In this document: piece after piece, positions 1-64,000 of the stretch | Layout: each line of letters opens with the position of its first letter | Position numbering within the stretch: position 1 is the stretch's first letter | Source of the DNA: Zeimonas sediminis | Lineage (GTDB): Bacteria > Pseudomonadota > Gammaproteobacteria > Burkholderiales > Burkholderiaceae_E | Reading direction: 5' to 3' | Length of the DNA stretch: 64,000 nt | Assembly: GCF_023721795.1 (NCBI RefSeq) | Contig: NZ_JAMQYE010000001.1 | Span: forward strand, 1,364,001-1,428,000 | The notes under the pieces: model-generated | What the model was told of the DNA's origin: nothing | What the model saw: the letters and a program-made list of their open reading frames with translations, nothing else | Database searches by the model: none | Made by a program: the position numbers and the translations under genes

Positions 1-1127
1 TGTTCAAGGTCAAGCCGGGCGACTTCTACGCGCCCATCGTCGACAAGGACGGCAACGTCATCGATCCGCAGGCGGACCAGGATCCGACCCTGAACGCCTA
101 CCGGATGATCGGCAAGCTGAACAACCACACCGGCAAGCGGCTGGCCGGGTTCAAGATCGAGCTCGGCTTCAACATCGGCGGCAACTTCGTGAAGTCGACC
201 AGCGGCGACGGCGTGAAGATCCGCCTGTACGAGGAGATCGCCGACCCGATCGCCAATCCGCCGACGCCGCTCGGCACCAAGGACATCGCCGAATTCCCCG
301 GCGGGCTGTTCTACGGCCCGGCCGACGACAAGCACTACTGGGGCTTCTTCAGCAGCACGCGCGCCTATTTCGAGGTCGACACCTCGACGCTCACCAGCGA
401 CGAGGACATGCTGACCAGCGGCATGCTGTCGAAGAACTACACCGACAACTTCGGTCAGTGGCTGCCGATCAACTGGGTGCCGCCGGGCTGGCTCTACGAC
501 GCCGACGGCAACCCGGGGACCGACGACGATGTCGTTGCATGGTTCAACGGCACGAACTGGATCACCTACGACGTCGACCCTGTGACCGGCGACCGGACCG
601 AGCGGATCGTCGACGCCGCCACGATCGCGATGTACGAGTCCACGCCGACAACGGTGTGGCTCGACGATGGCGACGTCAACACGGCCGGCGGCACGTTGTA
701 CGCCACCTGGGACGCGGAGAGCTCGGTCTACACGCTGGCCGCTGGCGGCACGGCAACGAACGACGAGATCGCTGCGCAACTCGTTGCGAACCCGCTGCTG
801 GAGCGTCGCGCCGGCTACCAGAGCGGCCCGATCGAGGATCTGGCGAACCTCAACCTGAACTACTACATCGAGGTCAAGGATCCGACCCTTTGGACCACCT
901 ACGACGCCAACACGGGTGAAGGGACGTTCACGCTTCGGATCACGCCGATCGAGGCCGCGGACAACACGCCGCCGGCCTGGCTGCCCGCCGAGGAGACGCC
1001 GGTCACCACCTCCGGCGACGGTGGCTGCACGATGGCCTCCGGCAAGGCGCCCTTCGACCCGACGCTGCCGCTGCTGCTGGCGGGCGGCATCGCGGCGATC
1101 GCGCTGCGCCGTCGCGCGTCGCGCTGA
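1..1127 (+). CDS. Secreted protein with Cys-containing C-terminal sorting tail (5' end outside window)
   Basis: Partial gene: the reading frame is open from base 3 and has no start in the window. The 374 visible residues are acidic and rich in Gly, Asp, Asn, Trp and Tyr with no internal membrane helix, as expected of an exported protein. The C-terminus carries a tripartite sorting signal: a GGCTMASGKAPFDP motif, a hydrophobic stretch of about 16 residues, and a final RRRASR. The same tail ends the protein at 14150..16381. It fits the NCBI JDVT-CTERM class, and the body may belong to the 'choice-of-anchor F' family; the latter is recall, not a search result. Function is unknown. A strong terminator follows within 35 bp, so it is the last gene of its transcript. 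Confidence 0.7.
   Translation, partial: FKVKPGDFYAPIVDKDGNVIDPQADQDPTLNAYRMIGKLNNHTGKRLAGFKIELGFNIGGNFVKSTSGDGVKIRLYEEIADPIANPPTPLGTKDIAEFPGGLFYGPADDKHYWGFFSSTRAYFEVDTSTLTSDEDMLTSGMLSKNYTDNFGQWLPINWVPPGWLYDADGNPGTDDDVVAWFNGTNWITYDVDPVTGDRTERIVDAATIAMYESTPTTVWLDDGDVNTAGGTLYATWDAESSVYTLAAGGTATNDEIAAQLVANPLLERRAGYQSGPIEDLANLNLNYYIEVKDPTLWTTYDANTGEGTFTLRITPIEAADNTPPAWLPAEETPVTTSGDGGCTMASGKAPFDPTLPLLLAGGIAAIALRRRASR
1020..1124 (+). other. JDVT-CTERM-like sorting tail, copy 1
   Basis: Gly-Gly-Cys followed by TMASGKAPFDPTL, then a hydrophobic segment and an Arg cluster at the extreme C-terminus. The invariant Cys suggests cleavage near it and perhaps lipid attachment, as proposed for related Cys-type CTERM signals. 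Copy 2 lies at 14153..14260 on the minus strand, next to the protease gene at 13481..14005. Confidence 0.7.
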
Positions 1128-1158
1128 GTTTCGGGGGCCTTCGGGCCCCTGCCGCAAG

Positions 1159-1195
1159 GGCCGGCGCTCCCTCGGGGGCGCCGGCCTTTTCTTTT
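1159..1195 (+). terminator. Rho-independent terminator after the tailed-protein gene
   Basis: A 12-bp GC-rich stem (1159-1170 with 1175-1186, one G-T pair) with a CTCG loop is followed by TTTTCTTTT. It ends the plus-strand transcript 32 bp after the stop codon. Confidence 0.85.
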
Positions 1196-1217
1196 GACGC
1201 GCCGGCCCTCTTCCGTG

Positions 1218-2684
1218 TCAGCGCGCCGGCTGCGCCGCCGGCATCGCCCTGACCTGCCTGAGCTTGCCGCTGACCGGGTTCGCCTCGGGCGGCTGCGAAT
1301 CCAGCGCGAGCTTCACCGGGCGGGCCCCTTGCCCCTTCAGGAATCGCGCCACCGCCCGCCTGACGCTTGCGAAGGCCGCGGCGCGGTCGGCCTCGTCGGC
1401 CAGGTCCAGTCTCAGGCTCATCGCGCCCGGGGCGGTCTGGGTGAGCTGGAAGCGGTGCACGCCCGCTTCTTCCTCGATCACGGTCTCGATCGCCAGCGGC
1501 AGGATGCGCACGCTCGCCACGCCGTGCCCGGCCGCCGGCAGGACCAGCACGTCGTCGCGCCGGCCCTCGATGCGCACCGACGGCTGCCGGCGCCCGCAGT
1601 CGCAGGGCGTGTCGTCGACCGTGACGCTGTCGCTCAGGTCGTAGCGGACCAGCGGCTGCACCCGGTTGGCCAGGTTGGTGATCAGCACACTCGCCGACGG
1701 CTGCCCGGCCGGCACCGGCCTGCCCTGCTCGTCGATCGGCTCGAGCACGACCCAGTCGTCGTTCACGTGAAGCCTGCCGTGGCGGCAGGCGAAGGCCATG
1801 TTCATGCACTCCGAGGCGCCGTAGTCCTCCACCACCGGGCAGCCGAAGGCCTGCTCGATCGCGGCGCGATCGGCCTGGGTCAGGCCCTCGCCGCCGCACC
1901 ACAGGGCCTGCGGCTCGATCGCCAGCCGGCCCTCGCAGCGCTCGCGCGCGAGCAGGGTCAGCATCGTCGGGTAGGTGGCCACGAAGGCCGGCCGCCACGC
2001 GTTCAGCTCGGCCACCAGCCTCGGCAACGGCTGCAGGATCGAGAAGGCGCGCGAGCTGGCCGCGATCGCCGGATGCAGCCGTCGCTGGCGCTCCCACGAG
2101 ACCACACCGGCGAAGTGACCGTCGATTGCCGCAACGAAGGCAAGCCGCGCCGGCTCGGCGAGCGAGCGGCCTGCCCCGCCGAAGCTCGCGCCGAGCTCGA
2201 AGCGGCAGGTCATCAGCGCCGAGTAGAGCGCCAGCGCGTCGGCGTCCTGAACGTAGATGCCCGGCACGCCGGTGGTGCCCGAACTGGTCCAGATCGCGTA
2301 CTTGCCGAGATAGGGCTCGGCGATCCGCCCCGGATCCGCGACGAACTTCAGCAGCTCGGCCTTGCGCAGGTCGGGGTCGACGACCCAGTCGTCGAAGCCC
2401 GCCATCAGCAGCTTGCGGTTCACCGGCGGATACGCGGAAAGGTCTGCGCAGCCCGGCGGCACGTGACGCCAGTGGGCGCGATAGAAGGCCGAGCGGGTGC
2501 GCGCGTGCTCGATCATCGACGCGACGCGCTGCCTGCGGATCTCGCGGCGCGTGTCGTCGTCGGCCGCGTCGTAGGCCCAGATCGCCTGCGCGTGCACGCC
2601 CCAGCGCCACAGGTCGTCGACGCCGCGCCACCACTCCCAGGGATTCGCGGCGCCGATCAGCGCGGATATCGGATCGATCGACAT
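1218..2684 (-). CDS. Phenylacetate-CoA ligase-like adenylate-forming enzyme (PaaK family)
   Basis: 488 residues, slightly longer than typical PaaK (about 430-440). The ATP/AMP-binding P-loop TSSGTTGVPG lies near residue 135, followed by a CGGEGLT segment and a typical C-terminal subdomain. The enzyme should activate a carboxylic acid to an acyl-adenylate and CoA thioester. No phenylacetate degradation genes (paaABCDE and others) are nearby, so the substrate is open; solitary PaaK-like proteins are also found with capsule or secondary-metabolite genes. It starts with ATG, faces away from the YchJ-type gene, and ends 90 bp from the convergent tailed-protein gene. Confidence 0.75.
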   Translation of the reverse strand: MSIDPISALIGAANPWEWWRGVDDLWRWGVHAQAIWAYDAADDDTRREIRRQRVASMIEHARTRSAFYRAHWRHVPPGCADLSAYPPVNRKLLMAGFDDWVVDPDLRKAELLKFVADPGRIAEPYLGKYAIWTSSGTTGVPGIYVQDADALALYSALMTCRFELGASFGGAGRSLAEPARLAFVAAIDGHFAGVVSWERQRRLHPAIAASSRAFSILQPLPRLVAELNAWRPAFVATYPTMLTLLARERCEGRLAIEPQALWCGGEGLTQADRAAIEQAFGCPVVEDYGASECMNMAFACRHGRLHVNDDWVVLEPIDEQGRPVPAGQPSASVLITNLANRVQPLVRYDLSDSVTVDDTPCDCGRRQPSVRIEGRRDDVLVLPAAGHGVASVRILPLAIETVIEEEAGVHRFQLTQTAPGAMSLRLDLADEADRAAAFASVRRAVARFLKGQGARPVKLALDSQPPEANPVSGKLRQVRAMPAAQPAR

Positions 2685-2768
2685 GGCGTCAATCTAGCGC
2701 GGTCCGGATAATCCTGCTTGACCCGAATCACCGCTGCTCGCCGGCCCGCCCGCCGGCGCCCCCGTCGA

Positions 2769-3191
2769 ATGGCCATCGAGGACTCGCGCCTGGGCGCAAA
2801 CGCCGCGCCGCGCGCCGCCTGCCCCTGCGGCAGCGGCGCCTCTTACGGCGACTGCTGCGGCCGCTGGCACGCCGGCCCGCTGCACCTGGCCGCGCCGACC
2901 GCCGAGGCACTGATGCGCTCGCGCTACTCGGCCTTCGTGCTGGGGCTCGTCGACTACCTGCTCGACACCTGGCATCCGGACACGCGCCCGCCGGCGATCG
3001 CGCCGAGCGAACCGGGGCTGCGCTGGCTGGGGCTGGAGGTCAGGAAGCACGAGGCGCAGGACGCCGACCACGCCACGGTCGAGTTCGTCGCCCGCAGCAA
3101 GCTGGGCGGTCGCGCCCACAGGCTGCACGAGAAGAGCCGCTTCGTGCGCGAAGGCGGCCGCTGGTTCTACCTGGACGGCGAGCTCCCGTAG
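2769..3191 (+). CDS. YchJ family protein (UPF0225)
   Basis: 140 residues from ATG at 2769; an in-frame TTG at 2718 would add 17 Arg-rich residues that look non-coding. An N-terminal SEC-C-type Zn motif reads CPCGSGASYGDCC, followed by the NTF2-like fold typical of YchJ (RSRYSAFVLG, a conserved HEKSRF stretch near the C-terminus and a terminal WFYLDG). SEC-C motifs bind Zn and occur in SecA and other proteins; the cellular role of YchJ is unknown. The last 25 bases overlap the 3' end of the convergent GGDEF/EAL gene. Confidence 0.85.
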   Translation: MAIEDSRLGANAAPRAACPCGSGASYGDCCGRWHAGPLHLAAPTAEALMRSRYSAFVLGLVDYLLDTWHPDTRPPAIAPSEPGLRWLGLEVRKHEAQDADHATVEFVARSKLGGRAHRLHEKSRFVREGGRWFYLDGELP

Positions 3192-5074
3192 AGCGCCTGG
3201 CGCATGCGCAGCCAGCCGACCACTTCGGCTTCGGGCATCGGCCTGGCCAGGTGATAGCCCTGGATCTCGTCGCAACCGAGCCTCGCCAGGCAGCGCATCT
3301 CCTGCGCGGTCTCCACCCCCTCGGCCACCACCTTCAGGCCGAGCTGCTTGCCGAGCTCGATCGTGGAGCGAACGATCGTCATGTTGCCGCGGTCCTTCTG
3401 GATGCCGGTCACGAAGGAGCGGTCGATCTTCAGCTCGTTGACCGGCAGGCGCTGCAACTGCTTCAGCGTGGCGTAGCCGGTGCCGAAGTCGTCGACCGAC
3501 AGCCTCACGCCGGCGCGGGCGATCGCGCGCAGGTTCTTCATCGAGGTGTCGGACTCGCTGACCACGCCGCTCTCGGTGATCTCCAGGCACAGCCGCCGGG
3601 GATCGATCGGGTACTTGCGCAGCACCTCCATGACGGTTCGGGCGAAGGCGTCGTTCTCGATGTCCAGCGCCGACACGTTGACCGACACGCACAGGTCCAG
3701 GCCCTCGTCGGCCAGCGCCTTCGAGAAGCGCGCGCCCTGCTCGACCACCGAACGGGTGATCTCGCGCATGAAGCCGGTCTGCTCGGCGAAGGGGATGAAC
3801 TCGCCCGGCGGGACCCGGCCGCGCTGCGGGTGGTGCCAGCGCACCAGCCCCTCCAGGCCGGCGATCCGGCCGCTCGCGAGCTCCAGCTTGGGCTGGAAAT
3901 CGAGCACGAAGGCCCCGTTGCGCAGCGCCTCGCGCATCTCGCCAAGCATCGACAGGTAGCTGCGCTGCAGCTCGCTGCCCTCGCCGTCGAACACGTGCTC
4001 GCCCGATCGGGCGCGCTTGGCGCGGTACATCGCCGAATCGGCGTGGCGCAGCAGCGTCACCTCGTCCTGGCCGTGCGCCGGGTACATCGCGATGCCGATG
4101 CTCACGCCGATGTCGATCAGCTGGTCCTTGTGTCGCAGCGGCGCGCGCATCGCCTCGAGGATAGCGCGCGACACGGTGCGCGCGGCCTCGGCGTCGCCCG
4201 ACAGCACCAGCACGAACTCGTCCCCGCCGATCCGGGCGACGGTGTCCGCCTCCCTGACGGACCTGCGGATCCGCCGCGCGACCTCCTTGAGCAGCAGGTC
4301 GCCGGTCGAGTGGCCGAGCGTGTCGTTGACGAACTTGAAGCGATCGAGGTCCAGCACCGCCACCGCGAACTGGACGCCGGCACGCTGCGACAGCGCGATC
4401 GTCTGCCGGATCCGGTCGGCGAGCAGCGCGCGGTTCGGCAGGCCGGTCAGCGGATCCGACAGCGCCGAGGCGATCAGCCTGCGCTCGCGTTCGGCCACCG
4501 AGTCCGCCAGCTGCCTGACCGAGTCCGCGAGCCGGCCGATCTCGTCGCCGGCCGGCACGGCTTCGCCGTCCGCGGCGTCGGTCTGGCGCGCGCGATCGAC
4601 GGTCACGCCGATCCGGTCGAGGCGGCGCGCCAGACGGTGCCCCTGCCACCATGCCGCCAGCACGGCGGCGGCCATGACCGGCACTGAGGCGGCGAGCCAC
4701 GACAGCAGGCCGCCCTCGCCGCCCTGGAACATCGCGGCGACGCCGGCCACGGCCAGCAGCCCCTGGACCGTGACCATGGCCAGCAGCACGACCAGCGCCG
4801 TCCTGACGGCCAGGCCGATCGCGACGCGGTTCGAGAGCCGGGGGGAACGCCCTGCCGGCCGACGTTCGGCCGCCTGGCGCTTGGCCGCCGGGCGTTCTGC
4901 CCGGCGGCGTTCGGCCGAGCCGGGCTCCGCCGGGCCGGGTCCGGCCGACGGCGGTCGCTCACGGGCGCCGGGCCGCGCGGACCCGACCGGCGCGGCGCGC
5001 GCCGCCCCGCGCTCGTCGCGCGGGCGAACGGCGACCGGGACGGGCGGGCGATCGACCGCTGCGGCTTTGCTCAT
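3167..5074 (-). CDS. Membrane GGDEF-EAL cyclic-di-GMP protein
   Basis: 635 residues from ATG at 5074 (a GTG at 5083 is also possible). An Arg/Pro/Ala-rich cytoplasmic N-terminus of about 85 residues with repeated AERR/PAGR-like segments precedes two membrane helices (about 88-115 and 122-142), a short HAMP-like linker, a GGDEF domain and an EAL domain. The diguanylate cyclase signature GGDEF is intact (about residue 281). In the phosphodiesterase domain the EAL triad reads EGL (LEGLVRWHHP, about 405); the metal-binding Glu and the downstream Arg remain, and the DFGTGY and KIDRSFV motifs are intact, so both activities are possible. There is no obvious sensor domain beyond the membrane segments. 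It stands alone, convergent with the YchJ-type gene. Confidence 0.85.
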   Translation of the reverse strand: MSKAAAVDRPPVPVAVRPRDERGAARAAPVGSARPGARERPPSAGPGPAEPGSAERRRAERPAAKRQAAERRPAGRSPRLSNRVAIGLAVRTALVVLLAMVTVQGLLAVAGVAAMFQGGEGGLLSWLAASVPVMAAAVLAAWWQGHRLARRLDRIGVTVDRARQTDAADGEAVPAGDEIGRLADSVRQLADSVAERERRLIASALSDPLTGLPNRALLADRIRQTIALSQRAGVQFAVAVLDLDRFKFVNDTLGHSTGDLLLKEVARRIRRSVREADTVARIGGDEFVLVLSGDAEAARTVSRAILEAMRAPLRHKDQLIDIGVSIGIAMYPAHGQDEVTLLRHADSAMYRAKRARSGEHVFDGEGSELQRSYLSMLGEMREALRNGAFVLDFQPKLELASGRIAGLEGLVRWHHPQRGRVPPGEFIPFAEQTGFMREITRSVVEQGARFSKALADEGLDLCVSVNVSALDIENDAFARTVMEVLRKYPIDPRRLCLEITESGVVSESDTSMKNLRAIARAGVRLSVDDFGTGYATLKQLQRLPVNELKIDRSFVTGIQKDRGNMTIVRSTIELGKQLGLKVVAEGVETAQEMRCLARLGCDEIQGYHLARPMPEAEVVGWLRMRQALYGSSPSR

Positions 5075-5201
5075 GAGCCGCACTGTGCGCGGCCACGCAC
5101 CGGACCTCAGCCGGCCCGCGACGAACGGAAGGCGATGTCCGACGAAAGCCCCGAGGCGCCGGGCCCGTCCAACGGACAGCGCGGGCGACGATGCGCCGAC
5201 G

Positions 5202-5798
5202 CTACATCAGCCCCATCTCGAGGCGCGCCGACTCGCTCATCATTTCGCGGCTCCAGGGCGGGTCCCAGACCAGGTCCACGTCGACCTGCTCCACGCCGCG
5301 GACGCCCAGCAGTTTCTCGCGGGCCTCGTCGGCGATCGTCATGCCCATGCCGCAGCCGGGCGCGGTCAGCGTCATCTTCACGTCGAGGCGAAACCCCCCG
5401 TCGGGCAGCGGCAGCGCCTGGCACAGGTAGACCAGGCCGAGGTTGACGATGTCGACCGGGATCTCGGGGTCGTAACAGGTGCCCAGCCGTCGCCAGGCCT
5501 CGGCCTCGATCGATTCGATCGTGGGCGGATTGTCCGGATCGTCTTCCTGCTGTCCCGTTCCGGGCGGATTGGCGTCGCCGGCGTCGGCGGGGTCCAGCCC
5601 CAGCGCATCGGCGTTCGCTCCGGCGATCCGGTACAGGTTGCCGCCGACCATCACGGTAAAGTTGCCGCCGAGTTGCTGGGTGATCTGCGCAAGGCTGCCG
5701 CCGGGCAGCGTGACCGGCGAGCCGAAGGGGATCTGCGTGGCCTCGCAATCGCGTTCGAGATACACCTGCCTGATGTCGCCGTGCCGGTTCATCGTCAT
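5202..5798 (-). CDS. sufT: Putative Fe-S cluster assembly protein SufT
   Basis: 198 residues. The N-terminal about 70 residues contain the SufT-specific part (LPGGSLAQITQQLGGNFTVMV). An acidic linker leads to a MIP18/DUF59 domain from about residue 100 (CYDPEIPVDIVNLGLVY) with the conserved Cys in TAPGCGMG and the DVDLVWDPPWS segment. SufT-type proteins aid maturation of Fe-S proteins. Last gene of the suf operon, 24 bp after sufU. Confidence 0.88.
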   Translation of the reverse strand: MTMNRHGDIRQVYLERDCEATQIPFGSPVTLPGGSLAQITQQLGGNFTVMVGGNLYRIAGANADALGLDPADAGDANPPGTGQQEDDPDNPPTIESIEAEAWRRLGTCYDPEIPVDIVNLGLVYLCQALPLPDGGFRLDVKMTLTAPGCGMGMTIADEAREKLLGVRGVEQVDVDLVWDPPWSREMMSESARLEMGLM

Positions 5799-5822
5799 CG
5801 CCTCAATCGGTATCGCCCGTTC

Positions 5823-6280
<458 letters not shown>

Positions 6281-6284
<4 letters not shown>

Positions 6285-7531
6285 GCCGCCTCCTCCGTGC
6301 CGAACAGCTTCTGAGCCTTGCGGATCGCGGCGATCAGCGCGGCCACGTCGCGCTCGTCGTTGTACAGCGCGAACGAGGCGCGGGCGGTGCCGGGAATGCC
6401 GAAGCGCGTCATCACCGGCATCGCGCAGTGGTGGCCGGCGCGGATCGCCACGCCCTCGGAATCGAGGATCGTGCCAAGGTCGTGGGGATGGATGCCCGCG
6501 ACCGTGAAGGACAGGATGCCGGACTTGTTCGCCGCGGTGCCGTACAGGCGGATGCCGGGCAGCTTCAGGATCTCTTCGGTGGCCCGGGCCAGCAGCGCAT
6601 CCTCGTGGGCCGCGGCCGCTTCGAGGCCCACCTCGGACAGGTAGTCGATCGCGGCGGCCAGCCCGACCGCGCCGGCGATGTTGGGGGTGCCGGCCTCGAA
6701 GCGCGCCGGCGGCTCGGCCCAGGTGCTGCCTTCGAAGGCCACGGTCAGGATCATGTCGCCGCCGCCCTGCCACGGCGGCATCGCCGACAGCAGTTCTCGC
6801 CGCCCGTACAGCGCGCCGATGCCGGTGGGGCCGTAGAGCTTGTGGCCGGAGAACGCGTAGAAGTCGCAACCCAGCGCCCGCACGTCGACCGGCAGGTGGG
6901 CCACGGCCTGCGCGCCGTCGACCAGCGCGAGGGCGCCCGCCGCGTGCGCCTTCGCGATCATCGGGGCGACCGGGTTGATCGTGCCCAGCGAGTTCGACAC
7001 GTGCGCGATCGCAACCAGCTTCGTGCGCGGGCCGAGGAGGCTCTCGTAGACGTCGAGCCGCAGCTCGCCGGCGTCGGTGATCGGCACGACCCTGATCTTC
7101 GCGCCGGTCTGCTCGCAGACCAGCTGCCAGGGCACGATGTTCGAGTGGTGCTCCATCTCGGTGAGCACGATCTCGTCGCCGGGCTTCAGGTTCGCGCGCC
7201 CCCAGCCGAAGGCCACCAGGTTGATCGCCTCGGTCGTGCCGCGGGTGAACACGATCTCGTCGGCCCGCGCCGCGTTCAGGAAGCCGCGCACCCGGTCGCG
7301 CGCGCCTTCGTACAGGTCGGTGGCGTGCTGCGACAGCCAATGCACGCCGCGGTGGATGTTGGCGTTCGACTCCCGGTAGAAGGCCGCCTCGGCCTCGATC
7401 ACGCGATCGGGCTTGTGGGTGGTTGCGGCGTTGTCGAGGTAGGCGAGCCGCTTGCCGCGCACCGGGCGCGCCAGGATCGGAAAGTCGGCCGCGCGAGCGG
7501 CGATCGTAGCGGGATGTTCGCGGACGCTCAT
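6281..7531 (-). CDS. sufS: Cysteine desulfurase SufS
   Basis: 416 residues. This PLP enzyme removes sulfur from cysteine as a persulfide for cluster assembly. The PLP-binding Lys is K231 in SGHKLYGPTGIG and the persulfide Cys is C369 in IRAGHHCAMPVM; the AATTHKP motif marks the N-terminus (residues 35-41). The start at 7531 overlaps the sufD stop by ATGA, which excludes the in-frame upstream extension lying inside sufD. Confidence 0.95.
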
Positions 7532-8897
7532 GCCAGGGCCTCCAGAAGCTCGCCTCCCGGCAGACGCGAGCGGACGGCATTGCCGGCGCGCTCGCGCAGC
7601 GCGCCGAGCTCGATCCGGCCGAGCACCTCGGCCGCGAAGGCCCAGGTCAGCAGGTTGCGCGCGTGGGCCTCGTCGATGCCGCGCGTGCGCAGGTAGAACA
7701 GGCTCGCCTCGTCGATCTGGCCGACGGTGGCGCCGTGCGAGCACTTGACGTCGTCGGCGTAGATCTCGAGCTCGGGCCGGGCGTCGGCCTCGGCGCGCGG
7801 CGACAGCAGCAGGTTGTCGGCGCGCTGCATCGCGTCGGTGCGCACCGCGCCCGGCGCCACTAGGATGCGGCCGCTGAACACGCCGCGCGCCTCGCCGTCG
7901 AGGATGCCGCGGTAGTACTCGTGGCTGGTCCCGCGCGGCGACAGGTGATCGATGCGGGTGTGGTGGTCCACGTGCCGCTTGCCGTCGACGTGGTACAGGC
8001 CGTTGAGCAGCGCCTCGCAGCCCTCGCCGCCGAAGCGGGTCGAGATGTCGTGGCGCGCCAGGCGCGCGCCGAAGGACAGCGAGTGCGAGGCGAACGCCGC
8101 GCCGCGCGCCTGCGCAGCGTCGATCGCGGCCAGGTGCACCGCCCGCTCCGACTCCTGCTGCAGCTTCATGTGGGTGACCCGGGCGTCGGCGGCCGCGTCG
8201 ATGCGGGTGACCGCATTGGTCAGCGTGGCGGCGTCGGCCGAAGAGGCCACGTAGTGCTCGACGATCGTGGCCTGCGACCCGGCCTCGGCCCGCACCAGGT
8301 TGCGCACTTGCGCGGCGCTGCCCGTGGACCCGGCAACGAAGACCAGGTGGATAGGCTGCTCGAGCGCGACGCCGCGGCCCAGTTCGACGAAGGCGCCGTC
8401 GGTGGCCAGCGCGGCGTTCAGCGCCACCGGGCTGCCGCCCAGCGCAGCGTCGCCGAACAGCGGCTCCACCGACTCGGGCGCGCGCGCCAGCGCCTGCGAC
8501 AGCGGCTCGATGCGCACGCCGGCGGGCAGCTCGCCGATGTCGCCGAGCGCCGGCGTGTGCCGGCCGTCGACGAAGACCAGCCAGTGCCCGTCCGCACCGC
8601 CCGCCTTCGCAGCGCCGCTGCGATCGGCCGGCGACGCCGCCTGCGACGCTCGCAGCGCCGCCACCGCCCTGCGGGCAGCCCCTTCGTCGACGCTGCCCTC
8701 GGCGGTCGGCGCGAAGCTCTCGCTGCCCAGGAAGACCAGCGAGGTGTGCCGCCAGGCCTCGAGCCTGCCGCTCGGCCAGCCCTCGGCCGCGAAACGATCG
8801 ATCGCTTGCGCGCGGACGCGGTCGAGCCAGGGCAGCCCCGCGCCGGGCAGCGACGCTGCCCGCTGCCGGAAGCCTGCCAGCCAGGCGTCGGTCGCGC

Positions 8898-8901
<4 letters not shown>
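7528..8901 (-). CDS. sufD: Fe-S cluster assembly protein SufD
   Basis: 457 residues. SufD forms the SufBC2D scaffold complex. The C-terminal half has the SufB/SufD beta-helix signature including KCSHGATVGQIDEASLFY and YLRTRGIDEAHARNLL; the conserved SufD His is in that SHGA segment. The N-terminal half is variable and Ala-rich. The start at 8901 overlaps the sufC stop by ATGA, excluding a longer frame through sufC. Confidence 0.92.
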
Positions 8902-9722
<821 letters not shown>

Positions 9723-9744
9723 TGGTGTTTTCTCCGTTATCTGC

Positions 9745-11189
<1,445 letters not shown>

Positions 11190-11193
<4 letters not shown>

Positions 11194-11648
11194 CTGCTGA
11201 TGCTCCGTAGAGAACTCGTGTCGACCTTCACCTCGCGGGGCGGCAAGGGCCGGATCATGTCTGCCAGGGTCACGCCCTCGAGGGCGCGCCTGACCACGTC
11301 GCTGATCGATCGCCAGTTGGCGCGGATACCGCAGCCGTCCTCGATGTCGCAAAGGCCCGAGGTGGCGCTGCATTCGGTGAGCCCGAAGGGCCGCTCCTCG
11401 AGCGCGTCGACGATGTCGGCCACCGTGATCTGCTCGGGCGGCCGCGACAGCACGTAGCCGCCGCGCAGGCCGCGCACGCTGGTGACCAGATCGCCGCGCG
11501 CCAGCCCCTTCAGCACCTTGGCCACCGTGGGCACGCCCAGCCCGAGCGTGGCCGCCAGGTCGGCCGCGCTGAAGCGCTGGCCCGGCGAGCGGGCCATGTG
11601 GCTCATGACCATCGTGCCGTAGTCGGTGAGGCGGCTGACCCTCAGCAT
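11190..11648 (-). CDS. Rrf2-family SUF operon regulator (SufR/IscR-like)
   Basis: 152 residues. An N-terminal winged helix-turn-helix of the Rrf2 type ([14 protein letters not shown]; the recognition region around [15 protein letters not shown]) is followed by three cluster-ligand Cys at 93, 100 and 106, close to IscR C92/C98/C104. By homology it holds an Fe-S cluster and represses suf transcription when clusters are sufficient. It begins 2 bp after the 46-codon ORF and overlaps sufB. The palindrome at 11799-11819, inside the operon promoter, is its likely operator. Confidence 0.88.
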
Positions 11649-11650
11649 GG

Positions 11651-11791
11651 CTAGTCCCGTTCGTCGCCGGGCAGGCCCGCCTCGTGCGGCTGCAGGCCGA
11701 AATGGGCCGCGCTGAGTTCGAGGAACTGCTCGAGCGCGTCGGTCGGCTCGCAGGTCGGGACGAGGAGGTCGTTCTGTCGTTCGTTGGTCAT
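11651..11791 (-). CDS. Small ORF (46 aa) heading the suf operon
   Basis: ATG at 11791 to TAG at 11651, 46 residues beginning [18 protein letters not shown] and ending [11 protein letters not shown]; acidic, one Cys, no membrane segment. It lies between the suf promoter and the regulator, and its stop is 2 bp before the regulator ATG, which itself lacks a clear Shine-Dalgarno sequence. The predicted transcription start falls at or within a base or two of this ATG, so the mRNA would be leaderless. I do not recognise the peptide. It could instead be untranslated leader; conservation in related genomes would decide. Confidence 0.45.
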
Positions 11792-11798
11792 GGCCGAT

Positions 11799-11819
11799 AT
11801 GGTACATTTTTTGTACTAT
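11799..11819. promoter_or_regulatory. Palindromic operator in the suf promoter
   Basis: Arms ATAGTACA and TGTACCAT (7 of 8 bases symmetric) surround five A/T bases. The site covers the -10 box and most of the spacer, so a bound Rrf2 dimer would block RNA polymerase. It differs from the E. coli IscR type 1 and type 2 consensus sequences. Confidence 0.6.
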
Positions 11820-11827
11820 TTTCTCAA
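11799..11827 (-). promoter_or_regulatory. suf operon sigma-70 promoter
   Basis: On the minus strand -35 TTGAGA (11822-11827) and -10 TACCAT (11799-11804) are separated by exactly 17 bp of AT-rich sequence, in a window that is otherwise strongly GC-rich. The predicted start is about 11792, next to the small-ORF ATG at 11791. Confidence 0.65.
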
Positions 11828-11938
11828 AAGCCCACGGCAGCGAACGGGTCGAGCGCCTCCCGGCGCGGCCGCCGACGGAGGCTGCGCGGCCCGCCGACAT
11901 TCGGCTATCGTCCGGGTCATGCCCGCCGCGACAGCACC

Positions 11939-13480
<1,542 letters not shown>

Positions 13481-13507
<27 letters not shown>

Positions 13508-14005
13508 CGCAGCGACGCCGAAGCCGGCGTTGTAGACCGCGTGCATCGCGACGGCCGGCCAGACGCTGCCGAAGCGCTCGCGAAGATGGCCGAAGACCAG
13601 CGAGGGCGCGACGACCGCCAGCGCCCACGCCGGAGGCTGCGCCAGCAGGTGCATCGCCGCGAAGGCAGCGGTCGTCAGCAGGTTCGCGACCGACACCGGG
13701 CCGACGCGACGCGCGGCCGACAAGCGCAGCAACTGCCCCTGCAGCAGGCCCCGGAAGACCAGTTCCTCGAGCAGCGGCTGCCAGGCCACGAACGCGAGCC
13801 ACTCGAGCAGGCCGGCCGGTCGGTGGAGCGGCCCGGCCAGGCCCAGCCCCAGCAAGAGCCAGACCGGCAGGGCCACGACGATCGCCGCGACGAATTGAGC
13901 GTCGGCAAGCGGCAGCACGAAGCGCGCGAGGCCGCTCTCTGCGAGCAACGGTGCTCGCCCGTGAGGCGGCGGGGCCGAGGGCGGGGGGTCGGGAGAGGGC
14001 GGCAC
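13481..14005 (-). CDS. mrtJ: CPBP-family glutamic intramembrane protease, likely JDVT-CTERM system MrtJ
   Basis: 174 residues from GTG at 14005. Mostly hydrophobic with about five membrane segments. All CPBP/Abi catalytic motifs are present: EELVFRG (E80, E81, R85), FAAMH (H119) and HAVYN (H155, N159). Small CPBP proteases of this kind partner with CTERM-type sorting tails; the adjacent gene at 14150..16381 and the gene at the left edge end in matching GGCTM tails, which makes this the likely processing enzyme. The symbol is inferred from context and from memory of the family. A terminator lies between it and the upstream tailed-protein gene, so it may be expressed separately or by readthrough. 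Confidence 0.7.
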
Positions 14006-14023
14006 GAGCTGGATCGTCGCACG

Positions 14024-14055
14024 AAAAAAGGCGCCGCCCGTTTCCGGACGGCGCC
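14024..14055 (-). terminator. Rho-independent terminator between tailed-protein gene and protease gene
   Basis: On the minus strand a GGCGCCG / CGGCGCC stem (14049-14055 with 14030-14036; extendable inward with a mismatch) is followed by six T (14029-14024). It lies 95 bp after the stop of the large secreted-protein gene and 19 bp before the protease GTG. Confidence 0.8.
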
Positions 14056-14149
14056 TGCGCGGAGGCCGTGATCTTCGTTCGAAGCGAGCGCCTGCCTCAT
14101 GGCGCCCGCTTCGCCGCTACCGGCCGCGCGCGGCGGCCGGCGCAACCGA

Positions 14150-16381
14150 TCAGCCCTGCCGGCGCACGCGCCGCAGCGCGATACCGCCGAGGCCCAGCGC
14201 CGCGAGCAGCAGCAGGCTCGGATCGAACGGCGCCTTGCCGGTGGACATCGTGCAGCCGCCGTCGGCCGGGGGCACGACCGGATCCGGCACCGTGATCAGG
14301 TCCCCGCTCGCGTACTCCGCGGCGGTGGTCTTGGCGACCAGATCGGCCTGGTTCCAGACCCCGTAGAAGCGCGTGCCGTCCGGCCGTGTGACGACCTGCG
14401 ATTCGTAGGCCGCCTCGTCGTCCTGGAACAGCGAGCCCATCGCCGTCGAATAGCGGACCGGCTGGTTGAAGTTCGCGCCGGCGTCGGTGCTCACCGTGAT
14501 CCACACGCCGAGGTCTTCCGGGTCGGCCGTGTTGGTCTGGGTGCCCCAGGCCAGATACACGATCGACGTGTTCTGGCAAAGCGTCGCGTCGGTCGTGGTC
14601 GGGTCCGCCGGGTCGCCGCTCGGGCACGCGGTGACGCTGCTCTTGGGTGTCCCGAAGATCCGGGGCTCACGGACGTTGATCGCGGTGTCGGAGATGTTCG
14701 TGACGTTGCGCGGGCTCTCCCAGCCGACCCCCAGCGTGTACTTGCGCAGCCAGAAGTTGTAGTTGTCCTGCTGCACGGCGAGCTTGGCCAGATCGGACGC
14801 ATACATGTAGCCGAGCCACAGCTCGCCGCCCCGCAACACGCCACGGTGAGCGAGTGCATTCTCGGCATTGTTCGCCTCCGTGTCCTCGAGCAGGTTAGCC
14901 TCGGTCGCGGTCGGCGTGCTGCCACTGACGTTCTCGGCGCGCTGGCTGGCGAGCAGGGCGACGCTGGCGAAGTCGGAGGTTGCGCAGTTCGGATCGACCG
15001 TCGGCACCATGTTGGCCGGCTGCACCCCGTCGATGCCGCGACGCAGGACGATGTCGGCCGCCCCGCCCTTGTTGGCCACACCCTCGCGCCAGAAGACGGC
15101 AAGCTGGATCCCGCCCGCACCCGCATCGGTCGGACCCTGCGTCAGGAAGCGAACCCTTCGCGCGTTGCGCGCCGGGTCGCTGAGCACGCAGCCGGGCGTG
15201 CCGATCTCTTGAGGTGCGCCGCCGACGTCGATCGTCGTCTTCTCCGGCTTGCTGTAGGGAAACGCGTGGAAGCGGACGAGCTTGCCCTTCACCGAACTGT
15301 CCGACGCGCCCTTGCCTTCCTCGTAGCCGATGATCGCCGTGGAGCCGACCAGGCCGTTGTTCGGGCGCGATGCGCCGACGACGCCGGTCTCGATCAGCGA
15401 AGGATCGACCAGCGCGCCCGTCGCGTCGACCACCTCGGTCTCGGCCTCCATCGAACTGCTGGGCCCGTACTGCCCCTGCCAGTTGTCCGTGACACGGATC
15501 GGGGACGCGAACGTGAGCGGCGTGCCGGCAACCGTCAGATCGACTGGCGCGAACGTGTACCAGACGTCGGTTCCGCCGTTCACGTTGGCGCCCGAGGCGC
15601 CGTCGCCCGGCCCGTCGCCCTCGCCCAGCAGGAGCCCGTGAGGGTCCTCCTGCCAGGTGACCACGACCTGGCCCTTGCGGGTCTCCGTGTTGAAGCCACC
15701 CCCGCTGGAATCCTGGATCGCGTCGCGAATCCCGGTATTCATCTGCAGCGGCTGGCTCCACTTCCCGCCGTTGTTCGTGGAGTAGGAGAGCCAGACGCAC
15801 GAGAACGGGATGACCCGGTTGTCGCGGGTCAGGTACCGCACGGCGCGCTGCACCGGCGTGTCGTCGACGTCCCGCGTCGAGATGTCGCCATCGGGGCAAT
15901 ACTTGCTGACCCAGGTCAGCACCATGACCGGGCCGCTGGTCTTGATGTTCGGCTTGTCGATGTCGCCCGGGTATGCCATCAGCCCCGGCTCGAGCGTGCC
16001 CCGCCATTCCGTCGAGATGCTGGACTTCAGCGCCGAGTTCGAGATGTTCACCGCCGCCGACCAGTCGGCGACGTTGTCGCAGGTCTTGTCGGCCGAGGGC
16101 TTGCAGGTCCTGACGAAGATGTCGCGCGCCACGCGCTCGACCTGCGCCTTCACGTCGTAGACGAGGCCCGCTCCTTCCGGAGAGTCGCCGTAGGCGACCA
16201 CGAGCGTGCCGTCACCGGTCCGCTGGATCTTCGGCTTGTCGCCGTTGCCGCCCGAACTCAGGGCAATCGGAGTGCCGACCGTGATCTGCGTCGCGGCGTA
16301 TGCCAACCCGGCCACCGCGGCCAAGCCGGCGAGCACCGTCCATTTTCTCGTGATCACCGACCTCTTCAAGCCAGCCTCCAT
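14150..16381 (-). CDS. Large secreted protein with JDVT-CTERM-like tail
   Basis: 743 residues from ATG at 16381, chosen because an AAGGAA ribosome site lies just upstream and a signal peptide follows at once (about residues 7-29, KRSVITRKW then a hydrophobic core ending AYA). The body has repeated short beta motifs of sialidase/BNR-like style (WLSYSTNNGGKWSQP; WITVSTDAGANFNQP) and several Cys pairs, so a beta-propeller-like fold is plausible. It ends GGCTMSTGKAPFDP, a hydrophobic stretch and RRVRRQG. It may belong to one of NCBI's 'choice-of-anchor' families. Function unknown; probably surface-exposed and anchored by the neighbouring protease. Confidence 0.75.
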   Translation of the reverse strand: MEAGLKRSVITRKWTVLAGLAAVAGLAYAATQITVGTPIALSSGGNGDKPKIQRTGDGTLVVAYGDSPEGAGLVYDVKAQVERVARDIFVRTCKPSADKTCDNVADWSAAVNISNSALKSSISTEWRGTLEPGLMAYPGDIDKPNIKTSGPVMVLTWVSKYCPDGDISTRDVDDTPVQRAVRYLTRDNRVIPFSCVWLSYSTNNGGKWSQPLQMNTGIRDAIQDSSGGGFNTETRKGQVVVTWQEDPHGLLLGEGDGPGDGASGANVNGGTDVWYTFAPVDLTVAGTPLTFASPIRVTDNWQGQYGPSSSMEAETEVVDATGALVDPSLIETGVVGASRPNNGLVGSTAIIGYEEGKGASDSSVKGKLVRFHAFPYSKPEKTTIDVGGAPQEIGTPGCVLSDPARNARRVRFLTQGPTDAGAGGIQLAVFWREGVANKGGAADIVLRRGIDGVQPANMVPTVDPNCATSDFASVALLASQRAENVSGSTPTATEANLLEDTEANNAENALAHRGVLRGGELWLGYMYASDLAKLAVQQDNYNFWLRKYTLGVGWESPRNVTNISDTAINVREPRIFGTPKSSVTACPSGDPADPTTTDATLCQNTSIVYLAWGTQTNTADPEDLGVWITVSTDAGANFNQPVRYSTAMGSLFQDDEAAYESQVVTRPDGTRFYGVWNQADLVAKTTAAEYASGDLITVPDPVVPPADGGCTMSTGKAPFDPSLLLLAALGLGGIALRRVRRQG
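14153..14260 (-). other. JDVT-CTERM-like sorting tail, copy 2
   Basis: GGCTMSTGKAPFDPSL, then about 15 hydrophobic residues and RRVRRQG. It matches copy 1 (1020-1124) in GGCTM, GKAPFDP, the spacing of the hydrophobic stretch and the Arg end, although the two protein bodies are unrelated by eye. Confidence 0.7.
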
Positions 16382-16631
16382 CCATTTCCTTTGCGACCCC
16401 GCGCCGGCGCGCACCAACGGAACGCCTGCGCGACACGTAAGGATCGGGCCCTTTCTTCGTGACCGCTCCTCCTCTGCTGGCATTAGGGATCGGCCTGAAT
16501 CCCCGGAGATTGGCCGAAGTCAAGAAGCCCGAAGATTTCCCGCGCGAAGATCTCCAAACGATGACATTTGTTAAGAGCCGCATGGCTCGAGCATCGAAAC
16601 CCCGGGCTCCTGAGCCAGGCTTGCGGCGAAG

Positions 16632-17477
16632 ATGCCGGATTCCGCTGATATCGGAGTGTCGAACTTGACCGAAGCGAGCCGAACCGCGGTCTGCTCATGG
16701 CCCCTCCAGCACCCGCTTGCCGACACCCTGCTCGCGCGCGGCGCGGTGCCGGGCTGCGAGCCGATCCAGGTGCCGGGCGGCATACAAACGAATGCCACCG
16801 GTCGCCACCCGTTCTGCCTGATGTGCGACGTCGTCGATCACCCCGACGACGCGCCCGAGCCGGGCGAGCCCGGAGCGCGACCGGGCGCGGTACGCATCCC
16901 GCTGCTGGCCGGCGCGCGCCTGTTCGAGGCAGGCACCCTGGGCAAGGCGATCTACGTCGTGCAGAGCGGCATCGTGAAGGAGACGATCCCCTGCCCCGAC
17001 GACTCGGTGTGCATCGTGCGGCTGGTGTCGCGCGGCGGCGTGGTCGGCCTGTCGGCATTGCTGGGCCAACCGCACGGCCACTCGGCCTACGTGATGCATC
17101 CGGGCACCGCCTGCCGGATTCCGGTGGCCCTGGTCGACGAACTCAGGGAGGAGGATCCGCGCGTCACCGATCGCCTGTTCCACGACTGGCACCAGGCCGT
17201 CGTCGATGCCGACCGAATCCTCGGCGAATTCGGCAAGGGGACGGCGCGCGCGCGGCTCGCGCGGCTGCTGCTGTTCCTGCGCAGCCGCCTGCAGCCCGGC
17301 GAGCCGCTGTGGCTGCGGCGCACCGACGTGGCCGCGCTGCTGGCGATCACGCCGGTCAGCGTGGCGCGGCTGCTCGCCGAGTTCAAGCGCGAGGGCCTGC
17401 TCGACGAGGAAAAGCGGCGCTGCGTCGGCATCGACGAAGCGCGCCTGCGAGAGATCGCGCGCAACAGCCGGGGCTGA
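16632..17477 (+). CDS. Crp/Fnr-family transcriptional regulator
   Basis: 281 residues from ATG at 16632. An N-terminal extension of about 75 residues with Cys (HPFCLMCDV) precedes a cyclic-nucleotide-binding-type beta roll (LFEAGTLGKAIYVVQSGIVKE; GGVVGLSALLGQPHGHSAYV) and a Crp-type helix-turn-helix (RRTDVAALLAITPVSVARLLAEFKR region). Ligand unknown; the Cys-rich N-terminus would suit redox or metal sensing, but the four-Cys FNR pattern is not evident. It is divergent from the large tailed-protein gene across about 250 bp, so it could regulate that gene. Confidence 0.82.
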   Translation: MPDSADIGVSNLTEASRTAVCSWPLQHPLADTLLARGAVPGCEPIQVPGGIQTNATGRHPFCLMCDVVDHPDDAPEPGEPGARPGAVRIPLLAGARLFEAGTLGKAIYVVQSGIVKETIPCPDDSVCIVRLVSRGGVVGLSALLGQPHGHSAYVMHPGTACRIPVALVDELREEDPRVTDRLFHDWHQAVVDADRILGEFGKGTARARLARLLLFLRSRLQPGEPLWLRRTDVAALLAITPVSVARLLAEFKREGLLDEEKRRCVGIDEARLREIARNSRG

Positions 17478-17508
17478 GGCGGCGCCCGACGCCCCTGCCG
17501 CGCGCGGG

Positions 17509-18144
17509 TCAGGTCTTGCCCGGCTCCGCGCCGAGGATCCGCTCGACCTCGTCGTCCTCGACCTGGTCGAAGTGCAGGTAGAACTGCGACACCGCGCCGA
17601 ACCAGTCGGGCACCTCCAGGCAGACCACCTCGTCGGCCAGCGGCTCGACCCGCGCCAGGCTGTCGCTGGCAGCCACCGGCACCGCGCAGATCAGCCGCGC
17701 GGGCCTTTGGGCACGCACCGCGGTCAGCGCGGCGACCATCGTGGAGCCGGTGGCCAGGCCGTCGTCCACGACGATGACGACCCGCCCCGCCGGGTCGACC
17801 GGGTGGCGGCGCGCGCCGTAGCGTTCGCGCCGCTTGCGCATCAGCTCGATCTGCGCCTGCTTCTCGCGCTCCAGCCAGCCCGGCGACGCGCCGGTCGGCC
17901 CCAGGCCCGGCGTCCAGTGCACATGGCCGCTCTCGTCGATCGCGCCGAGCGCGAGCTCGGGCTGGAAGGGCGCGCCGAGCTTGCGCACCAGCACCACGTC
18001 GAGCTCGCCCTGAAGTTCGTCGGCCAGGATGCGACCCATCGGCACCGCGCCGCGCGGGATCGCCAGCACCAGCGGATTCTTGCCGCGCCAGGCGGCGAGC
18101 GCCTTGGCGAGCCGGCGCGCTGCGTCGTCACGGTCCCTGAACAT
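17509..18144 (-). CDS. Phosphoribosyltransferase family protein
   Basis: 211 residues from ATG at 18144. The PRPP-binding loop VVIVVDDGLATGSTM lies near residue 125, and the N-terminal part (PLVLAIPRGAVPMGRILAD) is typical of stand-alone phosphoribosyltransferase-like proteins often annotated as predicted PRTases. Substrate unknown. Its start overlaps the end of the next PRTase gene upstream by 17 bp, so the two are co-translated. Confidence 0.8.
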   Translation of the reverse strand: MFRDRDDAARRLAKALAAWRGKNPLVLAIPRGAVPMGRILADELQGELDVVLVRKLGAPFQPELALGAIDESGHVHWTPGLGPTGASPGWLEREKQAQIELMRKRRERYGARRHPVDPAGRVVIVVDDGLATGSTMVAALTAVRAQRPARLICAVPVAASDSLARVEPLADEVVCLEVPDWFGAVSQFYLHFDQVEDDEVERILGAEPGKT

Positions 18145-18691
18145 CGTCGGCCTCTCTTCGCAGGATGTGCAGCTCGAATTCCGGCTCGTAGGGCGGCACG
18201 TGCGCATCGACGATCTGCAGCGGCGCGACCTCGAGCGTGACGCCGACCACGTCGGCCTTCATCGGCAGCTTCGCGCAAGCGCGGTCGACCAGCACCGCGG
18301 TGCGGATCGCGGCCGGCCGGCGCCTGGCCAGCCACTCGACCGCGCGCAGCATCGAGTGGCCCTCGTACAGCACGTCGTCGACCAGCAGCACCGTGCGGCC
18401 GGCCACGTCGGCCGTCTCGCCCGAGGCACTCTCGCGCAGCCGGGTCTCGGGGAAAAGCAGCGTCAGGTCGTCGGCATAGCGCTTGATGTCGAGGTCGAGC
18501 CGCGCGATGCGCTCGACGCGCCAGAGCGCGCGCAGGTGCGAGCAGATCCGGTCGGCCAGCGGCGCGCCGCGGCGCAGGATGCCGACCACGACGAGATTCG
18601 CGGGGTCGTCGACCAGCCGGTGCGCCTGCCGGGCCATGCGCGCGACAACCGCTTCCAGCTCGTCGGTTCGATAGAAGGCGCCTTCGGCCAT
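18128..18691 (-). CDS. PyrR-like / hypoxanthine-type phosphoribosyltransferase
   Basis: 187 residues from ATG at 18691 (a TTG two codons upstream is less likely). The PRPP loop TVLLVDDVLYEGHSML near residue 100 and the segment VVGILRRGAPLADRI match the PyrR/Hpt-type group. PyrR proteins have uracil phosphoribosyltransferase activity and, in Gram-positives, RNA-binding attenuation; no pyr genes lie nearby, so regulation of pyr is not supported. First gene of a two-PRTase operon. Confidence 0.75.
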   Translation of the reverse strand: MAEGAFYRTDELEAVVARMARQAHRLVDDPANLVVVGILRRGAPLADRICSHLRALWRVERIARLDLDIKRYADDLTLLFPETRLRESASGETADVAGRTVLLVDDVLYEGHSMLRAVEWLARRRPAAIRTAVLVDRACAKLPMKADVVGVTLEVAPLQIVDAHVPPYEPEFELHILRREADDVQGP

Positions 18692-18870
18692 TGGCAAGTT
18701 CCCGTCGATTGCGAACCGCCAGTCTGTCGGATCGCGGCGCGTGCGGCCTGATCCGGGTCAAGCCCGCCGATCGTTCGGCGTCGTTGCCGGACGTTCAGCT
18801 TCGTTTCAGCGCCGCTCGTCGACACTGCGCCGCATCGACCGGCATCGCCGGTCCCGAACAGGAGCCGATC

Positions 18871-19506
18871 ATGGATCGCGAGAACGAAGTGCGGGTCTGG
18901 GACCCGTTCGTGCGGATCTTCCACTGGGGCCTCGCGGGAGCGTTCCTGCTGGCGTTCGTCGTCGAGGACCACAACCTGGCCATTCACAGCTGGGCCGGGT
19001 ACACGGCCCTGGCGCTGGTCGCGCTGCGGCTGCCGTGGGGCCTGGTCGGTCCCCGGCACGCGCGCTTCTCGGATTTCGTGCGGGCGCCGCGCGAGGCCTT
19101 CGCCTACGCGGGCCGCGCGCTGATCGGGCGCGCCGAGCGGCACCTCGGTCACAACCCGGCCGGGGGCCTGATGATCGTCGCGCTGCTGGCCGCGGTCCCG
19201 CTGCTCGCGCTGAGCGGCATGGCGGCGCTTGCCGTGGAAGAAGGCGCCGGACCGATGGCGGGGCTGCTCGCCGGCCTCGGCCACCGCGGCGGCGAATGGA
19301 TAGGCGAGGTCCACGAGTTCCTCGCCAACGCAACGATGGCGCTGGTCGGCATCCACGTGGCCGGCGTCCTGGTCGAGAGCCTCGTGCATCGCGAGAACCT
19401 CGTGCGCTCGATGATCACCGGCCGCAAGCGGCGGCTCGACGCAAGCGAGCGCGAAGCGACCGAGCCCGCCTCTCCCGATCGCCCGGGCCCGCGTGTTTCC
19501 CACTAA
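18871..19506 (+). CDS. Cytochrome b561-type membrane protein
   Basis: 211 residues; ATG at 18871 with AGGAG upstream. Four membrane helices with paired His suited to two b hemes (FHWGL; DHNLAIHSW; HEFLANATMALVGIHV). The family passes electrons across the membrane, often from quinol or between partner redox proteins. It heads a four-gene cluster with a PepSY protein and a two-component system. Confidence 0.85.
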   Translation: MDRENEVRVWDPFVRIFHWGLAGAFLLAFVVEDHNLAIHSWAGYTALALVALRLPWGLVGPRHARFSDFVRAPREAFAYAGRALIGRAERHLGHNPAGGLMIVALLAAVPLLALSGMAALAVEEGAGPMAGLLAGLGHRGGEWIGEVHEFLANATMALVGIHVAGVLVESLVHRENLVRSMITGRKRRLDASEREATEPASPDRPGPRVSH

Positions 19507-19528
19507 AGTGCCACTCCAGGAGCTCATC

Positions 19529-19852
19529 ATGAAGACATCCCGACTCCTCGCCATCGTCATCGCCGGCGGCCTCGCCGGAACCACCCTGCTGGCCGCGCTG
19601 CCGGCAAGCGCCGACAGCCGCCTGCGCCAGCAGGAGGTCCGCCAGTTGCGGGAAAGCGGCAAGATCCTCCCGATGGAGGACATCCTGGCGCGAGCGCGCA
19701 AGGCACAGCCGGGCCAGGTGGTCGAGGTCGAGCTGGAGCGCGACGGCGATCGCTACGTGTACGAGGTCAAGCTGATCGACCAGGCCGACAAGGTCCACGA
19801 GCTCAAGCTCGACGCCGGCAACGGCGAAGTCCTTCGCCGCAAGGAGAAGTGA
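19529..19852 (+). CDS. Periplasmic PepSY-domain protein
   Basis: 107 residues with a signal peptide ([21 protein letters not shown], cleavage near ASA-DS) and a single PepSY domain. ATG at 19529 has AGGAG upstream. It lies 22 bp after the cytochrome gene and 4 bp before the response regulator. Small PepSY proteins often sit beside cytochrome b561 genes and two-component systems; the role is unknown. Confidence 0.85.
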
Positions 19853-19856
19853 GCCG

Positions 19857-20540
19857 GTGCGGCTGCTGATCGCCGAGGACGACGCCGAGCTGGGCGGCCG
19901 GCTGCGCGACCGCCTGGCCCGCGCGGGCTACGCGGTCGACCTGGCCGCCGACGGCATCGACGCGCATCACCTCGGCGCCACCGAACCCTATGACGCGGTC
20001 ATCCTGGACCTGGGCCTTCCCGGCCGGCCCGGCCTGTCGATCCTGCGCGACTGGCGCGCGGCCGGCAACCGCGTGCCGGTGCTGATCCTGACCGCGCGCG
20101 ACGGCTGGGCCCAGCGCGTCGAAGGGCTGCAGGCGGGCGCCGACGACTACCTCGGCAAGCCCTTTCATCCGGAGGAGCTGCTGGCCCGGGTGCAGGCGCT
20201 GCTGCGCAGGGCGGCGCCGGCCGGCGCGCCGGTGCTCGAGGTCGGGGGCTGGCGACTCGACGAGGCGCGGCAATGCCTGGTGTCGGGGCAACGCGAACAG
20301 TCGCTCACCGCTACCGAGTTCCGGCTGCTGCGCTACTTCATGCGCCACCCCGACCAGATCCTGTCCAAGACCCGCCTGTCCGAGCATGTGTACGAATACG
20401 ACGCCGACCGCGACAGCAACGTGATCGAGGTCTACGTGCGTCGCCTGCGCGCGCTGATCGGCCCGGAGCGGATCGAGACGCGGCGCGGCCAGGGCTACGT
20501 CTTTCACGGCGACCCGCAATGTCCCGGCGACCGGCGATGA
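19857..20540 (+). CDS. OmpR-family response regulator
   Basis: 227 residues from GTG at 19857. Receiver domain with phospho-acceptor D51 ([11 protein letters not shown]), acidic pocket E7-D9, T79 and K101; C-terminal winged helix ([34 protein letters not shown]). It overlaps the kinase gene by ATGA. Likely controls the upstream cytochrome/PepSY pair or envelope functions. Confidence 0.92.
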
Positions 20541-21895
20541 GATCGCTGCGCGACAGGCTCTCGCTGCTGCTCGCGCTGTCGCTGGTCGCCGCCGTCGCGC
20601 TGCTCGCGACCGGGCTGCAGTGGTTCCCCAGGCAACTGGTGGAGGGCTACGTGCTGTCCCGGCTCGAGCACGACGCGGACCTTCTCTACGCCCGCGTTCA
20701 CGACGCGCCCGACCCGGCACAGGCCGCCTCGGCGCTCGAGCAGTCGGCGGGTTCCGTGTACGGCTTGCCCCTCTCCGGGCACTACTTCCGGGCGGTGCGC
20801 GGCGAACTCGTCCTTCGTTCCCGCTCGCTGTGGGACGAGGACCTTCCCGCCGGCCCGGCGCCCGGGTCCGGCGCGCCGGCGTTCCGGATCGCCGGGCCGG
20901 CCGGCCAGTCGCTGCTGGCGATCGAGCGTCGCTACGACGGTGCCGGCGGCAGCTGGCGAATCCTCGTCGCCGAGGACGTCGGCCGTCTCGACGCGGCGAT
21001 CGCGTCCCTTCGCTTCTGGCTGCTGGCCGGCGCGGCGCTTGCCACCGCACTGCTGCTGTGGCTGCAACGCGCGCTGATCGTGCGCGGCCTGGCGCCGATC
21101 GGCGACGCGGTCGAAGCCTGCCGCAAGCTCGAGCGCGGCGAAAGCGCTCGCATCGACACCGAGGCGCCCACCGAGGTCCGCCCGATCATCGACGCGGTGA
21201 ACCGGCTGGTCCGGCACCAGTCGCAGCGCCTGGCCCGGACCCGTCACGCGGCAGGCAATCTCTCGCACGCGCTCAAGACGCCGCTCGCGGTGCTCGCCCA
21301 GGCGGCCGACGACGCCGCCGCCGAGGGCCGCGCGGAGCTCGCCGCGACGCTGCGCGCGCAACTCGATTCGATGCGGGGCACGATCGAGCGCGAGCTGAGC
21401 CGCGCGAGGCTCGCCGGCGGCGGCACGCCCGGCGAAGGCTTCGACGCGAAGGCGCAGCTCGGGGCGCTCGCCGCTGCGATGCGCCGCCTGCACTCGGGCC
21501 GGGAACTTTCGATCGACGTCGTCGCCCCCGAACGACGGCTGCCGATCGATCGCGAGGACATGCTCGAGCTGTTCGGCAACCTGCTCGACAACGCCTGCAA
21601 GTGGGCGCGCTCGCGCGCGCGCGTCGAGCTGACGCTCGACGAGGCCGGCGCGGCGCTCGCGTTCCGGGTCGACGACGACGGCCCCGGCGTTGCGCCCGAG
21701 CTGCTCGATCGCCTCGGCGAAGCGGGCGTGCGCGCCGACGAGGCCCGCCCCGGTCACGGGCTGGGCCTGGCGATCGTCGGCGACATCGTCGCGCAGTACG
21801 GTGGAACGATCCGGTACGAGCGCTCGCAGGCCCTAGGAGGCCTTTGCGCCGCAGGCCGCCTGCCGCTCGGGGCCGGCGACGGACAGGCGAGCTGA
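20537..21895 (+). CDS. Sensor histidine kinase partner of the OmpR-type regulator
   Basis: 452 residues from ATG at 20537 (an ATG at 20519 in frame is also possible). Helix about 7-27, periplasmic sensor about 30-155, second helix about 158-178, HAMP, phospho-acceptor H244 ([12 protein letters not shown]), ATP-binding N box [10 protein letters not shown], and G boxes DDDGPGV and GHGLGLAI. The architecture resembles PhoQ/QseC-type kinases. Confidence 0.9.
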
Positions 21896-21921
21896 GGACG
21901 CCGGCCTCGCCCCTCCTCCGA

Positions 21922-22290
21922 TCAGTCCTCGGGCCGCCTCCACAGCCACACCGCCACCGAGGCCATCATCGCGGGCGCGGCCCACTTGACCCAAAGCGGC
22001 GCGGTCGACAGCAGCAGCATCGCGGCGCTGGCCGTCATCATCAGCGACGAGAACCACTTGGCCCTGCGCGGCACCGCGCCGCGCTCGCGCCAGCGGCGGA
22101 TGTGCGGGCCGTGCTTCGGATGCGCCAGCAGGCGCGCCTCGAGCGAGGGCCAGCCGCGGCTGGCCGCCCAGGCCGCCACCAGCAGGAAGGGGACGGTGGG
22201 CAGCACCGGCATCACCGCGCCTGCCATCGCCAGCGCCACCATCGCCGCGGCGAACAGGCGCCAGAGCAGCAGCCTGGTGTGGCGGATCAT
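21922..22290 (-). CDS. DUF454 (YbaN-like) small membrane protein
   Basis: 122 residues: hydrophobic N-terminus with the family motif GAVMPVLPTVPFLLVAAW, a central WPSLEARLLAHPKHGPHIRRW segment, and two C-terminal helices. Function unknown. The ATG overlaps the norR stop codon (22287-22290), so it is translationally coupled to the NO sensor. Confidence 0.85.
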   Translation of the reverse strand: MIRHTRLLLWRLFAAAMVALAMAGAVMPVLPTVPFLLVAAWAASRGWPSLEARLLAHPKHGPHIRRWRERGAVPRRAKWFSSLMMTASAAMLLLSTAPLWVKWAAPAMMASVAVWLWRRPED

Positions 22291-23921
22291 TGCCGCGCCG
22301 GCTCGCCCTTGACGCCGAGGCGCCGCGCGAGCTTGTGCAGGTTGCTCGGATCGATGTCGAGCCGGCGCGCGGCTCGGGTCCAGTTGCCGTCGCAGGCGGC
22401 CAGCGCGCGCCTGATGAGCCGGCGCTGGCAGGCGTCGACCGCGTCGCGCAGCTGAACCGGCTCGTCGGCGGGCCAGTCGCCGCCCGGCTCTCCGATCGGG
22501 ATGCCCTCGCCCGACAGCAGCCCGAAGCCCTCGACGCCCCGGCCGCCGCCGGACGCGATGCCGGCCCCGTTGCCCGCCGCCTCGGCCTGCGACGGCGCCA
22601 GGGCGACGTCCAGATCGAGCAGGCCCGCGTCGAGCGTGACGATGTCGTCGCGCGCGTCGCCGCGGCTCAGCGCCTTGAGCGCGGCCCGGCTGATCACGTG
22701 CTCGAGCTCGCGCACGTTCCCCGGCCAGCGATAGCGCGAAAGCGCGTCGCCGGCGCCCGGCGACAGCCGCAGGCTGCGCAGTCCGAGCCGGGCACGGTTC
22801 AGCTCGAGGAATCGGCCGGCGAGCAGCAGCACGTCGGGCCCGCGCTCGCGAAGCGGCGGGATCGGCAGCGGATAGACCGACAGGCGGTGATAGAGATCGG
22901 CGCGGAAACGGGCGTCGCGCACCGCCTCGCGCAGGTTGCGGTTGGTCGCCGCCACCACCCGCACGTCCACGCTGCGCGGGCGGTCCGCGCCCAGCCGCTG
23001 GATCTCGCCGTTCTGCAGCGCGCGCAGCAGCTTGGCCTGCACCGGCAGCGGCAACTCGCCGACCTCGTCGAGGAACAGCGTGCCCCCGTCGGCGGCCTCG
23101 AAGCGGCCCGGGCGCTCGACCCCGGCGCCGGAGAAGGCGCCTTTCGCGTGGCCGAACAGTTCGCTCTCGGCCAGCGACTCGGGCAGCGCGGCGCAGTTCA
23201 CGTGGACCAGCGGCCGCTCGTGGCGGCGCGAGCGCGCGTGGATGCGGCGCGCGAAGAGTTCCTTGCCCACGCCGGTCTCGCCGAGCAGCAGCACCGGCAG
23301 CTCGGAGTCGGCCACCACGTCGATCTCCCGCAGCAACGCGGCGATCGGCTCGCTGGCGCCGACGATCTCCTCGGCGTCTTCGCTTGCCGCGCCACGGGCC
23401 GGCCCGGGCGACGCGCGCGCCAGGCGCAGCCCCCGCATCTCCTCCTCGAGCCGGGTCACCCTGACCGATGCCTCGACCAGCAGCGCGTAGCGGCGCAACT
23501 CGTCGCGCGCCGCGTCGTCGAAGGTGCCGGCGTTCAGCGCATCGAGGGTCAGCACGCCCCACAGAACGCCCTCGACGTACAGGCTCGCGCCCATGCAGTC
23601 GTGGACCGGCAGCGGCGCGCCGACCTGCGAATCGAGCAGGCCGTCGTAGGGGTCGGGCAATTCCGAGTCGGGTTCGAACCGGGTCGGCTCGCGCCGCGAC
23701 AGGATCGCAGCCAGGCGCGGATGCTGGCTGACGACGAAGCGCCTGCCCAGCGCCTCGCGGACCAGTCCGTCGACCGCGACCGGCCTCAGGCTATCGCCCT
23801 CCAGTCGCAGCAGCCCCACCGCGCCGCAAGCGAAGCGCTCGCGCAGCGTGCACACGAGCCTTTGCAGGCGGACCGCGTGCGGCAGATCGGTGGCCATGTC
23901 GGCCAGCAAGGTGTCTCGCAT
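22287..23921 (-). CDS. norR: NO-responsive sigma-54 activator NorR
   Basis: 544 residues from ATG at 23921. An N-terminal GAF domain keeps the residues that ligate the non-heme iron in E. coli NorR: DPYD at 90-93, H107, C109 and D127. The AAA+ domain has Walker A GETGVGK (214-220) and FLDE (283-286). The sigma-54 contact loop reads GAFSGA (261-266) instead of GAFTGA. The C-terminal Fis-type helix-turn-helix reads GNWTRAARRLDIDPSNLHKLA. It activates the divergent ytfE-norB operon through three sites in the shared intergenic region. Confidence 0.93.
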   Translation of the reverse strand: MRDTLLADMATDLPHAVRLQRLVCTLRERFACGAVGLLRLEGDSLRPVAVDGLVREALGRRFVVSQHPRLAAILSRREPTRFEPDSELPDPYDGLLDSQVGAPLPVHDCMGASLYVEGVLWGVLTLDALNAGTFDDAARDELRRYALLVEASVRVTRLEEEMRGLRLARASPGPARGAASEDAEEIVGASEPIAALLREIDVVADSELPVLLLGETGVGKELFARRIHARSRRHERPLVHVNCAALPESLAESELFGHAKGAFSGAGVERPGRFEAADGGTLFLDEVGELPLPVQAKLLRALQNGEIQRLGADRPRSVDVRVVAATNRNLREAVRDARFRADLYHRLSVYPLPIPPLRERGPDVLLLAGRFLELNRARLGLRSLRLSPGAGDALSRYRWPGNVRELEHVISRAALKALSRGDARDDIVTLDAGLLDLDVALAPSQAEAAGNGAGIASGGGRGVEGFGLLSGEGIPIGEPGGDWPADEPVQLRDAVDACQRRLIRRALAACDGNWTRAARRLDIDPSNLHKLARRLGVKGEPARQ

Positions 23922-23923
23922 CA

Positions 23924-23980
23924 GGTAATGATAACCAAACAATGTATCAATTACCCGGAAATCGTCGGGTCGAAACGACC
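23924..23980 (+). promoter_or_regulatory. Three NorR enhancer sites (GGT-N7-ACC)
   Basis: Sites at 23924-23936 and 23968-23980 match GGT-N7-ACC exactly; the middle one at 23943-23955 is TGT-N7-ACC. Centres are 19 and 25 bp apart. Three such sites upstream of a sigma-54 promoter are the known arrangement for NorR. The third sits in a perfect 7-bp inverted repeat (CGGGTCG-AAA-CGACCCG). The first begins 3 bp from the norR ATG, so bound NorR may also limit its own expression. Confidence 0.85.
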
Positions 23981-24032
23981 CGGTTTCGGATGCTGCGGCG
24001 CGCAAATGCCTGATTCGCAAGCCATCCGGTAG

Positions 24033-24050
24033 CTGGCACGGCGGTTGCGA
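24033..24050 (+). promoter_or_regulatory. Sigma-54 promoter of ytfE-norB
   Basis: CTGGCACGGCGGTTGCGA matches the consensus TGGCAC-N5-TTGC completely, with the invariant GG at 24035-24036 and GC at 24047-24048. Predicted start about 24060, leaving a leader of about 35 bases. The enhancer sites lie 53-110 bp upstream of it. Confidence 0.9.
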
Positions 24051-24093
24051 AGAACGGACACACGGCCTTGCCGTACGAACGGAGATGAGAAAG

Positions 24094-24783
24094 ATGAGCA
24101 CCCCATCCAGCACGCTGGACCAGTCGCTCGGATCGCTGGCCCGGAGCATTCCCGGCGCGACCGCCCTCTTCAACCACCACGACCTCGATTTCTGCTGCGC
24201 CGGCAACCTGAGCCTGCGCAAGGCAGCCGCCGAGCGCGGGCTCGACGCCGCCGCGCTGGCCGAGCGGCTCGACGCGATGCGCGGCGCGCAGCCGGTCGGC
24301 CGCGACTGGCGCGCCGCGGCGCCCGCCGAGCTGATCGAGCACATCGTCAGCCGCTACCACGCCCGGCATCGCGATCAGCTCCCCGAACTGGTCCGTCTCG
24401 CGCGACGGGTGGAACAGGTGCACGGCGGACGTCCCGACTGCCCGCTGGGCCTTGCCGAGCACCTCGAGGCGATGCGGCAGGAGCTCGAGAGCCACATGAT
24501 GAAGGAGGAGCAGATCCTGTTCCCGATGCTCGCGCGCGGCATGCGCGAGCAGGCCGGCGGCCCGATCTCGGTGATGCGCTTCGAGCACGAGCAGCACGGC
24601 GACGCGCTGGAAGGGCTGGACGCGCTGACCGGCGGGATGGTGCCGCCGTCGGGCGCCTGCAATACCTGGCGGGCGCTGTACCTGGGGCTGTCCGCGCTGC
24701 GCGACGACCTGGTCGCGCACATCCACCTCGAGAACAACATCCTGTTCGACGAGAGCGCCGCCGCCGAGGCCAGCCATGCGTGA
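24094..24783 (+). CDS. ytfE: Di-iron repair protein YtfE/RIC (NorA/DnrN-type)
   Basis: 229 residues from ATG at 24094, preferred over ATG 24085 because GGAG ends 9 bases before it. The N-terminal ScdA-type segment contains FNHHDLDFCCAG; the hemerythrin-like domain keeps the family His/Glu ligands (HARHRD, ESHMMKEEQ, FEHEQH, HIHLENN). It repairs Fe-S centres damaged by NO or oxidants and may bind NO. It overlaps norB by 8 bp. Confidence 0.9.
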   Translation: MSTPSSTLDQSLGSLARSIPGATALFNHHDLDFCCAGNLSLRKAAAERGLDAAALAERLDAMRGAQPVGRDWRAAAPAELIEHIVSRYHARHRDQLPELVRLARRVEQVHGGRPDCPLGLAEHLEAMRQELESHMMKEEQILFPMLARGMREQAGGPISVMRFEHEQHGDALEGLDALTGGMVPPSGACNTWRALYLGLSALRDDLVAHIHLENNILFDESAAAEASHA

Positions 24784-27073
24784 ATACCGTCGCCTCTGGC
24801 TCCTGCTGATCGCCGTGCTGGCGGTCACCTTCTCGCTGCTCGGATACTACGGCGCCGAGGTCTACCGCAAGGCGCCGCCGATCCCGGCGCAGGTGGTTTC
24901 GGTCACCGGCGAGAAGCTCTTCACCCACGACGACATCCTCGACGGCCAGACGGCCTGGCAGTCGGTGGGCGGCATGCAGCTCGGCTCGATCTGGGGGCAC
25001 GGCGCCTACCAGGCCCCGGACTGGACCGCCGACTGGCTGCATCGCGAGCTCGCCGCCTGGCTCGACCTGGCCGCGAAGCAGGCGCACGGCAAGGCCTGGG
25101 CCGATCTCGACGCGGCCGACCGCGAGGCCCTTCGCTACCGGATGCAGCTCGAGTACCGGGGCAGCGACGCGGCCGGCGGCACGGTCACGGTGTCGGCCTT
25201 GCGCGCCGCGGCGATCCGGCAGACCGCTGCCTACTACGACCGGCTCTTCTCCGACAGCCCCGACCTGCAGGGCACGCGCGAGAGCTACGCGATGAAGGAG
25301 GCCACGCTGCCGTCGGCCGAGCGTCGCGCAGACCTGTCGGCCTTCTTCTTCTGGACCGCCTGGGCCGCCGCGACCGAGCGGCCCGACAGCTCGGCCACCT
25401 ACACCAACAACTGGCCTCACGAGCCGCTGATCGGGAACACCCCCACCGGCGAGAACGTGATGTGGTCGATCGTCAGCGTGGTGCTGCTGATCGCCGGCGT
25501 GGGCTTCCTGATCTGGGCCTGGGCCTTCCTGCGCAAGGAGGACGGCGAGCTGCCGCCGGCACCGGCCCGCGATCCGCTGACCGCGTTCGCGCTGACGCCC
25601 TCGCAGCGCGCGCTGGGCAAGTACCTGTTCCTGGTCGTCGCGCTGTTCGTGTTCCAGGTGCTGATCGGCGGGTTCACCGCGCACTACACGGTGGAGGGAC
25701 AGACCTTCTACGGCATCGAGGTGTCGCGCTGGTTCCCGTACTCGCTGGTGCGCACCTGGCACATCCAGGCGGCGCTGTTCTGGGTGGCCACCGGCTTCCT
25801 GGCGGCGGGGCTCTTCCTGGCCCCGCTGATCAACGGCGGCAAGGACCCGAAATGCCAGAAGGTGGGCGTCGACGTCCTGTTCTGGGCGCTGGTGGCGGTG
25901 TGCGTCGGCTCGTTCGCCGGCAACTGGCTGGCGATCGCCCAGGTGATGCCGCCCGAGCTGAACTTCTGGCTCGGCCACCAGGGCTACGAGTACGTGGACC
26001 TCGGCCGGCTCTGGCAGATCGGCAAGTTCGTCGGCGTGGCCTTCTGGCTGGTGCTGATGCTCCGCGGCATGGTGCCGGCGCTGCGCCAGCCGGGCGACCG
26101 CAACCTGCTCGCGCTGCTGGCCGCATCGGTGATCGCGATCGGGTTGTTCTACGGCGCGGGCCTGTTCTACGGCGAGCGCACCCACCTGTCGATCATGGAG
26201 TACTGGCGCTGGTGGGTCGTCCACCTGTGGGTCGAAGGCTTCTTCGAGGTGTTCGCCACCACGGCGCTGGCCTTCATCTTCTCGACGCTGGGCCTGGTGT
26301 CGAAGCGGATGGCCACCACGGCAAGCCTGGCCTCGGCCTCGCTGTTCATGCTCGGCGGCGTACCCGGCACCTTCCACCATCTGTACTTCGCCGGCACGAC
26401 CACGCCGGTGATGGCGGTCGGCGCCACCTTCAGCGCGCTCGAGGTGGTGCCGCTGGTGGTGCTCGGCCACGAGGCCTGGGAGAACTGGCGGCTTCGCGAG
26501 CGGGCCGCGTGGATGCAGAACCTGAAGTGGCCGCTCTACTGCTTCGTGGCGGTCGCCTTCTGGAACATGCTGGGCGCGGGCGTCTTCGGCTTCATGATCA
26601 ACCCGCCGGTCTCGCTGTACTACCTGCAGGGCCTGAACACGACCCCGGTGCACGCGCACGCGGCGCTCTTCGGCGTGTACGGCTTCCTCGCGCTGGGCTT
26701 CACGCTGCTGGTGCTGCGCTACATCCGGCCCGCGCTGGTGTTCGACGAGAAGGCGATGAAGCTGGCCTTCTGGTCGCTGAACCTGGGCATCGTGCTGATG
26801 ATCGCCACCAGCCTGCTGCCGATCGGCCTGTTCCAGTTCCACGCGAGCGCCACGGTGGGCATGTGGTACGCCCGCAGCGAGGCCTTCCTGCAGCAGCCCT
26901 TCCTGGAAACGCTGCGCTGGGTCCGCACCTTCGGCGACGTCGTGTTCATCGTCGGCGCGGTGGCGCTGGCCTGGCAGGTGGTGAGCGGCCTGGGCGGCAG
27001 CGCTGCCGGAACGGCGCCGATCCCCGCGCGGCCGGCCCGCGGCGGCAAGCTCGCCGAAGGCGCGCAGCAGTAG
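24776..27073 (+). CDS. norB: Quinol-dependent nitric oxide reductase (qNor)
   Basis: 765 residues, the normal single-subunit length. An N-terminal periplasmic extension of about 180 residues (replacing the NorC cytochrome) includes the WGHGAYQAPDW motif, followed by about 12 helices of the heme-copper oxidase fold. Heme and FeB ligands are seen in RTWHIQAALFW, WVEGFFEVF, FHHLYF and VHAHAALFG. It reduces 2 NO to N2O with electrons from quinol in the inner membrane. No other denitrification genes are nearby, so detoxification is the likely role. Confidence 0.95.
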   Translation: MREYRRLWLLLIAVLAVTFSLLGYYGAEVYRKAPPIPAQVVSVTGEKLFTHDDILDGQTAWQSVGGMQLGSIWGHGAYQAPDWTADWLHRELAAWLDLAAKQAHGKAWADLDAADREALRYRMQLEYRGSDAAGGTVTVSALRAAAIRQTAAYYDRLFSDSPDLQGTRESYAMKEATLPSAERRADLSAFFFWTAWAAATERPDSSATYTNNWPHEPLIGNTPTGENVMWSIVSVVLLIAGVGFLIWAWAFLRKEDGELPPAPARDPLTAFALTPSQRALGKYLFLVVALFVFQVLIGGFTAHYTVEGQTFYGIEVSRWFPYSLVRTWHIQAALFWVATGFLAAGLFLAPLINGGKDPKCQKVGVDVLFWALVAVCVGSFAGNWLAIAQVMPPELNFWLGHQGYEYVDLGRLWQIGKFVGVAFWLVLMLRGMVPALRQPGDRNLLALLAASVIAIGLFYGAGLFYGERTHLSIMEYWRWWVVHLWVEGFFEVFATTALAFIFSTLGLVSKRMATTASLASASLFMLGGVPGTFHHLYFAGTTTPVMAVGATFSALEVVPLVVLGHEAWENWRLRERAAWMQNLKWPLYCFVAVAFWNMLGAGVFGFMINPPVSLYYLQGLNTTPVHAHAALFGVYGFLALGFTLLVLRYIRPALVFDEKAMKLAFWSLNLGIVLMIATSLLPIGLFQFHASATVGMWYARSEAFLQQPFLETLRWVRTFGDVVFIVGAVALAWQVVSGLGGSAAGTAPIPARPARGGKLAEGAQQ

Positions 27074-27123
27074 GGCGCGATCGCCTCCCTGGCGCCGTCC
27101 GGAAGGTCCCGGTCGGTGCGCTG

Positions 27124-27157
27124 GCCGCCGGTGCTCGCAAGGGCCCGGCGGCTTTTT
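27124..27157 (+). terminator. Terminator of the ytfE-norB operon
   Basis: A perfect 8-bp stem GCCGCCGG (27124-27131) / CCGGCGGC (27145-27152) is followed by TTTTT. It lies 50 bp after norB and just before the convergent DUF1854 gene. Confidence 0.8.
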
Positions 27158-27175
27158 CTCTCGCGGCAGCCCGGG

Positions 27176-27673
27176 CTACAGGAAGCGGTCGAGGATCTTC
27201 CGGCTGGCGCGATCGAGCGCCTTCGCGTCGCGGATCAGGAAGTGCACGCCGTGGCTGTCGGCGATCAGCAGCATGCCGCCCGCCAGCCGGCGGATGTATT
27301 CCTCACCCTCGAGCACGAAGCTCGCGCGCCCGCGATCGGTGTCGACCTGCCAGGTGCTCGGCGTGGCGAAGCTCGACACGGCCACGATCGCGCGGATCTC
27401 GGGCATGAACTCGCGCCGCGACAGCTCGTCGGCGATCAGCGCCGCGATCGCGGCCGGCAGGCCGGCCGGATCCTGCACCCAGGCGAGCTCGTGGCCATCG
27501 GCGCTCATCAGCGCCACGCCCTGTCGCGGCGCGGAGATCGGGAACGCGCGAACCGGCACGACGCCCTCGTGCGCGACGCCGTCGGCGCCGGTGAAGACCA
27601 GCCGGCCGTAGGCGTCCCGGGCCAGCTCGAAGCTAGCCGTCGCTTGCCCGCCACCGTGACTCGTCGCGCTCAT
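27176..27673 (-). CDS. DUF1854 protein, cyanophycin-locus associated
   Basis: 165 residues from ATG at 27673. It matches the DUF1854 pattern by eye (VPVRAFPISAPRQGVALMSADGHE region; EIRAIVAVSSFATPSTW; VLEGEEYIRRL; FLIRDAKALDRASR). NCBI links this family to cyanophycin metabolism through gene neighbourhood. Soluble, no known activity. The start overlaps the stop of the ABC transporter gene (ATGA), so the two are coupled. Confidence 0.8.
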   Translation of the reverse strand: MSATSHGGGQATASFELARDAYGRLVFTGADGVAHEGVVPVRAFPISAPRQGVALMSADGHELAWVQDPAGLPAAIAALIADELSRREFMPEIRAIVAVSSFATPSTWQVDTDRGRASFVLEGEEYIRRLAGGMLLIADSHGVHFLIRDAKALDRASRKILDRFL

Positions 27674-29961
27674 CGCAGTTCCTCCCTCACCGGCGACTGC
27701 AGCGAGCGCGCGGCCGCCTCGGCCTCCGCCTCGGCCTGCCGGGCTTGCGCCTGGTAGAGCTTCCAGTACGCGCCTTCGCGCGCGAGCAGCTCGTCGTGCG
27801 TGCCGGTCTCGACGATCCGGCCGCGATCGAGCACGACCAGCCGGTCGGCACGGCGCAGCGTGCTCAGGCGGTGCGCGACCGCGATCGTCGTGCGTCCCTG
27901 CACCAGGTTGTCGAGCGCCTTCTGGATCTCCTTCTCGGTCGTGGTGTCGACCGACGAAGTGGCCTCGTCGAGGATCAGCACGCGCGGGTCGATGAGCAGC
28001 GCGCGCGCGATCGAGATGCGCTGGCGCTCGCCGCCCGACAGCGACTGGCCGCGCTCGCCCACGATCGAGTCGTAGCCGTGCGGCAGCCGCAGGATGAACT
28101 CGTGCGCGTGCGCGGCGCGCGCCGCGGCGACGATCTCGTCGCGGGTCGCGTCGGGGCGGCCGTAGGCGATGTTCTCGGCGATCGTCCCGAAGAACAGGAA
28201 GGGCTCCTGCAGCACGACGCCGATGCTGCGCCGCCAGTCGGCCACCGCGACCTTGCGCACGTCCACCCCATCGACCAGGATCGCGCCCTCGCTCACGTCG
28301 TAGAAGCGGCAGATCAGGTTGACCAGCGTGCTCTTGCCCGAGCCGCTGTGGCCCACCAGGCCGATCATCTCGCCCGGCGCGATCTCCAGGCTCACGCCCC
28401 GGATCACCGCGCGGTTGCCGTAGCGGAATCCCGCGTCGCGCAGCGTGATCCGGCCGCGCACGTCGGCCAGCGGCACCGGGTCGGCGGGCTCGGGCACGTT
28501 CGACTGGTGATCGAGGATGTCGAAGATCCGCTTGGCGCCTGCCGCCGCCTTCTGCGTGAACGACACGATCCGGCTCATCGAGTCGAGCCGCGTGTAGAAG
28601 CGGCCGATGTAGGCGAGGAAGGCGGTCAGCACGCCCACCGTGATCTCGTCGCGCGACACCTGCCAGATGCCGAAGCCCCAGACGATCAGCAGGCCGACCT
28701 CGGTCAGCAGCGTGACCGTGGGCGAGAACAGCGACCAGATCCGGTTCACGCGGTCGTTGACCGCCAGGTTGTGCTGGTTGGCGGCACGGAAGCGCTCGGC
28801 CTCGCGGCGCTCCTGCGCGAAGGCCTTGACCACGCGGATGCCGGGGATCGTGTCCGACAGCACGTTGGTGACCTCGGCCCAGATCCGGTCGACCTTCTCG
28901 AAACCGTGGCGCAGCCGGTCGCGCACCTGGTGGATCATCCACGCGATGAAGGGCAGCGGCAGCAGCGTGACCAGCGCCAGCCAGGGCTCGATCGAGAACA
29001 GGATCGCGGCGGTCATCGCGATCATCAGCACGTCGGTCGCGAAGTCCAGCAGGTGCAGCGACAGGAACACGTTGATCCGGTCGGTCTCCGCGCCGATCCG
29101 GGCCATCAGGTCGCCGGTGCGCTTGCCGCCGAAGTACTCGAGCGACAGCGTCAGCAGGTGCTCGTAGGTGGTGGTGCGCAGGTCGGCGCCGATCCGCTCG
29201 CTGACCAGCGCCAGGATGTAGGTGCGCGCCCAGCCCAGCGCCCACGCGAGCAGCGCGGCGGCCAGCAGCGCGCCGAGGTAGCCGATCACCAGGTCCCGGT
29301 CGATCGGCTGGCCGTTCTGGTAGGGGATCAGCACCTCGTCCATCAGCGGCATCGTCAGGTACGGCGGCACCAGCGTCGCGGCGGTGGAGGCGAGCGTCAG
29401 CAGAAAGCCGGCGAGCAGTTGCCAGCGATACGGCCGGGCAAAGCGCCAGAGCCGCAGCAGGGTCCAGGTGGACGGCGGCGCGGTGGACTCGCCGTCGCAG
29501 CGGGGACACTCCTCGGAACCGGGCGGCAGCGGCGCGCCGCAGCTCGCGCAGGTCGGCTCCGCCGCAGGCATCGGCCGACGCCCCTCGCGCAACTCGGCGC
29601 AGGCCCTGCCCCAGGCGTCGACGAAGCGCAGCATCGCCGCGTGCAGGCCGATCGTGTAGCGCCAGCAGGCGAGCCGCTGCCGGGCATCGACCAGCTCGAG
29701 CGAACCGACCCCGGCGTGGTCGTGGTGGCGCAGCGACAGCGAGGCATCGAGCGGCCACTCCCGCCATTCGCCGCCGGCCTCGCCGCCGGCGAGCAGGCGG
29801 CGATCGGTCAGCGCCAGGATGCCGCCGGCGAAGCGCAGCGACTCGTCGAGGTCGGGGGCGAAGCACGCGAGCAGCGTTTCGCCCTCGCCCAGTTGCCGGC
29901 CCAACGGTTCGCGCCAGGCTTCGGGAACGGCTGCGGGAAGGTTCTGTTCGGCGGAATGCAT
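27670..29961 (-). CDS. ABC exporter with unusual N-terminal domain and zinc ribbon, cyanophycin-locus associated
   Basis: 763 residues from ATG at 29961. An N-terminal domain of about 160 residues that I do not recognise is followed by a zinc-ribbon CASCGAPLPPGSEECPRC (about 164-181), then a six-helix ABC exporter membrane domain (about 190-490) and an ATPase: Walker A GHSGSGKST, signature LSGGERQR, Walker B VLILDEATSSVD and H-loop AVAHRLST. Half-size exporter, probably a homodimer. Substrate unknown; the pairing with DUF1854 and divergent cphA genes suggests a role linked to cyanophycin or its Asp/Arg building blocks. Confidence 0.82.
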   Translation of the reverse strand: MHSAEQNLPAAVPEAWREPLGRQLGEGETLLACFAPDLDESLRFAGGILALTDRRLLAGGEAGGEWREWPLDASLSLRHHDHAGVGSLELVDARQRLACWRYTIGLHAAMLRFVDAWGRACAELREGRRPMPAAEPTCASCGAPLPPGSEECPRCDGESTAPPSTWTLLRLWRFARPYRWQLLAGFLLTLASTAATLVPPYLTMPLMDEVLIPYQNGQPIDRDLVIGYLGALLAAALLAWALGWARTYILALVSERIGADLRTTTYEHLLTLSLEYFGGKRTGDLMARIGAETDRINVFLSLHLLDFATDVLMIAMTAAILFSIEPWLALVTLLPLPFIAWMIHQVRDRLRHGFEKVDRIWAEVTNVLSDTIPGIRVVKAFAQERREAERFRAANQHNLAVNDRVNRIWSLFSPTVTLLTEVGLLIVWGFGIWQVSRDEITVGVLTAFLAYIGRFYTRLDSMSRIVSFTQKAAAGAKRIFDILDHQSNVPEPADPVPLADVRGRITLRDAGFRYGNRAVIRGVSLEIAPGEMIGLVGHSGSGKSTLVNLICRFYDVSEGAILVDGVDVRKVAVADWRRSIGVVLQEPFLFFGTIAENIAYGRPDATRDEIVAAARAAHAHEFILRLPHGYDSIVGERGQSLSGGERQRISIARALLIDPRVLILDEATSSVDTTTEKEIQKALDNLVQGRTTIAVAHRLSTLRRADRLVVLDRGRIVETGTHDELLAREGAYWKLYQAQARQAEAEAEAAARSLQSPVREELR

Positions 29962-30030
29962 CGAGCTTCCTGGCGGCAATAGGCCGGAAGGGCGGCAAGC
30001 GTACCGCATCCGGCCAACTTTGAATCTGAT

Positions 30031-30047
30031 CGAATCTGACAGATTCG
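30031..30047. promoter_or_regulatory. Perfect palindrome in the divergent cyanophycin promoter region
   Basis: CGAATCTG-A-CAGATTCG is a perfect 8-bp inverted repeat around one base. Another GAATCTGA half-site sits 10 bp to the left (30022-30029), one helical turn away. The palindrome lies in the 238-bp gap between the exporter gene and the first cyanophycin synthetase, in a locally AT-richer patch, so it is a candidate operator for both directions. Confidence 0.55.
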
Positions 30048-30199
30048 GCACTCAATCCGGGCCCCTCCGAGGCTTGTCTCGGAATTGCGGCGTTTCGGTC
30101 GGTGGCCGGGGTCAGGCGGTAAACCGCGGCGCCGACTCGGCGTTGAACACCCCTCGGGATCCATCCCGCAAACCGGCCGCCAGGGCCAGATCCGCAAAA

Positions 30200-32434
30200 G
30201 TGAAAAAGCGCTACATCGACATCCTCCAGGTGACCCACATTCGCGGTCCCGGCATGTGGACCTACACGCCCGTCCTCGAGGCGTTGATCGACATCGGCGA
30301 ACTGGAAGACTTTCCGTCGAACACCTTGCCCGGCTTCTACGAGCGGCTCTCGGACTGGCTGCCCGGCCTGATCGAGCACCGTTGCAGCTACGGCGTGCGC
30401 GGCGGCTTCCTGCGCCGCCTGCGCGAAGGCACCTGGGCCGGCCACATCCTCGAGCACGTCACCCTGGAGCTGCAGGCGCTGGCCGGCATGCCCGACGGCT
30501 TCGGCAAGGCGCGCGAGATTTCCGAGCGCGGCGTCTACAAGGTCGTGGTCACCTGCTGGCACGAGAAGGTCACGGTGCCGGCGCTGTACGCCGCCCGCGA
30601 CCTGATCATGGCGGCCATCGAGGACCGCCCCTTCGACGTCTCGGCCACGGTCGACAAGCTCAAGGACCTGGCCGACGACCATTGCCTCGGGCCCAGCACC
30701 GGCTGCATCGTCGAAGCCGCCCAGGAAGAGCGCAAGATCCCGGCGATCCGCCTGAACGACGGCAACCTGGTCCAGCTCGGCTACGGCTCGAGGCAGAAGC
30801 GGATCTGGACGGCCGAGACCGACCTGACCAGCGCGATCGCCGAAGGCATCTCCCGCGACAAGGACCTGACCAAGCAGCTGCTGCAGACGGTCGGCGTGCC
30901 GGTGCCCGAGGGCCGCCTGGTCGCCGATGCCGACGACGCCTGGGCCGCCGCCGAGGAAGTCGGCCTGCCGGTCGTGGTCAAGCCCTACGACGGCAACCAC
31001 GGCCGCGGCGTGTTCACGAACCTGATGACCCGCGAGCAGGTCGCGCGCGCCTTCGAGGTCGCGGCCGGCGAAGGCAGCGGCGTGATCGTCGAGCGCTTCG
31101 TGCTCGGCAACGAGCACCGGCTGCTGATCGTCGGCGGCAAGCTCGCGGCGGCAGCCCGCGGCGAGCTCGCCTGGGTCGTCGGCGACGGCGTCAACACGAT
31201 CGAGGCGCTGATCGAAAGCCAGCTGAACTCCGACCCGCGGCGGGGCCGCACCGAAGACGCGCCGCTCAACCCGGTGCGCATCGACTCGGCGGCCCGCATC
31301 GAGCTCGCCAACCAAGGCTTCGAGCCCGAGTCGGTGCCGCCGGCCGGCACCCGCGTGCTGATCCAGCGCAACGGCAACGTGGCGATCGACTGCACCGCGC
31401 AGGTCCATCCGTCGGTCGCGGCGGCCGCCTCGCTGGCGGCGCGCACCGTGGGGCTGGACATCGCCGGCGTCGACCTGGTCGCCGAGGACATCTCCCGGCC
31501 GCTGGCCGAGCAGGGCGGCGCGATCGTCGAGGTCAACGCCGGCCCGGGCCTGCTGATGCACCTGAAACCTGCCGAAGGCCAGGCGCAGCCGGTGGGCCGG
31601 GCGATCGCCGACCACCTGTTCCCCGAGGGGCAGACCGGCCGCATCCCGCTGATCGGCATCACCGGCCGGCGCGGCGCGACCGCGATCGCCCGGCTGGTCG
31701 AGCGCCTGCTGCGGCTGGCCGGCCATCGCACCGGCCTGGCCTGCGCCGAAGGCCTGTTCCTGGGCGATCGCCAGCTCGAGCAGCGCGACTGCACCGATTT
31801 CGAGTCCGGCCGCCGGCTGCTGGTCAACCGTGCGGTCGACGCCGCCGTGATCGAGCACACCGCGCGCACGATCGCCACCGAGGGCCTGTCCTACGATCGC
31901 TGCGCGGTCGGCGTCGTGACCAGCGTGGAACTGGCCGACGCCCTGCCCGAGCGCGACCTCCGCGAGCTCGACCAGGTCTACGACCTGCTGCGCAGCCAGG
32001 TCGACGTGGTGCTGGCCGACGGCGCCTCGGTGCTGAACGCGGCCGACCCGATGGTCGTGCGGATGGCTTCGCTCAGCGACGGCGAGGTGATCTTCTATGC
32101 CGCGAACCCGACGCTGCCGGCGATCGACGGCCACCGCGCCCGCGGCGGCCGCTCGGTCCACACGCGCGACGGCCTGATCGTGCTGGCCACCGGCAGCGAG
32201 GAGAGCATCCTGACCTCGCTCGCATCGGTGCCCGCCCTGCGCGAGCACGACGAGCCGCGCCGGCTGGAGGCCGTGCTGGCCGCGGTCGCCACCGCCTGGT
32301 CGCTGGGGCTGCCGGTCGAAATGCTTCGCGCGGCGCTCGAAACCCTCGAAGCCGACGCCTTCGGACGGACGGCCGAGCCGACGGCAGTCCTTGCCGACGA
32401 GCCCGCCGCCCACGCGAACCCGCTGCACGCCTGA
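30200..32434 (+). CDS. Cyanophycin synthetase-like protein with degenerate Mur-ligase P-loop
   Basis: 744 residues from GTG at 30200. The N-terminal cyanophycin synthetase domain (GPGMWTYTPVLEALIDIG; GGFLRRLREGTWAGHILEHV) and the ATP-grasp domain (LVQLGYGSRQKRI; VVVKPYDGNHGRGV; IVEVNAGPGLLMH) look complete. In the Mur-ligase part the ATP loop reads GITGRRGATAIA (about residue 485), lacking the Lys-Thr of GNNGKTTT, and the domain is about 120 residues shorter than in the next gene. The Asp-adding ATP-grasp chemistry may remain while the Mur-type step is probably lost. It resembles the second synthetase copy of paired proteobacterial cphA loci. The next gene follows after 22 bp. Confidence 0.85.
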   Translation: MKKRYIDILQVTHIRGPGMWTYTPVLEALIDIGELEDFPSNTLPGFYERLSDWLPGLIEHRCSYGVRGGFLRRLREGTWAGHILEHVTLELQALAGMPDGFGKAREISERGVYKVVVTCWHEKVTVPALYAARDLIMAAIEDRPFDVSATVDKLKDLADDHCLGPSTGCIVEAAQEERKIPAIRLNDGNLVQLGYGSRQKRIWTAETDLTSAIAEGISRDKDLTKQLLQTVGVPVPEGRLVADADDAWAAAEEVGLPVVVKPYDGNHGRGVFTNLMTREQVARAFEVAAGEGSGVIVERFVLGNEHRLLIVGGKLAAAARGELAWVVGDGVNTIEALIESQLNSDPRRGRTEDAPLNPVRIDSAARIELANQGFEPESVPPAGTRVLIQRNGNVAIDCTAQVHPSVAAAASLAARTVGLDIAGVDLVAEDISRPLAEQGGAIVEVNAGPGLLMHLKPAEGQAQPVGRAIADHLFPEGQTGRIPLIGITGRRGATAIARLVERLLRLAGHRTGLACAEGLFLGDRQLEQRDCTDFESGRRLLVNRAVDAAVIEHTARTIATEGLSYDRCAVGVVTSVELADALPERDLRELDQVYDLLRSQVDVVLADGASVLNAADPMVVRMASLSDGEVIFYAANPTLPAIDGHRARGGRSVHTRDGLIVLATGSEESILTSLASVPALREHDEPRRLEAVLAAVATAWSLGLPVEMLRAALETLEADAFGRTAEPTAVLADEPAAHANPLHA

Positions 32435-32456
32435 CCCCCCGGGAACCGACACCGCA

Positions 32457-35063
32457 ATGAAGCTGACCCGTATCCGCGCGCTGCGCGGGCCCAATCTCTG
32501 GAGCCGTCGAACCTCGATCGAGGCGATCGTCGAATGCGAGCCGGGCGAGCGCTCGCTCGCGTCGATCCCCGGCTTCGCGGATCGGCTCGCGGCACGGTTC
32601 CCTGCCCTCGGCCCGATCGGCGGCAGCGCCGGCGCGGGAGCCGCCCCGGCCGGCCCCGCCTCGCTCGCCCATGCGCTCGAGGCCTGCGCGCTCGCGCTGC
32701 AGAGCCGGGCCGGCTGCCCGGTGGCTTTCAGCCGCACCGTGGCCACGAACGAGGCCGGCGTCTACCAGGTGGTCGTCGAGTACACCGAGGAAGCGGTCGG
32801 CCGGCTCGCGATGTCGCTGGCCCAGGAACTGTGCGAGGCCGCGCGCGACGATGCGCCGTTCGACACGGCGGCGGCGCTGGGCCGGCTGGCCGAGCTCGAC
32901 GAGGACGAGCGTCTCGGCCCGAGCACCGGCTCGATCGTCGACGCGGCAGTGGCCCGCGGCATACCGTACCGGCGGCTCACCTCCGGCAGCCTTGTGCAGT
33001 TCGGCTGGGGCAGCCGCCAGCGCCGGATCCAGGCCGCCGAGATCGACCGCACCAGCGCGATCGCCGAGTCGATCGCCCAGGACAAGGACCTGACCAAGGC
33101 CCTGTTGCACGGCGCCGGCATCCCGGTGCCGCTCGGCCGCCCGGTCGAGGACGCCGAGGACGCCTGGAGGGCCGCCTGCGAGATCGGCACGCCGGTCGTC
33201 GTCAAGCCGCGCCACGGCAACCAGGGCAAGGGCGTGGCGGTCGACGTCAGCTCCCGCGAGCAGGTGCTGGCGGCCTATGCGGCCGCACGCGAGCACGGCT
33301 CCGAGATCCTGGTCGAGAAGTACCTGCCCGGCCAGGACTTCCGGCTTCTCGTGGTCGGCGACAGGCTCGTCGCGGCGGCCCGCCGCGATCCGCCGCTGGT
33401 CGTGGGCGACGGCGTCAGCACGATCCGCCAGCTGGTCGACCAGGTGAACACCGACCCGCGTCGCGGCGACGGCCACGCCACCCCGCTGACCCGCATCCGG
33501 CTCGACGACATCGCGCTGGCCCGGCTGGCCACCCAGCACTACACGCCCGAGTCGGTCCCGGCCAGGGGCGAGCGCGTGGTCCTGCGCAACAACGCCAACC
33601 TGAGCACCGGCGGCAGCGCGACCGACGTGACCGACGAGGTCCACCCCGAGCTCGCGGCGCGAGTCGTCGCTGCCGCGCAGACCGTGGGGCTGGACATCTG
33701 CGGCGTCGACGTCGTCTGCACCACGGTTCGCGAGCCGCTCGAGGCCCAGGGCGGCGGCATCGTCGAGGTCAACGCGGCGCCGGGCCTGCGCATGCACCTG
33801 ACGCCGTCCTTCGGCAAGGGCCGCGCGGTCGGCGAGGCGGTCATCGACACGATGTTCGCCGCCGGCGACGACGGCCGCATCCCGATCGTCGCGGTCACCG
33901 GCAACAACGGCAAGACCACCACGGTGCGGCTGCTCGCCCATATCGCGGGCGGCACCGGCAAGCGGGTCGGCATGACCAACTCCGACGGCGTCTACGTGGC
34001 CGGCGAGCGCATCGACACCGGCGACTGCAGCGGCCCGCGCAGCGCGCGCAGCGTGCTGATGCATCCCGACGCGGACTTCGCGGTGCTGGAAACCGCGCGC
34101 GGCGGCATCCTGCGCGAGGGCCTGGCCTTCGACCGTTGCGACGTCGCGGTGGTCACCAATCTGGGGATCGGCGACCACCTGGGCATGAACTACATCAGCA
34201 CCGTCGACGAGCTCGCGACGGTCAAGCGGGTCATCGTCGAGAACGTGGCGCCGCACGGCACTGCGGTGCTCAACGCCGCCGACCCGGTCGTCGCGAAAAT
34301 GGCCGGCTACTGCCCGGGCTCGGTGACCTTCTTCGCGGTCGACCCCGCGCAGCCGGTGCTGGCCTCGCACCGCGCCGCGGGCAAGCGTGTCGTGTTCGTC
34401 GAGCGCGGCCACCTGGTCGCTGCCGAAGGCGACGCCATCGTCCGCCGAATTCCGCTCGCCGACGTGCCGCTGACCCGCAACGGGACGATTCCCTTCCAGG
34501 TCGAGAACGCGATGGCGGCGATGGCCGGTGCGTGGGGGGTCGGGCTGGAGTGGGACGCGATCGCGGCCGGGCTGCGCAGCTTCGTCAACGACGCGCGCAC
34601 CGCACCCGGCCGCTTCAACGTGTACGACCACAACGGCGCCACGGTGATCGCCGACTACGGCCACAATCCGGACGCGATCGAGGCGCTGGTGCGTGCGGTC
34701 GAGGCAATGCCCGCGAAGCGGCGGCACGTGGTGATCAGCGGCGCAGGCGACCGGCGCGACGAAGACCTGAGGCGCCAGACGCAGATCCTCGGCAGCAGCT
34801 TCGACGCGGTCGTCCTCTACGAGGACGCCTGCCAGCGCGGCCGCGCCGAAGGCGAGGTGCTGGCGCTGTTGCGCGAGGGCCTGGCGGGCGCCAGCCGCAC
34901 GCGCGAGGTCGACGAGATCCGCGGAGAGTTCCTCGCGATCGACACCGCGCTGGCCAGGCTGCAGCCGGGCGACCTCTGCCTCGTGCTGGTCGACCAGGTC
35001 GAGGAAGCGCTCGCGCACCTCGAGCAGCGGATCGCCGAGCAGCGGGTGGCGCAGGCGGCCTGA
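32457..35063 (+). CDS. cphA: Cyanophycin synthetase CphA
   Basis: 868 residues, the normal length of CphA1. Makes multi-L-arginyl-poly-L-aspartate, a nitrogen reserve, from Asp, Arg and ATP. N-terminal domain; ATP-grasp domain (QFGWGSRQRRI; VVVKPRHGNQGKGV; VEVNAAPGLRMH) and Mur-ligase domain with intact ATP loop VTGNNGKTTTVR (about residue 479), ETARGGILREG and the C-terminal DYGHNPDAIEAL. No cyanophycinase (cphB) or isoaspartyl dipeptidase is present in the window. Confidence 0.95.
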   Translation: MKLTRIRALRGPNLWSRRTSIEAIVECEPGERSLASIPGFADRLAARFPALGPIGGSAGAGAAPAGPASLAHALEACALALQSRAGCPVAFSRTVATNEAGVYQVVVEYTEEAVGRLAMSLAQELCEAARDDAPFDTAAALGRLAELDEDERLGPSTGSIVDAAVARGIPYRRLTSGSLVQFGWGSRQRRIQAAEIDRTSAIAESIAQDKDLTKALLHGAGIPVPLGRPVEDAEDAWRAACEIGTPVVVKPRHGNQGKGVAVDVSSREQVLAAYAAAREHGSEILVEKYLPGQDFRLLVVGDRLVAAARRDPPLVVGDGVSTIRQLVDQVNTDPRRGDGHATPLTRIRLDDIALARLATQHYTPESVPARGERVVLRNNANLSTGGSATDVTDEVHPELAARVVAAAQTVGLDICGVDVVCTTVREPLEAQGGGIVEVNAAPGLRMHLTPSFGKGRAVGEAVIDTMFAAGDDGRIPIVAVTGNNGKTTTVRLLAHIAGGTGKRVGMTNSDGVYVAGERIDTGDCSGPRSARSVLMHPDADFAVLETARGGILREGLAFDRCDVAVVTNLGIGDHLGMNYISTVDELATVKRVIVENVAPHGTAVLNAADPVVAKMAGYCPGSVTFFAVDPAQPVLASHRAAGKRVVFVERGHLVAAEGDAIVRRIPLADVPLTRNGTIPFQVENAMAAMAGAWGVGLEWDAIAAGLRSFVNDARTAPGRFNVYDHNGATVIADYGHNPDAIEALVRAVEAMPAKRRHVVISGAGDRRDEDLRRQTQILGSSFDAVVLYEDACQRGRAEGEVLALLREGLAGASRTREVDEIRGEFLAIDTALARLQPGDLCLVLVDQVEEALAHLEQRIAEQRVAQAA

Positions 35064-35195
35064 CGCAGTTCGCCGCGCGGCCTGCACGGTTCGCGCGGCG
35101 CGTCAACCCCGGCAGAGGCAGTTCGCACCGCTCGCTTCCGCCGCCTTTTCGCGGCCCTTTCCTGGCCCTTCGCCGCGCCGGGGTATCCTCCGCAC

Positions 35196-35573
35196 ATGCC
35201 CGAATCCCGCTCGCCGCACAAGGGCACGACCGGCCTTCGCCGCGTGCTGAACGCCGCCCGCCACTCCGCCGACGGGCTCGGCGCCGCCTGGCGCCACGAG
35301 GCCGCGTTCCGGCAGGAAGCGCTGCTGGCCGCGGTGCTGGTGCCGCTGGCGCTGCTGCTCGACGTCACGGCGATCGGCAAGGCGCTGATGATCGGCAGCG
35401 TGCTGCTGGTGCTGATCGTCGAGTTGCTGAACTCGGGCATCGAGGCCGCGATCGACCGGATCTCGGAAGAAATCCACCCGCTCGCCAAGCGGGCCAAGGA
35501 CCTCGGAAGCGCCGCCGTGATGCTCGCACTGGCGAACGTGGCCGTCGTCTGGGCGCTGGTGCTGCTCGGCTGA
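35196..35573 (+). CDS. dgkA: Diacylglycerol kinase DgkA
   Basis: 125 residues, three membrane helices. Family motif RRVLNAARHSADGLGAAWRHEAAFRQE at the N-terminus (positions 15-41), catalytic ELLNSGIEAAID and the E-x-H-P-L-A-K-R-A-K-D stretch. Phosphorylates diacylglycerol in the inner membrane for lipid recycling. Confidence 0.93.
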   Translation: MPESRSPHKGTTGLRRVLNAARHSADGLGAAWRHEAAFRQEALLAAVLVPLALLLDVTAIGKALMIGSVLLVLIVELLNSGIEAAIDRISEEIHPLAKRAKDLGSAAVMLALANVAVVWALVLLG

Positions 35574-35595
35574 ACGCCCCGGCCGGGGGGCTTGC

Positions 35596-36603
35596 TCAGG
35601 CCTCGTCGCGCGGGCCTTCCGACTGCAGGGCCAGCAGGCTCTCGCGCGCGCTTCGGTAACCGATCCCGATGATCTCGCTGGCCTGGTCGAACTCCAGGAA
35701 TCGCACCGCGCCCAGCGGCGGCTGGATCAGGATCTCGGGTCGCTCGAGCAGAAGCGAGCACTGGGTGACCCGCGCCTGCATGATGTACATGGACGCGAGC
35801 ATCACGTCGACGATGCCCGGCAGCGGTTCGCGCTCCAGCCATTCGCGGAACTGGATCAGCATCGGGTGCTCCAGCGGCTGCAGGCTCTCGAGCACGCGGG
35901 TGACCGCCTGAGCGAGCGGCTTGCCGTTGTCGGTGGCGGGTCGGGTCAGCCGATTCGTCACGATGTCGTGGTTCAGGTCGACCGCGATCACAACCTCGGC
36001 GCCCATCGCACGGACCGCGCTGACCGGCACAGGATTCACCAACCCGCCGTCGGCGAGCACACGGCCGTTGCAGCGCACCGGCGTGAACACGCCCGGGACC
36101 GCGATGCTCGCGCGCACCGCCTCGACCAGGTTGCCCGAATCGATCCCGACCTCCTCGCCGGTCGAGAGGTCGGTGGCCACGGCCCGGAACGGCATCGGCA
36201 GCGATTCGATGCCGGGTTCCGGCACGTGTCGCCGGACGAACTCGCCGATCTTATGGCCGTCGATCAGGCCCGAGCGCGGGAACACCGGGTCGACCAGCGA
36301 CACGATTCCCTGCCAGTCCATCCCGAGGAACTCCTTCTCGAGCGCGTCGAGCTTGCCGGCCGCGAACAGCGCGCCGACGAAGGCGCCCATGCTGGTCCCG
36401 GCGACCAGATCGATCCGGACCCCGGCCTCGACCAGCGCGCGCAGCACGCCGATGTGCGCGAGACCGCGCGCCGAACCGCTGCCGAGCGCGAGGCCGACCC
36501 GCTTGCCGCGCAGCCTCGCCGAGAGATCGCCGCACGCGGTCGCGACCTCGCGAGGCTGGGGGGCCGGGCCGGCCGGCGCCGGTCCTCGGAGCGGCTCGTT
36601 CAT
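35596..36603 (-). CDS. Patatin-like phospholipase (RssA-type)
   Basis: 335 residues. Oxyanion loop GSGSARG (41-47), nucleophile S71 in GTSMG and catalytic Asp in ADGGLVNP (about 189). No signal peptide or membrane helix, so cytoplasmic like E. coli RssA. Substrate unknown. Convergent with dgkA across 22 bp and divergent from the HlyD-type gene. Confidence 0.88.
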   Translation of the reverse strand: MNEPLRGPAPAGPAPQPREVATACGDLSARLRGKRVGLALGSGSARGLAHIGVLRALVEAGVRIDLVAGTSMGAFVGALFAAGKLDALEKEFLGMDWQGIVSLVDPVFPRSGLIDGHKIGEFVRRHVPEPGIESLPMPFRAVATDLSTGEEVGIDSGNLVEAVRASIAVPGVFTPVRCNGRVLADGGLVNPVPVSAVRAMGAEVVIAVDLNHDIVTNRLTRPATDNGKPLAQAVTRVLESLQPLEHPMLIQFREWLEREPLPGIVDVMLASMYIMQARVTQCSLLLERPEILIQPPLGAVRFLEFDQASEIIGIGYRSARESLLALQSEGPRDEA

Positions 36604-36696
36604 CGGGTTCTGGGATCGCGGAAGGAGATGCCTTCATTCTAGTCCCGCCTGCGCTAGCGCAATCCCGCGCCTTCGCGTGGCTGGCATGATTGCGGG

Positions 36697-37792
36697 GTGA
36701 GCACGGAACGCAACACGAAGAAGAGCCGTCGCACGGGCCTGCGCGCCATCGCCGCAGCGCTGCTGCTGGCCGTCGCCGCGGCGGCCGGCTGGTGGTGGCG
36801 CAGCCAGCCGCCGCCGCCGCCCGACTGGCTCGTGAGCGGCAACGGCCGGATCGAGGCCACCGAGATCGACGTCGCCACCCGGAACTCCGGCAGGGTCCGC
36901 GAGGTCCTGGTGCAGGAGGGCGACTTCGTCGAGGCCGGTCAGGTGCTCGCCCGGATGGACACGCAAGCCCTCGAGGCCGAGCTCGCGGCGGCCCAGGCAC
37001 AGTTGCGCCGCGCCGAAAGCGCGAAGGCCACCGCGCGGTCGGTCATCGCGCAGCGCGAGAGCGGGATCGAGCAGGCCGACGCGCTGCTCGCGCAGCGCCG
37101 CAGCGAGCTCGCGCTCGCCGAGCGCTCGCTGCAACGCTCTCGCGAGCTGGTCGAGCGCGGTTTCCTGTCGCCGTCCAGGCTCGACGCGGACAATGCCGCG
37201 GTCCAGGGCGCCCGGGCCGGGGTGGCGGCAGCCCAGGCGCAGCTCCAGGAGGCCCGCGCCGCGGTGTCGGTGGCCCGGATGCAGGGGATCGAGTCGGACT
37301 CGACGATCGAAGCCGCCGCCGCCGCGGTGGCCAGGCTGCGAACCGAGATCGCCGACGCCGAGCTCGAGGCCCCGCGCGGCGGCAGGGTCCAGTACCGGCT
37401 CGCCCAGCCGGGCGAGGTGCTCGCCGGCGGCGGCAAGGTGTTGTCGCTGATCGACCTGGACGACGTCTACATGACGATCTTCGTGCCGGAGGTGCTCGCG
37501 GGCCGCGTGGCGATCGGGTCGCCCGCGCGGATCGTGCTCGACACGGCGCCGGGATTCCCGATTCCCGCGAGCGTGAACTTCGTCGCGAGCGAGGCGCAAT
37601 TCACCCCGAAGACCGTCGAAACGCAGGCCGAGCGACAGAAGCTGATGTTCCGGGTCAAGGTGCGGATCGACCGCGAGCTGCTGCGCAAGTACCGCACGCA
37701 GGTCAAGACCGGCCTGCCCGGCGTGGCCTGGGTCAGGCTCGGCAACGTGGACGAGCCCTGGCCGGACTTCCTCAGGAATCCGGCGCTCGACG

Positions 37793-37803
<11 letters not shown>
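36697..37803 (+). CDS. HlyD-family membrane fusion protein (YhiI-like)
   Basis: 368 residues from GTG at 36697. N-terminal membrane anchor (about 15-33), biotinyl-lipoyl halves ([37 protein letters not shown]) flanking a long Ala/Arg/Gln-rich coiled coil (about 95-200), then a beta-barrel domain. It bridges an inner-membrane ABC transporter to an outer-membrane channel. The 3' end overlaps the ABC gene by 11 bp. Confidence 0.9.
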
Positions 37804-40531
<2,728 letters not shown>

Positions 40532-40555
40532 CGGGCCGGCAACGAGGCGGAAGCG

Positions 40556-41683
40556 ATGAACGGCGCCACCAACGTCCTGCACCTCGGGGTCAAGGAGCTG
40601 CGCAGCCTGATGCGCGACCGGATCCTGCTGACGCTGGTGGTCTATGCGTTCACGCTGAACCTGCTGGCGATCGGCAACAGCGTGATCGAGACGCTGAACA
40701 ACGCGCCGATCGCGATCGTCGACGAGGACCGCTCGCAACTGTCGGCGCGGATCGGTGAGGCCTTCTTCCCGCCCCACTTCAAGCGACCCGAGTCGATCTC
40801 GCTGGCCGAGGTGGACCCGGGCCTCGACTCCGCGCGCTTCACCTTCGCGCTGATCGTGCCGCCCGGCTTCGAGCGCGACCTGATGGCCGGGCGCAATCCG
40901 GCGATCCAGCTCAACGTCGACGCGACCCAGATGACGCAGGCCTGGCTGGGCGCCGGCTACATCCAGACGATCGTGATGGACGAGGTCGGCGAGCACCTGA
41001 AGCGCCACGGCCATGCCGCGTCGGCGCCGCCGCCGGTCGAACTCGCGGTGCGAGTGCGCTTCAACCCGGCGCTGGTCAAGTCGTGGTTCATGGTGATGAA
41101 CGAGCTGATCGGCAACGTGACGATGCTGTCGATCATCCTGACCGGCGCCGCGCTGATCCGCGAGCGCGAGCGCGGCACGATCGAGCACCTGCTGGCGATG
41201 CCGCTGACGCCCTTCCAGATCATGCTGGCGAAGGTCTGGTCGATGGCGCTGGTCGTGCTGGCGTGCTCGGGCTTCGGACTGACCGCGGTGATCGGCGGCG
41301 TGCTCGGCGTGCCGGCGGCGGGGTCGGTGCCCCTTTTCATGGCGGGCACCGCGCTGCACCTGTTCGCGACCACCTCGATGGGCATCTTCATGGGCACGGT
41401 GGCGCGCTCGATGCCGCAGCTCGGCCTGCTGGTGATCCTGGTGCTGCTGCCGCTCGAGCTGCTGTCGGGCGGCATGACGCCGCGCGAGAGCATGCCCGAC
41501 ATCGTGCGCACGGTGATGCTGGCCGCGCCCACCACGCACTTCACCAGCCTGGGGCAGGCAATCCTGTTCCGCGGCGCCGGCTTCGACGTGGTCTGGCCGG
41601 AGTTCGCGGCGATCGCGGTGATCGGCGCCGCCTTCTTCGCGGCCACGCTGGCGCGGTTCAGGCGGGCGGAGTTCTCGGGGTAG
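40556..41683 (+). CDS. ABC-2 type permease (YhhJ-like)
   Basis: 375 residues. One N-terminal helix, a periplasmic domain of about 130 residues and five C-terminal helices; conserved RERERGTIEHLLAMPLTP loop. It lies 24 bp after the fused ABC gene as the third component of the exporter. Its last 26 bases overlap the convergent mechanosensitive channel gene. Confidence 0.9.
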   Translation: MNGATNVLHLGVKELRSLMRDRILLTLVVYAFTLNLLAIGNSVIETLNNAPIAIVDEDRSQLSARIGEAFFPPHFKRPESISLAEVDPGLDSARFTFALIVPPGFERDLMAGRNPAIQLNVDATQMTQAWLGAGYIQTIVMDEVGEHLKRHGHAASAPPPVELAVRVRFNPALVKSWFMVMNELIGNVTMLSIILTGAALIRERERGTIEHLLAMPLTPFQIMLAKVWSMALVVLACSGFGLTAVIGGVLGVPAAGSVPLFMAGTALHLFATTSMGIFMGTVARSMPQLGLLVILVLLPLELLSGGMTPRESMPDIVRTVMLAAPTTHFTSLGQAILFRGAGFDVVWPEFAAIAVIGAAFFAATLARFRRAEFSG

Positions 41684-44600
41684 CGGGCAAGCCGGGCGCA
41701 AAGCCGTCCCCGTCCGGCCCGCGCAGCCGCACGTCGAGCTGGCTGAACGCGATCTCGATGCCCTGCTCGCGGAAGACCTCGTCGATCCGGCGGTTGATCT
41801 CGTCCGTTGCGCTGACCCGGTCCCCGAGTTCCCGCACGTGCACGCGCAGCTCGTGATCCAGCGTGCTCGCGCCGAACTGGGTGAACACCACCATCGGCTC
41901 GGGCTCCCGCAGCACGCGCCGATTCTCCTCGGCGACCCGCAGCAGCAGGCTGCGGACCCGTTCCAGGTCGGAGCCGTAGGCGACGCCCACCTTGATCGTT
42001 ATCCGGGTCATCGTGTCGGTCAGCGTCCAGTTCACCAGCTGGTCGGTGACGAAGGTCTTGTTCGGGACGATGATCTCCTTGTGGTCGAAGTCGGTGATCG
42101 TGGTCGCGCGGATCCTGATCCGGCTCACCGTGCCCGACAGGTTGCCGACCGTGACCACGTCCCCGATGCGCACCGGCTTCTCGAACAGGATGATCAGGCC
42201 CGACACGAAGTTCGCGAACACCTCCTGCAGGCCGAACCCCAGGCCCACGCCCAGCGCCGCCACCAGCCACTGCAGCTTGTCCCAGCTCACGCCCAGCGTC
42301 GACAGCACGGCGACCGCGCCCACGCCGACGATCAGGTACGAGAGCAGCGTGGTCGCCGCGTACGAGCTGCCCTGCCCCAGTCTCATTCTCGACAGCACCA
42401 GCACCTCGAGCAGGCCGGGCAGGTTGCGCGCCAGCACCAGCGCCACCGCCGCGATCGCCAGCGCGCCCAGCACGTCGAGCAGGCTGATCGGGACCATCGC
42501 CTGCCCGCCGGCCGCGCCGCTCTCGTACTGGTAGAGCGTGAACTTGTCCAGATAGGCGGCGACCGCGATCAGGTCGGCCCACACCCAGTAGAGCGCGAGC
42601 AGCGCGAGCAACAGCAGGCCGAAGCGCACGAGTCGCAGCGACTGCCGGTTCACCTCTTCCATGTCGAGCACCGGCACCTCGGTCGGCTCGGGAGGTTCCG
42701 CGTGCTCGCGCGCCACGTCCTCGCGCGCCCCTTCCTCTCGCACCGCAAGCTCGCGCGCCGCCTGCCGCTTGGCGAGCGCGCGCTGGAAGGCCAGCCGGCG
42801 CGCCGCGACGGCCAGGCTGCGCACCGTCGCCGCCTCGGCCACCCGCCACACGACCAGCACCAGCAAGGTGTCGACCAGCCTGCCGGTGAGCTTCAGAGCG
42901 GTGTAGTAATAGCCGAGCCAGATCGTCCCGATCAGCGCCAGCGGCAACAGGCGCAACGCGAGCAACGCCAGCAGCGTGAAACCCGGGATCCGCTCGCCCT
43001 CCTCGTCGCGAACCGAAGCGCCGAACTGCCAGGCCATCAGGGCCAGGCAGCCCAGCAACACCAGGATCCCGACAACATCCTCGGCCAGCGCGGCCGGCAC
43101 CTTCTCGGCGATCGTGGCGACCGCGATCAGCACCAGCGCGACCAGGCCCAGCCGGCGCGTGCGAGCCCGTTCGGTCCTGGTCCTTGCCGGCTCGAAACCG
43201 AAGTGGCGCTCCGCCACGCCGCCCGGCGACAGCATCCGGTAAGCGGTATAGAGCACGGTCCAGACCAGCGACATCTCGAGCAGGGCCTCGCCGATGTCGG
43301 GATTGCGGCCGCGCCCGTCCAGATCGAGGGTGAGGCCGGCCAGCGCCAGGGCCAGCCCGACCGGCAATGCCCGCAGCAGGTTCAGCAAGATCGCCAGCGG
43401 CGTGTGCCACTGACTGTCGCGCCGGACGTTGCCGACGTCGCCGTGCAGCGACTCCAGCCTGCGGACGAGCGCGCCGCGTCGCCACCAGAACGCGGCCGCC
43501 AGCAGCAGCGCCGGCAGCATCAGCAGGGGCCGCGCCGTGAAAGCGCTGCCCAGGTCGGCGAAGGTCGTCCTCCAGGAAAACCCGGCGAGCTGCCGCTCGA
43601 GCATGCCGGGCGCGGCCTTCAGCCAGGCGAGATCCAGCGGGCGGTTGCTGGGCACCCAGAACATGTGCTCGTCGAGTGTGGTGCGCAGGTCGTTCGCGGT
43701 GGCTCGCAACGCCTTCTGGTTGGTCTGCAGCTCGAATGACGCGCCGATCAGCGCATCGAGCTCGCGGGTCAGCCGCTGAAGCAGCTCGGCGCGAGTGGCG
43801 AGCAGGGCCCGCAGCGCGTCCTTCATGGAGTCGGTGACCGGCTCCGCCGGACTCTCGGCGATCAGCCGCGCGGCGAGCGCCTCGGGATCGGCCAGCTCGT
43901 CGCGATAGCGCCCTATCTCGAACTGGTATAGGCGAAGGTCGGCGAGCTGGTCCGCCAGCTCTCCGTCGAGCTTCAGACGGGGCAGCGCCCGTTGCTGCTC
44001 GTAGAGGATCCTGGTGAGGAGCCGACTGCCCTGCAGCACGCCGATCTGTTCGTCGAGCGCCTGCTCGACCTGCTTGAGCGCGTCGAGCTGGCGACGCGCC
44101 TCCAGGTTGCGCCGGGTGAGGTCGTTCAGCCGGTCGGTGGCGCCCAGCAGGTACTCCGAGAACTTCCGATTGAGCGCGCTCTCCCGGGCCAGCAAGCCGC
44201 CGCCGGCGGCAGTTGCGCCCGGCGTCAACTCGGCGACCGCCTTCTCGGACTGCGCGCGGCGTCGCTCGCCGATCGATTCCTGCAAGGCCTGGATCACCCG
44301 CTCCTCCCGGGCGATCCGCTCGGTCAGCAGTTCCCGCCGGGCCTGGTGCAGCTCCAGCAGCGCGCTGTTGCCGGCCAGCTCCTGCCGGAGCAGGCGCAGC
44401 CTGCTCTCGATCGCCTGCGCCTCGGCTGCGAGCAGGTCGCGGCGCTCGGGCGTCAGCGTCCGGTTCGCCTCGCGGCCGGTGCGCAGCGCGTCGGCGATCG
44501 CCCTGGCGCGGTTCTCGCCCGCGATCGTTTCTTCCGAGCCGCGCTCGGGTCGCGTCTGCGCCGCGATGACCTGGCTGTTCGCATCGGCGAGCTCCTTCTG

Positions 44601-45023
44601 CCAATCTGCGAGCCGGGTGCTGCGCTCCTCGAACAGCTTCTCGAGCTCGGCCAGGCTCCGGTCGGCGAGCCCGGCCGGCATCGCCGCATCGCTGCCGGCC
44701 TTGATGCGATCGAGTTCTGCTCGCGCCCGCGCGATCCGCGAAGGCGCCTCCTGGAGCGTCTCCTTGAGTTGCTGCAGCCGGCCCGCGCTCTCCTCGGCGG
44801 CCTTCAGGTGGCCGAGCGTCTGCTCGAGCACCTGCTTGAGCGCGTTGCGTTCGGCATCGGGAAGGTTGCGCGAACCCAGATCATCGAGGCTCTTCTGCAC
44901 CGCGTCCGAAGTGGGCGCGGGTGCCCCCGCCTGCGAGGACGCCGGCTGCGCGAGCGCGAGCGGCGCCGGCAGCGCCGGCAGCACGATGCAGAGGACGAAC
45001 AGCAGCCTAGAGAGAATGCTCAT
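41658..45023 (-). CDS. Large mechanosensitive channel (MscK/MscM-like)
   Basis: 1121 residues, like E. coli MscK/MscM. Signal peptide (1-25), a periplasmic coiled-coil domain of about 450 residues, about eight membrane helices, and then an MscS domain: pore helix after LGVGLGFGLQEVFANFVSGL, beta domain VGDVVTVGNLSGTVSRIRIR-type segment, and VPNKTFVTDQLVNWT. It opens under membrane tension to release solutes. A basic, charged loop (about 745-800) separates two helix groups. Confidence 0.9.
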   Translation of the reverse strand: MSILSRLLFVLCIVLPALPAPLALAQPASSQAGAPAPTSDAVQKSLDDLGSRNLPDAERNALKQVLEQTLGHLKAAEESAGRLQQLKETLQEAPSRIARARAELDRIKAGSDAAMPAGLADRSLAELEKLFEERSTRLADWQKELADANSQVIAAQTRPERGSEETIAGENRARAIADALRTGREANRTLTPERRDLLAAEAQAIESRLRLLRQELAGNSALLELHQARRELLTERIAREERVIQALQESIGERRRAQSEKAVAELTPGATAAGGGLLARESALNRKFSEYLLGATDRLNDLTRRNLEARRQLDALKQVEQALDEQIGVLQGSRLLTRILYEQQRALPRLKLDGELADQLADLRLYQFEIGRYRDELADPEALAARLIAESPAEPVTDSMKDALRALLATRAELLQRLTRELDALIGASFELQTNQKALRATANDLRTTLDEHMFWVPSNRPLDLAWLKAAPGMLERQLAGFSWRTTFADLGSAFTARPLLMLPALLLAAAFWWRRGALVRRLESLHGDVGNVRRDSQWHTPLAILLNLLRALPVGLALALAGLTLDLDGRGRNPDIGEALLEMSLVWTVLYTAYRMLSPGGVAERHFGFEPARTRTERARTRRLGLVALVLIAVATIAEKVPAALAEDVVGILVLLGCLALMAWQFGASVRDEEGERIPGFTLLALLALRLLPLALIGTIWLGYYYTALKLTGRLVDTLLVLVVWRVAEAATVRSLAVAARRLAFQRALAKRQAARELAVREEGAREDVAREHAEPPEPTEVPVLDMEEVNRQSLRLVRFGLLLLALLALYWVWADLIAVAAYLDKFTLYQYESGAAGGQAMVPISLLDVLGALAIAAVALVLARNLPGLLEVLVLSRMRLGQGSSYAATTLLSYLIVGVGAVAVLSTLGVSWDKLQWLVAALGVGLGFGLQEVFANFVSGLIILFEKPVRIGDVVTVGNLSGTVSRIRIRATTITDFDHKEIIVPNKTFVTDQLVNWTLTDTMTRITIKVGVAYGSDLERVRSLLLRVAEENRRVLREPEPMVVFTQFGASTLDHELRVHVRELGDRVSATDEINRRIDEVFREQGIEIAFSQLDVRLRGPDGDGFAPGLPATPRTPPA

Positions 45024-45146
45024 GAAGGGTCCGGCGACACCCGCGTGCCGGCCATCTCGCCGCCAGCGGGTTCATCGCCCGGAATTCCGGGAAACGGGCC
45101 TAGGATACCGTCCAAGGACGGGGCCGGTTGCCGCGCCCCATAAACG

Positions 45147-45177
45147 AAAAAGGCCCGGGGATCAGCCCGAGCCTTTT
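45147..45177 (-). terminator. Terminator after tRNA-Ala
   Basis: On the minus strand GGCTCGGG (45173-45166) pairs with CCCGGGCC (45159-45152), including one T-G pair, around a 6-base loop and is followed by five T. Four T on the plus-strand side make it possibly bidirectional. It lies 15 bp after the tRNA CCA and separates the tRNA from the channel gene. Confidence 0.8.
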
Positions 45178-45187
45178 CGTGGATTCT

Positions 45188-45263
<76 letters not shown>

Positions 45264-45274
45264 AAGAGCCCGCC

Positions 45275-45280
45275 ATTATA
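45275..45280 (-). promoter_or_regulatory. -10 box of the tRNA-Ala promoter
   Basis: A perfect TATAAT on the minus strand begins 12 bases before the tRNA 5' end. Only a weak TTGCCG is found as a -35 candidate (45300-45305) at a long 19-bp spacing. Confidence 0.6.
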
Positions 45281-45336
45281 CACAGATCCGGCAGGCCTTC
45301 GGCAAGCTCCGGTGGGCGGGCCGGATCCCGCCGCGG

Positions 45337-46239
45337 TCAGCCCTCGCCCGGGTCGTTCGCCGCCGGGTTCGCCCCCTCCAGCACGCGCAGCAGCGACGAG
45401 GTGTCCTCTCGCCCCCAGCCCTTGCCGACCAGCGCGTTGAGCTGCTGCGAGACCAGCGCGGTGGCCGGCATCGACAGGCCAATCGCCTGCGTCATCGACA
45501 CGACCAGGCCGAAGTCCTTCTGGTGCAGGCGCGCCTCGATGCCGGCGGCGAAGTCGCGCCTGGCCATCTTCGGCCCCATCATGTCGAGCATCCGGCTGCC
45601 GGCCATCCCGGCCTGCAGCGCGACCAGCATCTTCTCCGGGTCGACGCCGTTCGCCCGCGCGAACAGCATCGCCTCGGCGATGCCCTGGATGTTGACCACC
45701 TGCACCACCTGGTTGCAGGCCTTGACCACCTGGCCCGCCCCGTGGCCGCCGATGTGGGTGATCGTCTTGCCGAGCTTCTCGAGAAGCGGGCGCGCCCTCT
45801 CGAGCACCTCGGCCTTGCCGCCCACGATGATCGACAGCGTGGCCGCCTGCGCGCCCATCGTGCCGCCGGACACCGGGCAGTCGAGCATCTCGATGCCCTT
45901 GGCCGCCAGGCGCTCGGCGAACTCGCGGGTGGCCACCGCCGAGATCGTCGAGAAGTCGACGACCACCGCACCGGGCTTCGCGGCGGCGGCCACGCCCTGC
46001 GCGCCGAACAGCACCTTCTCGACGTCGGCGGTGGCGGTCACATTGGTGCAGACGAAGTCGGCCTCGCGCGCCGCCTCGGCCGGCGTGGCCGCCCAGCGCG
46101 CGCCCCGGTCGACCAGCGGCTGCGCCGCCTCGCGCCGCCGCGTGTGGACCACGAGTTCATGGCCCGCGTCGATCAGATGGCCGATCATCGGCGCGCCCAT
46201 CGCGCCGGCTCCGATGAAACCGATTCGGGCCATCGTCAT
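45337..46239 (-). CDS. 3-hydroxyisobutyrate dehydrogenase / tartronate semialdehyde reductase-like oxidoreductase
   Basis: 300 residues. NAD(P) motif [12 protein letters not shown] at the N-terminus, substrate motif [12 protein letters not shown] and catalytic Lys in GQVVKACNQ. Beta-hydroxyacid dehydrogenase family; GarR/GlxR-type (tartronate semialdehyde to glycerate) or MmsB-type cannot be separated by eye. An ATG two codons downstream (46233) is an alternative start. It lies 80 bp downstream of the CysB-type gene. Confidence 0.85.
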
Positions 46240-46319
46240 TCTCTCCGTTGGAAGTGCATGCAGGCGAGGCTGCGAAATGAAGCCGATCCGGCGGGGATCG
46301 CGCCCGGCCGCCCGGGGGG

Positions 46320-47252
46320 TCAGCCCTCGCGCGCCGGCCCGCGCATCAGGCGCTCCAGCGTGCGCGGGTCGACCTCGGGCGCGAACAGTTCGATGAAGCT
46401 AAGCGCGAAGCCGCGCAGGAAGGCGTCGCGGCGCACTGCCAGCTTGACGCGGTTGGTGCCGAACAGCGCGCCGGCCGACATCGCGACCAGCCCCTTGTCG
46501 CGGCGCGCGTCGTAGGCCAGGTCTGCCATGATCCCCACGCCCAGCCCGACGCCCACGTAGGTCTTGATCACGTCGGCGTCGATCGCCGCCAGCACCACTT
46601 CGGGGCGGAGCCCGGCCTCGGCGAAGGCGCGATCGATGCGGCGCCGGCCGGCGAACTCCTCCACGTAGGTGATCAGCGGATACTTGACCAGCGCCTGCAG
46701 CGTCGGCGCCTGGCCGGCCAGCGGGTGCTTCGCCGGCACGACCACCACGTGCTCCCAGTCGTAGGACGGGATCGACAGCAGCTCGTCGACGTCGTCCGGC
46801 ACTTCGGTGGCGATCGCGAAATCGACCTCGCGCGCCAGCACCGACGCAGTGATCTGCTTCGGGCTGCCCTGCAGCAGCGTGAGCCGCACCGCCGGGTAGC
46901 GGCGCCGGAACTCGCCGACCACCGCGGGCAGCACGTAGCGCGCCTGCGTGTGGGTCGTGGCCACCCGCAGCTCGCCGGCGTCGCGCGCGCGGAAGTCGGC
47001 GGTCACCTGCTCGATGCCGGCCACCTCGGCCAGCACCCGCTCGGCGCGGGCAAGGATCGCCTTGCCCGGCTCGGTCAGCCCGAGAATCCGCTTGCCGTGG
47101 CGCACGAACACGTCGACGCCGAGTTCGGCCTCCAGCTCGAGGATGCCGCGCGACAGCGCCGGCTGGGAGGTGCCGATCGCCTGGGCCGCGCGCGTCAGGC
47201 TGAAGCCGTGGTTCGCCGTTTCGCGGACGAAGCGCAGTTGCTGCAGGTTCAT
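46320..47252 (-). CDS. CysB-family LysR-type regulator
   Basis: 310 residues. LysR helix-turn-helix at the N-terminus (NHGFSLTRAAQAIGTSQPALSRGILELE region) and a CysB/Cbl-type effector domain (ATTHTQARYVLPAVVGEFRRRYP; LQGSPKQITASV; TYVGVGLGVGIMAD). The family regulates sulfate assimilation and responds to O-acetylserine or sulfate. The start overlaps the stop of the glycosyltransferase gene by ATGA. Confidence 0.88.
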   Translation of the reverse strand: MNLQQLRFVRETANHGFSLTRAAQAIGTSQPALSRGILELEAELGVDVFVRHGKRILGLTEPGKAILARAERVLAEVAGIEQVTADFRARDAGELRVATTHTQARYVLPAVVGEFRRRYPAVRLTLLQGSPKQITASVLAREVDFAIATEVPDDVDELLSIPSYDWEHVVVVPAKHPLAGQAPTLQALVKYPLITYVEEFAGRRRIDRAFAEAGLRPEVVLAAIDADVIKTYVGVGLGVGIMADLAYDARRDKGLVAMSAGALFGTNRVKLAVRRDAFLRGFALSFIELFAPEVDPRTLERLMRGPAREG

Positions 47253-48853
47253 GGTCCGCTCCGGTGACAGGCCCGCTCGGGAAAGTAGCGGTCGCAGAAG
47301 TAGCAGGGGCCGGAAGGCAGCCAGGCCGGCACCGCGTACCAGCGCCGGCGGATCTCGTCGAGCACCGTGTCGCGATAGGCCTCGTAGCGGAAGCCGTGGC
47401 CTTCGATCAGGTGGAAGGTGGCCCCGCGCAGCGCCAGCGTGCGGTACTCGACTCGCTCGAAGTACGGGTCGTAGTCGTCCTTCGTGTAGCGATCGTCCTT
47501 GCGAACGATCAGGATGTCGCGCCCGGCGAGCTTCCGGACGTCGGTCAGGATGTCGTCGTGGCGGGCGTGGCTGGAACCGGGGCCGAACACGAACACGTAC
47601 TCGCGCAGGCCGTGGCCCAGCGTGACCGCCGGCGAATAGCCCGACGAGGCGATCGCGTAGCGGCCGCGCCAGGGCGCGAGCTCGCGGGCGAGCTCGTCGA
47701 CGTGCACGGTCATGACCAGGCCGGGGTAGCCCTTCCAGTTGCGGAAGGTGTCGGTCGGCAGCGCGACCAGCACGGCGATCAGCAACCAGTGCGCGACCGC
47801 GATGCCCAGCGCCACCGCGAGGCCTCGCGCCATCGCCCGCCTGCCGGCCAGCAGCGCGAAGGCCAGCACCGCCGGCAGCACGAAGCTCGCCAGCCAGTGA
47901 AGGCCGATCGTCTTGACCGGCGAAAGCAGCGCGAAGATCGCGAACGGCACCAGTGCGAGCCAGCGCAGCGCGCGAGCGTCCGCGGCCGCGCCGCCCGACA
48001 CGACGAGCGCGCGAACGTTCTCCTCGCCACCCGCGGCGCGCGCCGCGGCCGCGCCGGCATCGGCACGCCCGCGAAGCAGCCGCCAGGCCACCGCCGGCGT
48101 CAGCACGTAGACCGCCGAGATCGCGAACAGCAGCGGCGTCTGCCACGACAGCCCGGCATTGTCGTGGCGGTTGACCAGGTTGAACATCACGTTCGGCCAG
48201 CAGTGCTGCGCGTTCCAGGCGATCTGGATCGCCGCCGCCGGAAGCGAGCCCAGCACCACCCACAGCAGGCCGACGACGCGCCGCCGCTCGGGGCGCCACA
48301 CCGAGTGCGCGAAGATCGCGATCGCCAGCAGCCCCGCGAAGTACTTCGACATCAGCGCCCCGGCCAGCATCAGGCCGGCGAGCAGGAAGTCGGCGGCCCG
48401 GCCGCTGCGCTGCGCCCTCAGGTAGCAGACCACGGTCAGCGCGCTGAAGACCATCAGCGGGATGTCGGTCGTGATCGCCACGTTCCAGGCGTTCAGCGGG
48501 ACCAGCAGCGTCAGCGAGCCGGCGTTCCAGGCCAGCGCCTCGCCGTGCCACCGCAGCGCCGCCACTGCCAGCAGCGCGATCAGCGGCGGCGCCGCCAGCG
48601 CGGGCAGCCGCAGCACGAAGGGCTCGAGCGACAGCGACGAGAGCGGCGCGAGCCACCAGCCGATCATCGGCGGATGATCGTAGAAGCCCCAGTCGGGGTT
48701 CAGCCCCCAGAAGGTGAAGTAGGCCTCGTCGCTGGTGAACGGCAGCACCGCCGCCAGCGCGGCGCGCAGCGCGGTGAGCACGAGCAGCGCCGCCACGAAG
48801 AAGCGGCGCGCGCCGTCGGGGCCTGAAGTCAGTCGGTCGAGTCGGGAGGTCAT
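47249..48853 (-). CDS. GT39-type membrane glycosyltransferase (ArnT/PMT-like)
   Basis: 534 residues from ATG at 48853. About ten membrane helices with the luminal motif DEAYFTFWGLNPDWGFYDHPP after the first helix (catalytic Asp-Glu) and a soluble C-terminal domain of about 150 residues ending in a Cys-containing WLPSGPCYFCDRYFPER. The family moves sugars from polyprenyl carriers to lipid A, proteins or other acceptors on the periplasmic side. Acceptor unknown. Confidence 0.83.
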   Translation of the reverse strand: MTSRLDRLTSGPDGARRFFVAALLVLTALRAALAAVLPFTSDEAYFTFWGLNPDWGFYDHPPMIGWWLAPLSSLSLEPFVLRLPALAAPPLIALLAVAALRWHGEALAWNAGSLTLLVPLNAWNVAITTDIPLMVFSALTVVCYLRAQRSGRAADFLLAGLMLAGALMSKYFAGLLAIAIFAHSVWRPERRRVVGLLWVVLGSLPAAAIQIAWNAQHCWPNVMFNLVNRHDNAGLSWQTPLLFAISAVYVLTPAVAWRLLRGRADAGAAAARAAGGEENVRALVVSGGAAADARALRWLALVPFAIFALLSPVKTIGLHWLASFVLPAVLAFALLAGRRAMARGLAVALGIAVAHWLLIAVLVALPTDTFRNWKGYPGLVMTVHVDELARELAPWRGRYAIASSGYSPAVTLGHGLREYVFVFGPGSSHARHDDILTDVRKLAGRDILIVRKDDRYTKDDYDPYFERVEYRTLALRGATFHLIEGHGFRYEAYRDTVLDEIRRRWYAVPAWLPSGPCYFCDRYFPERACHRSGP

Positions 48854-48863
48854 CGGTCGCGGC

Positions 48864-48890
48864 AAAAAAAAAGCGCACATCGCTGTGCGC
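48864..48890 (-). terminator. Strong Rho-independent terminator upstream of the GT39 gene
   Basis: On the minus strand a perfect 7-bp stem GCGCACA / TGTGCGC with loop GCGA is followed by nine T (48872-48864). It lies only 11 bp before the GT39 ATG, so it ends an upstream transcript: lptFG or the proposed small RNA. Confidence 0.85.
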
Positions 48891-48955
48891 CCCAAATGGC
48901 AGCTGAGCTGCCTCTCCTCCTCCTCGATACTCCTCGAGTCCGCGCTTGCGGATTG
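48864..48955 (-). ncRNA. Candidate small RNA between lptG and the GT39 gene
   Basis: About 90 bases on the minus strand. A possible promoter (-35 TAGACG at 48985-48990, 17-bp spacer, -10 TAGGAT at 48962-48967) is followed by a stem TCCGC-AAGC-GCGGA, a GA-rich single-stranded stretch with GGAGGAGGAG, a perfect stem GGCAGC-TCA-GCTGCC, and the terminator. It may instead be the 3' untranslated end of the lptFG mRNA. No match to a known RNA family is claimed. Confidence 0.35.
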
Positions 48956-49133
48956 CCGCGAATCCTAATCAAACGATCGCGCCTCGTCTACGACTTTCTT
49001 GTCCATGACAAACCGATGACAACGCGACGATCAATTCTGACGATCCTGAGATAAGTGAAGCCCCTTAAATCGCTACGGGCGGACCCGCAACCCCGGCCGC
49101 CATGCCCCGCATGCCGAGTCGGAACCTGCGTTC

Positions 49134-50267
49134 TCAGCGAGCGCGGTCGACCCAGGCCAGCATGCCCAACGCCAGCATGAACGCGGCGACGCTCGGAATG
49201 CTCACCGACAGCAGCGGCGGCCAGGTGTTCAGCAGGCCGAGATGCGAGAACAGGCCGTTCAGGAAGTGGAAGGCGATGCCGAGCATGATCCCGGCGAACA
49301 CCTTGTAGCTGGTCCCGCCGGCCCGCACCTGCAGGTAGGCGAAAGGCAGCGCCAGCGCCATCATCACGATGACCGCCAGCGGATAGACGATCTTCTTCCA
49401 GAACGCGATCTCGTACTGGCCGGTGTCCTGGGCGTTCTCGCGCAGGTGCCGGATGTAGCTGTAGAGGTTGAACCCGGACATCCGGTCCGGCTGCACCAGC
49501 AGCACGCCGAGGATGTCGGGCCGCAGCTCGGTGTTCCAGAGCAGCGTCGGCGCGGTGCTGCGCCGGGTGCCGACCGCCGGCCCCGCGCCGGTCTCGGCGA
49601 TCTCGGCGAAGCGGATCTCCTCGACCTCGCTCAGCCGCCAACCCTTGTCTCGCGCCCAGCTCGCGCCGCGCGCCTCGAGCAGTCGCCGCAGGTGCATCTG
49701 CGGGTCGAACTCGAAGATGCGGATCGCCCGCAAGGTGCCGTCGGGCATCAGCTCACCGATGTTGACGAAGCGCATCAGGCTGACCTCGCCGGCCGCGTCG
49801 CGCGCGGTGTCCTTGACCCACAGGCCGGAGCGGAACTGGCCGGTGACCGAACCGCCGATCGCCGAAAGCCGCAGCTGCTGCGCGAGCCGCTCGGCCGGCG
49901 GCGACAGGACCTCGCCGACCAGCGCGGTCAGCACCGCCATCGCCAGGCCCACCCGGGCTACCACCGCCAGCGCCCGCCTGCGGCCGAGCCCGGAAGCGCG
50001 CATCGCGGTGTACTCGGAATGGGCCGCCAGTTGCGACAGCGCGTAGATGCTGCCGATCAGCGCGGCGATCGGCATCAGCTCGTAGACGTGCGAAGGAAGG
50101 CCCAGCAGCACGAAGGCCACCGCGTGCTGCAGCCGGTAGCCGCCGCGGCCGACGTCCTCGAGCTCGTTGATCAGGTCGAAGAAGGCGAACAGCGACAGGA
50201 AGCCGAGAAGCACGAAAGCGACCGCGACGACGATCTCGCGCCTCAGGTAGCGGCCGATCAGCACCAT
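49134..50267 (-). CDS. lptG: LPS export permease LptG
   Basis: 377 residues, six helices with a periplasmic beta-jellyroll domain between the third and fourth. The start at 50267 shares one base with the lptF stop (TGATG). Family segments: RYLRREIVVAVAFVLLGFLS, AAHSEYTAMRASGLG, FWKKIVYPLAVIVMM. With LptF and the ATPase LptB it extracts LPS from the inner membrane. The gene is followed by about 280 bp with no further gene (see the ncRNA and terminator entries). Confidence 0.93.
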   Translation of the reverse strand: MVLIGRYLRREIVVAVAFVLLGFLSLFAFFDLINELEDVGRGGYRLQHAVAFVLLGLPSHVYELMPIAALIGSIYALSQLAAHSEYTAMRASGLGRRRALAVVARVGLAMAVLTALVGEVLSPPAERLAQQLRLSAIGGSVTGQFRSGLWVKDTARDAAGEVSLMRFVNIGELMPDGTLRAIRIFEFDPQMHLRRLLEARGASWARDKGWRLSEVEEIRFAEIAETGAGPAVGTRRSTAPTLLWNTELRPDILGVLLVQPDRMSGFNLYSYIRHLRENAQDTGQYEIAFWKKIVYPLAVIVMMALALPFAYLQVRAGGTSYKVFAGIMLGIAFHFLNGLFSHLGLLNTWPPLLSVSIPSVAAFMLALGMLAWVDRAR

Positions 50268-51376
50268 CAGGCGGCGCTCCGCGAGCGACGCAGGGCCAGC
50301 ATCGAGAACAGGCTGCGGCGCGGCAGCCGGATGCGCTGCCAGAACATCAAGGCGACGATCGCGGCCAGCGCCGCGTGCACGATCCACACGCCGATCGAGA
50401 AGTCGATGCGCCCCTGGGCCACCCAGGCCTGCGCGACCGACATCAGGTTGTTGTACAGCACGTAGACGAGCAGCGCGGCGAACAGGTTGATCGAGCGACC
50501 GATGCGCGGGTTCATCGCCGACAGCGGGATCGCGAGCAGCGCGACCAGGATCGCCGACACCGGCAGCCCGATCCGCCACAGCAGCTCGGCCAGGTTGCGC
50601 TCGTTGGGGTCGCGCAGCAGCTCCCAGGTAGTCTTGATCCGCGCCCGGTCGTCGCTCAGCGCGGTCGCCCTCTGCTCGAGCCGGATGCCGTAGCGCTCGA
50701 ACTCCATCAGCCTGAAGTCGAGCCTGCCCAGGCCGCCGTCGTAGCGCCGGCCGTTCTCGAGCACCAGGAAGCGCTCGCCGTTCTCCTGGCGCTCGATCTG
50801 CCCGCCGCGCGATACGACCACGACGATGCCCTCGCCCTGGCGCTGGGTGACGAACACGTTGCGGACCTGGTTCTGCGCTTCGTCGAGCGACTCGACGAAG
50901 AACACGCGATTGGCTGACACCGACTCACGGAAGCGACCGGCCGCCACCTGCGAGACGTCCTCGCGCTGCGCGAAGCGCTGCTGGTACTCGGCGGCCTGGC
51001 GATTGGCCCACGGCGCCAGCAGGAAGGCCACCAGCGCGATCAGCACGACGAAGGGCGCCGCGAATCCGAGCACCGGGCGGATCCAGGCCAGCAGGCTCTG
51101 CCCGCTCGCGAACCACACGACCATCTCCGAGTCGCGATAGGCGCGCGTGAGCACGGTGAGCACCGCGATGTACAGCGTGAGCACCAGCAGCACCGGCAAC
51201 ACGTTGATCGCGTTGAAGGCGATCAGCGGCAGCACGCTGGCCGTGTCGACGCGCCCCCCGGCCGCCCGGCCCAGCAGCCGGATCAGCGAGGTCGTGACCA
51301 TGATCACGAACAGCGTCGAGAACACGATGCCGGCGAGATTGAGCAGGTCGCGCCGCAACGCCTTCCGGAAAAGCAT
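50267..51376 (-). CDS. lptF: LPS export permease LptF
   Basis: 369 residues, six helices and a periplasmic domain. Family segments: MLFRKALRRDLL, LTRAYRDSEMVVWFASGQS, FAQREDVSQVAAGRF and WRIGLPVSAILVALLAIPLS. Paired with lptG and divergent from pepA across 65 bp, a typical Burkholderiales order. Confidence 0.94.
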   Translation of the reverse strand: MLFRKALRRDLLNLAGIVFSTLFVIMVTTSLIRLLGRAAGGRVDTASVLPLIAFNAINVLPVLLVLTLYIAVLTVLTRAYRDSEMVVWFASGQSLLAWIRPVLGFAAPFVVLIALVAFLLAPWANRQAAEYQQRFAQREDVSQVAAGRFRESVSANRVFFVESLDEAQNQVRNVFVTQRQGEGIVVVVSRGGQIERQENGERFLVLENGRRYDGGLGRLDFRLMEFERYGIRLEQRATALSDDRARIKTTWELLRDPNERNLAELLWRIGLPVSAILVALLAIPLSAMNPRIGRSINLFAALLVYVLYNNLMSVAQAWVAQGRIDFSIGVWIVHAALAAIVALMFWQRIRLPRRSLFSMLALRRSRSAA

Positions 51377-51394
51377 GGACGGGCGGGCCCTCGC

Positions 51395-51400
51395 TATAAT
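51395..51400 (+). promoter_or_regulatory. -10 box of the pepA promoter
   Basis: A perfect TATAAT lies 41 bp before the pepA ATG in the lptF-pepA gap. No good -35 is visible at 17 bp (AGCATG). Confidence 0.5.
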
Positions 51401-51441
51401 CGGCCGCAGAAAAGAGCGGCGAACCGGACGGAAACAGAACG

Positions 51442-52923
51442 ATGAAATTTAGCACACGAGCAGCGTCGATCGAGCAGCTTCGCACCGGCTGCGCCTGGCT
51501 TCCGGTCACCGGCGGCAAGCGCCTCACGCCGAGCGGCGAGGCGCTCGACGCGCTCGCCGGCGGCCGCATCTCGGCGGCGCTCGCCAGCGGCGACCTCTCG
51601 GCGAAAGCCGGCGCCACGCTGCTGCTGCATCTCGACGGCGGCGTGCGCCGCGCGCTGCTCGTGTCCCTCGGCGACGACGACGAGGCCAGCGAGAAGACCT
51701 GGAACGAAGCGATCCGCGCGGCCTTCCGCGCGGCCGGCACGCTCGCCGCCGACGACGCGGTCTCGGTGCTGCACGAGGCGGCCGTGGCGGGCCGGGGCGC
51801 GGAGTGGAAGCTGCGCACGCAGGTCGCGGCCGGCCGCGAGTTCGCCTACCGGTTCGAGGAACTGAAGAGCAAGCGCGACGAGCAGCCGGTGCGTCCGGCC
51901 CGGGTCGCGCTGCTGGTGGCCAAGGCCGGTGCGGCGCGCGCCGCCACCGAGGTCGCCCGGGCCACCGCGCTGGCCAACGGCGTCGACCTGGCCCGCGACC
52001 TCGGCAACCTGCCTGGCAACGTGTGCACGCCGACCTATCTCGCCGACGCCGCGAAGAAGCTGGGCCGCGAGTTCGGCATGAAGGTCGACGTGCTCGCCGA
52101 GCGCCAGATGCAGGCGCTGAAGATGTTCTCGCTGCTGTCGGTGGGCAAGGGCTCGGATCAGCCACCGCGGCTGATCGTCGTCCACTACCAGGGCGCCTCG
52201 TCCAGGCAGGCGCCCGTCGCGCTGGTCGGCAAGGGCATCACCTTCGACACCGGCGGCATCTCTCTGAAGCCGGCCGCCGAAATGGACGAGATGAAGTTCG
52301 ACATGTGCGGCGCCGCTTCGGTGCTCGGCACGCTGCGCGCGGTCGCCGAGATGAAGCTCAAGATCAACCTGGTGGGCGTGATCGCGGCGGCCGAGAACAT
52401 GCCCAGCGGCAAGGCCAACAAGCCGGGCGACATCGTCACCAGCATGTCGGGCCAGACGATCGAGATCCTCAACACCGATGCCGAGGGCCGGCTGGTGCTG
52501 TGCGACGCGCTGACCTACGTGCAGCGCTTCAAGCCGCGCACCGTGGTCGACATCGCCACCCTCACCGGCGCCTGCGTGATCGCGCTGGGCCACCACCATA
52601 GCGGCCTGTTCACCCGCGAGGACGCGCTGGCGGCGGAGTTGACCGACGCGGGCCGCGAGGCCGGCGATACCTGCTGGCGCATGCCGATCGACGACGCCTA
52701 CCAGGAACAGCTGAAGTCGCCGTTCGCCGACATCGCCAACATCGGCGGCCGCGCGGCCGGCTCGGTCACCGCCGCCTGCTTCCTGTCGCGCTTCGCGAAG
52801 GGTTACGACTGGGCGCACCTCGACATTGCCGGCACCGCCTGGAAGTCGGGCGCGAACAAGGGCGCGAGCGGCCGGCCGGTGCCGCTGCTCACCCGCTTCC
52901 TGATCGGCCGCAGCGAAGGCTGA
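51442..52923 (+). CDS. pepA: Leucyl aminopeptidase PepA
   Basis: 493 residues. M17 peptidase: metal and catalytic motifs [16 protein letters not shown] and [16 protein letters not shown], with [13 protein letters not shown] between. A two-metal cytosolic hexamer that removes N-terminal residues; in E. coli it also binds DNA at carAB and cer. Co-directional with holC, 22 bp downstream. Confidence 0.95.
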
Positions 52924-52945
52924 GCGCCGCGCGGCCCGCCCCCCT

Positions 52946-53371
52946 TTGACCCGTATCGACTTCCACGTCAACCTGCCGGACAAGCTGGCCTACGGGTGCC
53001 GGCTGGTCCGCAAGGCCTACCAGTCGGGCCGCCAGGTGCTGGTCTGGTGCGACGACCCGGTCCGGCTCGCCGAGTTCGACCGGCTGCTCTGGACCTTCTC
53101 CGCCGGCGACTTCGTGCCGCACGTGGGCGCCGCCGACCCGCTCGCGGCCGAGACACCGGTGCTGCTGGCCGCCGAGGCGCCCGAGGTGCCGCACCACGAC
53201 GTGATCGTGAACCTGGGCGACCGCACGCCGCCCAACTTCTCGCGCTTCGACCGGCTGATCGAACTGGTCTCCGGCGACGAGGCCGACCGGGCCCATGCCC
53301 GCGAGCGCTTCCGCTTCTACCGCGATCGCGGCTACCCGATGCAGACCCACGACCGGTCGGCGGACCGCTGA
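52946..53371 (+). CDS. holC: DNA polymerase III chi subunit HolC
   Basis: 141 residues from a TTG start (52946); the resulting MTRIDFHVNLPDKLAYGCRL is the normal HolC beginning and no ATG or GTG fits. Chi links the clamp loader to single-strand binding protein. Contains DRLLWTFSAGDFVPH and NLGDRTPPNFSRFDR typical of the family. Between pepA and a DUF2486 gene. Confidence 0.92.
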   Translation: MTRIDFHVNLPDKLAYGCRLVRKAYQSGRQVLVWCDDPVRLAEFDRLLWTFSAGDFVPHVGAADPLAAETPVLLAAEAPEVPHHDVIVNLGDRTPPNFSRFDRLIELVSGDEADRAHARERFRFYRDRGYPMQTHDRSADR

Positions 53372-53428
53372 GCCGCAGCCCGGTGGCTGCGGGATGCCGG
53401 GGCCGATCGCCGGCCGACAGGAGCCCGA

Positions 53429-53872
53429 ATGAACGACGAAGAGATCAGAAGGCTTGCCGAGCGGCTCCGCCAGGCGGCCGCCTCGGCGCCCGAAACCGGG
53501 GAGGACGCGATCCCGATGCTGACCGAGATCGTCGAGCCGTCCCCGCCCGACCCCGCAGCCGCGCCGATCGCCGGCGGTCCCGCCGCGCCGGGCCCGGCCC
53601 CGCAGCCGGCCGCGGCGGCAGCGGAGCCGGACCCCGGGCTCGAGGACCGGATCGTCGAGCGCGTGCTGGAACGACTCCTCGACGACCTCGAGCTGGTCGA
53701 CGCGCCGATCCGCAAGGCGGTGGCGGCGGCCACCGAGCGACTCGCCGAGTCGCTGTCGCAGGAGCTTCGCGACGGGCTCGGCTGGTCGCTGCGCGAGGCG
53801 ATCGAACCGGTCGTACGCGAGGCGGTGCGCGAAGCCACGTCCGCCGGTCCCGGCAGGCCCCGCCCTCTATAA
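53429..53872 (+). CDS. DUF2486-type hypothetical protein
   Basis: 147 residues. The conserved [10 protein letters not shown] segment near residue 28 is followed by a Pro/Ala-rich linker and a helical C-terminal half ([20 protein letters not shown] onward). Such genes sit between holC and valS in Burkholderiales. Function unknown, no membrane segment. GGAG-type ribosome site upstream of ATG 53429. Its stop codon overlaps the valS -10 box. Confidence 0.75.
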
Positions 53873-53873
53873 T
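53868..53873 (+). promoter_or_regulatory. -10 box of the valS promoter
   Basis: A perfect TATAAT overlaps the stop codon of the DUF2486 gene, 27 bp before the valS ATG. No clear -35 box at 17 bp. Confidence 0.5.
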
Positions 53874-53900
53874 TTCCGGTTCGATCAGACAGTTGCGAAC

Positions 53901-56900
53901 ATGACCGCTGCCAACGCCGCGGGCGCCGACGCGCTCGCCAAGAGTTTCGAACCCGCCGACATCGAGGCCCGCTGGTACCCGCTCTGGGAGTCGCGCGGCT
54001 ATTTCGCCGCCGGCGACGCGCCGGACGCGCCGGCCTTCTGCATCCAGCTGCCGCCGCCGAACGTGACCGGCACGCTGCACATGGGGCACGCGTTCAACCA
54101 GACGATCATGGACGCGCTGACCCGCTACTACCGGATGCGCGGCGCCAACACGCTTTGGCTGCCCGGCACCGACCACGCGGGCATCGCGACGCAGATCGTC
54201 GTCGAGCGCCAGCTCGACGCGCAGGGCGTGTCGCGCCACGACCTGGGCCGCGAGAAGTTCGTCGAGCGCGTCTGGGAGTGGAAGCAGGAGTCCGGCTCGA
54301 CGATCACCCGGCAGATGCGCCGGATGGGCGCGTCGACCGACTGGTCGCTCGAGTACTTCACGATGGACCCGAAGCTCTCGGAGGTCGTCAAGCAGGTCTT
54401 CGTGAAGCTGTACCGGCAGGGGCTGATCTACCGCGGCAAGCGGCTGGTCAACTGGGACCCGAAGCTGCTCACCGCCGTCTCCGACCTGGAGGTGGTCAGC
54501 GAGGAAGAAGACGGCAGCCTGTGGCACATCCGCTATCCGCTGGCCGACGGCAGCGGCTTCGTGACAGTGGCCACCACCCGGCCCGAGACCATGCTGGGCG
54601 ACACCGCGGTGATGGTGCACCCCGAAGACGAGCGCTACGCCGCGCTGATCGGGCGAAGCGTGCTGCTGCCGGTCACCGGCGAGGGCCCGGTCTTCGACGG
54701 CCGCGCGATGGACGCCGCCGCGCTGGCCGCGGCCGGCCGCGCCGCCGGCTGGCGCGAGATCCCGGTGATCGCCGACGCCTACGTGGACCGCGAGTTCGGC
54801 ACCGGCGTGGTCAAGGTGACGCCGGCGCACGACTTCAACGACTACGCGGTCGGCCAGCGCCACGATCTGCCGATCGTCCCGGTGCTGACCCTCGACGCGA
54901 AGATCAACGACAACGGCCCGACCCGCTACCGGGGCATGGACCGTTTCGACGCGCGCAAGCACATCGTCGAGGACCTCGAAACGCTCGGCCTGCTCGAGTC
55001 GGTCAAGCCGCACAAGCTGATGGTGCCGCGCGGCGACCGCACCAACGCGGTCATCGAGCCGATGCTCACCGACCAGTGGTTCGTGGCCATGAGCAAGGCC
55101 TCGCCGGCCGACTCGCTGCTCGGCGGCAAGAGCATCGCCGAGCGCTCGCTCGAAGTGGTCGCCGACGGCTCGATCCGCTTCGTGCCCGAGAACTGGACCG
55201 CCACCTACAACCACTGGCTCACCAACATCCAGGACTGGTGCATCTCGCGCCAGCTCTGGTGGGGCCACCAGATCCCGGCCTGGTACAAGGCCGACGACGC
55301 CGGCGCGGCCATCCACGACGGCAGCGTGTTCGTCGCGCTCGACGAGGCCGACGCGCGTGCGCAGGCCGCCGCCGCCGGCTGGACCGGCCCGCTGGTGCGC
55401 GACGCCGACGTGCTCGACACCTGGTTCTCCTCGGCGCTGGTGCCCTTCTCCACCCTGGTCGACCCGGACCAGCCCTTCCGCGACGGCGCGCCGAACGTGC
55501 TGCCGAAGCTCGCGCAGTTCCTGCCCTCGTCGGTGCTGGTCACCGGCTTCGACATCATCTTCTTCTGGGTGGCGCGAATGGTCATGATGACCCTCGCGTT
55601 CACCGGCCAGGTGCCCTTCCGGCACGTGTACGTGCACGCGCTGGTGCGAGATGCCGAAGGCCAGAAGATGTCCAAGAGCAAGGGCAACACGCTCGACCCG
55701 ATCGACCTGATCGACGGCATCGACATCGGCACGCTGGTAGGCAAGCGAACCACCGGACTGATGAACCCGAAGCAGGCCGCCAGCATCGAGAAGCGAACCC
55801 GCAAGGAGTATCCGGAGGGCATCCCGGCCTTCGGCGCCGACGCGCTGCGCTTCACCTTCGCGTCGCTCGCCAGCCCCGGGCGCAACATCAACTTCGACCT
55901 GGGCCGCTGCGAGGGCTACCGCAACTTCTGCAACAAGCTGTGGAACGCCACCCGCTTCGTGCTGATGAACTGCGAGGGCCACGACTGCGGGCTCGAGCCG
56001 CACACCGCCGAGCAGTGCGCGCCCGGCGGCTACCTGGAGTTCAGCCAGGCCGACCGCTGGATCACCTCGCAGCTGCAGCGTGTCGAGGCCGAGGTCGAGA
56101 AGCACTTCGGCGACTACCGCTTCGACCTGGCCGCGCGCGCGATCTACGAGTTCGTGTGGAACGAGTACTGCGACTGGTACCTGGAGCTGGCCAAGGTGCA
56201 GGTGCAGGGCGGCAACGACGCGGCGGCGCGCGCCACCCGCCGCACGCTGCTGCGCGTGCTCGAGGCGGTGCTCAGGCTCGCCCACCCGATCGTCCCGTTC
56301 ATCACCGAGGAGCTGTGGCAGAAGGTCGCGCCGCTCGCGCTGCGCTACGGCGAGCGCGGCGATCAGACCCTCGCCGGCGACGCGCTCGCGAAGGCGATGG
56401 CCGAGCGCCGCTTCTCGATCATGACCCAGCGCTACCCGCAGAGCGAGCCCGGCAAGATCGACGAGATCGCCGAGGCCTGGGTGTCGGAGCTCAAGGCCCA
56501 GATCGACGCCTGCCGAGCGCTGCGCGGCGAGATGGGCATCTCGCCCGCGCAGAAGCTGCCGCTGGTCGCCTCGGGCGAGCGCGAGCGGCTCGCCGGCTTC
56601 GCGCCCTACCTGAAGGCGCTCGCCAAGCTCGAGGCGGTCGAGATCGTCGACGCGCTGCCCGAGGGCTCGATCGCGCCGGTGCAGATCGTCGGCGACGCGC
56701 ACCTGATGCTGAAGGTCGAGATCGACGTCGACGCCGAGCGCCAGCGGCTGGACAAGGAGATCGCCCGCGTCGAAGGCGAGATCGCCAAGGCCCAGGCCAA
56801 GCTGGGCAACGCGAGCTTCGTCGAGCGCGCGCCGGCGGCGGTGGTCGAGCAGGAGCGCGGGCGGCTGGCGGCGTTCAGCGAGACCGTCGGGAAGCTGCAG

Positions 56901-56924
56901 GCGCAACGCGCCCGCCTCGGCTGA
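53901..56924 (+). CDS. valS: Valyl-tRNA synthetase
   Basis: 1007 residues. Class I motifs: HIGH-type [16 protein letters not shown] (about 50-65) and [12 protein letters not shown] (about 588). The editing domain ([33 protein letters not shown]) and a C-terminal coiled coil (about 935-1000) are present. Charges tRNA-Val and hydrolyses Thr-tRNA-Val. Confidence 0.97.
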
Positions 56925-56975
56925 CCGCTCGCTCGGCTGCGCGACGCGGCCGGGCGCTCTTGGTTGCTTGCGCCC

Positions 56976-57178
56976 GGGCGGGGAAGCGGGGCGTGGGTTT
57001 CGGGGCTTGGTGCTGCGCCCCGCTTCGCGGGGTTCGCTCGCCTTCCTCGTCCGCGGCGGCTCGGGCGCAACTCGCGATCCCTGCGGGATCGCTCAGACAG
57101 CGCCCTCGCTGATCGCCGCTCCCTACGGAAGCGCTCGCCTTGCACAGGCCCCGAAACCCACGCCCCGCTTCCCCGCCC
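56976..57178. repeat. 31-bp inverted repeat pair A
   Basis: The arm at 56976-57006 (beginning GGGCGGGGAAGCGGGG) is exactly repeated in reverse complement at 57148-57178. Pairing can continue inward with one mismatch. The 141-bp interior holds a perfect hairpin GCGATCCC-TGC-GGGATCGC at 57074-57092. Confidence 0.9.
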
Positions 57179-57284
57179 TCGACATCGTGCGCTTCGACGC
57201 GGGCGGCCGCGTCGCGCTGTCGCGCTCGCTCATGCCTGGTGAAGCTGTCGTTCCGGGCACGGACCGCGCGCCACGACGCATCCA

Positions 57285-57501
57285 GCGCGCGGAGGCCGGG
57301 GCCCGCTTGCGCACCCTTGTGCGCTGGCGCGGGAGCGCAGTGAAGATCCGGCGCGCGAAGCGCGAGCGGAACGCTGTCTGAAGCCCGCCAAAGGCGGGCT
57401 GAGTTGCGTTCCGCGACGGGGCTGAGCGTCCGCGCGACCAAGCGTTTCCGCGAAGCGGACAGCGCACCCGGGTGTGCAAGCGGGCCCCGGCCTCCGCGCG
57501 C
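57285..57501. repeat. 32-bp inverted repeat pair B
   Basis: The arm at 57285-57316 (beginning GCGCGCGGAGGCCGGGGC) is repeated in reverse complement at 57470-57501 with one mismatch (31 of 32). The interior is 153 bp. Element size and arm length resemble pair A, though the arm sequences differ. Confidence 0.9.
57366..57414. repeat. Compound hairpin inside repeat B
   Basis: Outer arms GCGGAACGC (57366-57374) and GCGTTCCGC (57406-57414) enclose a perfect inner stem AGCCCGCC-AAA-GGCGGGCT (57382-57400). No T run follows, so it is not a typical terminator. Confidence 0.8.
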
Positions 57502-57540
57502 CGCACCACCCGATCAGCGCCCGGCCGAGCCGAAGCCGGC

Positions 57541-58278
57541 TCAGCCCACCGTGCAGTAGCCGCCGTCCACCAGCATGACCGTGCCCGTCATGTACCGCGC
57601 CGCATCCGAGCACAGGAACAGGATCGGGTCGGCGATCTCCGACGGATCGGCCCAGCGGCCCATCGGGATCCGGGCCATGATCATCGCGTTGCGCTCGGGG
57701 TTGTCGCGGGCGCCCTTGGACAGGTTGGTGACGATCCAGCCCGGCGCGACCGCGTTGACCCGGATGCCGTCGGCCGCGTAGGCGGCGGCGAGCGACATCG
57801 TCAGGTTGCGCACCGCGCCCTTCGATGCCGAGTAGGCGGGCTGCTTCGGGCCGCCGAACACGGTCATCACCGACGCGATGAACACGATCGAGCCCTTGCT
57901 CTTCGCGAGCAGCGGGCGCGCCGCGGTGGACACCCGCATGCCGCCCGACACGTTGACGTCGAGCACGCGGTCGAACTGCTCGGGGTCGTGCTCGGCGTCG
58001 CGCAAGATCATGCCTGCGCTGTTGACGACCGCATCGAGGCTGTCGAGCCCGCCCACCAGCGCGTCCACTGCGGCCTTGTCCGACACGTCGAGGGCGCGCA
58101 CGTCGATGCCGGCGAAATCCGGGTTCGCCCGCGCGGCGGCGAGCTCGGCTTCGGTGAAGCCGCAGGCGATCACGCTGGCGCCGGCACGCTTGAATGCGAG
58201 ACTGGTCGCGGCCCCGATGCCCGAGGTGCCGCCGGTGACGAGGACGGTCTTGCCGGCATAGTCGAAACGAACGTTCAT
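57541..58278 (-). CDS. Short-chain dehydrogenase/reductase
   Basis: 245 residues. NAD(P) motif TGGTSGIG (15-22), NSAG (86-89), catalytic S136, Y149 and K153 (YSASK). Classical SDR, substrate unknown. It starts 1 bp after the tusA stop, so the two are one operon. Confidence 0.9.
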   Translation of the reverse strand: MNVRFDYAGKTVLVTGGTSGIGAATSLAFKRAGASVIACGFTEAELAAARANPDFAGIDVRALDVSDKAAVDALVGGLDSLDAVVNSAGMILRDAEHDPEQFDRVLDVNVSGGMRVSTAARPLLAKSKGSIVFIASVMTVFGGPKQPAYSASKGAVRNLTMSLAAAYAADGIRVNAVAPGWIVTNLSKGARDNPERNAMIMARIPMGRWADPSEIADPILFLCSDAARYMTGTVMLVDGGYCTVG

Positions 58279-58279
58279 T

Positions 58280-58522
58280 TCAGCGCCGCTTCAGGTAGAA
58301 GGACCACTCGCGATCGGCTGCGTCGATTCGCAGCAGCTCGTGCCCGGTCTGGCGGGCGAAGGCCTGGAAGTCGCGCTGCGAGCCGGGGTCGCTGGACATC
58401 ACCTTCAGCACCTGGCCGCTCTGCAATTCGGCGAGCGCCTTCTTGGCGCGAAGGATCGGCAGCGGGCAGTTCAGCCCGCGCGCGTCGACCTCGCGGTCGA
58501 ACGAAATGGCGGTATCGGTCAT
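58280..58522 (-). CDS. TusA-family sulfurtransferase
   Basis: 80 residues from ATG at 58522 (GGGAA upstream); a 15-residue in-frame extension is not supported. CPxP motif with active C19 (DARGLNCPLPILRAKKAL). Carries persulfide sulfur for tRNA thiolation, molybdenum cofactor or sulfur oxidation. The single-domain form and lone context do not tell which. Confidence 0.9.
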   Translation of the reverse strand: MTDTAISFDREVDARGLNCPLPILRAKKALAELQSGQVLKVMSSDPGSQRDFQAFARQTGHELLRIDAADREWSFYLKRR

Positions 58523-58666
58523 GGCAGTTCCCGGAAGCGTTTGCGTGGCGCAACTGACAAAAATCAAGTCTAGCAGCAGCGCCGGCCCGCGATCGGCAGA
58601 CGGTCGACAAGCCCGCAGGGAATCTCGCGCGCCACCGGAAACCGCCGGCAGGCCCTAGGCCAGGTT

Positions 58667-59194
58667 CTAGACCAGGCCCAGCCCGCCGGCCAGCGCGCCG
58701 GCGCCGATCAGCCACAGCGGGTTGCGCCGGCTGAACAGGAAGAAGGCGAAGGACGCGGCGGTGAGCACCCAGAGTTTCCAGTCGACGTTGTTGGCCTGCG
58801 CGATGATCCAGCCCGCCGCCAGCGTGAGCCCGATCGCGATCGGCGACAGCCCGCGGCGGATCGAGCGGACCAGCCTGCCGGTCTGGTTGGCGGTGCGCCA
58901 GCGGTTGCCCCAGAAGCAGAGGATGCTCGAGGGCAGCAGGATGCCGACCGTGGCCGCGAGCGCGCCGGCCGCGCCGGCCGCCTGCCAGCCGAGCAGGGTC
59001 ACGAACAGGATGTTGGGCCCCGGGGCCGCCTGGGCGAGCGCGATCGCGTCGGTGAACTGCGCGTCGCTCATCCAGCCGCGCTCGTCGACCAGGTAGCGGT
59101 TCATCTCCGGCGAGGTGCCGAGCGCGCCGCCGATCGCCAGCAGCGACAGCGACGCGAAGTGCAGGAAGAGCTGGAGCAGGTCGGCTGCGCTCAT
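58667..59194 (-). CDS. Chromate transporter, second half (ChrA short form)
   Basis: 175 residues, about five helices, with the ChrA motif AQAAPGPNILFVTLLGW. Together with the next gene upstream it forms a two-gene short-chain chromate transporter in place of one fused ChrA. The start overlaps that gene's stop by ATGA. Substrate (chromate or sulfate-like anion) inferred from the family. Confidence 0.85.
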   Translation of the reverse strand: MSAADLLQLFLHFASLSLLAIGGALGTSPEMNRYLVDERGWMSDAQFTDAIALAQAAPGPNILFVTLLGWQAAGAAGALAATVGILLPSSILCFWGNRWRTANQTGRLVRSIRRGLSPIAIGLTLAAGWIIAQANNVDWKLWVLTAASFAFFLFSRRNPLWLIGAGALAGGLGLV

Positions 59195-59889
59195 CGGCCG
59201 GCTCCCCCGTCCTGTTCGCGGCCTCGGTCCCTGCCCTGCTCCTGTTGCCTGCCCGTGTCCTGCGCCGCCGGCCGCTCCGCGATCCACGCCAGCCCGATCG
59301 CGCAGGGCCCGACCACCGCCAGCACCCACGCCAGCGGCAACCGCAGCACCGCGATGCCGACGAAGGCCACGATTCCAAAGCCCAGCCACCGCCAGCGCGC
59401 GGCCCAGGACTGTCCGAGCCGCACCGCGGTCGCCAGCAGCAGGCCCGCGGCGACCGCCGCCATCGCGGTCACCGCGCGCTGCAGCCACGGCACGTCGGCG
59501 AAGCGCTCGTAGGCGATCGCGATCGACATCACGACGATCGCGGGAAACACCAGCATGCCGGCCAGCGCCGCCAGCGCGCCGCGCCAGCCGAACCAGCGGT
59601 CGCCGGCCATCAGCGCCAGGTTGCAGACGTTGGGACCGGGCATCAGCTGGCCGAAGGCGAGCAACTCGACGAAGTCGTCGCGGTCGAGCCACTTGCGCTC
59701 CTCGACGAGCACCCGCTGGGCCCACGGCAGCACGCCGCCGAAGCCGTGAAGCGCGAGCCGGCTGAACACCAGGAACAGCTCGGCCAGCGAGGCCGGGCCG
59801 GGTGCCGCGCGCGCCGCGGCAGGCGAATCCGGCGCGGCCGACCCCTCGTTCGTCTTGCTCACGGCCGGCTCTTCGTTCGCCGCGCTCAC
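59191..59889 (-). CDS. Chromate transporter, first half (ChrA short form)
   Basis: 232 residues. After an Ala/Glu-rich N-terminal tail of about 35 residues comes the ChrA N-domain: FSRLALHGFGGVLPW and GQLMPGPNVCNLALMAG, then further helices and a Gln/Arg-rich C-terminal tail. It overlaps both neighbours by 4 bp, forming an MFS - chrA1 - chrA2 operon. Confidence 0.87.
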   Translation of the reverse strand: MSAANEEPAVSKTNEGSAAPDSPAAARAAPGPASLAELFLVFSRLALHGFGGVLPWAQRVLVEERKWLDRDDFVELLAFGQLMPGPNVCNLALMAGDRWFGWRGALAALAGMLVFPAIVVMSIAIAYERFADVPWLQRAVTAMAAVAAGLLLATAVRLGQSWAARWRWLGFGIVAFVGIAVLRLPLAWVLAVVGPCAIGLAWIAERPAAQDTGRQQEQGRDRGREQDGGAGR

Positions 59890-61055
59890 CGCCGATCCTC
59901 GAGCCAGAGCCCGCGGGCCACGTGCGCGCCGCCGCCGGCGATCAGTGCCGCCATGCCCCAGAAGATCGCCGACAGGCCGAAGGCCGCGCCGAAGGCGCCG
60001 AAGGCGGTGGGCAGGAAGGTCTGCGTGCCGTTGATCAGCGTCATCCGCAGGCCGGCGGCCTCGCCGAGACGGTCGGGCGGCGAGACCCGGTGCAGCACGA
60101 CCATCACCATCGGCTGCGCCACCCCGAGCCCGAGGCCCAGCAGGAAGGACAGCGCCAGCATCGTCGGCAGCGCCGGGAAGGCCGGGTACGCGAGGTAGAC
60201 CATGGCGGCGATCGCCATCGCCGTCAGCACCAGCGCCCAGTCGCCGACCCGGCGGGCGAGCCTCGGCAGCGCGAGCCGCACGACGAAGGTCGCCACCGAG
60301 AAGGCGCCGAGCACCAGGCCGATCTTCGAGGCCGAGATGCCGAGACTCGCGCCGTAGAGCGGCACGAGGAACTGGTGGACGTCCCAGGCCGAAGACAGCA
60401 CGACCACCGACAGGTACAGCCGCCTGAGCTCGGGCGTGTCGACCAGGTCGAGCAGCCGCGCCGACGGCACGCCGGGCCGCGCGACCTGCGGCCCGGGTAA
60501 CGGCAGCTCGCGCGTGAGCGGCGCGCGCAGCAGGACGGCCAGCGCGGCGATCGCGACCAGACCCAGAAGCGCGAAGGCCCAGCGGTGGCCGACCAGGTCG
60601 ATCGCGACGCCGGCGCTGGTCGGGCCGAGGAAGCCCGACACCGAGAAGCCCAGCGCCATCAGGCTGAAGTTGCCGGTGCGGGCCTCGGCGCCGCCGATGA
60701 TGCCGGCCGCCTTCTGCGCGGCCAGGTAGTAGGCCATCATGCCCAGCCCGATCGTGACGCTGGCGAGGTACATCGCGCCGATGTCCCAGGTCAGGAAGGG
60801 AACGAGGACGCCGAAGGCGAGCAGCGCGCTGCCGCCGATCATCGGCACGCGCATGCCGACCCGGTCGATCCAGCGTCCGGCCGGCACCGACAGGAACATC
60901 GGCAGCATCGCGTAGAACGACAGCAGCAGGCCGATCGCGAAGGGCGAGGCGCCGAGTTCGAGCGCGCCGAGCGAGACCGCCACCCGGCTGCCTGCGAAGG
61001 CGGTGTGCGCCAGGACGGTCAGCGCGACCAGCAGCCGGATCGGCGTGAGCGTCAT
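59886..61055 (-). CDS. MFS transporter
   Basis: 389 residues, twelve helices. Typical loop PAGRWIDRVGMRVPMIGG between helices 2 and 3. Substrate unknown. First gene of the operon with the split chromate transporter (4-bp overlap), so a role in oxyanion or metal tolerance is possible but not shown. Confidence 0.88.
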   Translation of the reverse strand: MTLTPIRLLVALTVLAHTAFAGSRVAVSLGALELGASPFAIGLLLSFYAMLPMFLSVPAGRWIDRVGMRVPMIGGSALLAFGVLVPFLTWDIGAMYLASVTIGLGMMAYYLAAQKAAGIIGGAEARTGNFSLMALGFSVSGFLGPTSAGVAIDLVGHRWAFALLGLVAIAALAVLLRAPLTRELPLPGPQVARPGVPSARLLDLVDTPELRRLYLSVVVLSSAWDVHQFLVPLYGASLGISASKIGLVLGAFSVATFVVRLALPRLARRVGDWALVLTAMAIAAMVYLAYPAFPALPTMLALSFLLGLGLGVAQPMVMVVLHRVSPPDRLGEAAGLRMTLINGTQTFLPTAFGAFGAAFGLSAIFWGMAALIAGGGAHVARGLWLEDRR

Positions 61056-61189
61056 GGGCTGGCCGGCATCACGGGCGGACCGGCATCAGGCGCAGGCCGG
61101 GGTCCGAGAAGATCGGGGGCGCAAGAAGGCCGTCGCCGCGACGCGGCGCCGCCCGGCGCTCGACCGCGCACGGCCGACCCGTCGATCGT

Positions 61190-63808
<2,619 letters not shown>

Positions 63809-63900
63809 GGCGTGCTCGGAACTCGACAGGGTGGTTTTTCAGGGCAACCTGCAATTCTACCCATTGATGGCAAACCGAGGGCGCCATGACCCGATACAGG

Positions 63901-63927
63901 AAAAAAAGCGGGCGCCGACAGGCGCCC
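63901..63927 (-). terminator. Terminator of a minus-strand transcript entering from the right
   Basis: On the minus strand GGGCGCC / GGCGCCC (63927-63921 with 63916-63910, loop TGTC) is followed, two bases later, by seven T (63907-63901). It ends a transcript whose gene lies beyond the right edge. Confidence 0.8.
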
Positions 63928-63938
63928 GGAAGGGGGAG

Positions 63939-63988
63939 GAGAGGTTCCAGCGAATCGTCTGGGGGCGATTCCGCGGAAGAGAGGTTCC
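63939..63988. repeat. Pair of 10-bp direct repeats at the right edge
   Basis: GAGAGGTTCC occurs at 63939-63948 and again at 63979-63988, 40 bp apart, with an imperfect inverted repeat (GCGAATCG / CGATTCCGC) between them. It lies just before the terminator on the minus strand and may belong to the 3' part of an RNA. Confidence 0.5.
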
Positions 63989-64000
63989 GGTCAGCGGCCG

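Follow-up and report, generated by a model that had tools for sequence, protein, structure and literature searches.

A predicted MrtJ/JDVT-CTERM sorting system with two clients in Zeimonas sediminis, and the position of mrtJ in type II secretion operons of some relatives

A gene for a small intramembrane protease situated next to one for a large secreted protein with a cysteine-containing C-terminal tail raises the question of whether the two products form a processing pair and, if so, where the trimmed protein is delivered. Here, we report on such a locus in a 64,000-nucleotide stretch of the Zeimonas sediminis genome, referred to as the window, and relate it to the distribution and gene neighbourhoods of the same families in other genomes. 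The locus is of a bioinformatically defined and already known kind, here with two clients, and we consider it probable that it constitutes a MrtJ/JDVT-CTERM sorting system in which one protease serves a choice-of-anchor O and a choice-of-anchor F protein by the predicted scheme of cleavage and export set out below. In the literature found, cutting, lipidation and outer-membrane passage of Cys-tailed surface proteins have been tested only for the MYXO-CTERM class, and there in part; simple test cases are offered by genomes in which a single protease has no more than one or two clients.

The protease and its two predicted substrates

The product of the window's mrtJ gene (Table 1) matched the MrtJ model NF033192 with 114.3 bits (E 3.2e-33, cut-off 75) and the Pfam Rce1-like family PF02517 with 66.4 bits. 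Of the 59 MrtJ sequences aligned, 58, including the window's, keep all six predicted catalytic residues; the one without the full set is a damaged second copy (L074 3801-4346). The catalytic role of the EExxxR motif, H119, H155 and N159 is predicted by analogy with the Rce1/MrtX family (PMC11980579, accessible part). An AlphaFold2 model built with 31 relatives was helical with a mean pLDDT of 92.5, and the EExxxR, H and HxxxN residues fall in its helices H66-95, H106-122 and H149-173. Neither a Foldseek search of this model against the PDB (E 0.001 or better) nor a PDB sequence search with MrtJ (E 0.01) gave a match; chain A of a SagB-SpdC entry, ranked third by Foldseek, had an E of 2.0 and was not counted.

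Table 1. Coordinates of the features of the locus within the window.
Feature	Position	Strand	Remarks
Choice-of-anchor F gene, 3' part, second predicted MrtJ substrate	1..1127	+	Begins left of the window; L001:28-1608
JDVT-CTERM tail of choice-of-anchor F protein	1020..1118	+	46.5 bits in genome search
mrtJ, glutamic intramembrane protease, CPBP/Rce1 family	13481..14005	-	GTG start, 174 aa
EExxxR motif of MrtJ	13751..13768	-	Residues 80-85 (E80, E81, R85), predicted catalytic
H119 of MrtJ	13649-13651	-	Predicted catalytic
H155 of MrtJ	13541-13543	-	Predicted catalytic
N159 of MrtJ	13529-13531	-	Predicted catalytic
Terminator-like hairpin, substrate stop to mrtJ start gap	14029..14056	-	12-pair stem and T-run
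Choice-of-anchor O protein, predicted MrtJ substrate	14150..16381	-	743 aa with ATG 16381 as start; the open frame reaches 16483
JDVT-CTERM tail of choice-of-anchor O protein	14162..14260	-	GGC motif, hydrophobic helix, Arg cluster
Cys of GGC motif in choice-of-anchor O tail	14252-14254	-	
N-terminal signal peptide of choice-of-anchor O protein	16295..16381	-	MEAGLKRSVITRKWTVLAGLAAVAGLAYA; by inspection of the translation; ends AYA
Crp/Fnr-type regulator gene, divergent from substrate gene	16632..17477	+	PF00027 and PF13545

The gene next to mrtJ encodes a choice-of-anchor O protein, as the product of its whole open frame (14150-16483, minus strand) reached 475.9 bits against the model NF040591 (cut-off 125). 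Its C-terminus reads GGCTMSTGKAPFDP followed by a hydrophobic stretch and then by RRVRRQG, and it matched the JDVT-CTERM model NF033191 with 39.6 bits as protein (E 3.5e-10, cut-off 27) and with 43.3 bits in the genome search. The first-pass annotation had described a small CPBP protease with all catalytic motifs beside a Cys-tailed protein and had named the pair a JDVT-CTERM/MrtJ-type system; the gene positions, the full residue set and the scores over the curated cut-offs of both models bear this description out. By inspection, a start at ATG 16381 suits a signal peptide ending in AYA, and the structure model has a low-confidence helix at residues 4-26 in this region. This model was mostly beta with a mean pLDDT of 77.4, and its Foldseek search listed 50 matches with E from 1.7e-8 to 7.8e-5 and sialidases on top. 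Global superposition on the sialidase-like propellers was poor among the matches listed (TM-scores 0.15-0.53, rmsd over 10 for most). The claim for the predicted structure is accordingly limited to a propeller-like beta fold, and a candidate enzyme activity was set aside on the same ground. A PDB sequence search with this protein gave no match at E 0.01.

A second client is encoded about 12 kb from mrtJ. Its product matched the choice-of-anchor F model NF033657 with 233.3 bits (cut-off 50), and its tail, GGCTMASGKAPFDP, scored 41 bits as protein against NF033191 (cut-off 27) and is identical to the choice-of-anchor O tail in 22 of 31 positions. In the genome-wide comparison of tails with protease that the first-pass annotation proposed, the two tails are the only ones over the cut-off in the whole genome (3 contigs, 99% complete), and the profile search found a single MrtJ. 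With just two tail matches and one MrtJ match in the genome, chance is ruled out as an explanation. The choice-of-anchor F client was also sought in 60 relatives, with a view to setting tail loss against MrtJ loss, and was present in none of them.

A predicted route of processing and export

The scheme that we propose builds on what can be read from the sequences, namely the predicted protease family and its conserved catalytic residues, the tail family, the co-occurrence of the two, the presence of a type II secretion system (T2SS) secretin and the location of mrtJ inside gsp operons of relatives. Each client would be made with an N-terminal signal peptide and traverse the inner membrane, in which the C-terminal helix would retain it, the Arg cluster lying on the cytoplasmic side and the GGC motif facing the periplasm. 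A host enzyme probably lipidates the tail Cys, whereupon MrtJ would cleave at this residue or immediately behind it and free the helix, and both clients would be exported by the T2SS to the cell surface. Trimming of the tail by a membrane protease would in this manner let secreted proteins be fixed to the surface.

It is the link to the gsp operons, found outside the window, that renders the mechanism open to testing. Of 56 MrtJ genomes, 7 have mrtJ between gspF and gspG; the 56 comprise 45 genomes from named records, whose 46 MrtJ loci all pass an E-value roughly equivalent to the 75-bit cut-off, and 11 genomes of an order-wide sample (that of Z. sediminis, G000, and 10 others over the cut-off). 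Five of the seven came from the named records, namely L058 (Sulfuricella sp. T08), L059, L070, L076 and L086, the last two being Thiobacillus, and two from the order sample (G318, L130; G108, L133). Counted within the order sample, the arrangement occurs in 5 of 15 MrtJ genomes. The junction is tight, with the ATG of mrtJ sharing one base with the gspF stop (TGATG or TAATG) in L058, L059, L076, L130 and L133, while the first in-frame ATG of mrtJ in L086 lies four bases beyond. In L070/L038 a tail gene and mrtJ sit together inside the gspF-gspG gap, and L086 (Thiobacillus denitrificans UBA4768) carries two tail genes ahead of gspD. Such operons, some with adjoining tail genes, are compact natural units that would let cutting and export be tested jointly. 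In G057, which lacks an MrtJ over the cut-off, gspF directly joins gspG.

The seven embedded genes occupy three separate positions on the MrtJ tree, the starred branches of which force at least two changes; the tree omits MrtJ-like frames that scored below 70 bits against a profile made for this analysis (including L140, the second copy of G339, and L144, the gene of G121) as well as the damaged L074 copy. These change counts fit repeated insertion and an old insertion lost many times alike. By rough arithmetic, the odds that a random gene falls into one particular gap are about 1 in 3000, which puts 7 of 56 well beyond chance even when the seven are reduced to two or three events. The gspF-gspG position is a genetic tie between MrtJ and type II secretion, and the presence of mrtJ among the genes for an export machine in some relatives suggests that tail trimming and export are linked. 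No mention of mrtJ in gsp operons was found in titles and abstract openings on JDVT-CTERM, MrtJ, myxosortase and CPBP with T2SS, a scope that leaves aside the founding MrtJ paper (Haft 2024), and the accessible part of PMC11980579 contains neither the word 'operon' nor 'GspF'.

The genome of Z. sediminis has a GspD secretin (647 bits, G000:C1:830821-832707) whose gene lies about 545 kb from mrtJ, and no mrtJ was found among its gsp genes, so the operon link comes from the relatives only. In the remaining 49 of the 56 genomes mrtJ was not shown between gspF and gspG, within flanks of at most about 8-10 kb and with several contigs ending near mrtJ, some of them too short to tell. Sulfuricella sp. 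T08 has mrtJ within the operon, yet no tail over the cut-off. The genome-wide presence of a T2SS was rejected as a statistical link, being uninformative: GspD exceeded its cut-off in 34 of the 45 MrtJ genomes from named records and was absent in 11, many of them MAGs of unstated completeness, as compared with a T2SS in 41 of the 61 genomes of a draw of relatives. Cultured strains that combine one tail, one mrtJ and a T2SS include Thiomicrorhabdus chilensis DSM 12352 (L066), where the tail gene adjoins mrtJ and GspD scored 540 bits, and Keguizhuia sedimenti R-40 (L080).

A more specific form of the scheme may be put forward tentatively, in which MrtJ would be a T2SS accessory at the inner-membrane platform beside GspF, removal of the helix would release a C-terminally lipidated client into the channel, and the Z. 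sediminis genome would have the same coupling with the genes unlinked. The distance between mrtJ and gspD in this genome, the 11 MrtJ genomes without GspD over the cut-off and the 49 not showing the embedded arrangement would better suit a model in which MrtJ cuts the tail and the T2SS plays no part in export; the clients would then be periplasmic inner- or outer-membrane lipoproteins or released proteins, and the gsp location would reflect shared regulation. We regard that model as unlikely, given the recurrence of one gspF-gspG junction at three separate tree positions, the overlap of start and stop in five genomes, and the dependence of MYXO-CTERM proteins on the T2SS (PMC11980579, accessible part).

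Distribution of tail and protease

The co-occurrence of tail and protease was examined in two overlapping draws of genomes. In 61 genomes, that of Z. sediminis and those of 60 relatives, MrtJ exceeded the cut-off in five and tails in four, both being present in G000, G015 and G051, a tail only in G005, and MrtJ only in G008 and G049. The second, order-wide draw of 399 genomes had 13 with tail and MrtJ, two with MrtJ only (G049 and G271), two with a tail only (G121 and G461) and 382 with neither, so that MrtJ and tails each occurred in 15 of 399 and 13 of the 15 tail genomes had MrtJ; at most 12 and at most 18 candidates were scored per genome, and matches may have been missed. The association is strong (Fisher p 1.3e-20, a statistic that ignores relatedness), in keeping with the co-occurrence noted in the first-pass annotation. 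Among the 45 genomes reached via MrtJ loci of named records, 37 had a tail over the cut-off and eight had none. Since the MrtJ model may derive from such tail neighbourhoods, the association may be partly circular. Four weak CPBP matches (L090-L093) were excluded from all counts, and tails just below the cut-off in G229, G231, G271, G382 and G431 were left uncounted, although that of G231 adjoins an MrtJ of 74.5 bits.

Two outcomes had been named beforehand as speaking against the assignment: a failure of the models to match, which did not occur, and genomes that carry tails and lack the protease, which do occur but are rare (G005; G461, G121). In G121 an MrtJ-like gene of 57.4 bits, under the cut-off, lies beside the tail. 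G005 is 97% complete and has a tail with neither an MrtJ nor an Mrt_core match; its tail ends a choice-of-anchor D protein that also matches midcut-by-XrtH. Tail-only genomes such as G005 are rare but real exceptions. The tail of G031, a genome without MrtJ, is borderline, at 24.2 bits in the genome search and 27.8 as protein. Within the genus of Z. sediminis, G007 has kept the flanking genes while its mrtJ is reduced to a C-terminal remnant of 44 residues with 89% identity, and the profile search found no tail match in this genome. The choice-of-anchor O protein was found in three of the 399 genomes, all three being MrtJ genomes in which the gene is JDVT-tailed.

The tails of G005 and G461 without MrtJ may be anchors alone or be cut by another protease, and they could be taken to mean that JDVT-CTERM tails in general are plain C-terminal membrane anchors, with the CPBP neighbour doing another job such as conferring immunity to bacteriocins or turning over membrane proteins in general. 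The co-occurrence over 399 genomes makes this very improbable, as does the tail itself, in which the Cys is present in all 46 distinct sequences and is preceded by Gly in 42 of them; these were collected with a Cys-favouring profile and are not independent, but a plain anchor would need neither residue. At E 0.001, 34 tail proteins gave 33 JDVT-CTERM, 13 choice-of-anchor O, seven choice-of-anchor Q, six choice-of-anchor F and five subtilisin-type model matches, and 10 of the 46 MrtJ loci have two or three tails in their neighbourhood (L050, L051, L054, L063, L064, L069, L074, L082, L086 and L089), from which we conclude that the picture of a single client is too narrow.

Relation to known systems and expression of the locus

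The closest likeness is to MrtJ/JDVT-CTERM as defined by the models NF033192 and NF033191, both of which match over their cut-offs, here in a small stand-alone CPBP protease and an adjoining tail protein. The differences are that MrtJ was described with a single JDVT-CTERM protein, whereas the Z. sediminis genome has two clients with the second about 12 kb off, and that the mrtJ genes inside gsp operons of relatives go unmentioned (PMC11980579, accessible part). The statement in the first-pass annotation that no experiment was known for this class agrees with the literature found; the sister class MYXO-CTERM has one, in which MrtX cleaved TraA in M. xanthus and also in E. coli and the conserved cysteines were required, while lipidation is a hypothesis there (PMC11980579, accessible part). 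The window's protease shares a related core with MrtX (Mrt_core 63 bits, under the cut-off of 100), and a tail plan with an invariant Cys is common to the window and MYXO-CTERM. The MrtX model is the longer one, with 238 positions as compared with 98, and MYXO-CTERM proteins number 35 in M. xanthus (PMC11980579, accessible part).

That the choice-of-anchor O tail represents a variant of MYXO-CTERM or GlyGly-CTERM whose real processor is of the MrtX type or a rhombosortase is scarcely credible, and membership of the MYXO-CTERM/MrtX class was rejected, as the weak tail score against TIGR03901 (15.6 bits) is below the cut-off of 20, the protease reached 38.8 bits against MrtX (NF040593, cut-off 180) versus 114 against MrtJ, and the genome has no Mrt_core match over the cut-off. 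The rhombosortase/GlyGly-CTERM systems of Vibrio and Shewanella resemble the predicted MrtJ system in having a C-terminal Gly motif, a helix and a basic cluster, and differ in that rhombosortase is a rhomboid serine protease. To our knowledge, GlyGly-CTERM tails lack an invariant Cys. Rhombosortase genomes generally have a T2SS, and rhombosortase and target tend to adjoin where there is a single target, but the authors saw no sign of rhombosortase marking a T2SS subclass (PMC3237569, accessible part), in contrast to the location of mrtJ inside gsp operons in some lineages.

The window also differs from the described MrtJ/JDVT-CTERM arrangement by a terminator-like hairpin between client and protease genes, so that the two need not share one transcript. 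The region 13300-16800 held three terminator-like sites as compared with 1.2 expected, and no sigma-70-like promoter was found in it. Fifteen loci with a tail gene followed by mrtJ were listed, of which one had no gap value and five had gaps too short for a hairpin; in the nine scanned in addition to the window, terminator-like hairpins were present in four (L051, L066, L080 and L089). Hairpins at this position would fit the making of much client and little protease. The divergent gene upstream of the choice-of-anchor O client encodes a Crp/Fnr-type protein that is a possible regulator of the locus.

Loss of the sorting genes within the genus

Judged from the sequence, both the protease and its tails are lost in a relative belonging to the same genus as the organism of the window (G007). 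Only the C-terminal 44 residues of mrtJ persist there, located behind the start of a different secreted protein, and a profile search of the genome returned no match to the JDVT-CTERM tail. The genes that flank the mrtJ locus of the window are retained in this relative, as is a homologue of the Crp/Fnr-type regulator encoded beside the substrate gene; the sorting genes themselves are gone.

Coordinates of features in the window and in loci of other genomes
Feature	Locus	Position	Remark
mrtJ remnant	L033 (G007)	5659-5817	
Crp/Fnr-type regulator	window	16632-17477	divergent from substrate gene
Tail gene-mrtJ gap hairpin	window	14029-14056	
Tail gene-mrtJ gap hairpin	L051		
Tail gene-mrtJ gap hairpin	L066		
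Tail gene-mrtJ gap hairpin	L080		
Tail gene-mrtJ gap hairpin	L089		
JDVT-like tail protein	L039 (G031)	4736-5878	
Choice-of-anchor D protein	L032 (G005)	4212-6668	JDVT tail and midcut-by-XrtH match

Tails in genomes without MrtJ

Profile searches found no MrtJ in two tail-bearing genomes, G031 and the 97% complete G005. The JDVT-like tail of the former (27.8 bits) is positioned mid-protein and followed by a thioredoxin domain, and in the latter a TlpA-like frame was recognized by eye downstream of the tail gene. Such arrangements possibly reflect a mid-protein cut or a fusion.

Neighbourhoods and copy number

Terminator-like hairpins occupy half of the ten tail gene-mrtJ gaps scanned, the window included, in lineages distant from one another. 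Outside Proteobacteria, the tail gene and mrtJ of Nitrospira sp. RSF11 (L075) are divergent and adjoin homologues of gspE, gspF and gspG, a further gsp-like neighbourhood, although these homologues may be type IV pilus paralogues. One genome, G339, carries two MrtJ genes above cut-off (101.9 and 78.9 bits; loci L139 and L140), each with tail genes nearby.
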